Source: Thermogutta terrifontis (GTDB taxonomy: Bacteria > Planctomycetota > Planctomycetia > Pirellulales > Thermoguttaceae). From it: a stretch of DNA of 64,000 nt. The notes beneath the pieces are model-generated. The model was not told the origin of the DNA. It made no database searches and worked only from the letters and a program-made list of their open reading frames with translations. Both the position numbers and the translations under genes were made by a program. Below, piece after piece: positions 1-64,000 of the stretch. The stretch spans positions 2,501,206-2,565,205 of the forward strand of contig NZ_CP018477.1 of NCBI RefSeq assembly GCF_002277955.1, written 5' to 3'. The first letter of the stretch is position 1; each line of letters opens with the position of its first letter.

Positions 1-343
1 CTCCCTCAGGCCCCATCGCATCAAGCCCAAACGCTTTTGCTTCCTCTGGAAAATCCATCGCCGTTCCCACAACTATCGCAGGGGAAGGGAGTGGACGGTC
101 GGGCTCCCAGGGGAGGCGTTCCAAGGAGGCTCCCGTCGCCGCGGACAGCGCGTCGTGAAGTTCGTCAATCACCAGTTTCAGTTCGCTTTGTCGCCCTGCA
201 GGAAACACAAGGCGGGCAGATGCCGAACCATTTTGGACCAAGGCGACGGATTCTGGAGCCTCAGTCGATAGAGCTAGCGGGCAGTAATTTATTACTAAGA
301 TGCCAACCATTAATGGAATAAAGCGTGCGATCCGGAATGCCAT
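1..343 (-). CDS. Secreted glycoside-hydrolase-like protein, N-terminal part (runs off left edge)
   Basis: Reading the minus strand from the ATG at 343 gives an open frame to the window edge, about 114 residues. It begins with a clear signal peptide: MAFRIARF, then a hydrophobic stretch ending around LALS. The mature part has the look of the N-terminal domain found before GH67/DUF4838-type catalytic barrels: a segment ELKLVIDELHDALSAATG, then PAIVVGTAMDF and a GPEG near the edge. An AAGG lies 9 nt before the start. It begins 36 nt after the stop of the upstream LamG protein, so the two are probably co-transcribed. The catalytic part is outside the window, so the substrate cannot be guessed. 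The family call is by eye. Confidence 0.7.
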   Translation of the reverse strand, partial: MAFRIARFIPLMVGILVINYCPLALSTEAPESVALVQNGSASARLVFPAGRQSELKLVIDELHDALSAATGASLERLPWEPDRPLPSPAIVVGTAMDFPEEAKAFGLDAMGPEG

Positions 344-379
344 AATTTGGTGCCTTATTCAGAATTTCCTGTTCAGCTC

Positions 380-3300
380 TTACTGGAGTTGTATTTTCGC
401 GGCAACCTCGTGGCCACCGGCCAGTTCTCTTACTCGGACCTGCCACTCGCCCGGCGTATCATTGGGCGCGAAATCCACAAATACGTTCACAACGCCATCT
501 CGCGCCGCATAGAAACCCGTAGGCTCTGCGGTCTGCCCCTGAGAATCGCGAATTTCGAGTTCTATCGGTATCACAGCCGATAAAGGCAAGCCGTTCTTGC
601 CAACAACGCGAATCGTCAGGGATGCCCGTTGACCTCTCTCGGCTTTTTGCGGAACCAACACTTGGACCCCCTCAATTGCCTGGTCCGTGATCATGAACAC
701 CCGCCCGTCACCTGGTCCGAGCTTCACCGACCACGTCAAAACCTCACCCATTCGTTGCGATTTAACTTCCTGATGTGCGACAAGATCATAAACAGTTTTC
801 CCTTGTGTGACCACCGAGACGGTCCCTTCCAAAGGCAGGCCTTTTTCCATCACCAGGCCATGATGTCCGACGTAGTCCCCAAACGTGCGGCGATCATTGA
901 TCGTAAAAACATATAGGGCAGAGCCATACTGTCGTGTCCGAACAATCAAGTCTGGATCTGATGAGTCAACGTGTCGGGGATAACGGTTTGCCAGCTCCTG
1001 CCGCAGTTTTTCAGCCAACCGTTGCAGCGCTGCCTTGTCTTCCTCGGCCTTTCCCGTTCGTCGGTAGGACTCCACGCGAATATCAGGCCGAATTGCCGGG
1101 CAGAGAAATTCGTCCCCCACCACCAATCCTCCCCGGGATTGAAATTCTTTGATCGCTTTGACGACAGCCGCGGGCAGCACATCACAGGCTGGAAGAACAA
1201 GCACCCGGTAGTTATCCAGTCCATCTCGCAGGATACTTTCTTCGTAAATGATCCGTGGCTGAAATCGTCCCCATTGGAGTACAAGATGCATGTCCGCTTC
1301 CCAGTTGCGACTCCAGCCGTAGGTCCCCCGACCGGCGAACATTTGGGAAGCAAAGCTTTCTAAAATGGCAATATCGGCGGGACTATCCGGAATATTCAAA
1401 AGAGCCGGCCCCAAAGGTCGAACCACGTCGTGAATAAGCTCCTGGAGCACTTCTCTGGTATGGGGATTGGTGTAGCGATAACTTGCGTGAGGAGCCGGCA
1501 CGAGCGAACTCCAACCGTGATACATGATGCCCCGGATAGGACGTGCCATCTTGCACCAAAACGCCTCACGCAGGTGATCTGGGGCAATCGTGATAAACTT
1601 CGCGTCGGGTATTTCCCTTTCCCACGGTGCCCGTTGACTTTCCTCCTCGAGCAGCTTTGGGGCCGTTTGAGACCGGTACCAGATAATCTGCGTCATCTTC
1701 ATGACCTGCTGGCCTGGTCGCCCTTCAGCCATCGCGAAGAGTTCGTCCGTTGCCTGGCCGATTTTGATCGGGTCGGGATAGGTATACGTCCACTGGGAAA
1801 GAACGTCCACCTCGCCTCCACTACCCCAGATGCTGGGAGCACGAACCGCCGGATCGAAAAACGTCCACAGATCGGGTCTTGCCGATTTCAAGCCACGGTG
1901 GACGGCTGAATGCAATCCGTTCCACCCATCGCCCTCTGTCCAGAACCATCGATAGAACTCAAGCAGATGGTCGTTATCAGGAATAACCCGGTCTTCCGGA
2001 AATCCGAGAATCCGATCGTAACGCACGCCCCATTTGCTGGTGGCTTGATCTGGAATGTCGTAGCCGTATTTTGTCCTAAAAGTTTCCAAATCATGCTTAT
2101 GGAAACACAGATTGGTCGAGTCACGAACCTCTGTATGAATAAGCGCTGCCTCAAGCGATGGGAAATCGTGGAATGTTTCTGCCACCGATGCCCCGACTCG
2201 GTAACAGAATTCGCGCACCTCCGGAAACAGACCACACGGGTTTGGGTCCTTGTAAGGCTGCCCGTTTCTATCCACCCGCTGGAATCGTGACTGCGTTTCG
2301 GGATTCCTCACAATCCATGACCCGGGTGATAAGCTTACGATCGCACCCACACCCCGAACCAGGTGTGCATTGAGCATTTCCGCTTTTTCCGCTAATTGAG
2401 AACTTTCGACAGCGGTTCCCGGTTTATCCAATTTCCAAATGTGGGCATAGTCCGTCAGACTGACTAACTGATGAGTAAAGCCAATTTCTTTGACCTGCTC
2501 GAGATCACCTGTGCCCCATAAGATAACAGGCATCATATCAGGTATCGGTCGTGGCACAATGGAAATGTTAAATTCCCGTTCCTGGTGCAATACTGTGGAT
2601 TCCTGAGTGGCTTCAACATGCACCCGGAGAGCGTAGCTTCCCGTTCGCAACCGAGTATCCACGGGCACTTTTATAGGAATTTCTTCGTGAGGAGAAAGTT
2701 TCGGTACTCGTAGAGATGTTGTCGATTCTTTAGAGATACAGGCAATCTTTACGTCGCTTACTTCACGCTGTGTTTCATTGCGGAGGACGAGGTGAACAAA
2801 AGCCGTATCTTCCATTCGCAGGAAGGCCGTACGTGCCAGGGATGCGAGTTCGACTTCGAGGCCACCTTGTGCCCAATTGGGAATTCCCGCGTGAATGCAG
2901 ACCTCGTCGATATAGCCGGGGAACCCCGAGTACAAAGAACCGTAACGATCTCCAATCACCAGGTCGTATTTTCCCGGCGAGACCGGTCCCCGTCCGGGAT
3001 GGACCGTTCTGCCAATCGCTTGCTTGTTGAGGAAGAATCGCCCCACCCCCGCACCGTCGTAGGCAAAAGCTAGGTGTACCCAACAGTCAGGCAGCAGAGA
3101 GACTTCCTGTGATATGAACTCAGCCGAATCCTGACCGAACCCAAGATACGCCACGAGGCGAAATTTTCCGGGATTGGTCCGCCGCAAATAAAGGCAATAA
3201 TCGCAATTTGCCTCTGGAGTTTCTCGCGGGTAATGAAGATATTTTTTGTCGAGTAAAAAAGCCACGCTGCACGTATCGAGTTCCGCCTTGGGTTTGATCC

Positions 3301-3670
3301 ATAACTCCAGCGTGAAGGCTCCTTCCGGAGTGAGCCGTGGATCATTTCTCACCACCGCTCCATTTCCAACCTCCGGATTGTTGGCACTGGAGAAGCACTC
3401 CAAACAGTTGCCAGACACACCTCCGGGAACGAATCGCGACGCCCCTCGGAGCCGTAACTCATGACCGTGTCCGGAGTTATCGGCGGTTTCCTGGCCCGGC
3501 AGAAACTTCCAGCAGGCAATGATATTCTGGCCCGACGGCCCCTGACTTGATTGCTGAGCTGCGCTTGAATTCCCCACTGATTGGCTGCTTTCGCCGAGCA
3601 AAGGCTGAGCAGAAACGACCAACGTCATTACACCGCTCAACATGGTAATTACCGCAACTTTTCGGGGCAT
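380..3670 (-). CDS. Secreted LamG-domain protein with GH42-like (beta-galactosidase-type) barrel
   Basis: This is a 1096-residue exported protein. The start chosen at 3670 gives a good signal peptide (MPRKVAVITMLSGVMTLVV) with GGAGG 10 nt upstream; an in-frame TTG at 3751 would put 27 odd residues before it. Order of parts: a LamG/concanavalin-like sandwich at about 45-250 (FTLELWIKP, WVHLAFAYDG, GYIDEVCIH), a linker beta domain, a TIM-barrel-like region at about 370-780, and a Rossmann-like segment near 825-860 (YRVLVLPACDVL then FQSRGGLVVGDEF) typical of the trimerisation domain of GH42-type enzymes. A beta-sandwich ends the protein. I infer a periplasmic or surface polysaccharide-acting enzyme. 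Catalytic acids could not be assigned with certainty and no substrate is implied. Confidence 0.75.
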   Translation of the reverse strand: MPRKVAVITMLSGVMTLVVSAQPLLGESSQSVGNSSAAQQSSQGPSGQNIIACWKFLPGQETADNSGHGHELRLRGASRFVPGGVSGNCLECFSSANNPEVGNGAVVRNDPRLTPEGAFTLELWIKPKAELDTCSVAFLLDKKYLHYPRETPEANCDYCLYLRRTNPGKFRLVAYLGFGQDSAEFISQEVSLLPDCWVHLAFAYDGAGVGRFFLNKQAIGRTVHPGRGPVSPGKYDLVIGDRYGSLYSGFPGYIDEVCIHAGIPNWAQGGLEVELASLARTAFLRMEDTAFVHLVLRNETQREVSDVKIACISKESTTSLRVPKLSPHEEIPIKVPVDTRLRTGSYALRVHVEATQESTVLHQEREFNISIVPRPIPDMMPVILWGTGDLEQVKEIGFTHQLVSLTDYAHIWKLDKPGTAVESSQLAEKAEMLNAHLVRGVGAIVSLSPGSWIVRNPETQSRFQRVDRNGQPYKDPNPCGLFPEVREFCYRVGASVAETFHDFPSLEAALIHTEVRDSTNLCFHKHDLETFRTKYGYDIPDQATSKWGVRYDRILGFPEDRVIPDNDHLLEFYRWFWTEGDGWNGLHSAVHRGLKSARPDLWTFFDPAVRAPSIWGSGGEVDVLSQWTYTYPDPIKIGQATDELFAMAEGRPGQQVMKMTQIIWYRSQTAPKLLEEESQRAPWEREIPDAKFITIAPDHLREAFWCKMARPIRGIMYHGWSSLVPAPHASYRYTNPHTREVLQELIHDVVRPLGPALLNIPDSPADIAILESFASQMFAGRGTYGWSRNWEADMHLVLQWGRFQPRIIYEESILRDGLDNYRVLVLPACDVLPAAVVKAIKEFQSRGGLVVGDEFLCPAIRPDIRVESYRRTGKAEEDKAALQRLAEKLRQELANRYPRHVDSSDPDLIVRTRQYGSALYVFTINDRRTFGDYVGHHGLVMEKGLPLEGTVSVVTQGKTVYDLVAHQEVKSQRMGEVLTWSVKLGPGDGRVFMITDQAIEGVQVLVPQKAERGQRASLTIRVVGKNGLPLSAVIPIELEIRDSQGQTAEPTGFYAARDGVVNVFVDFAPNDTPGEWQVRVRELAGGHEVAAKIQLQ

Positions 3671-3962
3671 TGTCCGTCCTCCGCGCAGCCTGCAGATACT
3701 TGACGTGAACGTCAAGCGAGAAGTCCCAACCCGCTTTGAGTCGGCTATCAACGTACACTAACGGAAACACGGGTTCAAGGAGCGACGCGGCGATAAGTTT
3801 TGGGGCAGCGTCATGGAGCGCGGCATGTCTCAAAACCTCAGGAGCCTGGGCGATTTACTCTCAGAAGCGGTGCAACTTTCTATCAGGCTCCGACAGTTTC
3901 GGTGACAACTTTTCGGGCTGGGTGAACCACCGCCCGGCCAAAGAGAAGGGCTGTTCCACAAT

Positions 3963-4985
3963 TCATTCTTCGAGTGTCACCGTGTAAGGTCCCTTGTAAA
4001 AAGAACGCCCGAACCGGATCTTGCCATGCAGTGGCGGTCGCGGGGTTTTCACGGTCACAGCACGACAAAAACTGCTGCGATACCACAAGCACTGTTCTTC
4101 GGGCCGCGCGGGAAAGGGTGCCTGACGGGCAAGGCGTGTACGCTGCCAGGTCTCCGGCTTGGCCAGCGAACGGTTTTCATAATAGCTGTAATCCCGCAGG
4201 ATGTCTGTAAGAACGAGCCCTCCCTCGTTGATGAGCCGCTGGAATTCGTGCCAATATTTTGCCGGGCACTCCAATTCAGTCAGGCCAAAATACATGCTCC
4301 CCGGGTGCTTTATGGCCGCCAGTCCCCGCGACAGCCACGCCCTAAATCCCTGACGAGTCTCAACCGGATCCATAACGAACACATCAAAGGCCCTTCGCCA
4401 TTCGCGCGGAAGGGGATCAGCCACGTTATAGATGCGAGCTTCGACGGCAAGCCCACCTCGTTCTGCCTCGCCCTGGATAAAATCCACCCAGCGAGAGTCG
4501 ACTTCTCCCACCACAACGCGCTTGGGCAATCCCGTAAGCCCTGCGGCAAGTGAGAAAAGATCGTCATCTCCCAAAACGAGAATGGTTCGGTCAAACAGGT
4601 CTCCCCGTTCCCAAAGAAATCGAACTCTTTTGATAACGTCGGAGCTTACGATCGGCTCTTGAAAAAATTCTGTGGTCGGCCAGGGAGCCTCTGCACGGAG
4701 CTTTTCGAACCTGGCCAGTACGGACTCAAAATCTGGATGGCACGCCTCTTTTATCCGCTGGGGAAGTTCAGCGACCTGCAGTCGATCGTTTTTGAGAACA
4801 ATCCACCCCCGGCTACTAAGCGCGCGACATGCCTCGTAGATCTCCATCACCGTACCATCCACGGCGGCGAGGAGATCCCACACAGTACACCCGTGATCGA
4901 CAAGCGTGCGGAGAATCTGAAACTCCGTGCGTGTCAGCGCGTGATCACCCGTTTGTTCACCTGTTGAGGCTTGAAGTATTCGCAT
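3963..4985 (-). CDS. bpsA: N4-bis(aminopropyl)spermidine synthase (branched-chain polyamine synthase)
   Basis: The 340-residue protein matches the BpsA (former DUF43) family. An N-terminal winged-helix-like segment (TRTEFQILRTLVDHGCTVWD) is followed by an aminopropyltransferase-type Rossmann domain with the GDDD motif at 139-142, an EVD at 161-163 and a DP pair at 206-207 (FVMDPVET). Known BpsA enzymes transfer aminopropyl groups from decarboxylated S-adenosylmethionine to spermidine, making quaternary branched polyamines that stabilise nucleic acids in thermophiles. The gene follows speD, whose product supplies that donor, and overlaps it by 52 nt. No closer ATG, GTG or TTG is in frame near the end of speD, so the overlap seems real. 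The combination strongly supports the assignment and hints at growth at high temperature. Confidence 0.88.
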   Translation of the reverse strand: MRILQASTGEQTGDHALTRTEFQILRTLVDHGCTVWDLLAAVDGTVMEIYEACRALSSRGWIVLKNDRLQVAELPQRIKEACHPDFESVLARFEKLRAEAPWPTTEFFQEPIVSSDVIKRVRFLWERGDLFDRTILVLGDDDLFSLAAGLTGLPKRVVVGEVDSRWVDFIQGEAERGGLAVEARIYNVADPLPREWRRAFDVFVMDPVETRQGFRAWLSRGLAAIKHPGSMYFGLTELECPAKYWHEFQRLINEGGLVLTDILRDYSYYENRSLAKPETWQRTRLARQAPFPARPEEQCLWYRSSFCRAVTVKTPRPPLHGKIRFGRSFYKGPYTVTLEE

Positions 4986-5269
4986 AACAAATCAAAGGCC
5001 TTGATGGCGTTGCCTTCCTGGCCGCACGTAAAGACGTCTGCGACAACGAGCCCTTTTTCCGGCCAGGTGTGCACAGCAAAATGGGATTCTGCGAGCAGAA
5101 GAACGCCTGTCACACCTTCTGGTTCAAACTGGTGGAACTGCTCTCCGACGGTGTGAAAACGGGCCTGCTCCGCTACAGAGTACAGAATCGGCTGGACAGA
5201 CTCCACACGCCGAAGCAACTCGGGTGGGCAACCATACAATTCGCCAAGAACGTGGGTTCCCACTGCCAT
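4934..5269 (-). CDS. speD: S-adenosylmethionine decarboxylase proenzyme
   Basis: The 111-residue product is a class 1B (prokaryotic, SpeH-type) AdoMet decarboxylase. It cleaves itself to create a pyruvoyl group and then decarboxylates AdoMet for polyamine synthesis. The cleavage motif ESH is at 61-63, so Ser62 should become the pyruvoyl residue; His67 and Cys82 match the other catalytic residues of this family. I start at 5269 because the protein then opens as MAVGTHVLGELYGC, as family members do, and GGGAGG lies 7 nt upstream. A longer frame reaching 5449 adds 60 residues that do not resemble the family. bpsA follows with overlap. A promoter and a structured leader of about 270 nt lie upstream. 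Confidence 0.95.
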   Translation of the reverse strand: MAVGTHVLGELYGCPPELLRRVESVQPILYSVAEQARFHTVGEQFHQFEPEGVTGVLLLAESHFAVHTWPEKGLVVADVFTCGQEGNAIKAFDLLCEYFKPQQVNKRVITR

Positions 5270-5536
5270 AGCCGGCCTCCCTATTTCAGGTGAAAAAGCT
5301 AACAACCCGAAACGGGGATCCTCATTCCACACATCGGGCGGTTGAGGCGCCCGATGCACCAGCTTCCCACCCAGACCGTTCCTGCAGCGGTGCGGATGGT
5401 CGCCGGTTGATGGCTGAGCCGGCCAAAAGGCCGTTTGGGTCGGTTCCACACCGCGATTTGCTTTACGGTCCGGGCTCCTCCCAAACGAACCTGGGAACCA
5501 GGTTACAAGACGCGAGGCGATAAGCCACCTCTATTC
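5270..5536 (-). promoter_or_regulatory. Long structured 5' leader of speD-bpsA
   Basis: Between the predicted promoter and the speD start lie about 265 nt without a credible gene. Three perfect hairpins can be drawn: arms 5332-5340 and 5348-5356 (9 bp, CATCGGGCG with its complement, 7-nt loop), arms 5420-5424 and 5429-5433 (CGGCC, AAAA loop on the plus strand), and arms 5488-5494 and 5498-5504 (AACCTGG, 3-nt loop). No T-tract follows any of them, so they are not simple terminators. I do not recognise a known riboswitch. A leader this long before a polyamine gene could be a regulatory RNA, but that is inference. Confidence 0.4.
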
Positions 5537-5542
5537 TCTGTT

Positions 5543-5570
5543 ATTTTATGACCTTGCGCGCTAGATTCAA
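5543..5570 (-). promoter_or_regulatory. Putative sigma-70-type promoter for speD-bpsA
   Basis: On the minus strand TTGAAT (5565-5570) and TAAAAT (5543-5548) are separated by 16 nt. The -10 box matches consensus at five of six positions. Transcription would begin near 5536 and yield the leader described above. Confidence 0.45.
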
Positions 5571-5996
5571 GCCACTCCGCAACTCTTGACGCCGTTAAAA
5601 CTTGCGCACGTCTCCTAAATACTCAAGTATTAGACTGTCGAAACAGGTATTACAGTCACGAGAGATGGCCTCCCCTCAAATTCCTTGCGGTGCGAACCAG
5701 CTTGTTCCGGAAATCCCCGATGAACTGGGCCTGGCGCACCTTGTCCGCATTCGATGCCCTTAACCATTTGGAAAACCGGGCGAGCTCGGGTCTTCGGCAT
5801 TTGCCAGCAACAGTTGCGTCTCAAAGCAACCGCTCAATAATGAGATGGCGGGTGTATCGCGGATTGGTCAACCAGCGAGAGAAAGACGTTGTTAAGACGC
5901 TTGCCGTGTCACCCATTCCACCAGCCCATTCACCGATGACTGTTAACACTCGGCGGCTAGGAGCGCATTTTACGCCCTGGATTTGGGAGGCGTCTC
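5571..5996. other. Intergenic stretch, no gene seen
   Basis: No frame here has protein-like composition with a usable start. A small palindrome AATACT-CA-AGTATT lies at about 5617-5630. The only functional site I can support is the ribosome binding site GGGAGG just before the ATG at 5997. Confidence 0.5.
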
Positions 5997-6833
5997 ATGC
6001 TCACTCAGAATTACCAAAGCACCGGTAGCGGCGGCAAAACGATGACACGCTGGCGAGTCATGGGCCTTTCCCGACGTAACCGAACTGTGCAACGGGCGCT
6101 CTCCATTCTGGCAATTGCCTCAATTATCCAATGGTTTACAGGTAGCGACGTGCCTGGGTCCGATCAGCAGAGCGGCGAAAAAGCAACCGTTCCCCAGCCG
6201 ATTGTACGGACGGGGAGCGAGCCGGGACCAACGGTTTTGGTCGTGGCCGGGATTCACGGTAACGAACCCGCCGGAGTTAAGGCTGCGCAAATCATGGCGT
6301 GTTGGTCCGTCCGGCGGGGAAAACTTGTCGTCGTGTCGCCTGCCAACCCCCCAGGAGTTGAGCACCGTCAACGAACCATCCCTGGTGTGCCGAAGGAGGA
6401 GGCTGATCTCAACCGCAATTTTGTGGTGGAGGGCAAAGAGTGTCGGCCCAAAGGCACGCTCGCCCAGCAACTCTGGCAGCACGTTGCGCAGATCCGTCCC
6501 GACTGGCTTGTCGATCTCCACGAATCTGTCAGGTTTCACAAAGATCGGGGAGTGGGCAACACATTCATCGTTTACCCCCGAGAGGAAACCCTCGAGGTGG
6601 TGAAAAAACTTCTGGCAAAAGTGAACCCCCAAATAACTGAGTTGGACGAAAGGTTCGTCGTGTTGCGCTGGCCAGCCCGCGGTTCCCTGGCGCGCGCCGC
6701 CGGCGCGGTCCTTGGATGTCAGAGCTTCATTCTGGAGTCCACCCGTCAGGATCCTATAGACAGGAGAATCGCTTATCACTGCGAATTTGTCCGTGCCCTG
6801 CTGGAGGAACTCCAAATGGGGCTAATGCAATAA
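5997..6833 (+). CDS. Membrane-anchored succinylglutamate desuccinylase/aspartoacylase-like zinc hydrolase (M14 fold)
   Basis: The 278-residue protein has zinc-carboxypeptidase-fold motifs: GIHGNEPAG with the ligand pair His87 and Glu90, DLNRNF at 138-142, the third ligand His175 in VDLHES, and a late ILEST that can carry the catalytic Glu. Members of the AstE/AspA group cleave acyl or peptide bonds of small substrates. Residues 33-50 form one hydrophobic segment after a basic N-terminus, so it is exported or anchored by its N-terminus. GGGAGG lies 7 nt before the ATG; an internal ATG at 6042 lacks such a site. It stands alone, divergent from speD, so the neighbours give no substrate. Confidence 0.75.
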   Translation: MLTQNYQSTGSGGKTMTRWRVMGLSRRNRTVQRALSILAIASIIQWFTGSDVPGSDQQSGEKATVPQPIVRTGSEPGPTVLVVAGIHGNEPAGVKAAQIMACWSVRRGKLVVVSPANPPGVEHRQRTIPGVPKEEADLNRNFVVEGKECRPKGTLAQQLWQHVAQIRPDWLVDLHESVRFHKDRGVGNTFIVYPREETLEVVKKLLAKVNPQITELDERFVVLRWPARGSLARAAGAVLGCQSFILESTRQDPIDRRIAYHCEFVRALLEELQMGLMQ

Positions 6834-6849
6834 TGCCAAAATGATCTAA

Positions 6850-6885
6850 GAAAATTTTCAAATTTAAAAAGAAAATTTCAAATTC
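6850..6885. repeat. AT-rich imperfect direct repeat
   Basis: GAAAATTTTCAAATTT at 6850-6865 is followed by GAAAATTTCAAATTC at 6871-6885. The block is far more AT-rich than its surroundings and sits just after the stop of the M14-like gene. The first copy contains a 10-bp palindrome. Its role is unknown. Confidence 0.55.
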
Positions 6886-7070
6886 GCTGACCAAGATTCG
6901 TGGCCTTTTCTCCGGCGAGTTGCACGGCTGAGCGGGTTTTTCAAAGCGTCTGATGACTTGGATGTGTGATACGCCCCCTGATCGGTTCCGGCCTTCATGA
7001 AACAGTTACCAAGAGGATAGCGTATAAACAGTTATTCGAGAGCTTGTCTCGCCACCAGCCCTGTTCTCGC

Positions 7071-8807
7071 CTATTCCACCTTCCACACTTCCCAGCCGGT
7101 TTTGTCAACGAAAAGCCGGGTGGCAGTTAAACCGTGCGGCAAATGCCGCGGTGGCGCGGGGAATGTGGGTGGCCGAAGCAAAAAACGCACCTCGTTTTCT
7201 TTGAGAAACTGGCACACTTCCTCGCTATACGGCTTCTTTCGCCACATCTCTGCCAATCGCCACCAGCCTGCCGGGAAGACCCCAGAATAACCGTTGACAA
7301 GCCAACATCTGTGGACGGGTTGCCAGAGCATCACACGGACTGTTGGTTCATATTCGATAAGTTGACCGGGGACAGGGAAATCGAGAACAAGAACAACCGT
7401 GTTGGCCGGCGCACGCCCTGCGAGATAACGGGCCCATCCAGGTGGACGCGAATAGTCCGGAGGAACAACAAGAAACGGCGCTCCCGGCAAAACTTCGAGC
7501 AAGCACACAAGACCGAGCACCCCAAAAATGCCGCCTGAAAGCACTCCTTTGCGAACCCCGGGCAAAATCTTTTGAAAATAGGTTCGCACGCCCATCAGGC
7601 CGAGTGCACTCAACAAAAGAATGGTGAGCTGGGCGAGGTACGCAAATCGGTAGGGGCTTCTCACGGCGGCAAAAGGGGGAATGACCCTGGCAAGTAAATC
7701 CCAAATGGAAACCTGTCCCACTCGAATTTTCGGGCCCAGCGAGCCGATCACCGACACCACAGCGATAGCTGCGAGGAATAAAACCATCCGGCGAAGGGGT
7801 GACTCCTGTAAGCGTCTGCATATTGCGGCAGCCGTGATGCCCACGGCCAAAAAGCTGACCAGCCATCCCGGATTCAAACACCGGCCCCCGATCCCATGGC
7901 ACGCGCCCAGATAAAAATCGAGCCCGTGGGGAGGTGGCGTCAACCACTCGCCAACCCTCGCGGATAGCGAGGTGACGACCTCAGGTGGACGGACAACAGC
8001 ATGGGGCGAGAGGATTCGGCTCATTGGCAATCCCACGGCCAAAATGAGAAGCGTTCCGAGGCCAATACCGCCCATCCACACGCCCACGCCTTCACCTTTC
8101 TTGGACATAAAAAACCAGGGTACAATCAGCACAAGAATGAGTGCGGCGAAAAGTCCCAACTGGATGCTGGTTGCAAATGTCAGTGCCCATGCGAAGCCAA
8201 GCTCGAGGGCCTGTGTCCAGATCGGGCGGTCCAGCATTCGCAGGACGACATCCCACTGCCATAGCACCGGCCAGAGCGGCGCGTACTGAATCAGCTCCGG
8301 TTGCTGGAGAATCAGCGGCAGCCACACAACGAGAGCCCCTGCGTATCCGGCTATCCAATGATCTTGGGTCCACCGGTGAATCAGCCTCCTGGCAACGACT
8401 CCATTGAGGACGAGAGATCCAACGAAGTAAACATGGTAAGCGGCCACCGGATCGAACATCCAGACAACAGGCGCCACGGCGGCCGTCAGCGGCTGGGGTT
8501 CAGAAAAGGCGAAGGCGCCCTTCTCGGGCCAGAATATCGGAGCGTCCCAATAATTTTGAAAACAACAGGAGACACGATCCGCATTCCACCAGATCGTCCA
8601 GACATTGAAAAGTGTCACCACGCCGTTGGCGGGGCGACTAGCTGGAAGCGCACCCGTGAACAGGCAATGTCGATAGCTCCAAAAGGCAAAAAAGAGATAC
8701 GCCAGGGCCCAAACCCACGTGGAACATCTACCTCGTCCGACACCTGTGGAAAGTCGCTTCGTGGTCAGAGACCCTGGTTGCAAAGCGTGGCGGCTGTGAA
8801 TCCCCAT
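7071..8807 (-). CDS. Polytopic inner-membrane protein, GT-C-like
   Basis: The 578-residue product has about eleven to thirteen hydrophobic segments separated by short loops, with a large soluble part near the C-terminus (about 450-578). The layout, a long first periplasmic-type loop containing aromatic residues (ANGVVTLFNVWTIWWNADRV) followed by many helices and a soluble tail, resembles lipid-linked sugar glycosyltransferases of the GT-C fold and related YfhO/DUF6311-type proteins. No catalytic DxD or DD could be pinned down, so no activity is claimed. The start at 8807 is an ATG with GGAGGG 13 nt upstream; a TTG at 8879 would add 24 residues. It is the last gene of the DUF1559-lipoprotein run. 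Confidence 0.6.
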   Translation of the reverse strand: MGIHSRHALQPGSLTTKRLSTGVGRGRCSTWVWALAYLFFAFWSYRHCLFTGALPASRPANGVVTLFNVWTIWWNADRVSCCFQNYWDAPIFWPEKGAFAFSEPQPLTAAVAPVVWMFDPVAAYHVYFVGSLVLNGVVARRLIHRWTQDHWIAGYAGALVVWLPLILQQPELIQYAPLWPVLWQWDVVLRMLDRPIWTQALELGFAWALTFATSIQLGLFAALILVLIVPWFFMSKKGEGVGVWMGGIGLGTLLILAVGLPMSRILSPHAVVRPPEVVTSLSARVGEWLTPPPHGLDFYLGACHGIGGRCLNPGWLVSFLAVGITAAAICRRLQESPLRRMVLFLAAIAVVSVIGSLGPKIRVGQVSIWDLLARVIPPFAAVRSPYRFAYLAQLTILLLSALGLMGVRTYFQKILPGVRKGVLSGGIFGVLGLVCLLEVLPGAPFLVVPPDYSRPPGWARYLAGRAPANTVVLVLDFPVPGQLIEYEPTVRVMLWQPVHRCWLVNGYSGVFPAGWWRLAEMWRKKPYSEEVCQFLKENEVRFLLRPPTFPAPPRHLPHGLTATRLFVDKTGWEVWKVE

Positions 8808-8891
8808 GGCAAGTTCAATTCCCTCCAACCGGCCTGCCCACTTTAAGCCACGGTTTTCGGGAGTGAACCGTTTTTGCAAGGGTAGACGGCA

Positions 8892-9407
8892 TCACTGGGA
8901 ACTGAGCTTAATCTCGAGATTCTGAAGGCCTTCTGCCGGGACGGTGACCTCGATCCCGGACGTCTTGGGATTGGCGTACTTTTCGGGAAGCACGTTCCGT
9001 GTTGCACTAACACCCGTCGAAGGGGCGGAACCGCCGGAGGCGAGGGCCGCGTGTTCCACGTCCTCCGCGACCACAAATTGCTTCCCCGAGGTATCGGTAA
9101 CGAGTTTGGTAACCTGGACGAGATACTTGCCGGGAACTGCCCCGCTCACTGTTTCTGACGATTTCAGCGAGAAATGGCCCTTGGAGTCTGTCACGGCGTA
9201 CGCCCCGTAGGCAGGCGTTCCCGTCGGTACGAACACGACCGTGGCCCCATCGACCGGTTGACCGTCGAGAGTCACCGTTCCCGAGACCGGTGCTGTTTGC
9301 GGAATATTTCCCCGGCTACGCGAACCGCATCCCTGAGAAACGACCAAACCACAGACGAAACACAGCAAAACTGCCAGAATAAATCGCCGGCCCATTGATG
9401 CCCTCAT
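8892..9407 (-). CDS. Small lipoprotein with carboxypeptidase-regulatory-like beta domain
   Basis: The 171-residue protein starts with a lipoprotein signal whose hydrophobic core ends in VVSQGCGS, giving Cys27 as the lipidation site. The mature part is one beta-sandwich of the carboxypeptidase regulatory-like type: VSGTVTLDGQPVDGATVVF, then AVTDSKGHFSL. In Planctomycetes such lipoproteins typically sit directly after DUF1559 genes, as here. Their function is not established; a structural or anchoring role at the cell surface is a guess. It resembles the product at 10694-11107 in layout, which suggests duplication of the gene pair. Confidence 0.75.
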   Translation of the reverse strand: MRASMGRRFILAVLLCFVCGLVVSQGCGSRSRGNIPQTAPVSGTVTLDGQPVDGATVVFVPTGTPAYGAYAVTDSKGHFSLKSSETVSGAVPGKYLVQVTKLVTDTSGKQFVVAEDVEHAALASGGSAPSTGVSATRNVLPEKYANPKTSGIEVTVPAEGLQNLEIKLSSQ

Positions 9408-9496
9408 GTGATACCCACAGATCCTTGGAATGGAGTCAACAACCCCGCCGTCAAACGCAGCCGATGCGCACGCGGAAGGCTTAATCAGTCACTTAT

Positions 9497-10600
9497 TTAG
9501 AATCCCGTGATCGTTTCGCCTCCAGCCTTCGTTCCCAAAGCTCCCCATACACCAAAAGGACTGGGTCCAGAGGCAGTTGGCGATGGCGCCACGACACCCA
9601 AATTACCGGTGTCGATCGTATCGCTGATAAAGCGCACACTCCCATCGGCGAAGGCCACATTGACGCCGCCGGGATGTTCGCTCGTTGCGGTATAAATTCC
9701 CGGGGCAAAATGCCCTGAAATCCCACTCCAGCCGCCACCGGCAATCGCGCACACCGCTGTATTAGGGGGCAGAATAGTGGTTACACCAGCGAAATACGCG
9801 GCTCCGTCTGACCAGCGGTATCCCGGAGAGGTGTCGGACGTGAAGATCGGAGCACCAGAGATGTAGGCATTCCCTGCCCAATAGGCTCGGCAGGTCAGCG
9901 GGATATAGGCAGAGGGATCTCCACTCGTGTCGTAGATCACAGAGCCACGATCGTTGTCCCGGCGGGGACGAGAGCGTTCCGCCAAGGCAATGGTATTGCT
10001 GGTTCCGTCGGTTATGTTCGCCAGCGAATTATAGTCTTGCCGGCCGAAGCAGCCCCGATTGCGAATCGGCGTATTCATAAGAGCTGCGGCTTGATTGGCG
10101 TCCGAGCGTTCGGTGGGCGAGTGAACCGAAGCTTCATAATTATCGCCCGCGCAAAAGGCATAACTCGTCGTTCCGCGTTTGCTTCCCCTCGGTGGAATAT
10201 CTCCCGCGTCACTCGGACAATTGAGCGTCGGGATAATTGTTAGCTGCCAGTGGGAAACCGCGTTATCAGACCAGGGATTGTCATTCGCTTGCATGGCCGC
10301 GTCGTACACCGACTTCTGTTCGTAGAACGGTGCCAATTGGAGCCAGCCGCTGATTCGCAATCGCTGGTAACCAGTGGCGATATTACCCGTTCCAGATTGC
10401 CGCGCCGGCAGTCGCTGATAGGTGTCTACGTACGTGTGGGCAGCCAACATCAGCTGCTTGAGGTTGTTGCTGCACTGCGATCGGCGAGCTGCCTCCCGCG
10501 CCGCCTGAACGGCGGGCAACAGCAAAGCAATGAGAATTCCGATGATTGCGATGACAACAAGCAACTCGACCAGCGTAAAGGCTTTTCTCGTACTACGCAT
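9497..10600 (-). CDS. DUF1559 prepilin-like protein
   Basis: The 367-residue protein opens with a type IV prepilin-type N-terminus: a short basic leader, the cleavage/methylation site KAFTLVELLVVIAIIGILIA and then AVQAAREAARRSQC, followed by a DUF1559 domain. The C-terminus has the usual H-P-G-G-x-N and FADGSVRFI motifs (EHPGGVNVAFADGSVRF). This family is hugely expanded in Planctomycetes and is thought to form surface filaments or matrix; that role is inferred from the N-terminus rather than shown. GAGGAGGT precedes the ATG. It forms a pair with the lipoprotein just downstream. Confidence 0.92.
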   Translation of the reverse strand: MRSTRKAFTLVELLVVIAIIGILIALLLPAVQAAREAARRSQCSNNLKQLMLAAHTYVDTYQRLPARQSGTGNIATGYQRLRISGWLQLAPFYEQKSVYDAAMQANDNPWSDNAVSHWQLTIIPTLNCPSDAGDIPPRGSKRGTTSYAFCAGDNYEASVHSPTERSDANQAAALMNTPIRNRGCFGRQDYNSLANITDGTSNTIALAERSRPRRDNDRGSVIYDTSGDPSAYIPLTCRAYWAGNAYISGAPIFTSDTSPGYRWSDGAAYFAGVTTILPPNTAVCAIAGGGWSGISGHFAPGIYTATSEHPGGVNVAFADGSVRFISDTIDTGNLGVVAPSPTASGPSPFGVWGALGTKAGGETITGF

Positions 10601-10693
10601 ACGGGCACCTCCTCTTAACGAGACTCATAGCTGGATGTGACTGGCCGGTTCATGCAACTCGCGTATTGTCCCAACCGTGATCACCATGAAAGG

Positions 10694-11107
10694 TCAACGT
10701 GATTGGAGTGGGAAATCGATCACCTGATGGCCGCGCTTGACTTCCACTTCCAAGGTAGTGTTGGTGTTATACTTTGCGGGGACGCGTTCTGGCACGAACC
10801 CTACAAGTTGTCCGCTGTCGTCTTTTTCGCCGGCTTCGAAGGTGGAAATGTTCACCCTATGTTTGCCCACCATGGCACCCTTGCTGCCCGCGGCAAACTC
10901 CAGTTCGTAATGGCCACTTCCATCGGTAACACCCATGGACGAGCGGCCGCCATCCACAGGACTGAAGATGACGCGGGCTCCAGGAAGGGGGACGCCGTCG
11001 AGCGTGACTGTCCCCTCAACTTGTCCGAGCGCGGGCCCACCCGTACCACACCCGCTCAAGCTACAAAAGCCCAATAACGCGAGAAAAATGAGACCTATCT
11101 GCTTCAC
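10694..11107 (-). CDS. Small lipoprotein with carboxypeptidase-regulatory-like beta domain
   Basis: The 137-residue product begins at a GTG with GGGGAGG 8 nt upstream, which gives a proper lipoprotein signal: VKQIGLIFLALLGF and the lipobox LSGCG. A longer frame to 11161 would place 18 unlikely residues before the signal. The mature part contains VEGTVTLDGVPLPGARVIF, VTDGSGHYELEF and a final strand, the same single-domain layout as the lipoprotein at 8892-9407. It starts 25 nt after the DUF1559 gene at 11133-12140 and so belongs to the same transcript. Confidence 0.75.
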   Translation of the reverse strand: MKQIGLIFLALLGFCSLSGCGTGGPALGQVEGTVTLDGVPLPGARVIFSPVDGGRSSMGVTDGSGHYELEFAAGSKGAMVGKHRVNISTFEAGEKDDSGQLVGFVPERVPAKYNTNTTLEVEVKRGHQVIDFPLQSR

Positions 11108-11132
11108 CGTTGGCCTCCCCTCGTTGACCCTC

Positions 11133-12140
11133 CTATGGCAACTGCACAGGTTGACCATCATCGATGGCGATCAGACGCTCGTAGATGCTATCCACTGCCG
11201 CGGTGGCATTGTTATGGTCAATCGTATTCGAAATGAAACGCACTGAGCCGTCGACCATGGCAAAATTAGCTCCACCGGGATGCATGCTGCTGAATCCCCG
11301 ATCACACTCCGGTGCCGACGTGCAATTCAGCGGCCAGCGACCACAGGCCATGGCATAGACCTGGCCCTGTCGGGAGTGATTACCGGTATCGCCATTCGCC
11401 ATAATAGGAACAGCAGCACGAAGCATAACGCCCTGAATTTGCCATGCTCGTTCTCCCAGGGCAAACGTATTGCTCGTCCCGTCCGTCACGTCTCCAATGG
11501 GCGTGCAGCGCGGCGGATTGCTTCCAGTCTGTCCGTAACCGATCAGCCCGTTGAATTGATTTGTACCCGTGTACTCGCGATTCAGATCATAGCTGTTGTT
11601 CGATCCCACGTAGTTCGCGGTAAAGACCTCGACACACCCTGTCGTACAGTCCACATCCCCATAAAAGCCGATGCGGGGGACCTTGCGTTCGGGGTTGGTC
11701 TCGGGTCCCGTATCGGAAGGGCACCGGAAGAGGGGTAATCGTTTGCGTACGAGAGCGTACACCTGATCAGGTTGGATCGCGGCATCCGCCGGAATCATGG
11801 TTGGGCGAAGGGTGTCGAACAATGCTGATTGCTCGCAATACGGTAAGATGAAGGCTCCCCACGACCATGTGCCGCACTGGCCCTCGGGACAATTGTTGGC
11901 GACGAACCAATTACCCATCTTCACCAAGCCCGGCGGAAACCGACCCCATTTGTCGTGGTAGTTATGGAAGGCAAGCATGAGCTGTTTGAGATTGTTGTTA
12001 CACTGGCTTCGTCGAGCGGCTTCGCGCGCCGCCTGAACGGCGGGCAACAGCAGAGCAATGAGGATACCGATAATGGCGATGACGACTAATAATTCAACGA
12101 GAGTAAACGCCGGGCGATCACGGCGAGTTGAGCAGCGCAT
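11133..12140 (-). CDS. DUF1559 prepilin-like protein
   Basis: The 335-residue product has the same plan as the one at 9497-10600: a basic leader, PAFTLVELLVVIAIIGILIA, AVQAAREAARRSQC and NNLKQLMLAFHNYHD, then the DUF1559 domain ending in HPGGANFAMVDGSVRFISN. It is the first gene of a minus-strand run that repeats the order DUF1559 - lipoprotein - DUF1559 - lipoprotein. GGAGAGG lies 7 nt before the ATG, and a promoter with a perfect -35 box lies about 85 nt upstream. Confidence 0.92.
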   Translation of the reverse strand: MRCSTRRDRPAFTLVELLVVIAIIGILIALLLPAVQAAREAARRSQCNNNLKQLMLAFHNYHDKWGRFPPGLVKMGNWFVANNCPEGQCGTWSWGAFILPYCEQSALFDTLRPTMIPADAAIQPDQVYALVRKRLPLFRCPSDTGPETNPERKVPRIGFYGDVDCTTGCVEVFTANYVGSNNSYDLNREYTGTNQFNGLIGYGQTGSNPPRCTPIGDVTDGTSNTFALGERAWQIQGVMLRAAVPIMANGDTGNHSRQGQVYAMACGRWPLNCTSAPECDRGFSSMHPGGANFAMVDGSVRFISNTIDHNNATAAVDSIYERLIAIDDGQPVQLP

Positions 12141-12223
12141 AGGGCCTCTCCTTTTTCAAGGGAAAAAGCATTGCGCCAATGCGGCCGGAACATTTCCTGT
12201 TCTTTTATTTTTCCCGCGCTGTT

Positions 12224-12252
12224 ACATTACCTGTGGCGCAAATATTTGTCAA
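12224..12252 (-). promoter_or_regulatory. Putative promoter of the DUF1559 operon
   Basis: On the minus strand a perfect TTGACA (12247-12252) is followed after 17 nt by TAATGT (12224-12229). The sequence lies in the AT-rich gap between the divergent DUF1559 and ketoacyl-synthase-like genes. The -10 box is only a fair match. Confidence 0.45.
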
Positions 12253-12380
12253 GCATTTTGCTAGCAGCACATGTCAGACGTGTGAAATAATTGAACTCTC
12301 GACGCCGCATGGGCCATCAGTTAAGATAAGAAATTCGCGACTGTAGTCCGGCAGACCGAGACAAGCTTGAGGGCGAATCC

Positions 12381-13694
12381 ATGGATCGCTCAGAGCGGCG
12401 TGTTGTCATAACAGGAATCGGGGTGCTTTCCCCCATCGGAAGAAGCCCCCAGGAAATCTGGGAAGCCGTGGTGGCGCGGCGGTCTGGTCTTGCACGCCCA
12501 ACCTGTCTCCCCCGCGATGTGATTCCCCTGCGGGCGGCCGGTGAAGTCAGGGAATTCACGGGCAACATCAAAGACTTTGGGGAAATGGACAAGGAGGCGC
12601 AAAAAAACCTCAGAAAGGCGCTCAAAGTAATGTGCCGCGAGTGCCAAATGGGTGTGGCTGCCGGCCAGCTCGCGCTCAATGATGCCGGGATTCGGATCGG
12701 GACATTTGAGCCCGAGCGAATCGGGACAAGCTTTGGCAGCGACTACATGGTCAGCGAGCCCCAAGAGTTTCTGGAAGGCATTAAGGCCTGTTTGGATGGG
12801 GATGGCGTATTCCATTTTGAGCGATGGGCCGGGGAAGGAATGCCGCGTCTCTTCCCGTTGTGGCTTCTCAAATACCTTCCCAACATGCCGGCGAGCCATC
12901 TGGCCATTTATAACGACCTACGGGGGCCCAGCAACTCACTCACTTTGCGGGAAGCGAGTCCCGGCGTGTGCCTGGCAGATGGACTCAACGCCATTCGTGC
13001 AGGGCGTGCAGACTGCATGGTGGTGGGGGTAACCGGCACGCGGCTCAGTTTGATGAAGGCCCTTCACACCGTGCAACAGGAGGAGGTGGCGCTGGGGGAT
13101 GAGGAGCCCACCACGGCCTGTCGCCCGTTCGACAGGGTCCGTCCCGGCATGGTCCCCGGCGAGGGCGCAGCAGCCGTCATTTTAGAAGACAGTCGCTCCG
13201 CCGTCGGACGGGGTGTCAAAATTTACGGCGAGGTTCTGGCTGCGGCCTCGGCGGCTGTAGCGGGACGTCACTGCGTCGCGGATCGAAAAGCCGCACTCAT
13301 TTTGGTTCTGCGGGCGGTTCTAAAGCAGGCCGGAATGCGGCCCAGCGATATTGGTTTCGTCATGGCCCACGGCCTGGGTACTCAAAGCTGCGACCGGGAA
13401 GAGGCAGAAGCTCTGGCTGAAGTGTTCGGTCCGAGAGGCGTACCTGTGATCGCGGCCAAGAGTTATTTCGGAAACCTGGGAGCCGGCGCAGGGCTGGTGG
13501 AGCTGGCCCTGGGTGTCCTCGCACTGAACCACAAACAATTGTTTGCCACGCTTAACTGCGATGATCCCGATCCCGCCTGTCCCGTGGATGTCGTCCGTGA
13601 ACCCCGGGAGGTTGCGCGCCCAGTCTTTGTGAACGTGAACGTGACGCCGCAAGGGCAAGCTTCGGCGGCCATCGTAGCCGCATGGAATGAATGA
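12381..13694 (+). CDS. Beta-ketoacyl-synthase-like protein lacking the active-site Cys
   Basis: The 437-residue protein is a full-length thiolase-fold condensing-enzyme homologue: VVITGIGVLSPIG at the start, GPSNSL near 182-187, VMAHGLGT with His330, and AAKSYFGNLGAG with Lys360. Aligned by eye with FabF, the nucleophilic Cys position is Glu191 (LREASPG in place of TACATS). The second His of the Cys-His-His triad is Asn365 (FGN in place of TGH). It therefore cannot form the usual acyl-enzyme. Such changes occur in chain-length-factor-like or decarboxylating homologues, where Gln is more usual than Glu. No fatty-acid or ACP gene is adjacent. The ATG at 12381 is preceded only by a weak GAGGGCGA. 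Confidence 0.8.
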   Translation: MDRSERRVVITGIGVLSPIGRSPQEIWEAVVARRSGLARPTCLPRDVIPLRAAGEVREFTGNIKDFGEMDKEAQKNLRKALKVMCRECQMGVAAGQLALNDAGIRIGTFEPERIGTSFGSDYMVSEPQEFLEGIKACLDGDGVFHFERWAGEGMPRLFPLWLLKYLPNMPASHLAIYNDLRGPSNSLTLREASPGVCLADGLNAIRAGRADCMVVGVTGTRLSLMKALHTVQQEEVALGDEEPTTACRPFDRVRPGMVPGEGAAAVILEDSRSAVGRGVKIYGEVLAAASAAVAGRHCVADRKAALILVLRAVLKQAGMRPSDIGFVMAHGLGTQSCDREEAEALAEVFGPRGVPVIAAKSYFGNLGAGAGLVELALGVLALNHKQLFATLNCDDPDPACPVDVVREPREVARPVFVNVNVTPQGQASAAIVAAWNE

Positions 13695-13774
13695 CAGTTA
13701 CGTCAGCAATCACGGTAGCACACGGTCTTCCACGGTGGTGGGATCTGGAGTGATCACCTACCATCCGGACGTTT

Positions 13775-16700
13775 ATGTCTTCCCCACGACGTAGCATCAT
13801 TATTCGCGGTGCCCGCACCCACAACCTCAAGTCCGTCGATGTCGAAATACCAAAAGGAAAACTGACCGTCCTCTGTGGGCCCAGTGGCAGTGGTAAAACC
13901 AGTCTCGCCTTCGACACGCTCTACGTTGAGGGGCAGCGCCGGTATATCGAAAGTCTGTCCGCGCGAATTCGCCAGCATTTCGAAGATTTACCCCGCCCGG
14001 ATGTGGACTTTATCGGCAATCTTTCACCCACGGTGGCCGTGGGTAACCAGACGCAAACTCGGGGAATAAGGGGAGACGTCGCCCAACTAACGGAGATTTT
14101 CGACTTTCTTCGGCTGCTCTACACGCACCTGGGGGAAATCTTCTGCCCTGATTGCGGTTGGCCTGTCCGGAGTTGGGATTCACAGGCCATTGCCGAAACC
14201 TTGCAAGCGGACTGGCTGAAAGGCCGTCGCGCGATAGTGGCCTTTAACGTGGCGGAGGGATTTTCCACGGCCTCAGACCCCGTTGATCGCTTAAAGGAAA
14301 CCGCAGCGAAACTGGCAGCGGACGGTTGGACCCGAGTCCTCCTGGGCAACCGAATCTTCGCCGTTGAAGACGTTCCGGCATTGATCACGGAAGCGGGCCT
14401 CAGCAATCGTGAGGCTTCTCTAGGGGGACAAGCAGCGGTAGAGAATGGCCATGACCAACTCCTGGCTGTGATCGTGGACCGGATCCAACTGGGAAGTTGT
14501 CCCGAGTCGCGACTTCGTGAGTCCGTGGAGACGGCCCTCGCGCAGGGTACCGGAAAGTGCCTTGTTTTTGTGGAGAAAAGAGACTCCGCATCGTGCACAG
14601 GGAGACCAGGGGAATTTTGTTCTGAGCGGGGGACTTTGGTTGGGGAGGTTGTCTGGAAATCGTGCAGGCTCGATGATCGGGAATGGCTCCGAGCCGAGTT
14701 TGCCCGCCAGTTCGTTTGTCCTACCTGCGGGCAGGTCTTCGCGAGGCCCGAACCCAACCTCTTTAACAGCCGCACGGCAATCGGTGCGTGTCCTCGCTGC
14801 CAGGGCACAGGAAAAGTCGCCACGCTGGATCCCGCCAAGGTGTTTCCGGATTTCCATTTGAGCCTGGAAAAAGGGGCAATCGCCCCGCTGCGCAGGGCTG
14901 GACTGAGCCGATTTCAGGAGGAACTTCTTCGTCAAGCTAAGGAGTTCGGGATTCCCGTGGACCAGCCGGTTTGTGATTTGACTCCTGAACAACTGGGGCT
15001 GGTTCTCTACGGGAGCGAGGAAAGGGGGGTTGCTGGGCTTGAAGGAATTCTGCGGAAATTGGAAAGGCAGCGTCACCAATTTGCTTGGCGGGCCTGGATG
15101 CAACAATGGAAGATCGAAATCCGCTGTCCCCAGTGCCGCGGTACGCAGCTTTCACGTGAGGCCTTGAGCGTCTTTTTAGAAAGCCGTTGGCAAAAGGTTG
15201 AAAGGCCAGGCGAAAAGAATGAGCTGAGAATTCCCGCGGCGAACCACGAAGACGGGGGAGGTTTGGTACAAAGGCTCAACATTCGGCAGTTCTGCAGCCT
15301 CACCGTTGATGAAGCGATTGAGTTCGTCCACCATCTCGTTTCTCGTCGCCCGGAAACACGCCAGGCGGTCTACTGCCGGGAAGCAATCCTTCAACGACTT
15401 CTTTCACTCCGTGAGCTTGGCCTTGGCCATATCAATCTCGACCGGGCGGGTAACTCCCTCAGTAGCGGGGAGTTGCGGCGAACGCTTCTTGCGGCGGCTC
15501 TGGGGTCCGGCCTGAAACAGGTGGTCTACATCCTCGATGAGCCGTCCGCAGGACTGCATCCACGGGATCGGTCGGCACTTCGCCGGATGATCCATCATCT
15601 CCGCGACCGTGGAAACACGGTGGTCGTGATTGAACACGACGAAGCGCTTATCCGTGAGGCAGACCTCGTTATTGAACTCGGACCGGGAGCCGGAGAGCGT
15701 GGAGGTGAAGTTGTCTTTCAGGGATCGCCGAAAGATCTGGCCAACGCCTCCACTTTGACCGCGGAATACATCAACCATCGGCGTCAGATCGCGTTCACCC
15801 GTCCCCGCCGTCAGGCCCAGGGGTGGATTCGGCTGGCGGGAGCCTCCGGGCATAATCTCAAAGACATCACGGTGGAATTTCCCCTGGGCGTTCTCTGTGC
15901 GGTGACAGGGGTCAGCGGGGCAGGGAAAAGCACTCTTGTGGAGAAAACCCTTTATCCAGCCCTCGTGCAGAAACTTCGCGGCGTGGGTCCGCAGCCCCTT
16001 CCGTTTTCGGATCTGCTGGGAGAAAAACAGATTGGTGACGTCGTCCTTGTTGACCAGACTATCCCCGGGAAAACCTGGCGTTCTAACCCCGCCACTTTTA
16101 TCAAAGCTTTTGACGAAATCAGGAAAGTTTTCGCTCAGAGCAGCGATGCCCGGGTCCGCGGGTATGGGGTGAGTCACTTCAGTTTCAATTCCCGTGAAGG
16201 CCAGTGTCCGCGATGCGAAGGAGAAGGTTTTCTGGAAATTGATATGGTTTTTCTGCCCAATATGGAGATTTCCTGTCCGGAATGCGAAGGCACCCGCTAT
16301 CGACAGGAGATCTTGGCCATCTCGTACCGCGGAAAGAACATCGCAGATATTCTTCACATGACCGTTCGCGAGGCGTACTTTTTTTTCCGCGGGGAACCGC
16401 AGATCCAGGGCAAACTGCGGCGATTGATGGACGTTGGGCTGGATTATGTTCGCTTGGGCCAACCAATGGCAAGCCTATCCAGTGGGGAGTCCCAGCGTCT
16501 GAAACTGGCCTCGTATTTCTCCCGCTCACGAAAAAAACCAACTCTCTTTATTCTCAACGAACCCACAAGGGGACTCCACCCCCACGATATTCACCAGCTT
16601 ATGGAATGCTTTGACACACTTATATCCCTGGGACACTCTCTTCTGGTGATCGAGCACAATCTTGCTCTGGTTGCCTCCGCCGACTACGTCATCGATCTCG

Positions 16701-16858
16701 GCCCGGGCGCAGGTCTCGAGGGCGGCCGCGTTGTTGCCCACGGAACGCCCGAAGAAATCGCGGCCTGCCCAGACTCAGTTACGGGGCAATTCCTTCTTAA
16801 AATACTGGAGGGACGGAGTAGCCCGGAAAGTCGATCACGGACACAACGTGTCGAATGA
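13775..16858 (+). CDS. UvrA-like double ABC ATPase (divergent excinuclease subunit A paralogue)
   Basis: The 1027-residue protein has the UvrA plan. NBD1 has Walker [10 protein letters not shown] at 35-43, signature LSSGELRR at about 562 and Walker B LDEPSAG with Asp588-Glu589. A zinc module of the CxxC-x18-20-CxxC type follows CPTCG (about 317-350), and a second one starts at [12 protein letters not shown]2 has GVSGAGKST at 712, LSSGESQR at 901 and ILNEPTRG, in which the Walker B Asp is Asn928. UvrA recognises DNA lesions with UvrB. The altered signature sequences and N928 suggest a specialised paralogue rather than the main repair UvrA. It lies between the ketoacyl-synthase-like gene (80 nt) and a ThiF-like gene (30 nt). 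The start ATG lacks a strong ribosome binding site. Confidence 0.82.
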
Positions 16859-16888
16859 CACCCCAGTAAAGCGGATCTTACGTTAAAC

Positions 16889-17935
16889 ATGCCAACTGCG
16901 AGACCTGATTCCGAAACATCTCTCCGATACCTCCGTCAAGTCCAGTTTGCCGCTCTGGGAACGGAGGGGCAAAAACGGCTCGCAAGGGCCCGAGTACTGG
17001 TATGCGGTTGTGGCGCTTTGGGAACAATGGTGGCGAACCACTTGGTCCGGGCCGGGGTGGGATACGTGCGTCTGGTGGATCGAGACCTCGTCGACCTGAG
17101 CAACCTCCACCGGCAGTGCCTGTTCGACGAACAAGACGCCCATCAGGAACTCCCCAAAGCTGTGGCGGCCGCGGAGAAACTTCAGTCTATTAATTCCGAG
17201 GTCCGGGTGGAACCGATCGTGGCTGACATCCGTTCGGACACTATCGGCGCATTAGCCCGGGATATCGATCTGCTCGTGGATGGGACGGATAACTTTGAAA
17301 CGCGATTTCTTCTCAACGATTACGCCATTCGCGAGAAAATCCCTTGGGTATTTGCTGCGTGTCTCGGGGCCCAGGGACAGGTTATGGTAATTCTTCCCGG
17401 AGAAACGCCGTGCCTGCGCTGTTTGATCCCGACACTTCCTCCGGCCGGAGCGGTACCGACCTGCGAGACGGCCGGAATCCTGGGCCCAACTGTGGGCGTC
17501 GTGGCCTCGCTGGAGGCAATGGAAGCCCTCAAAATCCTCGCCGGCCGACATGAGGCCGTCACACGTGATCTCATCGTTGTCAACTTGTGGCCGGTAACAC
17601 TTCGGCAGATTTCGCTGGCTGGTTTGCGTGATCCCTTGTGTCCCACCTGCGGGCAGGGCCGGTTCGAGTTCCTTGAACACCGACGCGAGTCCACCAGCGT
17701 GACCCTCTGCGGGCGGAAGACCGTGCAAGTAACACCTGCCGAAGGACGATGCGACCTGGATGAAATTTACAACCGGTGGAGCGCGCTGGGGGAAGTCGAA
17801 CGCTCCCCTTATTTCCTACGGTTGCGAACCCCCGACTGGACACTGACGCTTTTTCCCGATGGGCGAGCCCTCATCACCGGGATTGAGGACCCTGTGCTCG
17901 GGCGAACCATCTATGCCCGGTTTGTTGGCATGTAA
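16889..17935 (+). CDS. ThiF/MoeB/HesA-family E1-like adenylyltransferase
   Basis: The 348-residue product contains the nucleotide-binding GCGALG at 40-45, a DRDLVDLSNLHRQ segment, DGTDNFETR and the catalytic Cys192 in TCETAGILGP. Zinc is bound by Cys175, Cys178, Cys251 and Cys254 (CLRC and CPTC). Known relatives adenylate the C-terminus of a ubiquitin-like sulfur carrier such as ThiS or MoaD. About 95 residues after the second CxxC form a small extra domain (SVTLCGRKTVQVTP onward) in place of a rhodanese domain. No sulfur carrier or thiamine/molybdopterin gene is nearby, so the partner is unknown. It follows the UvrA-like gene by 30 nt and is likely co-transcribed. Confidence 0.85.
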   Translation: MPTARPDSETSLRYLRQVQFAALGTEGQKRLARARVLVCGCGALGTMVANHLVRAGVGYVRLVDRDLVDLSNLHRQCLFDEQDAHQELPKAVAAAEKLQSINSEVRVEPIVADIRSDTIGALARDIDLLVDGTDNFETRFLLNDYAIREKIPWVFAACLGAQGQVMVILPGETPCLRCLIPTLPPAGAVPTCETAGILGPTVGVVASLEAMEALKILAGRHEAVTRDLIVVNLWPVTLRQISLAGLRDPLCPTCGQGRFEFLEHRRESTSVTLCGRKTVQVTPAEGRCDLDEIYNRWSALGEVERSPYFLRLRTPDWTLTLFPDGRALITGIEDPVLGRTIYARFVGM

Positions 17936-18018
17936 GAGCTACAACGCCGGAAGAGTGAGCTTTTTATCCGCCACTCGGGCGAAACTCTCGGAGTTCGTTT
18001 CAAACTCAAAGTGATCAA

Positions 18019-19899
18019 CTACTTTCTCGGCGTCACCTGCCCTTCCCATTCCTGTAGCGGGCGGAGTGAAACAGGTGCACGTTTTGCAGTGGGATTGCAC
18101 CAAAAAACGACAGCCAGCCTGAATGGTTGATCGGGAAGCTTCGTGCGGATTACCAGCTTGGTCACGCCCTCATTCTGCCGCTGAGGTGGCGGCGGATTGG
18201 CAGATTGCGTCTCGAATGTGAGATCAGGCGGCGAAAGAATCTCCGCTGTGATTTGCCGATTACCCTGGGTAAGCGTGGCTGTGTTGCTGCGAAGTCTGAC
18301 CTTCGCTTCGGTGTGAATTTGCCATTGAAGTTCCTTGCCCCGGTGCCCGGTGATTTCATCCTGGAGGAGGACAGCATCGCGACCGAACACCGCTATCCCG
18401 CGGAGGACTCTCGAAGAAGGGCCGGTCCCCGGTTGGGCGTCATCCGAATACGCTGCCGAAAGATCGACGACGGCATGGGAACCATTGGAGCCGTTCCAAA
18501 AGGCAATGACAGGTGCTTCGGCGCGGGGGTTTTGGTTCTGCCCATTCAAAAGAAGGGTATTCTGTCCCTGCGTACCCAAGCGATAGTACGTCCAACGTTG
18601 GTTTCCGAAATAGCCGGGCAGGTTGTAATCGTCGGGGCCCAGATCGAGGACCCACCGTAGACCCTGGGCATCGAGGACAAAAGTCCCTAGCTCCAGGTGG
18701 CTGTGGTTGACGGCGTTGTCCCCGCCCTTAAAGCCCACGAAGACGGCCTGATCTGTCCAGTCACTCCACAGGGTCACGATGTCCGCACCGCGGAACCACT
18801 TGGCCACAGATTCCTGATTAATGTCAGCAGATTGGTCGTTATACCACCAGAGATGGAGAGGCGTGCGGCCCTTAATCACTTCTCGCTCATGCCAGGCATA
18901 AAGGGGTTTGCCAAAGCGCGTCGCCAGCCAAAACATCGGCGCCGCCGATCCCACCCGGGCAGACCCATCCGCAAAATTAAAAGCCAACCCGCTCGGACCA
19001 ACCACGTGAATCCGAAAGTGGCCCGCTTTGTCGAATCCCGGCAAATCGGACAGGCCAAAATCCGTACCAAGGGCACTCTGCAGTCCTGCCAGCATGTAAA
19101 CCGTATAGTGAGTAGCATAGCTCCAGTAACCCGGGCCTTCCGCCCAGGCTCCATCAGGCGCGTAGTTGGCCATGGCGATTGGAACCGACCTGATGGCTTG
19201 CGCCACGATGTATTGTGCTAGTTCCGGCTCCTCGTCGGCAACTGCCAGGGCCCCCAGGGTCATCCCGCCGTTGCACACCTGATTCCAATTCCACGGGGTT
19301 TTTGTCCACCACGTTCCTTTCCGATAAACTTTCTCCCCCTCCCGGAGGCCCTTTTCTACGATTGCCTGTCGAATGGTCTGACGCTGTTGTGAATCCAGTA
19401 CGTCATAAAGCCAGTCATAGCCAATGGCGAGTGCGTGCGTCATTTCCGCGGTATCTAGAAAATGGGACGGATTCCAATCAGGAAAGCCCGCGGCCGTGAG
19501 CATTTCTTTGATGGCCCGATCGGCGTAGCGCCGCTCTCCCGAGAGCCGGTAAACCGTGGCCAGGAGGTAAACTCTGGAGAGACAGCGCCGGCTCTGATCA
19601 AGCAAACGGGGACCTATGAGACGGTGCTTCACCGGGGATTGACTCAGGACCTCATCGGCTTCTTTCCGGAGAGATTCAAAAAGTGCCTGGACTCGGGCGT
19701 CACGGGCGAGAAGCTGCTTTACCCGGATCTCATTTTCACGCGTCACTATGAGTCTTGGGTGTTCCCTTCGGAGTGTCGCCAACGGGGAAGGGGTCTCCCA
19801 CGCGGCGACGGGACGGCTAACGATGAGGATTGACGGCAAAATAGCGAAAATAGCAAGGATTATCACACGTTTTGCAGGGAAACAATGAGAAAAAATCAT
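18019..19899 (-). CDS. Secreted heparinase II/III-family polysaccharide lyase
   Basis: The 626-residue exported protein starts at an ATG preceded by GGAGGAG, giving a signal peptide (MIFSHCFPAKRVIILAIFAI then a small-residue site near PVAAW). The N-terminal half is an alpha/alpha toroid of the alginate-lyase/heparinase type (HPRLIVTRENE, TAEMTHALAIGYDWLYD, WNWNQVCNGGMTLGALA). The C-terminal beta-sandwich has the heparinase II/III signature DNAVNHSHLELGTFVL and WVLDLGPDDY. These enzymes cleave uronic-acid-containing polysaccharides by beta-elimination, probably in the periplasm here; the exact substrate cannot be read. An in-frame extension to 20082 lacks signal-peptide character and is rejected. 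Confidence 0.85.
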   Translation of the reverse strand: MIFSHCFPAKRVIILAIFAILPSILIVSRPVAAWETPSPLATLRREHPRLIVTRENEIRVKQLLARDARVQALFESLRKEADEVLSQSPVKHRLIGPRLLDQSRRCLSRVYLLATVYRLSGERRYADRAIKEMLTAAGFPDWNPSHFLDTAEMTHALAIGYDWLYDVLDSQQRQTIRQAIVEKGLREGEKVYRKGTWWTKTPWNWNQVCNGGMTLGALAVADEEPELAQYIVAQAIRSVPIAMANYAPDGAWAEGPGYWSYATHYTVYMLAGLQSALGTDFGLSDLPGFDKAGHFRIHVVGPSGLAFNFADGSARVGSAAPMFWLATRFGKPLYAWHEREVIKGRTPLHLWWYNDQSADINQESVAKWFRGADIVTLWSDWTDQAVFVGFKGGDNAVNHSHLELGTFVLDAQGLRWVLDLGPDDYNLPGYFGNQRWTYYRLGTQGQNTLLLNGQNQNPRAEAPVIAFWNGSNGSHAVVDLSAAYSDDAQPGTGPSSRVLRGIAVFGRDAVLLQDEITGHRGKELQWQIHTEAKVRLRSNTATLTQGNRQITAEILSPPDLTFETQSANPPPPQRQNEGVTKLVIRTKLPDQPFRLAVVFWCNPTAKRAPVSLRPLQEWEGQVTPRK

Positions 19900-20275
19900 G
19901 TAGTCTCCTCCTACTGTCGTTTGCTCTCTCGATGTCGTCAAAATTATCCGTCCTGGCCGTTTCGACAAAAGCGGGACTTGCAAGGATTTCTCTCTCGCGC
20001 TCCTTCCGTCGGTTCGGGCAAACACTTGCGATGTTGCTCCTATCCGGCCACAGTATGATTGCAGACCTCCGCCCGAGCGCACAGGGCCACCCAGGATTTG
20101 AGAAAAGCGACACGTTCTCGCGGTCTCCTGCCTCGAAACGCCTGCGATTGCCGGAAATTATCTGTTGGGTGATCATCTCAACCACGGTCCCAGCCGATAT
20201 ATTTTGTCCAATCTAATTATCACAACGCAAACGACAAATTTGCTCCGAAAGGAACAATTTACCCCACCTACGCCC
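19900..20275. other. Intergenic stretch, no gene seen
   Basis: Nothing here has a convincing coding frame. The heparinase ribosome binding site is next to 19900; the right part becomes AT-rich toward the promoter at 20276. Confidence 0.5.
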
Positions 20276-20303
20276 TTGACAACGGTTCTCCAGTTGGTAT
20301 CTT
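20276..20303 (+). promoter_or_regulatory. Putative sigma-70-type promoter of the Pro/Cys-rich protein
   Basis: A perfect TTGACA at 20276-20281 is followed after 16 nt by TATCTT at 20298-20303. Transcription would start near 20310. The resulting leader of about 185 nt can form an 8-bp stem, GTGGTCGC with GCGGCCAC, around 20339-20372. Confidence 0.5.
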
Positions 20304-20495
20304 TAACAACCTAGGGATGGGGATGCCCCACGGGAGGTGTGGTCGCAGGCTACAAAACAGGGAGGCGGCCACAGGTCGCAAATGAGCGCCGGTAGTGGGG
20401 TGGCATCCGCCCGATAGGAGTTCGTTGCTCCTGCTGAGTTGTTGGTGTGTCCGTTGCTGTCTGGGTGTTTCAGCCTTGAAAAGGAGGACCCGAAG

Positions 20496-20957
20496 ATGAA
20501 TCGCTTAAGCATCCTGTGTGTGGCTGCTGTGTGTGTGGGACTGTTCACGGCGTGGGTGGCGAATGCCCACGAACCCAACGCGTGCTGCCAGCCTGTTCCA
20601 GCCTGCCAGCCGGCGTGCGAGCAACCCGCTCCCCCGGCCTGTGAACCGGCTTGCCAGCCCGTTCAACGCGTTGGATTGCTGGCCCGGCTGCGGGCTCACT
20701 GCGAGGCTCGGAGGGCTGCCAAGGCCTGCTGCGAGCCGGCTCCCTGCGAAGCGCCGAAGCCCTGCGAGCCTGTGAAGGTCGAACCGGCCTGCCAACCCGA
20801 GTGCCCGCCCCCGGTTCACCATCATTGCCGCCTGTTCCGTCGGCATCATCGGGTGGTGATCGTGGACGAGGCATGCTGCCAGCCGGCCGCTGAGGCACAG
20901 CCGGCGCAACCCGCGGAAGCCCCGAAACCGGCTCCTCAGCCCGAGGAAAAGAAGTGA
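20496..20957 (+). CDS. Exported proline/cysteine-rich protein
   Basis: The 153-residue protein begins with a signal peptide (MNRLSILCVAAVCVGLF, cleavage near ANA-HE). The mature chain is dominated by CQP, CEP and PAC units, with paired Cys (ACCQP, KACCEP, EACCQP), a basic central part (RLRAHCEARRAAKAC) and an H/R-rich patch before a Pro/Ala/Glu tail. No enzyme motif is present. A disulfide-rich cell-wall or surface protein is the natural guess, since Planctomycetes have Cys-rich proteinaceous walls, but this is inference. AAGGAGG lies 9 nt before the ATG. It has its own promoter and an intrinsic terminator, so it is a monocistronic and perhaps strongly expressed unit. Confidence 0.75.
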   Translation: MNRLSILCVAAVCVGLFTAWVANAHEPNACCQPVPACQPACEQPAPPACEPACQPVQRVGLLARLRAHCEARRAAKACCEPAPCEAPKPCEPVKVEPACQPECPPPVHHHCRLFRRHHRVVIVDEACCQPAAEAQPAQPAEAPKPAPQPEEKK

Positions 20958-21123
20958 GTGCCTGCTGATGTGGATCGGATGCCCGCCCCGACCTGGCTCA
21001 GGTTGGAATTGCCCCTCCCGTTAATTGCCTCCGTGCATTTGGCCAGTGGATGCCAACCCTGAAATGCTTTCTCTTGGGGCTACGTAACCCTGTGCGTACC
21101 CCATCACGGTGATGTAACTCGCG

Positions 21124-21157
21124 ACCGACCCTCCATTGAGAGGGTCGGTTCTTTTTT
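21124..21157 (+). terminator. Intrinsic terminator after the Pro/Cys-rich gene
   Basis: A perfect 10-bp stem (ACCGACCCTC at 21124-21133 with its complement at 21140-21149, 6-nt loop) is followed directly by TCTTTTTTT. It lies 167 nt after the stop at 20957. The remainder of the 20958-21259 gap shows no gene; a TATACT at 21205-21210 may be the -10 box of nrdR. Confidence 0.88.
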
Positions 21158-21259
21158 TGAGACTCCCTGCCACCCGGTCCATTTCGGCGAATTACCGAAG
21201 TCGCTATACTACCCTAAAGAGAGCTTTTGCGCTGGGAACGCTTGATCAGGTTTCCGCCC

Positions 21260-21778
21260 ATGAAGTGCCCGTATTGTCATCAAGACGACGACCGTGTCAC
21301 CGACAGCCGGGTGGCGGAAAACGGGGCTGCCATCCGCCGGCGGCGCCAGTGCAATCGGTGCGGCCGACGTTTCACAACTTACGAGCGGGTCGAAAAGCGC
21401 CGGCTGAAGGTCATCAAAAAAGATGGATCGCGCGTTCCTTATGACCGGAACAAGCTGAAAGCGGGGCTTGAAAAGGCCTGCTGGAAACGTCCAATCAGTG
21501 ACGAGCAGATCGAGGCCGTTGTTTCCGCCATTGAAGAGGATATCGAACGCAATTTCGATAACGAAGTGGAGAGCCGATATATCGGCGAGCTGGCAATGCA
21601 GTACCTTCGCCAGCTCGACCAGGTCGCCTATGTCCGATTTGCCAGCGTTTACCGCCAGTTTGAAGATGCCAAGGACTTCGTTGAGGAAGTCCAGCCCATG
21701 CTCAGCGAATCCGGTTCAAATAGTCTTCTCGCATCCCAGCCAAAACCAACTTCTTCCCAGGTTCCCCAAAACCAGTAG
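21260..21778 (+). CDS. nrdR: Transcriptional repressor of ribonucleotide reductase genes, NrdR
   Basis: The 172-residue product has the NrdR zinc ribbon (Cys3, Cys6, Cys31, Cys34; MKCPYCHQDDDRVTDSR, then CNRCGRRFTTYERV) and an ATP-cone domain (KRRLKVIKKDGSRVPYDRNK, later RYIGELAMQYL and YVRFASVYRQFEDAKDF). NrdR senses ATP/dATP and represses ribonucleotide reductase genes. The start at 21260 is the one that gives the family N-terminus. The C-terminus is some 20 residues longer than usual and Ser/Pro/Gln-rich. It converges on the MMPL gene. Confidence 0.95.
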   Translation: MKCPYCHQDDDRVTDSRVAENGAAIRRRRQCNRCGRRFTTYERVEKRRLKVIKKDGSRVPYDRNKLKAGLEKACWKRPISDEQIEAVVSAIEEDIERNFDNEVESRYIGELAMQYLRQLDQVAYVRFASVYRQFEDAKDFVEEVQPMLSESGSNSLLASQPKPTSSQVPQNQ

Positions 21779-21822
21779 TCGTTAGCAGTTGCGGAAAGAT
21801 TCGTCGGCTGCTCTGTGTTTTT

Positions 21823-24255
21823 TCACCGACGGGACTGCACAGGGATTTCCGACTGGAGGTGGGGTTCCAGGTGGACTTCTCTCGCGCCAGTGGTTGTTTC
21901 GGCTGCTTTCTTCCAAGGCCATCCAGGCAAGTATCGAGCCAATAGCACGATAATGCACGGGACAAGAATGGTTCGTATAACGAATGTATCGAGCAGTACC
22001 CCCAGTGCTAAGGCAAACCCCAGTTGGTGCATCGTACGCAGTGAACCACTGATCATGGCGATGAATGTCCCCGCCATGATGATCCCGCAACTGGTGATGA
22101 TTCCACCCGTCTTCCGCAGAGCCGATTTAAGACCTTCCGCAAACCCATATTTGGCCTGTTCTTCCAGCACGCGGGTGACAAGATAAATGTTGTAATCCTC
22201 GCCCACGGCCACGAGGATGACGAACAAAAAGGTGGGGAGCTTCCAATCCAGGCCATGGTAAGTAGCCCCACGAATCCACGAAAACACCAATTCAGTGATC
22301 CCCAGCGTCACATAATAGCCCCAGATGACCGACAGGACGAGAAAAACAGAGAGCACCGGTCGCCGCAGGATAAGAATGAGGACAAACAGCACAGCCAGGG
22401 GAACCAAACGCTGAATAAGCTGCTGATCGCTGAGGGTTACCGCTCGCAGATCGCGGATTCCAGGTGTCGTCCCGATGAAATAAAACCGCGCCCCGTTCCA
22501 GTCGGAATGAGAACTTGCCCATTGATTGAGATAATTTTCCAGGGCATCGAGCAAATAAATGCTTTCCACCGAGAACGGATCATAGGGAAAAATGACGTCC
22601 AGGCGTGTGACCTTGCCCCGATACGGCTCCTGCTGCGCGACGTACATCGCCCTGGCGCGAGCCCGGACCACACCACTCACCAACGCACTGCCACCGGCCC
22701 CCTCTCCCAGCGGATCTACCAGACTCCTCACACTCTGAATCGGCTTGAATCGCGTGCCATCGGACGCCGTGTATTCCATCGAATAAATCGCTTGCGTAAG
22801 TTCCCGTAGTAACCGAAAGCGATCGGGGCCCTCCAAAAAGTCGGCTTTGGGATGATAAGCCAGGATCGTGACTGGCCCCGTTTCCCCTGCCGGGAAATAC
22901 TCGCGAAGAAGCGCCGTTCCCTGCACACACCGGCGATCGGGACCTAGCTCGCTGAGCAGGTCATAGGTGAGGTCAATAGAGCGGGCATTCCAAACGAAAG
23001 GAGCCATCACGAGTAAGGACCCGACGAGGATGAGGCCCGGCCGACGCAACACGCGCTCTCCGAGAAAATTCCACAAGCCTTGAAATCTGGCCCCCACAAT
23101 GGACCGCCGCCCCAGCCGGATATCGTCGGATTCCTCTCCGGAATCCAGGTCCACGCGAAATGGCCAGAACACCTTTTTGCCCAGCACACAAAGAATGGCG
23201 GGGGCCAAAGTGAAGCACGCCGCCAGGGCCACAATAAGCGCCACAGCAATCGCTGGCCCTCCGTTTCGGAACTTTCCAAAGTCGGAAAAGATCATCATTC
23301 CAAGCCCCAGGATCGTCGTCCAGGCGCTGGCAAGAAGAGCCGCACTCACAGCGTCGAGGGCACTGGCCGCCGCATCAATGATACCAGCCCCTTTGGAAAG
23401 TTCCTCCTTGTACCGGGCGATCAGGAACAGGCAGTAATCCGTACCACTGCCAAAAAGGACCACCACCACAAAAATTTTGGTCGTTTTGAAGACCGCGAAC
23501 TCAAACCAGCCTGTTTTGAGACTGATTCCCGCCAAGATCGCGAGGACATCAAAGGCCGTAAATACCGCCACAGCCAGCGCGATGAGCGGCACTGCCGCGA
23601 GAAGCGGCGCCCGATAGACGACAAGCAAGATGATTATGATCAACCCTATGGTCGCCCATTCGGTGTTGCGGATACTCTCTTCAGCCGCGATGAGCATTTC
23701 CGTCCCCACAGCCCCCGAACCGGTAACACCGATTTCCAGACCTGCCGGCTTTTCGGGCGACTGCGCCAATTCGTCAAGTTTTCTGTAAATCTCTGCGAGG
23801 GGCTTCATATTCTCGATGGCCATGATTTCCCCCCGCATCTGGAGAATTACAAGGGCTGCCTGGCCGCGGTCCGTTACCGGGCTTTTCAATTTCTTGCCCA
23901 CAACTTGAGCGGTCGGCCCGGTCACGCTCACAATGGGTGTCTGCTCTCCCTCCTTCGGCTGGAAGGTTTCCACGATGCGTTCGGAAAAGGCGAGATCCGC
24001 GGCAGAAAGCGGGCCGTCCCGCCGTGCTAAAACGACGACGACCTCACTTTGAGATTCCGACTTTCCAAATGCTGCCGCGCGAAGTTTTTCACCCTGAACA
24101 CTTGCCGCCTGATCGGGAAGGTATGCAAAATCACCGTCGCGAGCTACTTCGTCCCATACTGGGGCGGCAAAGTGAAGGATAAGAAAAATCGCTCCCCAGC
24201 CGACAAAGATCAGTGGCCAATAGCGCGTGACGAACTGGCTGAAATAACGAAACAC
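21823..24255 (-). CDS. MMPL/RND-family membrane transporter
   Basis: The 810-residue protein has the two-repeat MMPL/RND plan: one N-terminal helix (RYWPLIFVGWGAIFLILHF), a large external domain, five helices, then the same again. Each half has a family motif in its fourth helix: GSGTDYCLFLIARYKEE and VGEDYNIYLVTRVLEE. Such proteins export lipids or other hydrophobic molecules using the proton gradient; the substrate is not predictable. I start at the GTG at 24255 because AGGAGAG lies 8 nt upstream, whereas the TTG at 24273 has no such site. It is transcribed toward nrdR. Confidence 0.85.
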   Translation of the reverse strand: MFRYFSQFVTRYWPLIFVGWGAIFLILHFAAPVWDEVARDGDFAYLPDQAASVQGEKLRAAAFGKSESQSEVVVVLARRDGPLSAADLAFSERIVETFQPKEGEQTPIVSVTGPTAQVVGKKLKSPVTDRGQAALVILQMRGEIMAIENMKPLAEIYRKLDELAQSPEKPAGLEIGVTGSGAVGTEMLIAAEESIRNTEWATIGLIIIILLVVYRAPLLAAVPLIALAVAVFTAFDVLAILAGISLKTGWFEFAVFKTTKIFVVVVLFGSGTDYCLFLIARYKEELSKGAGIIDAAASALDAVSAALLASAWTTILGLGMMIFSDFGKFRNGGPAIAVALIVALAACFTLAPAILCVLGKKVFWPFRVDLDSGEESDDIRLGRRSIVGARFQGLWNFLGERVLRRPGLILVGSLLVMAPFVWNARSIDLTYDLLSELGPDRRCVQGTALLREYFPAGETGPVTILAYHPKADFLEGPDRFRLLRELTQAIYSMEYTASDGTRFKPIQSVRSLVDPLGEGAGGSALVSGVVRARARAMYVAQQEPYRGKVTRLDVIFPYDPFSVESIYLLDALENYLNQWASSHSDWNGARFYFIGTTPGIRDLRAVTLSDQQLIQRLVPLAVLFVLILILRRPVLSVFLVLSVIWGYYVTLGITELVFSWIRGATYHGLDWKLPTFLFVILVAVGEDYNIYLVTRVLEEQAKYGFAEGLKSALRKTGGIITSCGIIMAGTFIAMISGSLRTMHQLGFALALGVLLDTFVIRTILVPCIIVLLARYLPGWPWKKAAETTTGAREVHLEPHLQSEIPVQSRR

Positions 24256-24493
24256 TGATCCATCTCTCCTCAAGCATCACCGCCCAGAAACTCCTCTCCC
24301 GCCCGGAACCTTTTTCTATCGTACCAAATTCGCAGCCAACTCCAATAGTTTTCTACAAGGACCCAATGCCCGAAAAATGCTTTCCCACTTTAAAACAGGC
24401 AAGATTTAAACTCCGGGAAAAGTGTAACAGGAGCGAAAGACCAATGGCTGGACAACGGCGCAGAGGGCTTAGCTTTTGCAGAGAGTCGCCATG
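24256..24493. other. Intergenic stretch, no gene seen
   Basis: This gap between the MMPL gene and the terminator of the hemerythrin gene shows no credible coding frame. It probably carries the promoter of the MMPL gene, but no clear boxes were found. Confidence 0.4.
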
Positions 24494-24536
24494 AAAAAAG
24501 AATTCAAGGTAGGCGAACCCTAATAGGCTGCCTACC
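24494..24536 (-). terminator. Likely intrinsic terminator of the hemerythrin gene
   Basis: On the minus strand a 7-bp stem (GGTAGGC with GCCTACC, 24508-24536, 15-nt loop) is followed by TTGAATTCTTTTTT. The stem is rather short for the loop, and it lies about 70 nt after the stop codon. Confidence 0.5.
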
Positions 24537-24604
24537 CTGTTGGCAGACAGAGCGGACAAATGATGTGGGACCCCTGCATTGAAACGTTGCGCGGGGTGGT
24601 ACCT

Positions 24605-25012
24605 TTACGGGGCCGACTGGTTGACCACACTCGCCAGTTTCGTGTCGACATGTTTGATATGCTGGATGACCCAATCACACAGCTCCTTCTGGAGTTCGAG
24701 AACCAGGCTGGGCGTGGGCCCTTCTGTTTCGAACCGTTTCTTAAAATTTTGGAACTTCCGCACAAATTGTTGGTGGCCAAGCTTGTTGGTTAAGGCAAGA
24801 GGGCATTTTCTGCGCTCCATCACTGCTTCCTCGTCAGAAAAGTGTTTCACGGCGTATTCCCCGAGGAATCCGATCAGGTTCGCCAGCTCTTCCTGTCCCT
24901 TTCTGGCTTTCATGGCTGCCAGCAACCCATTAAGCTTGTGGAGAAGTTCCTGATGTTGTGCATCGATTCGCGGAATTCCGGTGGTCATTGAGCCGTCCCA
25001 GACGTAAACCAT
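24605..25012 (-). CDS. Bacteriohemerythrin-like protein with one altered iron ligand
   Basis: The 135-residue protein matches the hemerythrin four-helix bundle from its first residues (MVYVWDGSMTTGIPRIDAQH). Ligand candidates are His20, His57, Glu61, His80, His118 and Asp123. The position expected to be His four residues before His80 is Asn76 (TNKLGH). Hemerythrins bind oxygen at a di-iron site, so this change could weaken or alter that site. GAGGAGGG lies 7 nt before the ATG at 25012; the longer frame to 25183 adds residues unlike the family. Its neighbours are unrelated. Confidence 0.88.
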   Translation of the reverse strand: MVYVWDGSMTTGIPRIDAQHQELLHKLNGLLAAMKARKGQEELANLIGFLGEYAVKHFSDEEAVMERRKCPLALTNKLGHQQFVRKFQNFKKRFETEGPTPSLVLELQKELCDWVIQHIKHVDTKLASVVNQSAP

Positions 25013-25409
25013 TCTTTGTCCCTCCTCGGAAAATTCTGTAACCATCGTACTGTCAAGGTTCCCTGAACAAGCATAGCTCGGCCACGCGAGCACGAATCCC
25101 GGCGAATTTGCCCAGCTTACCTTGCTGAGACGGAGTCGCAACAAACTCGGGATCAGTTCCCAAGCTTGGTATCGCTGATTCACCGACTCGCTATTTCTCC
25201 AAAGCGCGATTACTTTAAACTGCGCATATTCATCAGAATGCGCAGTTTTACCACAATGCGAATCTTATCTCGTGAAGCTCCGAGACAAAAAGTCCTACGA
25301 TTTTCCTAGGCGCAGGACACAGCTGCACCGTTTGAGAATCACCGATCGTGTCTTGAGCCAAATCCTCAGCGTTTGCTAAGATTCTGCCGCAGAACCGGAG
25401 TCACCGCGC
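25013..25409. other. Divergent intergenic region with a perfect inverted repeat
   Basis: No gene is seen. AAACTGCGCAT at 25217-25227 and its exact complement at 25238-25248 are separated by 10 nt. The repeat lies about 205 nt upstream of the hemerythrin gene and 160 nt upstream of the lipoprotein gene. It has no T-tract, so an operator or structured leader is likelier than a terminator. Confidence 0.5.
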
Positions 25410-27008
25410 GTGGCAACAAGGATGAAGCACTTGCAACGTCCCTGCGTTCTCCTGACGCTTCTGACTTGCGCCGGGCTGGTCGGCTGCGCGTCCTTGCCGC
25501 TCCAGCCTGGGATCTCGTTACGTTCCAGAGATTCGCAAACCAATGCTGTCTCCTCTGCTGCTTTGCATGGCGCGGAACGGAGCATCCGGCAGGACCAACC
25601 CACGGACGCTGCTCACGGGCTGCCCGAAGATACCAGCAAGCCCTCCGGGAAGGACGATGGGATTTCTTCCCAGCCTGTCGCCGCGGAAAAAAGGGACAAC
25701 CCGGCCCAGAACACTCGGCAAAGCCCTTCGGGTGTCCCTTCCCCGGAGGCGAATCGGCCGAACGCCATCTCGATCAACCTCCTCGTGGAAGAGCTCGAGG
25801 CCGAAGGGATCCTGACTCCCCAAAGCAAAGCCCAGCTTGTCGAGGATCTCTGTCGCACTCCCCCGGATCTCTGGCCGGCCGTCGTCGATTTCTTTCGCGC
25901 CAGTGTTGAGCTGCGTCGCAAGCGAGGCTCAAGCACAGCGAGTCCGGTTGAGGGACTACCTGCAAATTCGTCCCTCACTCCGCCTGGCCATTCAGCATTG
26001 CCTTCACTGGCAGAGCAAGCGCAGGGCTCGGACTCGCGTCCGGCCTTTCCAGACGTCCAGAGTGCCGCGTTGCATGGGAACGATCGTGTCAATGGTCGCG
26101 CCGAAGATCACGCCTCTGCCATTAGGCCAGCCACGCTCACTCAACAGCCGGGCCAGCCTGCCACGGTTCTAACGCGTGCAGAACTGTCCGACTCTCTCGA
26201 CCAGGTCTCGCCCGGCACCCCCACCTCCCTGCAACCGGTGGGTGAAGCGACCGTGAGTGACGTGTCTATCCGCGGAGCTTCCCCCATCACGACCGCAACG
26301 ACCCCATCAAATGGGAGCTGGCAGGAGTACCTGCGACAGGCGGTGAAAAGTCTCAACGAGACCTCTCGCCGGGATGACGCTGACGAAATCCGTCTGCGTC
26401 TTTTGGAATTGGCACTTGCCAATCGAGAAAATGCCTTGCAGCCGATACCGGGCATGAGCCCCGCACTCCAGGAATTCTGGTCCGAAACGCTCTTCGCATT
26501 GGGGCTTCTGCAAGATTCACACCTCAATCCCGATCCCAAGCTCCGGCTTGCCGAAGCTCGGCGGCATCTTCAAAACGGCATTCGGCGTCTGGGAGAGGAG
26601 TGCCCTCTGGAGGTGACGGGGCTGGCCTTCGTAACAGCCGTGCAAAGCTGGGGTGTCTACGAGGCCTTTGACAAATACGAATTTGTCCCTGGTCAAAAAG
26701 TCCTGCTGTACGCGGAAGTGGAAAACCTCAGTGCGGAATCGACACCCAAGGGATTTCGCACGGCGTGGCGGAGCAGTTACCAGATTCTTGATGGCACCGG
26801 CAAAGAAGTGGCCCGTTATGAATACGCTCCCAACGAGGAGTATTGCCGTCGTCCACGGCGGGACTTCTTCATAGGCTGCGAACTGTCGTTTCCCAGAGAT
26901 GCCGCGGCAGGCCGGTATGTGTTGCGACTCACCGTGGTCGATCTGATCACCAATCGCGTGGGCCAGGGAACAATCGAATTCACACTTCGCACTCAGGCCG
27001 CCAAATGA
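25410..27008 (+). CDS. Lineage-specific lipoprotein of unknown function
   Basis: The 532-residue protein starts at a GTG (GGAG 10 nt upstream; an ATG at 25422 is the alternative). It has a lipoprotein signal with lipobox LVGC, lipidated at Cys26. Residues about 35-300 are low-complexity, rich in Ser, Pro, Gln and Glu. A helical part (about 300-380) and a conserved-looking beta domain at about 410-528 follow (WGVYEAFDKYEFVPGQKVLL, YEYAPNEEYCRRPRRDFF, RYVLRLTVVDLITNR). The last domain resembles a macroglobulin-type sandwich, but I do not recognise the family. A surface or periplasmic role is all the sequence supports. Confidence 0.65.
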   Translation: MATRMKHLQRPCVLLTLLTCAGLVGCASLPLQPGISLRSRDSQTNAVSSAALHGAERSIRQDQPTDAAHGLPEDTSKPSGKDDGISSQPVAAEKRDNPAQNTRQSPSGVPSPEANRPNAISINLLVEELEAEGILTPQSKAQLVEDLCRTPPDLWPAVVDFFRASVELRRKRGSSTASPVEGLPANSSLTPPGHSALPSLAEQAQGSDSRPAFPDVQSAALHGNDRVNGRAEDHASAIRPATLTQQPGQPATVLTRAELSDSLDQVSPGTPTSLQPVGEATVSDVSIRGASPITTATTPSNGSWQEYLRQAVKSLNETSRRDDADEIRLRLLELALANRENALQPIPGMSPALQEFWSETLFALGLLQDSHLNPDPKLRLAEARRHLQNGIRRLGEECPLEVTGLAFVTAVQSWGVYEAFDKYEFVPGQKVLLYAEVENLSAESTPKGFRTAWRSSYQILDGTGKEVARYEYAPNEEYCRRPRRDFFIGCELSFPRDAAAGRYVLRLTVVDLITNRVGQGTIEFTLRTQAAK

Positions 27009-27064
27009 CAGCCGTTTCTCGGCGTGTGCCGCCCGTTTCAAACCAACCGGTGCCCTTCACTCGC

Positions 27065-27445
27065 TCATACGGCAATCGGTGTTTCGCCCACGCAATTCGA
27101 TACCGTCTCCAGAAGCTGCTCAGGCAGGAACGGTTTGGCTATGAAATCCTGTGCCCCTTTGCGGATAGCCTCTGAAATGAGCTTCGTTTGATTGAGGGCG
27201 CTCACCACGACAATCTTGGCCTGAGGGTCCGCCGCAAGAATTCCCTCCAGGGCGTACATCCCGTCCGTTCCCGGCATGACGATGTCAAGAGTCACCACAT
27301 CCGGACGGCACTCGATGTATTTTGCCACCGCTTCGGCACCATTGCCGGCTTCGGCGGCAACCTCCCAGCCCGCCTGGGAAAGGATTTCGGCGATCATTCG
27401 TCGAATCAGAATCGAATCGTCTGCAATGAGGACCCGCTTGGCCAT
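27065..27445 (-). CDS. CheY-like single-domain response regulator
   Basis: The 126-residue protein is a receiver domain only. The acidic pair is Asp9-Asp10 (IADDS), the phosphorylation site Asp54 (TLDIVMPGTDG), the switch residue Ser82 and the conserved Lys104 (AKPF). Such proteins pass a phosphoryl signal to a motor or another kinase. No chemotaxis or kinase gene is adjacent; the sensor kinase at 54293 is distant. AGAAGGAG precedes the ATG. It is convergent with the lipoprotein gene at 25410. Confidence 0.9.
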   Translation of the reverse strand: MAKRVLIADDSILIRRMIAEILSQAGWEVAAEAGNGAEAVAKYIECRPDVVTLDIVMPGTDGMYALEGILAADPQAKIVVVSALNQTKLISEAIRKGAQDFIAKPFLPEQLLETVSNCVGETPIAV

Positions 27446-28039
27446 CTCTGTTCTCCTTCTGTCAGCATCTAAGATTCGAGATTCGTTGGCTCTTGCTCGT
27501 GATCATCGTCCATGGACTTTGATCTATGCAGAGACGCTCCGCGTCTCTACGGCGGCAATTCACCAGACTTCCTTAACTGCGAGTTTCAGTACACAGGGCA
27601 ACGCCGGCCGCAAATTTTCCCTGTGCTTTCGAGAACAATCGCTTCTTTCTTTTCCAAATTTAGCTCACGACCTGGCACACGGCCTTGCGGAGCCTGCCGG
27701 CACTTGGGAAAACTTGCCGCGGAGCCGCCACCCCTCCGCATGTTTGAAGTTTGCGTCAAAACCGTATCGATGTTTCTTGCCCATACAAACCGATTGTCCA
27801 ATACCCGAATCGCGTCCCGAGCAACCACCACGTGCGTCACAATCAACCCTTACCGATATCCGTCGGCAATCGTAATCGCCAAAAAATATCCCCGCCGATG
27901 AAGTATCAAGGCACTTCACGCCCGGAGTTTCCTTTGGTATTTACGAGTGCGTGTGTCTCAGGCAAGCATTGCGGCTGTCTTCCGGGCGCACCTGGCTCAC
28001 AGTGAGCGGGAATAGAAGTCTGGCGAGGGTCGGCAGGCC
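27446..28039. other. Intergenic stretch with a short palindrome
   Basis: No frame is convincing. The one distinct feature is the palindrome AGAGACGC-TCC-GCGTCTCT at 27530-27548 (8-bp arms). It has no T-tract and resembles dispersed repetitive extragenic palindromes. Confidence 0.45.
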
Positions 28040-28333
28040 ATGGAATTGAACCGGTACCACTACTACATGCTGGGTTTATTCCTGCTCTTTTTTGGGCTGG
28101 AACTACGGATGATCGACTCCGTGGTCCTCACGCCGGAGGCGACCAAGTTTCTCGCCGAACGGACCGGGCATCCCGTCGCTACCGCCAGCGATGCCGTTGC
28201 CGCCATCACCGGTGTGCAGACCAATCTGCCTCCAAAGACTGTGCGTCCGCCCGACTGGCTTGGTTACGCGATGCTCTCCGCGGGTTCCGTTCTCGTGCTC
28301 TACAGTCTGGCGCTGCCTAAGCCGGGCGGCTGA
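28040..28333 (+). CDS. Small membrane protein of unknown function
   Basis: The 97-residue product has two hydrophobic segments, at about 9-22 (YMLGLFLLFFGLELRM) and 75-90 (YAMLSAGSVLVLYSLAL), joined by a soluble loop. I recognise no family. It ends 143 nt before the Tat-like protein at 28477, which may be co-transcribed. The ATG follows GGCAGG. Confidence 0.6.
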   Translation: MELNRYHYYMLGLFLLFFGLELRMIDSVVLTPEATKFLAERTGHPVATASDAVAAITGVQTNLPPKTVRPPDWLGYAMLSAGSVLVLYSLALPKPGG

Positions 28334-28476
28334 AAACAAGATGGCAATCAGTGGTCATGTCCCCTGCTCAAATCCGAGTTGGTGCCCTATTGCCCTACCA
28401 CCGGTCAGCACAGACGACAAACAGCCAGCGGCTTCAATCTATCCATACCTCTTCATCGGCAGAGGTCGTACAGCCG

Positions 28477-28965
28477 ATGGACCGACGCTCCTTTTGGAGG
28501 GCCATCGGACATTGCCTGGCCGCACTTGGCATCCTCACGGCTGCTCGCAAAGTCTGGGCAGAAAATCCGGCTTCCAACAGCGCGGACAGGGACGCCTGGT
28601 CGGGAAATTCATCCAATTCCTCAATCCCGTCTACCGATCCCGAGCCGAAATCCAGTTCCGCTGAACGGACTGCCAGCCCTTCCGTCCCTAGACTCCGCGA
28701 GGGCACCGCCCTTGAAGCAGTGACAGGTACGCTTCGGCCTGCCGGTGAACGCTACGTCTTCTTCTCTGAAGACGCCAGGTATCGACTGGTCGTCCTGGAA
28801 AACCTCGCCCTCGAGCGGCTGCTTCGCGTTCAGAACACGTACGCCGGCAATGTGTTCTGGAAAGTTTGGGGGACCGTCACCGAGTTCCGGGGCCAGAACT
28901 ATCTTTTACTGAAACGTTCACTCTTCGATCGTGTGGAAGCAGCCAGCCCGTCGGCCCCCCCGTAA
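28477..28965 (+). CDS. Exported protein with a small beta-barrel-like domain
   Basis: The 162-residue product starts with MDRRSFWRAIGHCLAALGIL and an alanine-rich end (KVWA). The paired Arg followed by S-F-W resembles a twin-arginine signal. After a Ser-rich linker, residues about 80-150 form a single domain (ALEAVTGTLRPAGERYVFF, VLENLALERLLRV, VWGTVTEFRGQNYLLLKR) reminiscent of small OB-like folds. The function is unknown. An in-frame start at 28351 adds 42 residues without signal character, so 28477 is preferred. Confidence 0.6.
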   Translation: MDRRSFWRAIGHCLAALGILTAARKVWAENPASNSADRDAWSGNSSNSSIPSTDPEPKSSSAERTASPSVPRLREGTALEAVTGTLRPAGERYVFFSEDARYRLVVLENLALERLLRVQNTYAGNVFWKVWGTVTEFRGQNYLLLKRSLFDRVEAASPSAPP

Positions 28966-29091
28966 ACACTCACTAGCGCAAACGCACAGCAAATACGACG
29001 ACTCTGCAAGTCTCATTCATCCTGTTTGCCAGACGTTTACCAGTCTTTACCGGTCCGTTAGGTTTCACTGAGCCAATCTGAACGATTGGCC

Positions 29092-30573
29092 TTATTGCTG
29101 ATCGGATATCGCGGAAGCCTGCTTTTTTTGAAATTCGGCCCAACTGCCGTACCACGGTAGGGGTGTGAAGCGCCGGGCAAAAATGTGTCGCAAGGGTCCG
29201 ATCCCCCACACCTTTCGCTGGAGTTCTTCCTGGGTTGCGAAGAACTGCTCGGCCGCCGCCACACGTTTCGGGTTCCACTCTTTTTCCCGCATCACCTCGT
29301 GGTGATACTTTAGGAGTTCGCACTTGTACCGCCACTGCACGACTCGCCAGTTTCTTTCCCAGTCCGCCGGAAGCAATTGTTCGAGAGTTTTTTCCGCCGC
29401 CGCGACATCCACTTCAAAAGGACGTCCCCAAAGCTTCAGCCAGGCGACCCATTCAGCGGCGTTGTCGTCACTGGCGCCGAGATAACGCACGGCATAGGCA
29501 CGTAACGCTTCATCCGTCGAGGAGTACCGACCGCTTGCCAAACCCGCAAGAATCGCCTTGTTGACATCGTCAAAGACGCCTTCTGAGTAGGCCATCACGC
29601 CCTGACAGCCGTGGCCAGCCAGATCACGGACCGTTTTTTCCAAACGTGCTGGGGCAATCACCGAGCCGAGGTGGCCGTACACATCCCGGGGAGCTGCCTG
29701 GTCGGCGTATCCGATGTGAACGAAGGCTGAGCGTGCACATCCCTGGGGAAGTGGTACGGAAGCCACATCGGTCTGTCCATAAGGGATGTGAAGGTACATT
29801 TGTCCCACCCAACCGGGGGCGTGCTCCTCGCACCACGTCGCGAATAATTGATGTTCCTCCGGCTGCCACCACCAGCCAATCATTTCCATCCTCAGCTCCG
29901 GGTGGTACTTTCGCCCTATCTCGTAAATTTCTCGAGATAGCTTCGCAAACGTGAGAATCCACGGACGACACTTCTCGCAGGCACATCCACCGAAATCGTA
30001 GGGAGCTGCAACGAGCGTAGAAAGACGTACACCGCTCGCCGCCAGGTCTGCAAAGAGGTTTTCGTAGTTGCGAAGAATGACGCGCCTTGCCTCTGGAATG
30101 GAAGGGCAAATGAGTTGCCCGAAAATTTTTGCGTTCGTCGTGGCCAGCCAATCAGCACGACACTGGTCCACATAGACGTGATTCGGGGTGATAACCAGGC
30201 CGCATGCCAATCCCAGTTTTTGGGCGGCCAGGAAATGTGCCTTTTTTCGTTCCCATAAAGCATGCCCCAGTTGGTACTCTCGTTTCGCTGAAAATGGATC
30301 GGAACAGTCCTCCATATCAAACCAGTCGGCATAGCGATTGAACCCCCAGAAAAGTGCCTCCTGGAGCATTTCTCGCATCTCGTTTTCGCCCATCACCTCA
30401 TAACTATTGCCAAAATGCCCTGGGGCATAGAGCGTGCGCACAGCGAAAACAGGCGTCACCTCTTTGCCGTCCCCTGGTCGCGCCTTGTCGTCAGCCCGGG
30501 CACAGGCCATCACGACACCAACGAATGCCACGAAAAACGTGAGAGCTCGGACAATCGTTCTCTGGTGAATCAT
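29092..30573 (-). CDS. Secreted TIM-barrel-like protein with a CxCxxC motif
   Basis: The 493-residue protein has a signal peptide (MIHQRTIVRALTFFVAFVGV, cleavage near ARA-DD). The body alternates helices and short strands as in a glycosidase barrel (EALFWGFNRYADWFDMEDC, GLACGLVITPNHVYVDQC). Cys197, Cys199 and Cys202 form a CxCxxC cluster (DFGGCACEKC) directly after a predicted strand. The same pattern occurs in the product at 38020-39627 and in many DUF4838-type secreted proteins. A role in polysaccharide breakdown is inferred from the fold and export only. GGAG lies just upstream of the ATG. Confidence 0.6.
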   Translation of the reverse strand: MIHQRTIVRALTFFVAFVGVVMACARADDKARPGDGKEVTPVFAVRTLYAPGHFGNSYEVMGENEMREMLQEALFWGFNRYADWFDMEDCSDPFSAKREYQLGHALWERKKAHFLAAQKLGLACGLVITPNHVYVDQCRADWLATTNAKIFGQLICPSIPEARRVILRNYENLFADLAASGVRLSTLVAAPYDFGGCACEKCRPWILTFAKLSREIYEIGRKYHPELRMEMIGWWWQPEEHQLFATWCEEHAPGWVGQMYLHIPYGQTDVASVPLPQGCARSAFVHIGYADQAAPRDVYGHLGSVIAPARLEKTVRDLAGHGCQGVMAYSEGVFDDVNKAILAGLASGRYSSTDEALRAYAVRYLGASDDNAAEWVAWLKLWGRPFEVDVAAAEKTLEQLLPADWERNWRVVQWRYKCELLKYHHEVMREKEWNPKRVAAAEQFFATQEELQRKVWGIGPLRHIFARRFTPLPWYGSWAEFQKKQASAISDQQ

Positions 30574-30640
30574 GGTTCCACTCCATAAACGTCAACCTGG
30601 TAAGCTTGTAGATTTGCACCCGGCCTTTGAAGAAAACGCC

Positions 30641-30829
30641 CTATTGCACCGCGGTCAAACCTGAGTCGGAGAACTCTGTCGATTCAACTTCCGTTCTTCC
30701 CGCAAACGATAGCCGGATTTCTCGTACCGGTCCAAATCCAGTCCGAACGGCGAGCGTCGCGGCGCCGCTCTCCACCGGCGTTTGCTGCTGGTAGACAGTC
30801 ATCCCAACGACTGCTTGATAGCTCCGCTC
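30641..30829 (-). pseudogene. Possible coding remnant
   Basis: The minus strand has an open frame of about 59 codons ending in TAG at 30641-30643, closed upstream by a TGA. It reads as strand-like protein (MTVYQQQTPVESGAATLAV, then GPVREIRLSFAGRTEVES). No start codon with a ribosome binding site is seen at its beginning. It may be the tail of a decayed gene; it could also be chance. Confidence 0.25.
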
Positions 30830-30845
30830 AATTCATGATTTTCGT

Positions 30846-31112
30846 TTAGCAGATGGAACTTTCCAACAATTCTTCCAACGTTTCTTCGTGCGATGATCCC
30901 CCAGATGGTATTGTTTGATGGTCTTTCCTATCGACGGTTAGTCTCTTGTTACTAAAAGCTCCGGCACCGAACGTACCATCCGGAAGCTCAGCGTCAATTT
31001 TGGTAACTCCCCGACAGGAAGCAATCAAGCGGGCAAAAAGGAAATGTGCGACCTGTTCTCTCGGTTGGGCGCGAAGCATCCAGCACGGTTGTATGGATTC
31101 TTCCGAGGGCAT
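30846..31112 (-). CDS. Hypothetical small protein or gene remnant
   Basis: An 88-codon frame begins at an ATG (MPSEESIQPCWML) and ends in an acidic helix (HEETLEELLESSIC). Its composition is protein-like, but there is no ribosome binding site and no family I recognise. It lies in the 686-nt gap before the helicase-nuclease gene and may belong with the possible remnant at 30641. Nothing else is seen in that gap except a TATAGT at 31183-31188, which might be a -10 box for the helicase gene. Confidence 0.3.
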   Translation of the reverse strand: MPSEESIQPCWMLRAQPREQVAHFLFARLIASCRGVTKIDAELPDGTFGAGAFSNKRLTVDRKDHQTIPSGGSSHEETLEELLESSIC

Positions 31113-31259
31113 CGCGGAGTGATCAATCCCATGACATTGATGAGTTCGTTTTTGCAGTTTGGTGATTCGGCCGTATTTGATTTATAGTGTATTTAGTCCG
31201 GCTATCTTTGCGAGCCACAAAAGTGGCCGACCTTATCGAACCAAAAAACCTTCTAAAAA

Positions 31260-34200
31260 GTGGACAGGCCAATGACGATGCCCGCTCTTTTCGAAAAAAC
31301 ATTGGCGCTTCTCAAGTTCTTACGAGATTATTCTGGACTGCGACGACGCAGTGGCACCACATACACAAAGGATGATCGTGTCCTGTGGTGGGGAGATCTG
31401 GCTGCGGAACTGAGGCGTGGTGCCCAGGGGATTTATTCCCCTTTGCTCAATGACAATGACAGGGGCGATACAGATCCTGAGCTCTGGCTGGAGATGCAAA
31501 AACCGAAGGAACCGGCAATGCCGGAGCCCTCAGAACAACTGAGGTTCTGGATCGCGGACTATCCGTATTCCCTGCGTCATCCGTCAGGGAACGAGCCCGA
31601 ACTCCGTTCAGAAATTCCTTCCCCAGCAAACACCCTGGGGCCCTTGTTCAGCAGTGCTGCGAAACAAGAAGAAGACGACTCAATAGCCTACGAGCGACTG
31701 GAGGATCACCCGGAGATTCAGAAGGCATTCGCCAATTATCTCGAGAAATGGCGGCCCTGGTACGCCAACTACCGTCTGTGGCAGGGAAGTCAGCGGCTGT
31801 ATTCGCAACTCGATTTAATGCGTCGTCTTTCCAGCAGTACCGACGAGACGTCCGAACTGGTTATGGCCTTCGGTTTGCTGGAAGGAGTGATCGACGGCCA
31901 GTTTTACTGCCGCCACATCTTCGTTGCACCGGCGGACATCGTCCTCGAGCCCATCAGGGGAAAGCTTCTGGTAAGGCCTTCCTGGGACTTCACCCAGTTC
32001 AAGCTCGATCTCACGTTTCTCCCTTCTCACCTTCGGCCGGACTTTACCGAGGCTTCCCTGCAGGAAAAACTGGAAGAACTCGACTGCGATCTTACCCAGC
32101 AGAAGCTCATCGAAGAGCTGTTGAATCTGGTAGGTAATCACCTTTCTCCGGAAATCCTGATTGATGTGACGGCGATGTCGCCGCGGGCCGAAAGACAGAA
32201 CTCCTTAAGTCTTCGTTTTGCCCCGGCGCTTGCCCTCCGGCGTCGTGTTTTCACAGGTTACGAAGAGACGGTCCTTCAGTTTATCAAGGGATTTGAAGAA
32301 GGCCGTCTGCGCGAAACGCGCCCATGGCAGACGCTGCTTCTAGAGGGAAAACCCGCGGCCCGCGAGGAAGCCGACCTCATTTCTGGACCTGAAAGCAATC
32401 GCAAAACTTCTAAGAGATCTCGCTCCCCCATCCCGGACACAGAACTCTATTTTCCCTTAGCATCCAATGACCAGCAGCGTCGGATTGCGCAACGGCTTTC
32501 CGAACAGCCGTGCGTGTTGGTCAAAGGTCCGCCCGGAACAGGAAAAAGCCAAACGATCGCCAATCTCATTTGCCATCTCCTGGCCCAGGGCCATCGCCTG
32601 TTGATCACGGCCCAGTCGGCGAAGGCGTTGACTGTTCTTCGCGACATGTTGCCGGAGGATATCAGGGATCTCTGCGTGATTGCGTTGGGGAACTCGCGCG
32701 GCGAGCTCAAACTGATGGAAGACTCAGTCCAACGGATTGTCCGCCGGGCCGAACAGTGGGACGAACTGTTTCAGAACGCCGAAATTGCAAGGCTTTCTGA
32801 GAAGCTTCGGGAGTGCCGTGATCAAATAGCGCGGCTGGAAAAAGAACTCTGCGACGTTCGCGAAGCAGAAACTCGGGTGGACCGTACGCTGCCTGGCGGA
32901 TACACCGGGACGGCCGCTCATATCGCTCAAAAGGTTAACAAACGTGCTTCCAAATACCGATGGCTGCCGAAGGAAGGCCCGAAGGACCATTTTCCGCTCT
33001 CTGAGGACGAACTGGAATTCTTTGCGAATTGGCATGTCCAGTTGACTCCCGATCGAAAGCAAAGCCTGGCCTGGGCCAAAACCGACATAGACCTTCCCAG
33101 CCCGGAAGAGATTGAAGCGTTGTTTGAAGAACGGGCTGCCCTCCAGACCCAGCTTCAGCAACTCGCAGCGGTCGTTGATGGCACTATTTCCAACCGCCTC
33201 AAGCAGCTCCCAGATGAGACCGTCGAACAGCTTTCGCGGTGCCTGACTCAATTGAATCGTACGATTCGAGAAGCCTCGGCAGTTCTGGGGGAGTCCCTTC
33301 CGTTTGTGATCCACGAATTTGTTGAGGGGAAACAGCCGAGCTGGCTGCCACTGATCCGAAATTGGGCAGAGGCCGTCAAACGGCTGTCGGAACACAGCGC
33401 ATTTTTGCAGACCGTCAGCGTTACCTATCCGGAAGATATGGAGTTAAAGGGGCTTCTTTCAGCCGCCAGGCGGAGAGCGGAGCATTTTCGACGGGGTGGT
33501 AAACGACGGTGGCTGCTATTCTTCTCACCGCGCGTCGTCAAAGAAACAGAGTTCGTCGAACAGCTCTGTCGGGTGAATGGTGGCCCGCCGGCAAATCTCA
33601 GTGAGCTTGATGACCTGATCAGGTATCTAGAACTAAAAGAGCTGGTGCTCTCTGCCTTTGCCATGTGGCCGGGCAAAGTTGACTTTCCTGCCAGTGATGT
33701 CCTGGCGGCGGCGGTGCAACTCCGGCAATGGCAAGCCCAACTTGTGGCCCTGTTTCGCGCGTTCGAGACCGGGCGTTCCGTCCTCTCCATGCTCCCGGTT
33801 CAGGACTGGCGAACACTGTTTTCGGATAATTCCCTGCCGATATGGGAGCAATCCATCGCGAGAGAATGGGCATGGCGACGCTTGGCACGCACTCAGCGTC
33901 AGATTGAGGAACTCGCCTCGCGATTGCGAGCCCAGTACCAGGAGTCCGGCGATCCCGCGATAGCCAAGTGTTGTCACGCACTCGAGAACATTGAGGCTGA
34001 ACTCTGGCGGTCGGGCTGCGCCGAGTACTCCTCGCGAAAGTCGCTGCTTTCTTCTCACGAGCGATACCTTGCCCTGCGCGAGCGTATCGAGAATGCATAC
34101 CCGGCACTGAAGAACTGGCTAAGTGAGACAGAGGGCCAGGCTTCCGCCCGCCCGTTGATCGGCCAGCTTGCGGAGGCGTGGCACTGGTCGGAGGCTCGCG

Positions 34201-36503
34201 CATGGCTTCGCCGGGTGACCCAGCCCGGCCGCTATCAAGAGCTGAAACTCTCTTTAGAGGAACTCCGAAAACAGGAGCGGGATATCATCAAGCAACTCGC
34301 GAGTCTTAAGGCATGGCAAGCTTTTATGCTGCGGCTCGACGATCGCACGCGGCAGAATCTTCAGGCCTGGGTCAAGACGATTCAGCGAATTGGGAAGGGA
34401 ACCGGCAAACGCGCGCCGCGGCTGCGGCGGGAGGCACGCCGCTATTTGTTTGAGTGTCTTCCGAAAATTCCCGTCTGGATTATGCCGGTCCACAGAGTCT
34501 GGGAAACAACCAGCGTTGAACCAGGGATCTTTGACACGATTATCGTGGACGAGGCGTCTCAAGCCGGTCTCGATTCGCTGCTCCTTCTCATGCTGGGCAA
34601 ACGACTCATTGTGGTGGGTGATGACCAGCAGAATAGTCCAGGGAAGCAATTCATCGAACAGGAACGGATCAACGGTCTCATCGATCGATATCTCAAGGGC
34701 GTACTTGATTTCGCAGAGAGCTACCAGCCCGACTTCAGTCTTTACGATCATGCTCTGCGGGCCTTCGGTCTGCCCATCACTCTGCGCGAGCATTTTCGAT
34801 GTGTTCCCCAGATCATTCGTTTCAGCAACGATCTCTGCTACCAAGAGGAGCCGCTCATTCCTCTTCGCCAGGCCCCGCCGCAGGCACTTCCACCGCTACA
34901 GGCCGTTTTTGTTTGTACCGGCCGAACAGAAGGCGAAAGCCCGAACATTATCAACCGCGCCGAAGCCGAGGCCATTGTTGAGAAAATTCAGCAGTGTCTG
35001 AAGGATCCCGCGTACAAAGGTAAGACAATGGGCGTGATCACACTCCAGGGACAGGCCCAGATGGAACTGATCCAGCGACTGCTGAGCGAGCGTATTGAGC
35101 CGCGGGAACTGGAAGAACGGAAACTCACATGCGGCACCTCTCCCAGTTTCCAGGGAGATCAGCGGGATGTCATTTTCCTTTCTCTCGTCGTGGCACCGAA
35201 CCAGCGTTTTCGCGCTTTGACAACAGACGACGAAAAACGGCGATTTAACGTGGCGATGAGTCGCGCCCGTGATCAGGTCTGGCTGTTCCACAGCGTTCGG
35301 CTGGAAGATCTTTCTCCGGAGGATCTTCGCTACAAGCTCTGCCAGTTCTTTTACTCGCCCGAGCAGGCACTGTCAGACGGTGTCTACGCGCAGCGCGAGA
35401 CCCTGGAAACGTTTTTCAAACATGTTCGTAATCGGAAAACGAATCCACCGCCAACGCCATTTGAAAGCTGGTTCGAGACGGAGGTGGCCCTTGAGCTTCT
35501 CCGCCTGGGATACCGAATCCGACCTCAATGGGCCGTTGCCGGATACCGGATCGACCTCGTTGTGGAAGGTCAACAGAAACGCCTGGGAATTGAATGCGAC
35601 GGTGACTCCTGGCATGGTCGGGAACAGTTTCTGCAAGATTTGCATCGCCAGTTACAATTGGAGCGCGTAGGGTGGACCATCATCAGGGTGCGGCAATCAG
35701 AGTTTTACGCCAACCGCAAACGTTGTCTGGAATACATCCTGGACAAATGCCGGGAACTGAACATTCGCCCCTGGACCGAGAACGAGGCGGAAACGGCGCA
35801 GGAGAACGAATCGTGTCATGATCACGCTCATCCGCGCGATGGTGATGGAGAAGCGAGATCTGAAACTCGAAACCGTGTCTACGAACCACCTGAGGCACGA
35901 CAATCGACGCCAGGAAATGGCGGAGCACAAAAATGGCGGCCGAAAAACGGTGGCTACTCCGTGGACCGAGTGGGGCCAGTTCCAGGAGCATCAACTCGAT
36001 CGCCAAAGCCATCCGGTCACGCGACGTCGCTTTTGGCCGGCCGAGTTGAGCCTTCTGTACAGACGGTAGCGACGCCCCGGGAAGCTCCAGAAATAGAAAA
36101 TATCGACGGAGAGGACCCACCCACGATTCGCTACCACTTGGACGTCCAGCAACCCCCAGAAGGTTCGGGTTCGTTTGCAGTCCATGAGTTCATTGACAGC
36201 CTGATGGCCGCTCCAAAAGCAGCCCTGGCCAGTGTCATCGACAAATACTTTCCTGATGACGACAAAATATGGAAGAAACTCGCGGCCTGGGCGAAGGATA
36301 AAGGATTATTTACTCCCACGGCGCGCCAGTTTCTATACAAAGTGGGAGAGTCCTGCTCTCCTTTGGGAGGCTGGGAACTTACCGCAAAGCAGAAGGCCTG
36401 GGCATGCAGCCTTTTTGCAGAGGCGGTGAAAGAGGGTTTTCTTTATGAAGCAGGGATTGATTGGCTGATCGCGAAGATAGGCAGAGCGGATGGGCCACAG
36501 TAA
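31260..36503 (+). CDS. Superfamily 1 helicase fused to a Vsr/DUF559-like nuclease; candidate defence protein
   Basis: The 1747-residue protein has these parts. An N-terminal domain of about 400 residues. Walker A GPPGTGKS at 423-430 followed by SQTIANLICHLL. A long helical, partly coiled-coil insert at about 490-1085. Walker B VDEAS with Asp1097-Glu1098. GDDQQNSP at 1120. Helicase motifs LREHFRC, FQGDQRDV (about 1300) and NVAMSRARDQVWLF (about 1330). A PD-(D/E)XK nuclease domain with Asp1432 (YRIDLVVEG) and Glu1445-x-Asp1447 (GIECDGDSWHG). A charged linker, then a C-terminal helical domain at about 1620-1740. Similar helicase-Vsr-like fusions act in phage defence in other bacteria; I infer the same role. 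The GTG at 31260 has weak support; ATGs at 31272 and 31278 are alternatives. Confidence 0.85.
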   Translation: MDRPMTMPALFEKTLALLKFLRDYSGLRRRSGTTYTKDDRVLWWGDLAAELRRGAQGIYSPLLNDNDRGDTDPELWLEMQKPKEPAMPEPSEQLRFWIADYPYSLRHPSGNEPELRSEIPSPANTLGPLFSSAAKQEEDDSIAYERLEDHPEIQKAFANYLEKWRPWYANYRLWQGSQRLYSQLDLMRRLSSSTDETSELVMAFGLLEGVIDGQFYCRHIFVAPADIVLEPIRGKLLVRPSWDFTQFKLDLTFLPSHLRPDFTEASLQEKLEELDCDLTQQKLIEELLNLVGNHLSPEILIDVTAMSPRAERQNSLSLRFAPALALRRRVFTGYEETVLQFIKGFEEGRLRETRPWQTLLLEGKPAAREEADLISGPESNRKTSKRSRSPIPDTELYFPLASNDQQRRIAQRLSEQPCVLVKGPPGTGKSQTIANLICHLLAQGHRLLITAQSAKALTVLRDMLPEDIRDLCVIALGNSRGELKLMEDSVQRIVRRAEQWDELFQNAEIARLSEKLRECRDQIARLEKELCDVREAETRVDRTLPGGYTGTAAHIAQKVNKRASKYRWLPKEGPKDHFPLSEDELEFFANWHVQLTPDRKQSLAWAKTDIDLPSPEEIEALFEERAALQTQLQQLAAVVDGTISNRLKQLPDETVEQLSRCLTQLNRTIREASAVLGESLPFVIHEFVEGKQPSWLPLIRNWAEAVKRLSEHSAFLQTVSVTYPEDMELKGLLSAARRRAEHFRRGGKRRWLLFFSPRVVKETEFVEQLCRVNGGPPANLSELDDLIRYLELKELVLSAFAMWPGKVDFPASDVLAAAVQLRQWQAQLVALFRAFETGRSVLSMLPVQDWRTLFSDNSLPIWEQSIAREWAWRRLARTQRQIEELASRLRAQYQESGDPAIAKCCHALENIEAELWRSGCAEYSSRKSLLSSHERYLALRERIENAYPALKNWLSETEGQASARPLIGQLAEAWHWSEARAWLRRVTQPGRYQELKLSLEELRKQERDIIKQLASLKAWQAFMLRLDDRTRQNLQAWVKTIQRIGKGTGKRAPRLRREARRYLFECLPKIPVWIMPVHRVWETTSVEPGIFDTIIVDEASQAGLDSLLLLMLGKRLIVVGDDQQNSPGKQFIEQERINGLIDRYLKGVLDFAESYQPDFSLYDHALRAFGLPITLREHFRCVPQIIRFSNDLCYQEEPLIPLRQAPPQALPPLQAVFVCTGRTEGESPNIINRAEAEAIVEKIQQCLKDPAYKGKTMGVITLQGQAQMELIQRLLSERIEPRELEERKLTCGTSPSFQGDQRDVIFLSLVVAPNQRFRALTTDDEKRRFNVAMSRARDQVWLFHSVRLEDLSPEDLRYKLCQFFYSPEQALSDGVYAQRETLETFFKHVRNRKTNPPPTPFESWFETEVALELLRLGYRIRPQWAVAGYRIDLVVEGQQKRLGIECDGDSWHGREQFLQDLHRQLQLERVGWTIIRVRQSEFYANRKRCLEYILDKCRELNIRPWTENEAETAQENESCHDHAHPRDGDGEARSETRNRVYEPPEARQSTPGNGGAQKWRPKNGGYSVDRVGPVPGASTRSPKPSGHATSLLAGRVEPSVQTVATPREAPEIENIDGEDPPTIRYHLDVQQPPEGSGSFAVHEFIDSLMAAPKAALASVIDKYFPDDDKIWKKLAAWAKDKGLFTPTARQFLYKVGESCSPLGGWELTAKQKAWACSLFAEAVKEGFLYEAGIDWLIAKIGRADGPQ

Positions 36504-36777
36504 AAGGCAGAGTTTATTGGCAGGGAATGGTTGCTCATCTACTTCCGCTTCGTTTGCGCCTCCGTGACAATGGCATATTCGCCATAATTGCCAGAGCGCC
36601 ATCTTGAAGCGAGCTACTGGATGGATTTTGTCTCGTTTTGACACCTGTCACGTATGTCCGCATGCCAACGTCGGACCGTCGATACCCCTCTCTGTGGGCC
36701 TCATGGTTTCGATATTAACATTGGAAGGTGGTATGGAAATGGTTTGCGAACACGTCTAACAAATCCCCAATGTTTCA

Positions 36778-37851
36778 ATGGAAACTTCAATTCCCTGGGA
36801 ACACGGAAGTGAATTTGGGTGGATTCTGCCGCTGGATTATCCCTATCCGAAACGGGCACTTCCGGCGAATGCGGTGCTGTTTGGAAACGGTCGGCAGGCC
36901 CTGGCGGCTGCCCTCCTCGCAGGAAAAAAACAGAGAGGGTGGCACCGCTGTTACGTGCCCAGTTATATCTGCCAGAGCGTCGTGGACGCGGTTCTTGCCA
37001 CCGGTCTGGAATGTATCCCCTACCCCGATCTGCCAATAGGCCAGCCTGAGTTGAATTACAGGAACCTTCAGCCTTCCGACTGTGTGTTGATTGTGAATCA
37101 CTTCGGTTGGCGCTCGCCGCAGTTTTCTCAGTTAGTTCGCACGACACCGGCCGGGCTTATCGAAGATCACACACACGACCCGTGGAGCGCCTGGGCCAGC
37201 AATTCATCGGCCGATTTTTGCATTGTGTCGCTGCGCAAAACATTGCCGCTTCCCGACGGTGGGGCAATATGGTCGCCTCGCGGGCATCCGATCGAGCCAC
37301 CATCAATCGAAGAGCCCGACCACCAGCGGGCAGCCCTTCAGAAGTTGGCGGGAATGCTCCTGAAGGCCGAATATCTCAGGGGAGGCAGCGTAGAGAAAAG
37401 CCTGTTCCGGAGTCTTCAAACCTCGGGAGAGAATCTCTTCAAAACGCTGCCGCTTTCCAAACCGCTGGAAATCACCTCTCATCTCTTGGATCGATTGCCG
37501 TGGGATCAATGGCGGAGTAAAAGGAGAGTAAATGTCGAGTATTTGGCCGGACTATTACGGACAATAAAGCAAGTCGAGGTTCTCAATCCACCACGCATGG
37601 CCGAAAGCTGCTCATTCGGCGTGGTCATTCGATGTCCGACCAACTCGGTTCGGGACCAATTGCGGCAATACCTCATTGAGCGGCAGATTTATCCAGCCGT
37701 CCTCTGGCCCAAAAACTGCCACATGATGAACGATTGCCAAGCGGTCGAATTCTCGGAACGCATTCTTTTCTTTCATGCAGACTTCCGGTATGAAGTGACG
37801 GATTTAGAGCGAGTTGTACAAGCAGTACGTAATTTCTTCGGGAGTTGGTAA
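36778..37851 (+). CDS. DegT/DnrJ/EryC1-like PLP-dependent protein
   Basis: The 357-residue product has the fold markers of DegT-type sugar aminotransferases: GNGRQALAAALLAG near the start, the cofactor Asp130 in GLIEDHTHDP and the candidate PLP lysine Lys154 in VSLRKTLPLPDGG. The typical sequences around these residues are loosened and the overall length is a little short, so substrate and even activity are uncertain. Such proteins normally transaminate nucleotide-linked keto-sugars. There are no sugar-nucleotide genes nearby. The ATG has no visible ribosome binding site, and an upstream ATG at 36733 is closed by an in-frame stop. It follows the helicase-nuclease gene by 274 nt, a gap in which I see no gene. 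Confidence 0.7.
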   Translation: METSIPWEHGSEFGWILPLDYPYPKRALPANAVLFGNGRQALAAALLAGKKQRGWHRCYVPSYICQSVVDAVLATGLECIPYPDLPIGQPELNYRNLQPSDCVLIVNHFGWRSPQFSQLVRTTPAGLIEDHTHDPWSAWASNSSADFCIVSLRKTLPLPDGGAIWSPRGHPIEPPSIEEPDHQRAALQKLAGMLLKAEYLRGGSVEKSLFRSLQTSGENLFKTLPLSKPLEITSHLLDRLPWDQWRSKRRVNVEYLAGLLRTIKQVEVLNPPRMAESCSFGVVIRCPTNSVRDQLRQYLIERQIYPAVLWPKNCHMMNDCQAVEFSERILFFHADFRYEVTDLERVVQAVRNFFGSW

Positions 37852-38019
37852 CGAAGAGAATCCGAAAGGCCCACCAACCCGTTTGTTGCCCACGGCTCTT
37901 CCTCATTTCTTCGGGACGTATTGAAATCGCGGGGCGCTCCAGGTTTAATCATGGGGCATGGGATAATAGACTGCTTCCAGCCCCACGCAAATTGCTCTTG
38001 AATCTTTCGGAGGTGACCC

Positions 38020-39627
38020 GTGATCACGGCAAATCGAATCGCGTCCGCGTTTGGCGCTGTAACGTTACTTCTGGCTTCGTTCCACGGTTTTCGCCCAGTC
38101 GATGGTGCGGAAGCACCGGAGGCAGCCCATCCGAATCTGTGGGAATTGTGTCGCGAAAAGTCCTCAATTCACCGCTTTGCCACGCTGTTCTCGGCCCAGG
38201 ACGTTCGCGACCGGCTCGCCACGGAGGAAGGCCGACAACAGGCGATGGAATGGTGCCGGGCGACGGGGGTCACCCATGTGTTCATCGAAAGTTTTCGCGA
38301 TGGCTATCAAGCCCCCCGAGATCTTCTGACAGCCGCTCGAGATACCTTTCGCCAGGCAGGGTTTGAAGTCTCCGGCTGTGTGACGCCGACTAACGTGGGC
38401 AAACTCTCCACCGGCTGGAAGGCGATCTCATGCTACACGGATCTTAAAACGCAGGATCGACTGGCAGAAATATTTGCCTACGCCGCATCGCTATTTGACG
38501 AGATCATGATCGACGACTTCCTTTTTACTGACTGCACGTGCCCGGAGTGTCAGCAGGCCCGAGCAAAGCGCACCGTCAGGATCGGTGATCAAGAATTCCC
38601 CGTAAATGGTGATTCCTGGTCCGCTTATCGATGTGAATTGATGGTGCAACTGTCGCGGATCAAGATTCTCCAAGCCGCCCGCAAAGTCAACCCCAACGTG
38701 CGGATCATCATTAAATACCCTCAGTGGTATGACTATTTCCATGAACGAGGCTACGAGGTCATTCGGCAAACTGCCGATTTTGACCGCATTTGGGTGGGGA
38801 CTGAGACCCGTGATTACGACGACCCTCGCTGGGGACGCACGGTCCAGTACGAGGGCTACTTCATCATGCGCTGGCTGGGCGGAATTGGTGGCGAGAAATG
38901 CGGTGGCGGGTGGTTTGATCCATTTGGCACGACCGAACACACCTATGTGGAGCAAGCGCGACAAACAATTCTGGGTGGCGCCCGCGAGACGCTGCTTTTC
39001 TGTTACGGCGCACTGCAGCGCGGAACTGGTCCCCGGAACGTGGAAGTGCTTCGAACGCACATTCCCGAGCTTTTAGCTGTTGCCGAAAAGATCCAAACCC
39101 GACGGATTATCGGTGTCGCTGCTTACAAACCGCCCCACAGCTCGCCGGGACGGGAACCGTATGTGTACGATTTCGTTGGAATGTTGGGCATTCCTCTGGT
39201 TCCCTGCCACGAGTTTCCGGAAAACGCTCAGGCTGCCTTTTTCCCTGTCCACGCTTTGACAGACCCACAATTTGAAGAACGGCTTGTGCGGCTGGTTGAC
39301 CGTGGGACACCGATCCTTTTGACGGATGCGCTCGCCGGACAACTCAAAAATAAAGATTTACTCAATCGTCCGAACGTTCAGATCTTGCCTGTGCTGGGCG
39401 ACCCCCACCGGCTTCTTAAACTCACGGAAAACGAATTGGAACCCTTGCGGATGGCCCTTCTCCGACCGTTCGGTATCACTTTCAGGGCTCCCAATAAGGT
39501 TGGGCTCTATCTTTTTGAGGACGGCAGCTACGTAATCGAGAATTTCAACAATGATCCCGTGAAGGCTGCGCTCAACGGCCAAGAACACGAGATACCGGGT
39601 CGAGGGTGGATTCAGGTCTGGAAATGA
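38020..39627 (+). CDS. Secreted TIM-barrel-like protein with a CxCxxC motif
   Basis: The 535-residue protein starts at a GTG with a strong GGAGGTGA upstream and has a signal peptide ending near VDGAEA. The body resembles a glycosidase barrel: VTHVFIESFRDGY, EIMIDDFLF and RIWVGTETRDYDDPRWG. Cys172, Cys174 and Cys177 form a CxCxxC cluster right after the DDF strand, and a later CGGGWFDPFGTTE may also bind metal. A C-terminal sandwich ends the protein (GLYLFEDGSYVIENF). It shares the CxCxxC layout with the product at 29092-30573, but the two are not close in sequence. The family is not recognised with certainty; a role in glycan processing is inferred. Confidence 0.62.
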   Translation: MITANRIASAFGAVTLLLASFHGFRPVDGAEAPEAAHPNLWELCREKSSIHRFATLFSAQDVRDRLATEEGRQQAMEWCRATGVTHVFIESFRDGYQAPRDLLTAARDTFRQAGFEVSGCVTPTNVGKLSTGWKAISCYTDLKTQDRLAEIFAYAASLFDEIMIDDFLFTDCTCPECQQARAKRTVRIGDQEFPVNGDSWSAYRCELMVQLSRIKILQAARKVNPNVRIIIKYPQWYDYFHERGYEVIRQTADFDRIWVGTETRDYDDPRWGRTVQYEGYFIMRWLGGIGGEKCGGGWFDPFGTTEHTYVEQARQTILGGARETLLFCYGALQRGTGPRNVEVLRTHIPELLAVAEKIQTRRIIGVAAYKPPHSSPGREPYVYDFVGMLGIPLVPCHEFPENAQAAFFPVHALTDPQFEERLVRLVDRGTPILLTDALAGQLKNKDLLNRPNVQILPVLGDPHRLLKLTENELEPLRMALLRPFGITFRAPNKVGLYLFEDGSYVIENFNNDPVKAALNGQEHEIPGRGWIQVWK

Positions 39628-39757
39628 GCAACCCTTGCCCGCTCTCGGAGTTCCGTCTGTCGACTAAATTCATCACCGGGTAATGGTTCATAATTGGGTG
39701 GTCGGGCCATTCCCGCCTCTTGTGACGATCCATAAGAGCCCAAACGCGGAACGTGTG

Positions 39758-39785
39758 GTAGGGGCCATTCACGAATTGCCGCTGC
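39758..39785. repeat. 28-bp palindromic repeat, copy 1
   Basis: GTAGGGGCCATTCACGAATT at 39758-39777 plus GCCGCTGC matches the repeat at 41388-41415 at 23 of 28 positions. The rest of the 39628-40051 gap shows no gene; a small hairpin CTTATC-GAAG-GATAAG lies near 39987-40002. Confidence 0.6.
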
Positions 39786-40051
39786 GTCCGAGCGGCCGAA
39801 CTGGGCAGACGGATCAGGGCTGTGAAATAAATGATTCGGCGTTGGAATGCGGCCGGGCAAGGAGGTCAGCGTGCCCTGAATCTCACTGCCGCGCGAGACC
39901 TTGTCGAGGGCGGCGGCTCTTTCAGTCGGCAAAGGAAAAGATGGCCACGAGTCGATCTCGCTGTGGCCTGCCAGGGTAGATCTTATCGAAGGATAAGAAT
40001 CGACGTCACAGTTCCCTACTTCACCCTTCGGTGCCGGAGCCTGTCGCCCGT

Positions 40052-41116
40052 TTACGGTGTCCTATCGAGCGTGACGACCGTGGCAAGGGTTAGCTGGACG
40101 GTCATTGCCGCATTTTCGACATCCGTGCGTTCCGGTATGTCATTTTCGGTGTGGTAATTGGGATCTGCGTAGGGGAATGATCCAATTTGTAAGATTGTCA
40201 CGGGATAGCCCGCCCGCACAAATGATCCGTCGTCATCGCCGGGACGTGTCCGCTGAGCTATTCTCTGCTCCAGGCCAATCCGGAAGCGCTCGTTGGCTGC
40301 GCTAACCAGACGCGCCAGGGCCTCGCCCTCGGGAACCGTGAAAACCGTGACGTTGGTCTTTCTTCCGGCAGCCGTGTCTTCAGCGGATTTCACCCCAATC
40401 CCGTCCAGATTGATGACGGCAATAATATTATCGCCTCTTTCTTTAGCTTTTTGCGCCGCTGTCACGCTGGTCCACGGCCAGTGTTCTTCGTTACACCAGA
40501 GGAAGCGGATGGTACGGTCGTTCGGATAGTCCCTCAGAACGCGTGCCATTTCGAGCAGACCGCATGTGCCGATGGCGTTGTCATTAGCACCGGGCGAATC
40601 CACCCAACTTTGCGAGTCTTTGTGTGCAAGGAGAAGGATGATTTCCTCGGGGTGGCGTTTTCCTTGTTTTTCGGCATAAAGGTTGTAAGCCGTGTACCAG
40701 GGATCCTCGGGATGTGGTGGCGAGTACTGATGCGCCTTTGGTTTGCTCGGATCCCGTCGAAAAGCCTGGACCTGCACGGGTTCTCGCACGACCTGGTAGC
40801 CCCATTCTGTAAGTTGAGCCGCCAGGTAATCGTCCGCTTCATGAAGCGAGTTCTTGCTTTGCCCCGGTCGAGTGTAATTCAGCTTTCGAAACGGCAGTGG
40901 GTCTTTGGCCAGGTAGAAAAGGTGACGACGGATCTGCTCCGCATTAACTTGCGTGATACGGGATTGGATTTCCTCCACGACAGTGGGTTGGTTCCATACG
41001 ACCGTCCAGCGACTCTCAGGCGACGCCGGATGCTCCTCGCCCAGCACAGACAAAGAGTGCGCTAACGTGGCCAACATGACAATTGGAACAATCCTTGCCA
41101 ATTTGAGTTCTCTCAT
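40052..41116 (-). CDS. Exported M28-family metallopeptidase
   Basis: The 354-residue protein has a signal peptide from the ATG at 41116 (MRELKLARIVPIVMLATLAH), preceded by GAGGAG at 8 nt. The di-zinc M28 motifs are in order: AHKDSQ, DSPGANDNAIG, WCNEEHWP with the catalytic Glu pair, INLDGIG, and the late NYHTENDIP with the last His. M28 enzymes are aminopeptidases or related amidohydrolases. It is likely periplasmic. The isolated position, with repeat-bearing gaps on both sides, gives no pathway. Confidence 0.88.
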   Translation of the reverse strand: MRELKLARIVPIVMLATLAHSLSVLGEEHPASPESRWTVVWNQPTVVEEIQSRITQVNAEQIRRHLFYLAKDPLPFRKLNYTRPGQSKNSLHEADDYLAAQLTEWGYQVVREPVQVQAFRRDPSKPKAHQYSPPHPEDPWYTAYNLYAEKQGKRHPEEIILLLAHKDSQSWVDSPGANDNAIGTCGLLEMARVLRDYPNDRTIRFLWCNEEHWPWTSVTAAQKAKERGDNIIAVINLDGIGVKSAEDTAAGRKTNVTVFTVPEGEALARLVSAANERFRIGLEQRIAQRTRPGDDDGSFVRAGYPVTILQIGSFPYADPNYHTENDIPERTDVENAAMTVQLTLATVVTLDRTP

Positions 41117-41324
41117 TGAAGTGCTCCTCATTTGGAAGCTCATTGCTGAAGTATCAGCCTCTCGGCTAACTTGTCGCCAAAAGGTTTTTCCGTGCGAAAT
41201 GCACAAGCCGGGCGGGCCGTAATCCGTCGGTCAATCCTTCCGGTTGCCGCTTCCGCACGTCAAGAGTATATCTGTCTCCAACCCAAGGCGGAATACGCTA
41301 GCCCGCAGCCAACGTGTCAACAGG

Positions 41325-41594
41325 CATCGCGACTACCCCATCCCCACTTTTGCCAAAAACTACGATATGCCACGGGCACAATGTGTTGTAGGAGCAATTC
41401 ATGAATTGCCCCTACCGTCTCGCCGGCAACTAAAACGAAGAGTTGGAGCCCGGCAAGTGAAATGGATTGTGCAGGCCTGGAAAGCGGACCTGACAAGCAG
41501 GTCCCTCCGGGTTGAATCTCGCTCTCACACGAACCTATGTGTGGGTCCACGTCCCCGTGAGTAGAAAAGTGGGGATAAGTCAGGCGTCGCGAGG
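41325..41594. mobile_element. Possible MITE-like element with imperfect terminal inverted repeats
   Basis: TCGCGAC plus, six nt later, ATCCCCACTTTT (41327-41352) is repeated in inverse order as AAAAGTGGGGAT (41565-41576) and, nine nt later, GTCGCGA (41586-41592). Between them lie the 28-bp palindrome copy 2, a hairpin with GGACCTG/CAGGTCC arms near 41491-41509 and no credible gene. The size, about 265 bp, fits a miniature non-autonomous element. No target duplication was established. The rest of the 41117-41757 gap shows no gene. Confidence 0.45.
41388..41415. repeat. 28-bp palindromic repeat, copy 2
   Basis: GTAGGAGCAATTCAT pairs with ATGAATTGCCCCTAC with one mismatch, a nearly perfect palindrome. 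It matches copy 1 at 39758-39785. The form is that of repetitive extragenic palindromes. Confidence 0.7.
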
Positions 41595-41757
41595 ATTGAT
41601 CGTGGGTACAGCTTGCTCACAACACCACCGTGTGGAGTTTCCGGGGCTGACCTTCTAAACTGGAGAGTTATCGCTCGGGAGAGCAGTACGTGTTGTACAC
41701 TGGCAAAAAGGCGAGATCAGCGCCGCGTGTTAGTGTCGGTCGAGGAGGATCCATCCG

Positions 41758-42816
41758 ATGCTTGATGTGGTTCGCGGGAGTGCCGTCATTGTTCTGGCCG
41801 GTCTCGTGTTGAGTTTTGCGGGGTGCCGACCGCCAGAACGCGCCGCGTCGCAGGCGAAATCCGATCAGGGTAAGAAGCTTGTCATCGCTGTGATTCCCAA
41901 GAGCACTGGTGGTGAATTCTGGAAAACAGTCGAAATGGGGGCTCGGGAGGCGGCAGAGGAATTGGGGGTGGAGATGAAGTGGGATGGTCCCCTTACGGAA
42001 ACCGAACTGGCAGAGCAGAACAAGATTGTCGAGAACATGGTTACCTTGCAGGTGGATGGGATCGCCCTGGCCCCGCTCAACCGGTCGGCTCAGCGACGAA
42101 CGGTTGAACGGGCTGTGGAGGCCGGTATCCCTGTCGTCATTTTCGACTCGGAAATCGATGGCCATGCTCACGTCAGTTTCGTCGCCACCAACAACAAACA
42201 GGGAGGCAGTCTCGGGGCTCAGCATATGATCGAACTTTTGGGAGGAAGAGGCCGCGTCCTGGTACTGCGGTTTGTGCAGGGGACGGGAAGCACCGAAGCT
42301 CGTGCGGAAGGGTTCATTGAGACAGCCAGAGCCGGAGGCCTGGAAATCGTGGCCGATCCCTATCCGGAAGACGCTACCGTGGAAGGCTGCAAGAAGACAG
42401 CCACAAATGTTTTGGAAGGTTTTGTGAAAGCGAACGAGCTGGCCCTTGACGGCATCTTTGCGTGCAACGATCGCTCCACACTGGGGATGTTGGCCGCGCT
42501 GGAAGATCTCCGCAAAAGCGGCGTGAAGGTCCATGCCCGTTTTATCGGGTTCGATTTTACCCCGCGGCTCATCGAGGCACTTCAGGCAGGACTTATTGAC
42601 GCGCTTATTGCCCAAAACCCGCGAAAAATGGGGCGTTTGGCCGTTGAAACCCTTGTTGCGTACCTCCGTGGACAACAAGTTCCCGAATATATCGACACCG
42701 GCGTTGTTCTCGTGACGCGGGAAAAACTGGCGACCGACCCGGCGGTACGGCAGTTAGTGGGATTGTCTGAAAAACCTGCCGGCAACCAGGGTGAGCCCTC
42801 GAGCGCTGACAAATGA
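41758..42816 (+). CDS. Sugar ABC transporter substrate-binding lipoprotein (RbsB-like)
   Basis: The 352-residue protein has a lipoprotein signal (lipobox LSFAGC, Cys22) and a type I periplasmic binding protein fold: LVIAVIPKSTGGEFW, DGIALAPLNRSA, IPVVIFDSEID, IFACNDRSTLGML and FIGFDFTPRLIEALQAGLID. These are hallmarks of ribose/galactose-type binding proteins that hand pentoses or hexoses to an ABC importer. It is the first gene of a three-gene operon with its ATPase and permease. AGGAGGA precedes the ATG. The exact sugar is not readable. Confidence 0.93.
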   Translation: MLDVVRGSAVIVLAGLVLSFAGCRPPERAASQAKSDQGKKLVIAVIPKSTGGEFWKTVEMGAREAAEELGVEMKWDGPLTETELAEQNKIVENMVTLQVDGIALAPLNRSAQRRTVERAVEAGIPVVIFDSEIDGHAHVSFVATNNKQGGSLGAQHMIELLGGRGRVLVLRFVQGTGSTEARAEGFIETARAGGLEIVADPYPEDATVEGCKKTATNVLEGFVKANELALDGIFACNDRSTLGMLAALEDLRKSGVKVHARFIGFDFTPRLIEALQAGLIDALIAQNPRKMGRLAVETLVAYLRGQQVPEYIDTGVVLVTREKLATDPAVRQLVGLSEKPAGNQGEPSSADK

Positions 42817-42847
42817 GTAGTACGGCATTGCGTCCCGCAAGGTAAGG

Positions 42848-44392
42848 GTGTGGAACGCCATGTGGGACTCGCCACCCCGATTAAAGATGGTCAATATTGC
42901 GAAACGTTTTGGGACCACCCAGGCGTTGAACGGAGTCAATCTGGAGGTGGCGGCGGGAGAGGTGCATGCCCTCGTAGGTGAAAACGGGGCGGGAAAGAGC
43001 ACCCTGATGAAGATTTTGGCGGGTGCCTACCGTCCGGACCGGGGCGAGATGTGGCTGGACGGGGAACCCTTCATGCCCCATCATCCCCTGGATGCCCGGC
43101 GACGGGGCATCGCCATGATCTATCAGGAGCTGTCGCTGGCTCCCCATCTGTCGGTCATGGAAAACATCCTTCTTGGTGTGGAGCCGGCACGCTGGGGAAT
43201 TATTCGCTGGCGGCGACTTCGTGAGCAGGCGTATGCCGCCCTTTCGGAACTAGGACTGGCCGACCTGCCGCTGGCAACGCCGGTGCACAATCTGCCCCCC
43301 GGGCATCAGCAGATGGTGGAAATCGCGCGGGCGGTGATCTCTCAGGCCAAGATTGTTGTCCTTGACGAGCCGACGAGCAGCCTCACCCAGCAGGATGTGG
43401 AGCGATTATTCACGCTCATTCGCCGCCTGCGTGACCGCGGTCTTGCCGTCATTTACATTTCCCATTTCTTGGAAGAAGTTCATCGAATCAGCGACCGCTT
43501 CACCGTATTACGCGATGGCGAAACCGTGGGAAGTGGGATCACGTCCGAGACGCCGATTCCGAAAATTGTGGCGCTCATGGTAGGACGTGAAGTAAGCGAG
43601 CTATACCCCAGACGCCGCCGAACTCGTGGCCCTTGCATCCTGGAAGTGGAGGGACTCACGGGGATCAAAAAGCCAGTCGGGGCAAGTCTGCGCCTGCATC
43701 GGGGAGAAATCCTGGGAATAGCCGGACTGGTAGGCGCCGGGCGCACAGAGTTTCTGCGGGCAATCTTTGGGTTGGATCCCGTTCGCGCGGGGGACATCCG
43801 AGTGGGTGTCTTTCGCGGAGCTGCCACCCCTGGCCAAAGATGGCAACAGGGAGTGGGCTTTCTCAGCGAAGACCGAAAACGGGAAGGACTTGCGCTGTCC
43901 CTCTCCATTGCCGAAAACATCACTTTATCCCGGGTGGATCGCCTGGGACCATTGGGGCTCGTTTTTCCCGGCCGGGAAGAGCGCATGGTAGCACGGTGGG
44001 TCGATCGCCTTTCCATCCGCTGTGAAAACTTAAGACAGCCGACGTGGACCCTTTCCGGGGGAAACCAGCAGAAAGTCGCTTTGGCGCGACTATTTTTTGC
44101 CGATGTGGACGTACTGCTCCTTGATGAACCTACCCGCGGAATCGATGTGGGATCAAAAGCGCAGATTTATCGGCTGATTGCGGAGGCCGCTGATGGGAGT
44201 GCCGGAACGAGCCCAAAAGCCGTTTTGATGGTATCCAGCTATCTACCCGAACTACTGGGCCTTTGCGATACAATCGCCGTCATGTCTCGCGGGCGTCTTG
44301 TAGCGTGTCGCCCGGCAGAGCAGTGGACGGAACATACGCTGATGCTGGCAGCAACAGGTCAGGATCAGGAGAATTCCATTAGCACACCATGA
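42848..44392 (+). CDS. Sugar ABC transporter ATP-binding protein (RbsA/MglA-like)
   Basis: The 514-residue protein has two ABC domains. The first has Walker A GENGAGKST, signature LPPGHQQMVEIARA (a variant) and Walker B VVLDEPTSSL. The second has the degenerate Walker A GLVGAGRTEF, signature LSGGNQQKVALARL and LLLDEPTRGID, the usual asymmetry of the RbsA/MglA group. It powers uptake of the sugar bound by the upstream lipoprotein. It starts 31 nt after that gene at a GTG; an ATG at 42860 is an equally possible start. The end overlaps the permease start by ATGA, showing tight coupling. Confidence 0.95.
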   Translation: MWNAMWDSPPRLKMVNIAKRFGTTQALNGVNLEVAAGEVHALVGENGAGKSTLMKILAGAYRPDRGEMWLDGEPFMPHHPLDARRRGIAMIYQELSLAPHLSVMENILLGVEPARWGIIRWRRLREQAYAALSELGLADLPLATPVHNLPPGHQQMVEIARAVISQAKIVVLDEPTSSLTQQDVERLFTLIRRLRDRGLAVIYISHFLEEVHRISDRFTVLRDGETVGSGITSETPIPKIVALMVGREVSELYPRRRRTRGPCILEVEGLTGIKKPVGASLRLHRGEILGIAGLVGAGRTEFLRAIFGLDPVRAGDIRVGVFRGAATPGQRWQQGVGFLSEDRKREGLALSLSIAENITLSRVDRLGPLGLVFPGREERMVARWVDRLSIRCENLRQPTWTLSGGNQQKVALARLFFADVDVLLLDEPTRGIDVGSKAQIYRLIAEAADGSAGTSPKAVLMVSSYLPELLGLCDTIAVMSRGRLVACRPAEQWTEHTLMLAATGQDQENSISTP

Positions 44393-45471
44393 AACTCCCC
44401 AACCTTGCCAACTCCTTTCGTTTTACTCGGGATATGTGGTCGTCACCCTGGGTGACGGCCATTGGGCGATTTGCCGCCCTTGTTGCTGTATTCCTATTTT
44501 TTGCTGTCCTTGTGGAAGGCGGAAAGTTTTATACACCGCGCAATCTGGAAAATATTCTGCGACAAAGTGCCGTTTACGCCACCGCGGCCCTGGGCATGAC
44601 GATGATCATCATCGCGGGGGGGATTGATCTCTCTGTTGGCTCGATGATCGCACTCAGTGTGGTGACAGTGGCCTGGATCCTCGATTATCATTACGCCGTC
44701 CCCGGTTCGCAGGGCCAGGTGGAGACCGTGTATCTCATCCATCGATGGCCGGTGTTGCTTCCCTGGATAGCCCTCGTGGCAGGAGTTCTGGTCAGCGTTT
44801 TGGCCGGATTCATTAACGGCATAACCGTGGTCGGTTTGCGATTGGTACCGTTCATCGTAACGCTGGGAACCATGGGCATTTTTCGGGGCCTGGCAAAGGG
44901 ATTGGCGCAAGAGAAAGACATTTACCCTCGCGAAGATACCTGGCTCACTCGCCTCATGGACCCCACGCTTACTTCACATGATCCTCATTGGCGCGCGTGG
45001 ATTCTCCCTCCGGGGGTGTGGATTTTAATCATCGCCGCTATCGTGGCGGCGCTCGTCCTCCGGTATACCAAGCTTGGGCGGTATATTTTCGCCATCGGCT
45101 CCAATGAGGAGACAGCCCGCCTGTGTGGTGTGCCGGTTGGTCGTGTGAAGATTGTCACCTACACCCTGGGCGGACTTTTCACTGGACTGGCAGGTCTCAT
45201 GCAGTTCTCGTTTATCGGGGGCATCGGACAGCCTACCTCGGCCATCGCCTACGAACTGTTCGTGATTGCCGCCGTGGTCATTGGCGGAGGAAGTTTGATG
45301 GGCGGCCAGGGCTCCATCTTGGGAAGTGTCATCGGAGCATTGATTATCACAATCCTTTATATGGGTGGTCAGCAGATGGGCTGGCCCAAATGGGTTCAGG
45401 AGACGGTTATCGGGATGATTATCATTGCGGCTGTGGTCATCGACCGGCTACGTCAGCAAGCAACCACCTGA
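44389..45471 (+). CDS. Sugar ABC transporter permease (RbsC-like)
   Basis: The 360-residue protein has about nine to ten hydrophobic helices and the family motif GMTMIIIAGGIDLSVGS, with later AIGSNEETARLCGV and VVIGGGSLMGGQGSILGSV. These identify a BPD_transp_2/RbsC-type permease of a monosaccharide importer. Its first codon overlaps the stop of the ATPase gene. A loop at about 100-115 and one near 165-205 are longer than in E. coli RbsC. It ends the operon; no sugar kinase or isomerase follows. Confidence 0.95.
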   Translation: MKLPNLANSFRFTRDMWSSPWVTAIGRFAALVAVFLFFAVLVEGGKFYTPRNLENILRQSAVYATAALGMTMIIIAGGIDLSVGSMIALSVVTVAWILDYHYAVPGSQGQVETVYLIHRWPVLLPWIALVAGVLVSVLAGFINGITVVGLRLVPFIVTLGTMGIFRGLAKGLAQEKDIYPREDTWLTRLMDPTLTSHDPHWRAWILPPGVWILIIAAIVAALVLRYTKLGRYIFAIGSNEETARLCGVPVGRVKIVTYTLGGLFTGLAGLMQFSFIGGIGQPTSAIAYELFVIAAVVIGGGSLMGGQGSILGSVIGALIITILYMGGQQMGWPKWVQETVIGMIIIAAVVIDRLRQQATT

Positions 45472-45597
45472 TGCGCTAAAAGAGTAAAAACCGTTCACGG
45501 CGTTTCACAGAAAAGACGCGATTTCAAAATACCTTGCCATAACCTGAATCGAGCGGAGACCTTGGTTAATGCCGTGGCAGCTTAACAGGACAGCACT

Positions 45598-45837
45598 TCA
45601 CTGAGCCGCAGTATGTTTTGATGAATGGCCTTTGGCCATGCCCCTTACGAGCCATCCGGCCACCAACAGTCCAACACAGAATCCCAGTGCAAACATCAGG
45701 ATGACGAGAGTCGCCACGCTGCTGGAAAACTCCCAGAAGAGAAAGCGTATTGCCATTGTGGCGGTGTTTTGCACGACGAAAATGACAACCAGCAGCGTAA
45801 GCAAAATCAGTAGAACCAGCTTAATTCTTGCGAACAT
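45598..45837 (-). CDS. LapA-domain (DUF1049) small membrane protein
   Basis: The 79-residue protein has two transmembrane helices (LVLLILLTLLVVIFVV and TLVILMFALGFCVGLLVAGW) and the family VQNTATMAIRFLFWEF between them, as in LapA/DUF1049 proteins that assist lipopolysaccharide assembly in proteobacteria. GGAGG lies 8 nt before the ATG at 45837. A longer frame to 46029 lacks support. It diverges from the GH116-like gene. Confidence 0.82.
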   Translation of the reverse strand: MFARIKLVLLILLTLLVVIFVVQNTATMAIRFLFWEFSSSVATLVILMFALGFCVGLLVAGWLVRGMAKGHSSKHTAAQ

Positions 45838-45964
45838 TGGTGGAGCCTCCGCGAATGCCGTGGTTTCGTTCACCACCTTGTTCCTAGTGTACCACATCAG
45901 TCGGGGACGGGATAATCGACTGCCAAAAAGTATGTGCGGAACTTTGTAATTCGGAGTGCCGCAA

Positions 45965-48900
45965 ATGAACAGCACAAGTCTATTTGTAGCGACGTGTCTG
46001 ACCATCGCCCTGAGTTGGCAAAGTACCATTCTGGGCGGCGAAGTGGCTGCGAAGAAGGCTGGGAACTATCACAAACTCGTCGAGGCGTGCCCAGGACTCA
46101 CCTGGTATCTTCCGCTGCAATCACTTGACGATGTCCTTGCCAGGGAGGGGCGTGTGCAGGGTGATCAGCCCCAGATTGTTCCCGGGCCTGATGAAGGTAC
46201 GGCCTTACGTTTTTCCGGCACAACCACACTCATCTTTGGACCCACTCCTGATTTGGACACCGAGGAGGCCACCATCGAATTGTGGTTTCGACCCGAGTTT
46301 ACGGCTCCCGCGCAGTTCAATCCCTGTTTGATTGCCAAACGGGAGTCGGGTGATCATCGTCAGACGCGCTGGAGCATCCACGTGCACGGAGATTATTCGG
46401 GCATCGATTTGTGGAACGGTCGAGAGGTGGCGTCCTATCAGCCGGCCACGGGGCCGTTAAAACCGGGCCAATGGTATCACCTGGTTGTTGTGAGTACCAA
46501 GGCGGGAACTACAGTTTACTTGAACGGCGTGCCCTGTTTGCCTCCGCGGCAGAATTGGCAGATCAATCGTTCGGAGAAAAATCGTTCGCTCAACATCGGC
46601 TCGTCACAACCGGCGGGAGCCGAGTTTTTTGTCGGCGTGATCTGTCACGTCGCCGTATACAGCAGGGCTCTCACCGAACAGGAAATTGCCGCCCACATGG
46701 ATGCAATGGGCTTCCAAGCTATTCGGCTGGCTGAGCAGGCTAAATACGAAGAACGTCGTCGTGCGGAAGCAGAAGAGCAGGCGCGACTGGAAGAGGCTCG
46801 CGAAAAGCGTCGTCGTGAGCTGATGGAGGACCCTTCACTCTTTGCTCGGGGGGTACCCACGGTTTATGAAAAGGAACATCTGTCGGCCGTCGATCTGCCC
46901 GTTGGTGGCATTGGAGTCGGCGCCATCCACATGGACGGAGCCGCCAGACGGCACGCCTGGCAGATATTTGGACAGGTGGCCTACCGATTCGTTCCGCACA
47001 GCTTTTTTGCTGTACGGGTCAGTGGGGACAATCGCACGGTCGAAAGGATCCTGCAGACTATTCCCGAGGAAGGCCTTCCGCCTATGGCCGAGGTCCGACT
47101 GGTGGCTCGCTACCCCCTGGCCCGCTATGAATTTGTTGATCCAGAGATGCCAGCGCAGGTCGCTCTGGAGGCATTCAATCCCTTCATTCCAACCAACCTT
47201 CGCGATTCCGCAATTCCGTGTGCGGTCTATCGGATGACGGTCACGAATCCCACGAAGAACCGCCTTTCCGTGACTGTCCTCGCCAGTCAACTCAATGCCA
47301 CCGGCTACCGTGGCGATGGAACCATCGAAGGCGTCCGTCACCCGAGTTTCGGGGGTAATGTCAATCGAGTAGTCCGCAAGGAAGGATCCACCTGGCTCAT
47401 GATGGGGCAGAGTAAATCAGCGAACTCGGGCGACGGGCTGGTCTTGTTCATGAAGGGCGACCGAGTGCACGGAGTGCCCGCCTGGACAGATCTTGCACAA
47501 CTTCGCGAATCGATCGCCAAGACCGCTGGACAACTCGACGCGAAGGAAGTCTCAGCGGGACCCTCCCCTGCTGGAGAGACCCTGAAAGGAGCCTTATGGC
47601 GTTCGTTCGATCTCGAGCCAGGCCAGACCCAAACGGTGACCTGTGTGCTGACTTGGTTCTTTTCAGACTTGCCAGCCGGCACCGGCAAATGGAGTTGCCG
47701 AGGCCGTCGCTACGAAGCCTGGTGGCACGGTGCGGAAGAAGTGGCTGCGGAACTGGACGCTCGTCTGCCGGAACTCGAAGCGGCCACCCGGCTTTATGCC
47801 GACTCCCTTTACGAAACGAATCTTCCTTACTGGTTTGTTGATCGGATCACCTCTCAAGTGGCGATTCTGCGAAGCCCCACAGTCTTCTGGTGCCGCGATG
47901 GCTATTTCGGCGGATGGGAAGGATGTAATCTTGATGCGGGATGCTGCCCAGGCAATTGCAACCATGTGTGGCACTATGCCCAGGCGCACGCCAGACTGTT
48001 CCCAGAGCTCGGACGGCTGATGCGGGAACAGGAGTTTCGTTTCCAGAAGGAAGACGGGGCCATTCCACACCGTCAGCCTGACGAGTTTCCCGCTTTTGAC
48101 GGCCAGTGTGGCGCCGTTCTCAATTCGTATCGCGAACATCTGCTTTCTCGTGACTCGGAATGGCTGGCGAAGAATTGGACGTCGATCAAGAGGGCGATGG
48201 ACTACATCATTCGACGTTGGGACTCCGACGAGGATGGCGTCCCCAGCGGGCCCCAGTGGAACACACTCGATGGGGAACTGGGGGGTGCTTCTTCGTGGTT
48301 GGGCAGCCTCTATTTGGCAGCTCTCGCGGCTGCGGAAAAAATGGCGCAACTGCAGGGAGAAAACGATGTGGCGGCACGCTACCACCGCATCCGTTTGTCC
48401 GGACAGGTTAAGCAAGACACAATGCTTTTCAATGGAAAGTATTACATTCAAATTCCCGATCCCGAACCCCATGAAGATTATGGCCAGGGTTGTGCCATCG
48501 ATCAGGTCCTCGGTCAGTGGTGGGCGCATCAGTTGGATTTGGGCTGGGTGTATCCGTCTGAACACGTGCGGACCGCACTGGCCAGTCTGTTCCGCTACAA
48601 TTTTCGCGGGCTCATGAAAGGTTTGCCGCAGAAACCAAGGAAATTTGTGGCCGATGAAGACGCCGGCATGCAAATGTTCACATGGCCCCCTGGGACCGAA
48701 CCCCCGGAAAAGGTGATTCGCTATGCGAGTGAAGTGATGACCGGCTTTGAATACGCTGCGGCGGCAGCGATGATTCAGGCCGGATTGGTACGGGAAGGTT
48801 TCACCGTGGTGCGGGCAATCGCCCTGCGCTATGATGGCCGAAAAAGAGTTGGATTGACGCCGGGGAATTTCACAAGTTGGGGCTACTCCGGTAATCCATT

Positions 48901-49315
48901 TGGCGACGATGAATGCGGCAAGTTTTACGCCCGGGCGATGAGTTCCTGGTCGTTGCTGCTTGCGTGCCAGGGGTTTATCTATGATGGTCCCGCCCAGACC
49001 ATCGGATTCTGTCCCACCTGGAAACCGGACGACCATGTCTCGTTTTTCACGGCAGCCGAGGGTTGGGGCGTCTTTTACCAAAAACGAGAACCCGGTCGGC
49101 AGGTGGACACCATCGAACTCCGCTTGGGCCAATTGCCATTGGCGAAGTTCATCACACTTCCAGATAACGCGCTTCCCAAGCACGGCGAGTGTCAAAAAGG
49201 CGGCGAATCGATTCCTGTACAAGTGGAGACTGACCAGGGGCGGGTGGTTTGCCGCCTTGCCCAGCCAATTGTTCTTCACGCCGGAGAAAAAGTAAGTTTT
49301 ATTCTGACCTATTAG
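45965..49315 (+). CDS. Secreted LamG-domain protein with GH116-like catalytic region
   Basis: The 1116-residue exported protein starts at the ATG at 45965 (GGAG 8 nt upstream). After a signal peptide it has a LamG sandwich at about 70-245 (ATIELWFRPEF, WYHLVVVSTKAGTTVYLNG), a basic/acidic coiled-coil linker near 260-290, a GH116-type N-terminal domain (LPVGGIGVGAIHMDGAARRH) and an alpha/alpha toroid at about 620-1000 with FWCRDGYFGGWEG, GPQWNTLDGE and AIDQVLGQWW (Asp846 matches the family acid/base). At the place of the nucleophilic Glu I read Gln631 (TSQVAIL). It may therefore be a distant or altered member. The LamG part suggests glycan binding. Confidence 0.7.
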   Translation: MNSTSLFVATCLTIALSWQSTILGGEVAAKKAGNYHKLVEACPGLTWYLPLQSLDDVLAREGRVQGDQPQIVPGPDEGTALRFSGTTTLIFGPTPDLDTEEATIELWFRPEFTAPAQFNPCLIAKRESGDHRQTRWSIHVHGDYSGIDLWNGREVASYQPATGPLKPGQWYHLVVVSTKAGTTVYLNGVPCLPPRQNWQINRSEKNRSLNIGSSQPAGAEFFVGVICHVAVYSRALTEQEIAAHMDAMGFQAIRLAEQAKYEERRRAEAEEQARLEEAREKRRRELMEDPSLFARGVPTVYEKEHLSAVDLPVGGIGVGAIHMDGAARRHAWQIFGQVAYRFVPHSFFAVRVSGDNRTVERILQTIPEEGLPPMAEVRLVARYPLARYEFVDPEMPAQVALEAFNPFIPTNLRDSAIPCAVYRMTVTNPTKNRLSVTVLASQLNATGYRGDGTIEGVRHPSFGGNVNRVVRKEGSTWLMMGQSKSANSGDGLVLFMKGDRVHGVPAWTDLAQLRESIAKTAGQLDAKEVSAGPSPAGETLKGALWRSFDLEPGQTQTVTCVLTWFFSDLPAGTGKWSCRGRRYEAWWHGAEEVAAELDARLPELEAATRLYADSLYETNLPYWFVDRITSQVAILRSPTVFWCRDGYFGGWEGCNLDAGCCPGNCNHVWHYAQAHARLFPELGRLMREQEFRFQKEDGAIPHRQPDEFPAFDGQCGAVLNSYREHLLSRDSEWLAKNWTSIKRAMDYIIRRWDSDEDGVPSGPQWNTLDGELGGASSWLGSLYLAALAAAEKMAQLQGENDVAARYHRIRLSGQVKQDTMLFNGKYYIQIPDPEPHEDYGQGCAIDQVLGQWWAHQLDLGWVYPSEHVRTALASLFRYNFRGLMKGLPQKPRKFVADEDAGMQMFTWPPGTEPPEKVIRYASEVMTGFEYAAAAAMIQAGLVREGFTVVRAIALRYDGRKRVGLTPGNFTSWGYSGNPFGDDECGKFYARAMSSWSLLLACQGFIYDGPAQTIGFCPTWKPDDHVSFFTAAEGWGVFYQKREPGRQVDTIELRLGQLPLAKFITLPDNALPKHGECQKGGESIPVQVETDQGRVVCRLAQPIVLHAGEKVSFILTY

Positions 49316-49352
49316 AACTCGAGCAACAGCACGCAATTCCGGGAGAAAAAAC

Positions 49353-51851
49353 ATGTACTCACCGCACAAACGAACTATGGCGTATTCTCGCGTTACATTG
49401 GTCCGCCGGCAAATTCGTGCGTTATTCGCGGCGACTCTGACGGGGGGCTTGCTGCTTGCCTTTTCGGCGACACTTTTCGCAGGTGAAGCGTCACAAGCTC
49501 AAAATGTCTCTTCCCAGGAGACCGTCATTCTGGAAGTGCTCCGGGAGCCCGCTTTGGGGCGGAATCTCCTCAATGAAACAGCTTGGCGGAGCTACGGGGA
49601 AGGTTTCGTCAGCAAAGACGGAACCTTCGTCTGTGATAACGGCGCCGATCCAAACGCCGTCCGCGGAGTCGTGCAAACGGTGGAACTCAACCAGACCACG
49701 CCTGCACCGCTTCTGGCCATCGCCGAAAGCGCGGCCGAAAACGTGGGCGGTTCGCGTGACAATGATTATTCCCTGTATTTGGATCTTCAATACGCGGATG
49801 GCACTCCATTGTGGGGACAGGCGGCGCCGTTTGATGTGGGAACTCACGGTTGGCAAGAAAAACGAGTGATTATTTTTCCCGAAAAACCGGTGAAACGGCT
49901 CTCCTTTTATCTCCTGTTCCGACGTCATTCCGGCACGGCGGCATTTCGGGCACCTCGACTCTATCAGTTGTCGCTCCCCCAGGGTGGATTCTTTGATGGA
50001 GTGCCGTGCACCTGGCATAAAAAGGGCTACTCTGGATTTATTATCCGGGATGTCAAAGCAGGAACGGACTTTTATGCGCTCCATCAATCGGCATTAGGAA
50101 TTGAGTGCGAGCAAAAAGTAGAAAAACTAGGCCCGGGTGATTCAATTGACGTTCGTTTGAAATGGAGAGGATCGGGTGATAAGCTTCTCACCCTCAGCTA
50201 TCTGTATTCTGTGTCCGGCAATGACCAATTGCCCGTTGTTTGGTATCCGGATCCGCGGCGAGAGGAAGCCATCTCGGGCATCGGTGAATACACCGTGGCC
50301 ACCCGCACACGGGCTGGGGTGGCACATCGCCTCTCTCGGTGGCCTTTTGCAGCCATACGTAGCGGAGACACAGGCCATGCCATTGGAATTGATATGACGT
50401 TACCTGCTGTATTTCGGGTCGGCTACCACGCTGGCCTGCGATGTCTGTTTGTAAGTTATGACGTTGCACTCACTCCAGAAAAACGTGAAGCGCATTTGCG
50501 GCTTGTCAAATGGCAGTTTCCCGGCCAGATGGGATTTCGCGGAGCCCTTCAGTCGTATTATGAAATGTTTCCCGAAGTTTTTCGTGTGCGAATCCAGAAA
50601 CAGGGTTTATGGATGCCGTTCGCCAAAATCTCGTCCGTAGAGGCTTGGGAAGATTTTGGTTTTCGCTTCAAGGAAGGCGATAACGAAACAGCGTGGGATG
50701 ACGCCCATGGAATTCTCACGTTCCGATACACGGAACCGATGACCTGGTGGATGCCGATGGGATCAGAACTGCCACGAACCTATGAGGCGGCTGTGGCGGA
50801 GGCAGAGCGTCTTGCCAGCCTGGGACGGCCTCAGGCCCGAGCATGGCAGACCAGCAGCTTTCGGGATGAGTACGGACGAATTCCGGTGCGGCTGCTCGAC
50901 ACTCCATGGTGCAATGGAGCCGTTTGGAGCATGAACTCTCTGCCGCAAATCCCAGGGGAAATCACCGATTTCCGGCTGAAGTGGAACCCGGAGATTCGCG
51001 AGCGTCTCTACGGGCCAAATCGCAAAGCAGATCTGGATGGTGAATACATCGACTCCAGTGAAGGATATGTCACGGACGAGCTTGACTTTCGTCGGGATCA
51101 TTTTGTTGGCGAACGCCCACTCACTTACGACGGCGATTCTCTGCAACCCGCGGTCTTTCGGGGATTGATCGTGTTCGAATACGTTCGCGCGATTGCTGAA
51201 GATGTGCATGGAATGGGAAAGTATATGATGGCCAATGGGACCCCGTCGCAGCTCTGCTGGCTGGTTCCATGGCTGGACGTGTTGGGAACAGAGACTGATT
51301 GGAATCGCAATGGAAAGTGGCAGCCCATGAGCGATGGCGAACTGCTGTATCGTCGGGCTCTCTGTGGAAAGAAGCCCTACTGTTTTCTCATGAACACGAA
51401 CTTTGATCAGTTCGATTACCAACACGTGGAAAAATATATGGCGAGGTCGCTCGCGTATGGCATGTTTCCGAGTTTCTTCAGCCCGAATGCGTCCACCGGG
51501 CATTACTTCTCGCGCCCCGAGCTGTACAACCGAGATCGCCCCCTTTTCAAAAAATATGTGCCGCTTTGCAAACTCGTCGCCGAGGCAGGCTGGGAACCGA
51601 TCACAAACGCGCGGTCTTCTCATCCACGGGTCTATGTGGAACGCTTCGGCAATCGGTATTTCACTGTGTTTAATGACACTTCAGAGAAAACAAGAGTGCT
51701 GGTCACTTTCGACCCTGACGTCGAGATCGGCCCGTCTATACGAGAACTCCTCCGGGGAACGGCCCATCCTGTTCAGAACCGTCAGGTGGAACTCACCCTG
51801 GAGGGAGAAGGAGTCGCGGTCCTGGATGTATTGCCTGGTCAAGCGAATTGA
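49353..51851 (+). CDS. Large secreted protein, probable glycoside-hydrolase-like barrel
   Basis: The 832-residue protein has a signal peptide after a long basic N-terminus (RQIRALFAATLTGGLLLAF, cleavage near FAGEA). The first half is beta-rich: a sandwich at about 55-210 (DNDYSLYLDLQYADGTPLWG) and a second around 215-400. The second half looks like a TIM barrel with WTPMG-like aromatic segments, LDGEYIDSSEGYVTDELDF, YMMANGTPSQLCWLVPWLD and SLAYGMFPSFFSP. I do not recognise the family. Acidic pairs in DGEYIDSSE may be catalytic. It sits 37 nt after the GH116-like gene and is likely co-transcribed, which suggests joint action on one polysaccharide. GGGAG precedes the ATG. Confidence 0.62.
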   Translation: MYSPHKRTMAYSRVTLVRRQIRALFAATLTGGLLLAFSATLFAGEASQAQNVSSQETVILEVLREPALGRNLLNETAWRSYGEGFVSKDGTFVCDNGADPNAVRGVVQTVELNQTTPAPLLAIAESAAENVGGSRDNDYSLYLDLQYADGTPLWGQAAPFDVGTHGWQEKRVIIFPEKPVKRLSFYLLFRRHSGTAAFRAPRLYQLSLPQGGFFDGVPCTWHKKGYSGFIIRDVKAGTDFYALHQSALGIECEQKVEKLGPGDSIDVRLKWRGSGDKLLTLSYLYSVSGNDQLPVVWYPDPRREEAISGIGEYTVATRTRAGVAHRLSRWPFAAIRSGDTGHAIGIDMTLPAVFRVGYHAGLRCLFVSYDVALTPEKREAHLRLVKWQFPGQMGFRGALQSYYEMFPEVFRVRIQKQGLWMPFAKISSVEAWEDFGFRFKEGDNETAWDDAHGILTFRYTEPMTWWMPMGSELPRTYEAAVAEAERLASLGRPQARAWQTSSFRDEYGRIPVRLLDTPWCNGAVWSMNSLPQIPGEITDFRLKWNPEIRERLYGPNRKADLDGEYIDSSEGYVTDELDFRRDHFVGERPLTYDGDSLQPAVFRGLIVFEYVRAIAEDVHGMGKYMMANGTPSQLCWLVPWLDVLGTETDWNRNGKWQPMSDGELLYRRALCGKKPYCFLMNTNFDQFDYQHVEKYMARSLAYGMFPSFFSPNASTGHYFSRPELYNRDRPLFKKYVPLCKLVAEAGWEPITNARSSHPRVYVERFGNRYFTVFNDTSEKTRVLVTFDPDVEIGPSIRELLRGTAHPVQNRQVELTLEGEGVAVLDVLPGQAN

Positions 51852-54139
51852 CGCCGGATGCAGTGAGAAACGTGAAACAGCTTTCGCTTTTTTCCGGCCT
51901 CGAAGACACTTCCCCGGCGAAGCGTGTTCTGGTAGCCAAAGTTGTGTTTGAATCCGGCCCCGAGGGCGTTTTTGACTATCGGATTCCAAAAACGCTTGTG
52001 GGGAAGATCGCTGCCGGCCAGCGGATCCGCGTGCCTCTGGGAAAATCCAACCGCCCGGTGGTCGCGTACTGTCTCGAAATTTGCGAAGAGACGGACAGCC
52101 CCCAACTGAAAGACGTCGCGGGTCTTATCGATGAGGCTCCGCTTCTCACGCCCGCTCTGTTGCGACTGGCCCAGTGGATGGCGGAATATTACCTCTGTCC
52201 TTTGGGGACTGTTCTGGAAACCGTCATACCGGCCTGCGTGCGTAACCAGGCCGGCACACGCCTGGTTCCCCATTATCGCCTGGCTGGCCCCGTCGATGCA
52301 TTTCCATCACTCACGGAGAAGCAGGCCAGGGTGGTGGCTGTTCTTTTGCAGGCATCCGAGCACCGGCTTCCGCGCGACGAACTCACCCGAAACGCTGGCT
52401 GTACCGCGGCCGTACTCGACAATCTTGTCAAACGTGGAATCCTGGTCAAGGAAATGGCAAGAGTTCGGCACAGCGAGCCGGTTGCCGCAACTCTTCCACG
52501 GCAAGACAGGTTAGTTCTCAACCAGCAGCAACGACAGGCGCTGGAAATCATCCTCGAAGCAGTGCGATGCGAGGAATATCGGGGTTTTCTTATATACGGC
52601 GTGACGGGCAGCGGCAAGACCGAAGTTTACATCCAGGCCATTGAGCACGTAGTGAAGCGGGGAAAGCAGGCCATTGTCCTTGTCCCCGAAATCAGTCTCA
52701 CTCCGCAGACCGTTGAACGCTTCCGCAGCCGATTTGACCATGTCGCTGTTCTCCACAGTCATCTCACGGATGCCGAGCGGGCCGCCCAATGGGACTGGAT
52801 CGCTTCCGGGCAGGTGCAGGTGGTCGTGGGTGCCCGAAGTGCCGTTTTTGCCCCTACGCCCAGGCTGGGGCTTATCGTGATGGATGAAGAGCATGAAACA
52901 TCCTTTAAGCAGGAAGCCGCTCCCCGATATCACGCACGCGATGTGGCTCTCCACCGTGCCCAACTCGAACGCATTCCCCTCGTTCTGGGGTCGGCAACAC
53001 CGTCGTTGGAAAGCTGGTATCGCGCCCAGCAAGGCGAGTTCATGCTGATTCGCTTGCCTGAGCGCATTGGTGGCCGAACGCTGCCGGCCGTCAAGCCAAT
53101 CGATCTCCGTCAACCCAAGCACGGCCGGGTAAGCCGGGGTGTGATCACCCGACAACTTCACGCGGCTATCCACGAAGCCCTGGAAAACGGCGGGCAGGTG
53201 ATTCTGCTGCTCAATCGCCGGGGGTTCGCAACGCATGTGCAGTGTTCGGCCTGCGGTTACGTGCTGATGTGCCCCGACTGCGAGATTGCCTTGACGCACC
53301 ACCGGAGCTTCGGCAAAGTCCTGTGCCACTATTGCGGTCATGAGGCCCCTTCTCCAAAAACCTGCCCTGAATGCCAGTCGGTGGCAATCCGGTTTAGCGG
53401 AGTCGGGACGGAACGACTCGAGGCCGAGGTCAAGGCCCGGTTCCCTGAGGCCACATGCTTGCGGATGGACGCCGATTCAATGCGGAGCCGGGAGGCCTAC
53501 GAGCGGGCATTCCGGCTCTTCCGCGAGGGCAAGATTCAAATCCTCTTGGGAACCCAGATGATTGCTAAAGGCCTGGACTTTCCTAACGTAACACTTGTGG
53601 GTGTGGTCAACGCCGACACGGCCCTCCACTTTCCAGACTTTCGTGCGGCGGAGCGTACGTTTCAATTGGTGACACAGGTGGCAGGCCGGACCGGTCGGGG
53701 ACCGCATGGAGGTCTCGTGCTGGTTCAAACTTTCAGTCCCGAACATTCTGCCATCCAATCGGCGGTGCGGCACGACTTCGAGGGTTTTGCTGCGCAGGAA
53801 CTGCCAATCCGAACGGCGTTCGGTTATCCGCCGATCACCAGGTTGGTTCGACTGGTCATCTCGGCTGAAAAAGAAGTGGAGGCAGCTGGCTGGGCGGAGC
53901 GAGTAGCCCGGGCGATCTTGGAGGCCCTCTCCCAAACAGGCCGTCCCGATGCCGTCCGACTGGTCGGTCCTGCGCCCGCTCCTCTCATGAAATTGCGGGG
54001 AAAATACCGTTATCATATTCAAATTCTGGGTAAAGACGAGAATCTCGTCCGCGCACTTGTCCGCTGTGGCCTTCAGTCGCTCGAGGACGCACGCCACGTG
54101 AGCTACGTCGTGGACGTGGACCCTGTGGATATGCTGTAA
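51848..54139 (+). CDS. priA: Primosomal replication-restart helicase PriA
   Basis: The 763-residue product has the PriA DNA-binding domain (VVFESGPEGVFDYRIP), Walker A GVTGSGKTEVY at 251, DEEHETSFKQE with Asp346, the paired zinc-binding cysteines in CSACGYVLMCPDC and CHYCGHEA...CPEC, then VGTERLEAEV and GTQMIAKGLDFPNV. PriA reloads the replisome at stalled forks. The start is uncertain: the TTG at 51848 overlaps the previous stop, and GTGs at 51863 and 51872 are alternatives. Its place after two glycan genes appears fortuitous. Confidence 0.93.
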   Translation: MTPDAVRNVKQLSLFSGLEDTSPAKRVLVAKVVFESGPEGVFDYRIPKTLVGKIAAGQRIRVPLGKSNRPVVAYCLEICEETDSPQLKDVAGLIDEAPLLTPALLRLAQWMAEYYLCPLGTVLETVIPACVRNQAGTRLVPHYRLAGPVDAFPSLTEKQARVVAVLLQASEHRLPRDELTRNAGCTAAVLDNLVKRGILVKEMARVRHSEPVAATLPRQDRLVLNQQQRQALEIILEAVRCEEYRGFLIYGVTGSGKTEVYIQAIEHVVKRGKQAIVLVPEISLTPQTVERFRSRFDHVAVLHSHLTDAERAAQWDWIASGQVQVVVGARSAVFAPTPRLGLIVMDEEHETSFKQEAAPRYHARDVALHRAQLERIPLVLGSATPSLESWYRAQQGEFMLIRLPERIGGRTLPAVKPIDLRQPKHGRVSRGVITRQLHAAIHEALENGGQVILLLNRRGFATHVQCSACGYVLMCPDCEIALTHHRSFGKVLCHYCGHEAPSPKTCPECQSVAIRFSGVGTERLEAEVKARFPEATCLRMDADSMRSREAYERAFRLFREGKIQILLGTQMIAKGLDFPNVTLVGVVNADTALHFPDFRAAERTFQLVTQVAGRTGRGPHGGLVLVQTFSPEHSAIQSAVRHDFEGFAAQELPIRTAFGYPPITRLVRLVISAEKEVEAAGWAERVARAILEALSQTGRPDAVRLVGPAPAPLMKLRGKYRYHIQILGKDENLVRALVRCGLQSLEDARHVSYVVDVDPVDML

Positions 54140-54292
54140 GGGGTGGCAAAATGACCTAAAAAGAGTGATCTAAAAGCGATTTATCATGGCCGACGTGTCG
54201 TCGAGAGCAAAAATTCTCGTGTTTTCTGTTTGTTGCGGATTGACTAAGATAAAAGCGTAGAATAGGTAAACCATGTTCCCTCTGTAGCAGCA

Positions 54293-56095
54293 ATGGCCTC
54301 TTCCGTCAATTCACCGCGAATTCCTCAACGGCGTCTCAACAGGGCCCTCGTGGAAACCAGCCTCGAGGTCAAATGCCTTTTCTTGTTTGGCGTTTTCCTG
54401 GTGCTGGTCATTGCTGTGAGTGTGCTTCTATACTGGCGGGTCACGGGAGAGGTGGTCACCCGCCAGAACCCGGATACCGCTCGCCTGCTTGCCGATCAGG
54501 TGATGCTGACCAAGCATTACGCCGCCATGGAGCCAAACAAAGATTTTGTGGATTACTTGACAGAAGTGATCCGCAGTCGGACCCAACACGGATATCAATG
54601 GCGATTTGTCCAGCCGCCAGGTCGGCCCGTGCGCCCCTCCCAGGATGTGGGACCTCCCGCCGACGCAATGGAAGCCGAACTCGTGCAGCGATTCATGCAG
54701 ATGTCACCGGAAGAACGCGCCCAGAGTGAGACGCCCCTGTACGCGGAACGCCTTGTTGATCAGGGGAGAACGTATCAATATTACCAACCGATCTGGGCGG
54801 AACAGTCCTGCGTGGCCTGCCATCTCGCACTGGAAGGAGCCGGATATAATCCTGCCGCCAATGTAGGGATGGGAAGTCCCCTGCGCGAAGGGGACCTTAT
54901 GGCGGTGCTTCAGGTGACCATCCCCAACGGGCCCACCCAGGCGGCCATCATGAAGTACTGGAGCATGCTTCTCGCGGTGGCTATTGTCACGGCCTTTCTC
55001 GCAATGATCGCGTTCTATGTGACCATACGGTACGTGATCATCCGGCCGTTGCGGCATTTGCGGGCGGTCAGCGAAGCGATCACCCAAGGCAATACCGCTT
55101 TGCGTGCCCATATCCACACACGCGACGAATTTGAGCTGCTAGCCAATGCGTTCAATCGCATGCTCAGCCACCTTGTGGCCGTCCAGGATGAACTGCGGCA
55201 GGTAAACGCTGAGTTGGATGCCAAGCTGGACGAAGTGGCCCAGCTCAACATGCAGCTCTACGAGCTGAACAGAATTAAAAGCGATTTCATGGCCACCATG
55301 AGCCACGAACTGCGAACACCGCTCAATAGCATCCTGGGATTCAGCGAGGTGCTGGCCTCAATTGATTCACTGGACGAAAAGCAGCGCCGGTACGTCCAGA
55401 ATATTCAAAAATCGGGGCGAATCCTCCTGGACATGATCAATAACGTTCTCGATTTGGCGAAGATGGAAGCCGGCCGAATGGAAATCACGCCTACCGAGTT
55501 TTCCATCGAGCAGGTTGTGCACGCCCAGTGTGATATGGCCCGGCCGCTCTCTGAAAAGAAAAACCTTCAGCTTACCGTGGACGTCCCTCCGAATCTTCCT
55601 CCCATGTTTCAGGACCAGAACCGGGTGGCACAAATCCTCAATAATCTTCTGTCCAACGCGATTAAGTTCACACCGGAAGGCGGCGCCGTTCGGGTTTCCG
55701 TTCGCCGGGATACCAACGGGGATCTGATTCTCCGCGTCGCAGACACCGGCGTCGGGATTGCCGAAGAAGATAAACAAATTATCTTTGAGAAATTTCGTCA
55801 GGGGCGGACGGCCATGCCCGATGGAGACCCGCTGAAGCGTGAATACCCCGGCTCCGGCTTGGGATTGAGCATTGTGAAAGAGTTGTGCCGTCTTTTGGGC
55901 GGTGAGGTCTCTGTGGAAAGTGAACTGGGAAGAGGGAGTGTCTTTACCGTCCGTCTGCCCTGGAGGCTTTCTCCCCAGCAACAAGAGGATTCTGGACTGG
56001 GGCTTCGGCTGTCCGATTTTGAGAAAATGCGATTCGATCGCGCCAGATCAGTTCGTCGCGCCCAATCAGCGCCCGCCGATAGTCGAGCGGGTTGA
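54293..56095 (+). CDS. Membrane sensor histidine kinase with Tll0287-like CxxCH input domain
   Basis: The 600-residue protein has a transmembrane helix at about 29-47, a periplasmic domain of the DUF3365/Tll0287 type with CVACH (Cys173, Cys176, His177), a second helix around 225-245, a HAMP domain, a coiled coil, a HisKA domain with His338 (MATMSHELRTPLNSILGF) and a HATPase domain (NLLSNAIKF, DTGVGIAEED, GSGLGLSIVKEL). CxxCH is the covalent heme attachment motif, so redox or gas sensing is plausible. No response regulator is adjacent, so the partner is unknown. The ATG at 54293 has no strong ribosome binding site. Confidence 0.9.
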   Translation: MASSVNSPRIPQRRLNRALVETSLEVKCLFLFGVFLVLVIAVSVLLYWRVTGEVVTRQNPDTARLLADQVMLTKHYAAMEPNKDFVDYLTEVIRSRTQHGYQWRFVQPPGRPVRPSQDVGPPADAMEAELVQRFMQMSPEERAQSETPLYAERLVDQGRTYQYYQPIWAEQSCVACHLALEGAGYNPAANVGMGSPLREGDLMAVLQVTIPNGPTQAAIMKYWSMLLAVAIVTAFLAMIAFYVTIRYVIIRPLRHLRAVSEAITQGNTALRAHIHTRDEFELLANAFNRMLSHLVAVQDELRQVNAELDAKLDEVAQLNMQLYELNRIKSDFMATMSHELRTPLNSILGFSEVLASIDSLDEKQRRYVQNIQKSGRILLDMINNVLDLAKMEAGRMEITPTEFSIEQVVHAQCDMARPLSEKKNLQLTVDVPPNLPPMFQDQNRVAQILNNLLSNAIKFTPEGGAVRVSVRRDTNGDLILRVADTGVGIAEEDKQIIFEKFRQGRTAMPDGDPLKREYPGSGLGLSIVKELCRLLGGEVSVESELGRGSVFTVRLPWRLSPQQQEDSGLGLRLSDFEKMRFDRARSVRRAQSAPADSRAG

Positions 56096-56296
56096 AAGAA
56101 TCGCATAAAGCCGTCCGGTGCGTCGAGGTTGACTTCCAAGTCGTCGGAGTTCGCAGGTCGTCATGCGGCACCGCCCAATTGTTCGATGCGCCACGAGGGA
56201 GCAAGAGTTGATGTGCGCCAGTACGCGTGATGGGCAACTCGGTGGTCCGCAGATGTCATCCCATTCAACTCGCCCGTCATCGGTTCGTGAAGAAAA

Positions 56297-56830
56297 ATGA
56301 GCACCCCGCGATCAGGCAAAACTCCCGCCCTGACTAACCGACTTCCGGAAGTTCTCCTGTTTACCGATGGTGCGTGCAGCGGCAATCCGGGTCCGGGAGG
56401 CTGGGCGTTTATCCTACGACATCCCGCGTCAGGGAAAGAGCTGATCAATTCGGGAGCAGAGGCCAGCACGACAAACAATCGAATGGAGTTGATGGCCGTC
56501 ATCAAGGGCCTGGAGGCGCTCCGCAAACCCAGCCGTGTCCGTTTGATTTCCGACAGCGTTTATGTGGGAAAAGGACTTACGGAATGGCTGCCCAGATGGA
56601 AAGCCAAAGGTTGGAAACGTTCTGGAAACGAGGCCGTCAAGAACGAAGATCTTTGGCGGCGGCTCGATGAGCTTCTTTCCATTCATGAAGTGGAGTTTCA
56701 GCACATTCCAGGCCACACGGGCCACAAGGAAAACGAGTTGTGCGACCGCCTGGCAGTCCAGGCCTATCAAGGGCTTGTTCAATCGCAGAAAGGCACGGCA
56801 GGAGCCAGCCAACCCAGTTGCCCCGGCTGA
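56297..56830 (+). CDS. rnhA: Ribonuclease HI
   Basis: The 177-residue product has the RNase HI motifs: LFTDGACSGNPGPGGWAF (first catalytic Asp), TTNNRMELMAVIKGL (Glu), LISDSVYVGKGLTEW (Asp) and GHTGHKENELCDRLAVQA (final Asp). It cleaves RNA in RNA-DNA hybrids. It is slightly longer than usual, with an extended C-terminus rich in Gln and Ser. It converges on recG. The start ATG follows AGAAAA with no strong ribosome binding site. Confidence 0.95.
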   Translation: MSTPRSGKTPALTNRLPEVLLFTDGACSGNPGPGGWAFILRHPASGKELINSGAEASTTNNRMELMAVIKGLEALRKPSRVRLISDSVYVGKGLTEWLPRWKAKGWKRSGNEAVKNEDLWRRLDELLSIHEVEFQHIPGHTGHKENELCDRLAVQAYQGLVQSQKGTAGASQPSCPG

Positions 56831-56886
56831 GTGTTCTGGTCGGGCAACGATCACCAAGGGGGCGCAACGTCGTAACTGAACGTCGG

Positions 56887-58998
56887 TTAACCCACGTCAG
56901 CCAGGGCCATACTCTTGCCGTATCGGGCCAGCACCAGGCGGCGCAAGCGGCAATGCTCGGGGCGGGCCAGGCCTGGGTCCCCTGCTATCAATTCCCAGGC
57001 GTCCTGACGAGCCAGTTCCACAACCTCTCGATCGCGAACTAGGTCTGCGATGCGAAACGGCGGCAGCCCGTGTTGCCGCGTGCCCAGAATTTCTCCAGGT
57101 CCCCGCAGGAGAAAGTCGATTTCCGCCAGTTCAAACCCGTTGGCCGTGCGACAGAACGCTTCCAATCGCTGTTTAGTCTCGGGGGCTGTGGAATCCGAGA
57201 ACACGCAGCAGTAGCCTGGCACTGGCCCGCGGCTTACCCTTCCCCGCAGTTGATGGAGTTGGGCCAGGCCGAATCGCTCACCGTTCTCAATCGTCATCAG
57301 CGTCGCGTTAGGGACGTCGATGCCGACTTCGATTACAGCGGTAGAAACCAGCACGTCGATCTCACCGCGTCGAAAGCGAGCCATCACCTCCTCTTTTTCT
57401 TCACTGCTCATCCGGCCATGAATGGCCGCCAGCCGAAATCCCGCCAGTTCTCCCTGATTGAGTTCGCGAAACGTCCCCTCGACGCTTTTCACTTCAGCCT
57501 CTTCATCTTCCTCCACAAGGGGCACAACCACATATCCCTGCCGTCCCTCCTGCAATTTGCGGCGAAAGAACGCCCACCACTGGCCCCGTTGTTCGGAGTT
57601 GGCAAGAAATGTTCGCACTGGCTTCCGGCCCGGCGGGGCCTCATCCAGAACGGTCACGTCCAGATCTCCAAAAAGAGTCATCGCGATCGTGCGGGGAATT
57701 GGTGTGGCAGTCATCACAAGGTAGTGGGGTTCTTCCCCCGCCCCCTTCAGAGCGGCACGCTGCCGAACCCCAAATTTGTGCTGTTCATCAATCACGACAA
57801 GGCCCAGCCGATGAAACTTGACTTCATCCTGAATAATGGCCTGAGTTCCCACCACCAAGTCGAGAGCCCCCTCGGCAATTCGTTCGAGAATGCTGGTCCT
57901 CTCCGCAGGGGGCAATCCGCCTACGAGAAGTGCCCGGCGAACACGGCTGGCAGCCAGCAATTCGTCGATGGTCTGGAAGTGCTGACGGGCTAGAATTTCC
58001 GTCGGGGCCATGAGCACCGCCTGATATCCGCACGCCACTGCCAGTAACATCGCATAAAGCGCCACGACTGTCTTGCCGCTTCCCACATCACCCTGCAGAA
58101 GTCGGTTCATGGGGACGGGCCGCGCCATATCAGCGGCAATTTCCGCCACGGCACGATCCTGGGCCTTTGTGAGGGGAAATTTAAACAGCCGGCGAATGCG
58201 AGCGTCGATCTTGGGAGTTAGCTGCAGAACAGGTGCCTTTTTCAAAGTGATCTGCTGATACCGCTTTATGCCCAGGGCCAATTGGAGAATCAACAACTCC
58301 TCATAAATGAATCGTCGTCGCGCCTCCTCCAGGCGGTTTCGATCGGTCGGAAAGTGGATCTGCTCGACAGCCTCCTGGATCGGTAACAGGTGTCGCTTGG
58401 CAAGCAGTTGAGGGGGCAAGGCCTCTTCCAGATAGGATGTATAGGTAGCCACGGCATGTTCCATGATCCGTCGCATCTGCCACTGGGCGAGCCCTTCTGT
58501 CAGCGGATACACCGGCAGAGGAGCAACCTGCGGTCGTTCCGCTTCCCCAAGTACAATCACCCGAGGATGAGCTATTTCCCAGAACAGGCCATTTCGACGC
58601 GGGCGGCCAGAGAGCATCACCCGCTGTCCTACGCGAAACAGATCACGCCGATAGGGCTGTTGAAACCATAGCGCACGGACATAACCGTCCTCACAGGCCA
58701 CCGCCATTCCTACAACGGTTTGCCCACTGCGGCTCACATGGCTGTCAATGTCTTCAATAACTCCGATGACCGACTGGAGTTTGCCCTCTTCCAGCTCCGC
58801 TACTCTGCGGATGTCACTAATATCCTCGTAGCTGCGTGGGAAGAAAAAGAGCAGATCGGCCACCGTCTCCACGCCCAGCCGTCGCAAAAGTTCAGCCCGG
58901 TGTGGGCCGACCCCTTTGACATATTGCACCGGCTGGTGGAGGGGACTCTCCTCTGCCGGGGACGATGACCGGCGAACGCTGGGCTGTTCATTTCCCAT
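56887..58998 (-). CDS. recG: ATP-dependent DNA helicase RecG
   Basis: The product of 703 residues has the RecG wedge domain (VQYVKGVGPHRAELLRRLGV, LLFFFPRSYEDIS), Walker A GDVGSGKTV with Lys309, DEQHKFGVRQRAAL, TATPIPRTIAM and the C-terminal helicase part ending in GLAQLHQLRGRVSRG and the TRG-type tail. RecG reverses stalled forks and resolves branched DNA. I start at the ATG at 58998 rather than the upstream frame to 59052; it overlaps the end of mqnE by 11 nt, consistent with an operon. Confidence 0.95.
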   Translation of the reverse strand: MGNEQPSVRRSSSPAEESPLHQPVQYVKGVGPHRAELLRRLGVETVADLLFFFPRSYEDISDIRRVAELEEGKLQSVIGVIEDIDSHVSRSGQTVVGMAVACEDGYVRALWFQQPYRRDLFRVGQRVMLSGRPRRNGLFWEIAHPRVIVLGEAERPQVAPLPVYPLTEGLAQWQMRRIMEHAVATYTSYLEEALPPQLLAKRHLLPIQEAVEQIHFPTDRNRLEEARRRFIYEELLILQLALGIKRYQQITLKKAPVLQLTPKIDARIRRLFKFPLTKAQDRAVAEIAADMARPVPMNRLLQGDVGSGKTVVALYAMLLAVACGYQAVLMAPTEILARQHFQTIDELLAASRVRRALLVGGLPPAERTSILERIAEGALDLVVGTQAIIQDEVKFHRLGLVVIDEQHKFGVRQRAALKGAGEEPHYLVMTATPIPRTIAMTLFGDLDVTVLDEAPPGRKPVRTFLANSEQRGQWWAFFRRKLQEGRQGYVVVPLVEEDEEAEVKSVEGTFRELNQGELAGFRLAAIHGRMSSEEKEEVMARFRRGEIDVLVSTAVIEVGIDVPNATLMTIENGERFGLAQLHQLRGRVSRGPVPGYCCVFSDSTAPETKQRLEAFCRTANGFELAEIDFLLRGPGEILGTRQHGLPPFRIADLVRDREVVELARQDAWELIAGDPGLARPEHCRLRRLVLARYGKSMALADVG

Positions 58999-60151
58999 GC
59001 GATTGACTATCTTCCGCAATCTCCCATTCGGTCGGGCTGACCCTCCGCACACGGCGATACAGACTATCGCGTTCGACAGGTTCTCGTCCAGCTTCCCGGA
59101 TCAGTCCGCACAGTTCCCCTACACTGAGAGCCTCTGGCGATTCCGCCCCCGCATCGTGATAGATCGTCTCGTACCGCACAGTCCCGTCGAGGTCGTTCGC
59201 CCCATAAGCGAGCGCCGTCTGGGCCAGTCCAACCCCCAACGCAATCCAGTACGCCTTAATGTGCGGGAAATTATCCAGAAAGAGCCTTGCCACCGCAAGG
59301 GTCCGCAAACAGTCGAAGGCAGAGGGTTTGGGGAGATGACTGAGGGCCGTCCCCTGAGGATGAAACGGAAGAGGGATGAAAACCTGGAACCCCCCTGTTT
59401 CGTCCTGTAGTTCCCGCAACCGCAACATATGATCGACGCGGTGCTCGGGTGCCTCAATATGGCCAAACAGCATTGTCGCGTTGGTCTTCAGTCCCATCCG
59501 GTGGGCTATTCGATGGACGTTCAGCCAAGTTTCGCCATCGGCTTTGCCGGCGGAAATTTTCTGACGGACCTGGGGATGGAAAATCTCCGCACCGCCGCCG
59601 GGAAGACTTCCCAAACCTGCCTCGAGAAGGCGTTCCAAGACCTTTTCAACAGACAATCCAGAAATTCGACAGAACCAGGCGATCTCCACCGCGGTCCAGG
59701 CTTTGAGGTGAAGTCGCGGGAAATGGCTGTGAATGAGATGCAGAATTTCCACGTACCATTCAAACGGCTTGTCGCCCGGCAAGCCACCCACGATGTGGAT
59801 TTCAGTGCAGCCCGATCGATCGGCTTCCTCCGCACGCTTGAGAATTTGATCTTCCGTCATGTAGTAGGCGTCGGGTTCTTTTCCCGTTCGATAGAATGCA
59901 CATAATTTGCAGCGATAAACGCAAACATTCGTGGGATTGAGATGCATATTCAGATTATAAAAAACATTTCGTCCGTGCCGCCTCAGGCATACTTCCTCGG
60001 CAAGTCGGCCTAGCTCATGAAGCGGGACCTCCGGCTGAAATAGGAACACCCCATCTTCAAAGGACAATCGCTTGCCCGTTGATACCTTGCTCTGGATTTC
60101 CTCCAATCTCTTTCGAATGGAAGAAGGTGTGGTGAGGGTTGCGATGCTCAT
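58988..60151 (-). CDS. mqnE: Aminodeoxyfutalosine synthase (radical SAM)
   Basis: The 387-residue protein has the radical-SAM cluster Cys77-Cys81-Cys84 (CVYRCKLCAFYRTG), then HIVGGLPGDKPFEWY, GGGAEIFHPQVR and TNATMLFGHIE. These are the marks of MqnE, which joins chorismate-derived 3-[(1-carboxyvinyl)oxy]benzoate to AdoMet to give aminofutalosine in the futalosine route to menaquinone. It lies within a minus-strand run of quinone genes. The next gene, recG, starts inside its last codons. Confidence 0.93.
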   Translation of the reverse strand: MSIATLTTPSSIRKRLEEIQSKVSTGKRLSFEDGVFLFQPEVPLHELGRLAEEVCLRRHGRNVFYNLNMHLNPTNVCVYRCKLCAFYRTGKEPDAYYMTEDQILKRAEEADRSGCTEIHIVGGLPGDKPFEWYVEILHLIHSHFPRLHLKAWTAVEIAWFCRISGLSVEKVLERLLEAGLGSLPGGGAEIFHPQVRQKISAGKADGETWLNVHRIAHRMGLKTNATMLFGHIEAPEHRVDHMLRLRELQDETGGFQVFIPLPFHPQGTALSHLPKPSAFDCLRTLAVARLFLDNFPHIKAYWIALGVGLAQTALAYGANDLDGTVRYETIYHDAGAESPEALSVGELCGLIREAGREPVERDSLYRRVRRVSPTEWEIAEDSQSHGK

Positions 60152-60186
60152 GGCCAGATTTCCATATTAAAATGCACAAAGTGTTG

Positions 60187-61074
60187 TCACAGGATCCAAA
60201 TATCGCAGACGCCGACGGCAAACAGTCCCAAACTGACGACTGCGTTCACATGGAAAAAGGCCTCATTGACGCGGCTGAGGTCCGTCGGGCGCACGATCAG
60301 ATGCTCATAAATCAACAGTCCCGCGATCCCAATGATACCTGCATAATACGCAGTTCCTAATCGGGAATAAACTAACGGTAAACAGGACAGCACAATCACC
60401 ATCCCTGCATGAAGAATCGCCGCACACCGCAGGGCCATGGGCACTCCCAGCCATGCCGGCAGGCTTTTTAGCCCGGCCTGACAATCAAACTCATAATCCT
60501 GACATGCATAAATCATATCGAACCCCGCTACCCAAAGAATGACTGCCCCGGCAAGCACAAAAGGAGGCCAGGCGAAGTTTCCCGTGATCGCCACCCAGGC
60601 CGCCACCGGGGCCAGGGCGAGGGCTGTCCCGAGCCAAAAATGAGAGAGCCAGGTGAATCGTTTGGCGTAGCTGTATCCCAGGAGAAACAGTAAAACCGGC
60701 CCTGCTCCCAAAACCGGCCAGATGTTCGGGAGAAACAACAGAGTCGAAACAACGAACCCCAAGCCACAGATTACAGTGAACAAGACCACCTGGGATACCG
60801 TGAGAATCCCCCGCGGCAGGTGCCTCATTGCCGTCCGCGGATTCCGGGCATCAATTTCCCGATCCACCAGGCGATTGAACGCCATCGCTGTGCTTCTGGC
60901 AAACACCATGCAAAGGAGAAATCCTGCCAGATCGCGGAGTCGAAAAGGTGTCTCTGCCCAGGCCATGGCTGCCGAAAGCGCTGCGAATGGCAGCGCAAAA
61001 AGCGTATGGCTGAACCGGATCAGTTCAAGGTAATGACGAATGGTGATGAAAACTCCTGGGAGTTTACGCTCCAT
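60187..61074 (-). CDS. mqnP: UbiA-family prenyltransferase (MqnP-type)
   Basis: The 295-residue membrane protein has eight to nine helices and the two Asp-rich motifs of UbiA enzymes: NRLVDREID (Asn67, Asp71, Asp75) and DMIYACQDYEFD. In futalosine organisms the homologue MqnP attaches the prenyl tail to 1,4-dihydroxy-6-naphthoate; its position beside mqnE, ubiX and ubiE supports that role over ubiquinone synthesis. 35 nt separate it from mqnE. Confidence 0.9.
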   Translation of the reverse strand: MERKLPGVFITIRHYLELIRFSHTLFALPFAALSAAMAWAETPFRLRDLAGFLLCMVFARSTAMAFNRLVDREIDARNPRTAMRHLPRGILTVSQVVLFTVICGLGFVVSTLLFLPNIWPVLGAGPVLLFLLGYSYAKRFTWLSHFWLGTALALAPVAAWVAITGNFAWPPFVLAGAVILWVAGFDMIYACQDYEFDCQAGLKSLPAWLGVPMALRCAAILHAGMVIVLSCLPLVYSRLGTAYYAGIIGIAGLLIYEHLIVRPTDLSRVNEAFFHVNAVVSLGLFAVGVCDIWIL

Positions 61075-61173
61075 GCCGAATTCTGCCGATTGCAGGACCT
61101 TCTTTCCTTCCGCGACAGTTGGAGGTCATCAGACCGCACGCAATACCAAGTCGCTGATTTCACCCCGTCAACC

Positions 61174-61860
61174 TTACGTTCCCCACCGACGAATCAGTTC
61201 ATTTTCAATACCAAGCTGGTCGATAATTCGGGCCACGATAAAATCGACCAAGTCCCGTACCGTCACCACCCCGTGATAAAAAGCGGGCATCGCCGGGAGG
61301 ACCACAGCACCAGCTTCGGCCGCCAGCGCCATATTTCGTAGATGAATGAGTGACAAGGGGGTCTCGCGCGGGACCAAGATGAGCTTACGTCGTTCTTTAA
61401 GGTGCACTTCAGCGGCGCGGTGGATCAGGTTAGTACCTCCCCCATGGACGATCGTGCTCAGGGTGCTCATGGAGCAGGGACAGATTACCATTCCATGTGT
61501 GGGAAATGACCCGCTCGCAATAGGGGCTGTCAAGCGTTTATAGTGATAGTACGTCAGTTGCCCTGGTTCGCCCACCGGGGTCGCCAGAACATGACTCGAC
61601 TCCCCGGTAATTCCGGCAATCGCACGCATGACCTTTAATTTGGGGTCTTCGGCTCTTTCTGCATTGTCGAGCAACAACATCCCCGGGGCAAAGTTTTCCA
61701 AGTCCACGGAAAGATCGAGTTCCTCCTTGAGCACCGTCCGTCCAGCGCGACTGATGGTCAGGTGCACGTCGCAGGCGGCCGCCAGAAGAACTTCGATCAG
61801 CCTGACCGCATACGTCACCCCGCTTGCACCGGTAATGGCGACAACAATTTGTCGTTTCAT
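61174..61860 (-). CDS. ubiX: Flavin prenyltransferase UbiX-like
   Basis: The 228-residue product begins MKRQIVVAITGASGVTYAVR, the UbiX/Pad1 phosphate and flavin-binding start, and has CPCSMSTLSTIVHG and LILVPRETPLSLIHLRNM. UbiX makes prenylated FMN for a UbiD-type decarboxylase; in futalosine clusters such a pair (MqnQ-type) supports menaquinone formation. No ubiD is in the window. The start at 61860 overlaps the ubiE stop (ATGA); a TTG-type longer frame to 61911 is rejected. Confidence 0.93.
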   Translation of the reverse strand: MKRQIVVAITGASGVTYAVRLIEVLLAAACDVHLTISRAGRTVLKEELDLSVDLENFAPGMLLLDNAERAEDPKLKVMRAIAGITGESSHVLATPVGEPGQLTYYHYKRLTAPIASGSFPTHGMVICPCSMSTLSTIVHGGGTNLIHRAAEVHLKERRKLILVPRETPLSLIHLRNMALAAEAGAVVLPAMPAFYHGVVTVRDLVDFIVARIIDQLGIENELIRRWGT

Positions 61861-62600
61861 TTGGTCCCCACGTAGAGTGTTGCCACACCGAAGGTAAACG
61901 AACGATACCACAGATGTTTTAATCCCGCGGCTTCCATCTCGCGCAAAAGGGAGTTGCCCTGCGGAAATTCAAGAACACTCGCGGGAAGATAGCCGTAGGC
62001 TTCGTGCCGATTGGGTGCCAGCCATTGTCCTATCCGTGGAAGGACGTATTGGAAATAATAGCGGTAGAACTTCCCAAACACGGGGGCACGGGGGAGTGTG
62101 AACTCCAGAACGGCCACCTGCCCTTCCGGACGGCACACCCGATACATTTCCGCAAGACCTCGTCGCATGTCGGCCATATTGCGTAAACCAAACGCAACCG
62201 CCACTGTGGCAAATTGATCCTCTGGAAAGGGCAAGGTTAAGCCGTCACCCTCAATAAACCATATTTTTGCCCCTTTTTTCTGAGCTTTCTTTTGCGCCAG
62301 TCGCAACATGGAACGACAGAAGTCAATCCCTACCAACGGCACCTGGTGTCGGACCACGCGAAAAAACTCGAGGATCAGGTCTCCGGTACCACAACACACA
62401 TCGAGTACAGGCCCCCGTCCAAGGCCTGTCAAAAGCTGCGCCACCTTGCGCCGCCAGAGCACATCCTGACCACAGGAGAGGAAATGGTTGAGGAAATCGT
62501 ACCGGGGGGATATCTCGGCGAACATTTCGCGGATCCGATCCGCTTGCTTGTCCACCTTCACCCCACGACCATCCTGCACCTCTAACGACACTCCACCCAT
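61857..62600 (-). CDS. ubiE: Demethylmenaquinone methyltransferase (UbiE/MenG)
   Basis: The 247-residue protein has the UbiE/MenG marks: MFAEISPRYDFLNHFLS, VLDVCCGTGDLIL (SAM motif I), VAFGLRNM and PEGQVAVLEFTLP. It performs the last methylation step, turning demethylmenaquinone into menaquinone. It is the first gene of the minus-strand quinone run and overlaps ubiX by 4 nt. Confidence 0.93.
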   Translation of the reverse strand: MGGVSLEVQDGRGVKVDKQADRIREMFAEISPRYDFLNHFLSCGQDVLWRRKVAQLLTGLGRGPVLDVCCGTGDLILEFFRVVRHQVPLVGIDFCRSMLRLAQKKAQKKGAKIWFIEGDGLTLPFPEDQFATVAVAFGLRNMADMRRGLAEMYRVCRPEGQVAVLEFTLPRAPVFGKFYRYYFQYVLPRIGQWLAPNRHEAYGYLPASVLEFPQGNSLLREMEAAGLKHLWYRSFTFGVATLYVGTK

Positions 62601-63089
62601 CGATCGCTCTCTTTATTTTCCAAACTACCGGTCAGCCACAGGCGAATGGATGCGTCTCCCCAAAGTCGTACCTTAAGAAGCCGCAACTCGTCCGTAAGGC
62701 CACTTGGCATGGTCATTTTCACGGATGTCCTTCTGGATTTCCCTGCATCTTATGGGTTACGGTTTAGCCGGTCGCGCCGTTCGCCAATGGCCGATACGTT
62801 GCCGATACGTTATTGTATCCCCCAGGTAAAATAACGTTATCGGCAAGACGGTGCGCTGGAACGGACATGCCCAGTTTGCCCCGCCAGCAAACTGCACCGA
62901 TCCAGTCTTGTTCGGTGTCCAATTTTTCCGTATTGTGTAGCCAAACGTTCCGCACGCCCATGGATAGGACCCAATCCGGAGGATCCTACGGGCGGTCGTG
63001 CGTTAATGACATCGCTGTGTGTACCACGGCTTAACCAGGCCCGGAACACGTTTCGCTGCGCTCGCGCACTCATACCTTTACCTTAAGCC
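62601..63089. other. Divergent intergenic region with clustered repeats
   Basis: No gene is seen between ubiE and comB. GCCGATACGTT occurs twice in tandem at 62791-62801 and 62802-62812, and a near copy in reverse orientation (AACGTTATCGGC) lies at 62833-62844. The cluster may be a regulator-binding site for one or both genes. Confidence 0.5.
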
Positions 63090-63875
63090 ATGATTCCGCG
63101 CATTAATGTTTACGCCTTGCCAGATCTTGTGGAACCGGAGGAGCTCGCCTCGGGCACCGTGGTGGTCATCGATATTCTTCGGGCGACCACAACGATTGTG
63201 CATGCCATTGCCGCCGGAGCCACCGCCGTCGTTCCGTGCGGCACGGTTGAAGAAGCTGAGCGGCTCGCGGAAATGCTGCGTCAAACCGATCCCGACGCCC
63301 ATGTCTTACTGGCGGGAGAAAGGGAGTGCCTGCCCATCCCAGGGTTCGACCTGGGTAATTCACCGACGGAATTTCAACCTGATCGGGTCTTTCGCTCTGT
63401 GGTCATCATGACCACCACAAACGGAACACAGGCCTTTCGTCGCTGTCGTAAGGCTTCCAAGGTCATCGCAGGGGCCTTCGTCAACGCATCGCGGGTGCTG
63501 CAAGAGTTGTTTGAAGAAACCTCGGCTATTCACCTGTTGTGCGCGGGAGCCGACGGCGAAGTAACCCGCGACGACGTGCTCTTCGCAGGTTATCTGGTGG
63601 ACCGCCTGGAACGTCGCAGTGGACTCCGATATGAGATGAACGCCCAGGCCTTGACCGCTCGGGAGAATTGGCAGGCGAGTTTCGTGGAACCGTACGTGTC
63701 GGGAGCTGAGCCTCTGCCTCCGGAACTTCTCGCCAGTCAACTTCGTCGCAGCCGGGCAGGAGAGAAGCTCGTCGCTGCGGGGATGGAACACGACATCCTG
63801 GAGGCTGCACGGGTGGATAGATTTTCTTGTCTTCCCGTATTTGACCCCGCTTCGGGAATTATCGTGGGTCACTGA
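63090..63875 (+). CDS. comB: 2-phosphosulfolactate phosphatase (ComB family)
   Basis: The 261-residue protein has the ComB motifs: VVVIDILRATTTIV with acidic metal ligands, LAGERECLPIPGFDLGNSP, TTTNGTQAFR and LLCAGADGEVTRDDVL. In archaea the enzyme dephosphorylates 2-phosphosulfolactate on the way to coenzyme M. In bacteria it is found widely, and the product may be sulfolactate for other uses. No comA or comC is in the window. Confidence 0.9.
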   Translation: MIPRINVYALPDLVEPEELASGTVVVIDILRATTTIVHAIAAGATAVVPCGTVEEAERLAEMLRQTDPDAHVLLAGERECLPIPGFDLGNSPTEFQPDRVFRSVVIMTTTNGTQAFRRCRKASKVIAGAFVNASRVLQELFEETSAIHLLCAGADGEVTRDDVLFAGYLVDRLERRSGLRYEMNAQALTARENWQASFVEPYVSGAEPLPPELLASQLRRSRAGEKLVAAGMEHDILEAARVDRFSCLPVFDPASGIIVGH

Positions 63876-63887
63876 TCTCCACGGGGC

Positions 63888-64000
63888 GTGGCGGAATCAG
63901 TCAGACAGCTTGGCAGAAGGCAGCTGGTGATCTTCTTCCGAGAACTGGTCAGCGGAACCCTGATTCGCACTGCGGCCCAATATCACAAGGCAGATGTCGT
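63888..64000 (+). CDS. Possible N-terminus of a further protein (runs off right edge)
   Basis: A frame opens at the GTG at 63888, 13 nt after the comB stop, and stays open to the window end (VAESVRQLGRRQLVIFFREL onward). There is no strong ribosome binding site, only CACGGGG upstream. The length is too short to identify a family. Confidence 0.3.
   Translation, partial: MAESVRQLGRRQLVIFFRELVSGTLIRTAAQYHKADV

Follow-up and report, generated by a model that had tools for sequence, protein, structure and literature searches.

A large gene lies on the forward strand of the analysed stretch (the window), which covers 64,000 nucleotides of the genome of Thermogutta terrifontis, a single contig of 4.81 Mb. 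The features of the gene are collected in Table 1. Its reading frame opens with GTG, although the ATG at position 31272, which gives a protein of 1743 amino acids, is the likelier start: the congener (G001) keeps this ATG, and a purine-rich stretch directly precedes it. Judged from its sequence, the protein combines an intact superfamily 1 (UPF1-like) helicase with an intact Vsr-like PD-(D/E)XK nuclease, and the nearest solved helicases are NAM7/UPF1 and SEN1. The Walker A motif at residue 423, the DEAS motif at 1097, the superfamily 1 helicase motifs, Asp1432 and the ExD motif at 1445–1447 that an earlier note on this DNA had claimed are all present in the intact frame. Furthermore, K429, D1097, E1098, Q1124, R1180, R1335 and D1432 are identical in 24/24 aligned family proteins, while E1445 is retained in 22 and D1447 in 21 of the 24. 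A Pfam match to DUF559 (residues 1416–1497) overlaps the nuclease, and the N-terminal region has a central β module at residues ∼198–240.

Table 1. Features of the helicase–nuclease gene and of the DNA directly upstream, in window positions.
Feature	Position	Strand	Basis
Conserved 194 nt upstream, 71% to congener G001	31066..31259	+	Sole matching part; 19 other genomes searched
Complete gene, 1747 aa from GTG	31260..36503	+	Open reading frame without internal stop
Family-specific N-terminal region, residues 1-402, alpha/beta, without Pfam name	31260..32465	+	Alignment of 18 sequences including that of the window
Helicase lobe 1 (AAA_11), residues 403-565	32466..32954	+	Pfam
Walker A GPPGTGKS, residues 423-430	32526-32549	+	Sequence
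Long insert separating lobe-1 motifs from Walker B, residues ~570-1040	32967..34379	+	Alignment
Walker B DEAS, residues 1097-1100	34548..34559	+	Sequence, alignment
Helicase lobe 2 (AAA_12), UPF1/SEN1-like, residues 1160-1342	34737..35285	+	Pfam
PD-(D/E)XK/Vsr-like nuclease (MTES_1575), residues 1405-1495	35472..35744	+	Pfam, E 2.3e-28
Nuclease residue D1432	35553-35555	+	Sequence
Nuclease residues E1445/D1447 (E-C-D, 1445-1447)	35592-35600	+	Sequence
Variable C-terminal tail, fastest-evolving part, residues 1500-1747	35757..36500	+	dN/dS 0.39

The AlphaFold2 model of the C-terminal part has a mean pLDDT of 52.7, with a good nuclease part (pLDDT ∼70–90) and a poor tail. The nuclease is modelled as a helix, three strands, a helix and a strand, and Foldseek paired this model with Bax1, the catalytic domain of I-Bth0305I (TM-score by target 0.78, r.m.s.d. 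3.1) and, at lower ranks, Hjc resolvases and Vsr, none of these pairings reaching E < 0.001. The nuclease fold on which the earlier note depended is indicated by the significant Pfam match together with a model that resembles Vsr-like endonucleases. The N-terminal region, modelled with AlphaFold2 from seven alignment rows (mean pLDDT 70), gave no confident fold match: the best Foldseek E was 0.3, and VIA-align returned no Z of 5 or above, the best being 4.8 over 51 residues (DOCK9). An hhalign comparison of this region with DUF4011 proteins gave 49% probability and E 1.7e-4 over 68 columns, covering the β module only, which is suggestive of a distant module shared with the equivalent in DUF4011 proteins and not of membership.

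The gene is preceded by a real gap of 686 nt (30574–31259), which the earlier note had read as possible gene debris. Stops interrupt all six frames of this gap and, in the 19 other genomes searched, similarity was limited to its last 194 nt in a single congener; because no more than these 194 nt are conserved and every frame is stopped, the debris reading is unsupported, and the conserved piece is a probable upstream or regulatory region. A promoter scan of positions 30500–36900 found no sigma-70-like site, and no Rfam match was found at 24000–46000. There is no tRNA within the window that could mark an insertion, no repeat pair bracketed the gene at the settings used, and the G+C content of the gene region is that of its surroundings, with no insertion mark. 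The 357-residue 3′ neighbour adjoins the gene in the congener too. The 5′ neighbour is not common to the congener, where DNA similarity ends 194 nt upstream of the gene; the congener has the 493-residue upstream gene of the window on a different contig. The named neighbours in the window (an MMPL transporter, a sugar ABC transporter, GH116 and PriA) are metabolic or housekeeping genes, the others being unnamed, and PADLOC matched 0/7 of the neighbouring open reading frames tested. Taken together, the ordinary neighbours, the lack of PADLOC matches among these seven and the difference on the 5′ side point to a variable spot among ordinary genes rather than a defence island, and a defence character of the site itself, as the earlier note had suggested, is not supported. 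Two side observations belong to this genome. The 3′ neighbour (36778–37851) has only a marginal match to DegT/DnrJ aminotransferases (20.6 bits); its identity is 79% to the copy of the congener (partial) and 44% to those of two others. Outside the window, at G000:C1:2425001–2425213, a second large open frame (1837 aa) matches residues 391–461 at 32%.

Among the three Thermogutta congeners, the family is present in one (G001, where the gene is split over two contigs), and no match to the protein was found in the drafts of the other two (G002 and G003, 87% and 97% complete). The genes of the window genome (G000) and G001 are 83–88% identical, a neighbouring gene being similar at 85%, and they look vertically inherited. 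Measured against the G001 orthologue, dN/dS is 0.16 for residues 1–721 and 0.14 for 698–1747; by part it is 0.17 (1–400), 0.12 (698–1040), 0.05 (1040–1500, that is helicase lobe 2 and the nuclease) and 0.39 (1500–1747). These low values indicate a selected protein and not a chance reading frame. Tail lengths range from 8 to 362 residues across the 24 family proteins, and a blastp comparison of the 19 tails of at least 40 residues listed six similar pairs at E 0.01. A resemblance seen by eye between the window tail and that of G096 is absent from these pairs. When the last 117 residues of the window tail were searched against 59 other genomes, only the congener matched; plasmids (E 0.01) and the PDB (E 1) gave nothing. 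Among the relatives viewed, DUF3320 (wHTH) is annotated only in those from Sphingobium.

The protein was compared with the known systems of similar build. The best PADLOC model, both for the window protein (196 bits) and in 5/5 relatives scanned (172–230 bits), is PDC-S37, a single-gene phage-defence candidate with which it has the helicase and nuclease in common. However, the best stretch for the window protein, 938–1363 of 1550, falls short of a full-length match, and the best stretches start at profile position 288 or later and at residue 346 or later, skipping most of the N-terminal region. Hhe (NF042953, a DUF4011 protein active against phages) and ProA (NF058533), which are the best NCBIfam models, likewise place a superfamily 1 helicase and a terminal nuclease region on one giant chain. 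The scores are far below the equivalog cut-offs: 158.2 against 2000 bits for Hhe (126–166 bits in five relatives) and 218.5 against 1500 bits for ProA. DUF4011 (PF13195) was absent from the window protein at E 0.001 and from 6/6 relatives at E 0.01, whereas it was present in 5/5 lower-scoring planctomycete helicase–nucleases used for comparison. In a maximum-likelihood tree built from 29 rows and the 1327 columns kept between Walker A and the C-terminus, the 24 family rows are set apart from the 5 DUF4011 rows across a 100/100 branch, with long branches flagged. Within the family, rows from Streptomyces, Tsukamurella, Fusobacteria and viruses are interspersed with planctomycete rows, as horizontal transfer would give; some inner forks are weak. 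The tree omits split, partial or stop-flagged rows (G193, G324, the first copy of G344, G186, G487, G509, G357, G147 and G005), G001 (divided between two contigs), G647 (frame ambiguous), L024 (seemingly a duplicate of the G449 record), the viral L089, L090, L094, L095 and L097–L099, and further plasmid copies.

Mokosh is a system with an Upf1-like superfamily 1 helicase and a kinase or PLD partner domain. MkoA and MkoC share this helicase core with the window protein (87–134 bits), but their best stretches (1087–1389) end before the nuclease, which in the window is of the MTES_1575 kind; no kinase or PLD family was matched at E 0.001, partners being sought among the seven window neighbours, and Mokosh was set aside as a match of the helicase region only. 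The earlier note had placed the protein among DUF4011-, Hhe- or Mokosh-like fusions. The single-gene helicase–nuclease kind stands; membership of DUF4011/Hhe is rejected on the lack of DUF4011, the 158 of 2000 bits and the separate clade, and that of Mokosh falls since only the helicase core is shared. Hachiman HamAB, in the part of PMC12278908 available, offers a sensor helicase with an effector nuclease as a working model, but it consists of two proteins, and PADLOC found no HamA or HamB match in the window protein at E 0.001.

The closest precedent is a set of giant proteins (Anantharaman et al., 2013; PMC3710099) in which an SF-I helicase and Vsr (MTES_1575) are accompanied by HEPN, transglutaminase-like and wHTH domains. 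In that text, these proteins, which come without modification genes, are predicted to recognize invading DNA, probably via a C-terminal wHTH. They share with the window protein the fusion of an SF-I helicase to the same Vsr-type REase and the lack of modification genes, and the family fits the same logic; they differ from it in that Pfam lists no HEPN or transglutaminase family for the window protein, which has another N-terminus and a variable tail. The N-terminal region (∼300–500 residues, of which ∼390 are conserved) aligns across the whole family, and on sequence comparison the window protein is a member of a separate family without a name, marked by this conserved region and a highly variable tail. 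A description of the family was not met in the literature searched, a search made by words and not by sequences, with most subscription papers outside it.

The family is patchily distributed. A profile of six proteins at E 1e-100 found it in 12/392 genomes of the phylum and 9/397 of the class, the window genome being included in both counts; 37/99 genomes matched at E 0.001, mostly through the helicase or helicase–nuclease part alone, and these were not counted as family. The pattern is that of an accessory gene, and the gene is not conserved in all relatives at a fixed housekeeping locus, two of the three congeners (drafts) giving no match. Several copies are broken: the one in G186 carries an interruption, of the two in G344 one is split and the other intact, and that in G487 is split. 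In G186 (L075, ∼8914–10302) the interruption is an insert of ∼1.35 kb with a 367-residue open reading frame on the opposite strand. Insertion sequences also lie within the matched stretch in Deinococcus and Rhizorhabdus plasmids. In G193 and G509 the frames are open over 1564 and 1516 residues, and the stops flagged in them are apparently located where the gene ends.

Plasmids carry further members. A tblastn search with the Variovorax N-terminal region gave 29 plasmid records from Acinetobacter, Variovorax, Sphingobium, Microvirga and Rhizorhabdus, and the N-terminal regions of the plasmid relatives from Streptomyces, Tsukamurella and Fusobacteria align to the family as well. Klebsiella plasmids made up 238/379 records in one plasmid search and were absent both from these 29 records and from the 44 that the full Acinetobacter protein retrieved at E 1e-50. 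Their proteins are probably another subfamily; the N-terminal query also missed the Streptomyces, Tsukamurella and Fusobacteria members.

Viral sequences carry the family too. GenBank phage records contained only three partial matches (10–24% of the query). A single scan of IMG/VR gave nine loci, five of which (L091–L094 and L096) span the window protein from residue ∼12–75 to 1502–1520; the viral scan queried with the protein of L005 gave nothing, and that with query A3 gave two distant relatives among the matches listed. L093 and L094 have an identical open reading frame layout, and the predicted viral contigs L091 and L092 are relatives of each other, almost the whole of L091 matching L092 at ∼75% DNA identity. 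The L091 copy is flanked on one side by an HTH_17 gene and a D12 adenine methyltransferase-domain gene and on the other by a Phage Mu F-like head gene. On the predicted viral contig L093 (5846–6805), a DUF4007 gene (E 1.5e-79) lies upstream of the family member; DUF4007 is known from DNA-phosphorothioation loci. Between the copies of G042 (from the family to which the window genome belongs), G204 (from another family of the phylum) and L091, DNA identity is 73–77% and confined to the gene, where it reaches from the beginning to roughly the point at which the nuclease domain ends; blastn gave no similarity in the flanking stretches compared. Identity limited to the gene is the pattern expected of a single-gene cargo, and its end near that of the nuclease makes the tail the part that is not shared. 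Transfer of the family thus seems to involve this one gene alone.

The surroundings of the relatives were viewed in 18 plasmid regions, which are not independent, given near-identical copies in Acinetobacter and closely similar ones in the sphingomonads. A named R-M, BREX or AbiE gene occurs in 11/18 regions (five from Acinetobacter, four from sphingomonads, one from Fusobacteria and one from Variovorax SRS16). In 5/5 Acinetobacter plasmids viewed, the family gene follows the BREX-1 gene brxL by 63 nt in the same direction; the remaining 13 regions have no BREX annotation. In this set (L084:8696–13426 of Acinetobacter baumannii p3ABAYE, L102, L111, L112 and L113) the gene stands as if it were a further BREX-1 operon gene, and a gene behind brxL is not described in the available parts of two BREX papers (PMC12839542 and PMC10117892). 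In 4/4 Sphingobium and Rhizorhabdus plasmids viewed, it immediately follows a restriction endonuclease gene (BPTD_3080 family or type III R), and type I R-M genes are close to it in the Fusobacteria plasmid. Variovorax VAI-C has DUF4194 and S. chartreusis has TIGR02678–02680 nearby, which by their names look like Wadjet. No recognized defence gene was present in four annotated regions (two Streptomyces, Tsukamurella and Deinococcus), and the Microvirga record is unannotated. Counted by lineage, 6/9 annotated lineages have a defence gene, Wadjet included. As a small control, other stretches of six of the same plasmids gave a restriction gene in 1/6, an orphan DNA methyltransferase in 1/6 and neither in 4/6; the one restriction gene, on the 50-kb Fusobacteria plasmid, is probably the same R-M locus as that beside the family gene.

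Among planctomycetes, 20 neighbours chosen from the 162 open reading frames called were scanned singly at E 1e-20 or 1e-10. HsdR was found in G164, HsdS with a weaker LmuB match in G487 and an RtcR-like regulator in G357, while the other 16/20 gave nothing at these thresholds, so that only G164 and G487 yielded defence genes among the loci scanned in this way. PADLOC applied to 94/162 of the called frames matched 138 families at E 1e-10, the leading ones among the 25 listed being mad2 (three members) and PDC-S05, type I methyltransferase, type I specificity and RtcR (two each). The viral contig L096 has HsdR and an AAA_5 ATPase with its family member. The expectation that defence genes would lie near relatives is supported by BREX in 5/5 Acinetobacter and an endonuclease in 4/4 sphingomonad plasmids, with mobile carriers in addition. 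A small gene lies directly upstream of the helicase–nuclease at L091:7615–7974, L083:9636–9836, L087:8676–8873 and L086:8733–8960, encoding an HTH_17 protein in L091, a PC4/YdbC ssDNA-binding protein in Fusobacteria and proteins of 65–66 residues in two Variovorax records; no such gene was seen in the window.

The presence of relatives on phages, plasmids and chromosomes, often beside anti-phage systems, suggests that the gene is probably a self-contained phage defence. It is likely to encode a single-protein anti-phage (anti-mobile-DNA) nuclease of the unnamed family, and at the family level a role in defence is well supported by these comparisons. Two features of the single-gene helicase–nuclease defence class are found, namely intact active sites on one chain and relatives that are accessory, mobile and near defence genes; the literature searched contained no phage assay of any family member.

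The constant place behind brxL in Acinetobacter and behind the R-M endonuclease in sphingomonads would also be expected of an accessory subunit that cannot function without a partner such as BREX or R-M, the planctomycete copies then being strays or dependent on distant genes. This is rather unlikely, since the gene alone is common to the viral contig and the chromosomes, and since the window copy has no defence partner found near it and yet is under strong purifying selection. A chromosomal DNA-repair or recombination helicase–nuclease of the host, with no part in defence, would suit the housekeeping-like surroundings in the window (PriA, the ABC transporter and GH116) and the vertical inheritance between the two Thermogutta genomes. 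It is improbable for a gene that has no match in two of three congeners (drafts) and, at E 1e-100, in 380/392 genomes of the phylum, whose relatives are carried by plasmids and viral contigs and preceded by BREX or R-M genes elsewhere, and of which broken copies are tolerated. An RNA-level surveillance enzyme, in which a UPF1-like helicase acts on RNA and the nuclease cuts phage transcripts or RNA–DNA hybrids, is likewise improbable in spite of NAM7/UPF1 and SEN1 being the best solved helicase relatives, given the Vsr-like DNA-endonuclease kind of the nuclease, the unwinding of DNA by human UPF1 as well (in the available part of PMC5499549) and the DNA-targeting systems that adjoin the relatives.

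As a self-contained defence protein, it may act in the following manner. The N-terminal region and the variable tail would gate the protein or bring it to invading nucleic acid, the recruiting targets possibly being replication intermediates, ends or single-stranded DNA. By moving along exposed foreign DNA at the expense of ATP, the helicase would open the substrate and position the C-terminal Vsr-like nuclease, which would then cut the foreign DNA. No modification gene was found beside the window copy, and there is none that is a constant partner among the relatives viewed, so that self and foreign DNA are probably told apart by the state or structure of the DNA and not by a methyl mark of the system itself.

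A wider reading, which we hold only tentatively, is that of a widespread stand-alone defence family in which a conserved engine (its own N-terminal region, the UPF1-like helicase and the Vsr-like nuclease) may be combined with an exchangeable, fast-evolving tail as the trigger or specificity module, and which may travel as a mobile single gene and have been recruited at least twice behind modification-based systems. The recruited member would act as a nuclease arm, following BREX-1 in Acinetobacter and an R-M operon in sphingomonads. An early account described BREX as lacking a nuclease (PMC9122589), but a later one reported metal-dependent nuclease activity for PglZ (PMC11974810), both as given in the available parts of these papers; a family member in BREX would then supply a second cleavage activity.

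If this is true, no full-length model in PADLOC (2023) or NCBIfam (June 2026) would represent this mobile defence family, which covers at least Planctomycetota, Pseudomonadota, Actinomycetota and Fusobacteriota, together with predicted viruses. The Thermogutta protein would provide a thermophilic source of a single-chain helicase–nuclease for structural and biochemical work. The family would also allow a direct test of whether the BREX-1 loci of Acinetobacter plasmids hold a second, nuclease-based layer.
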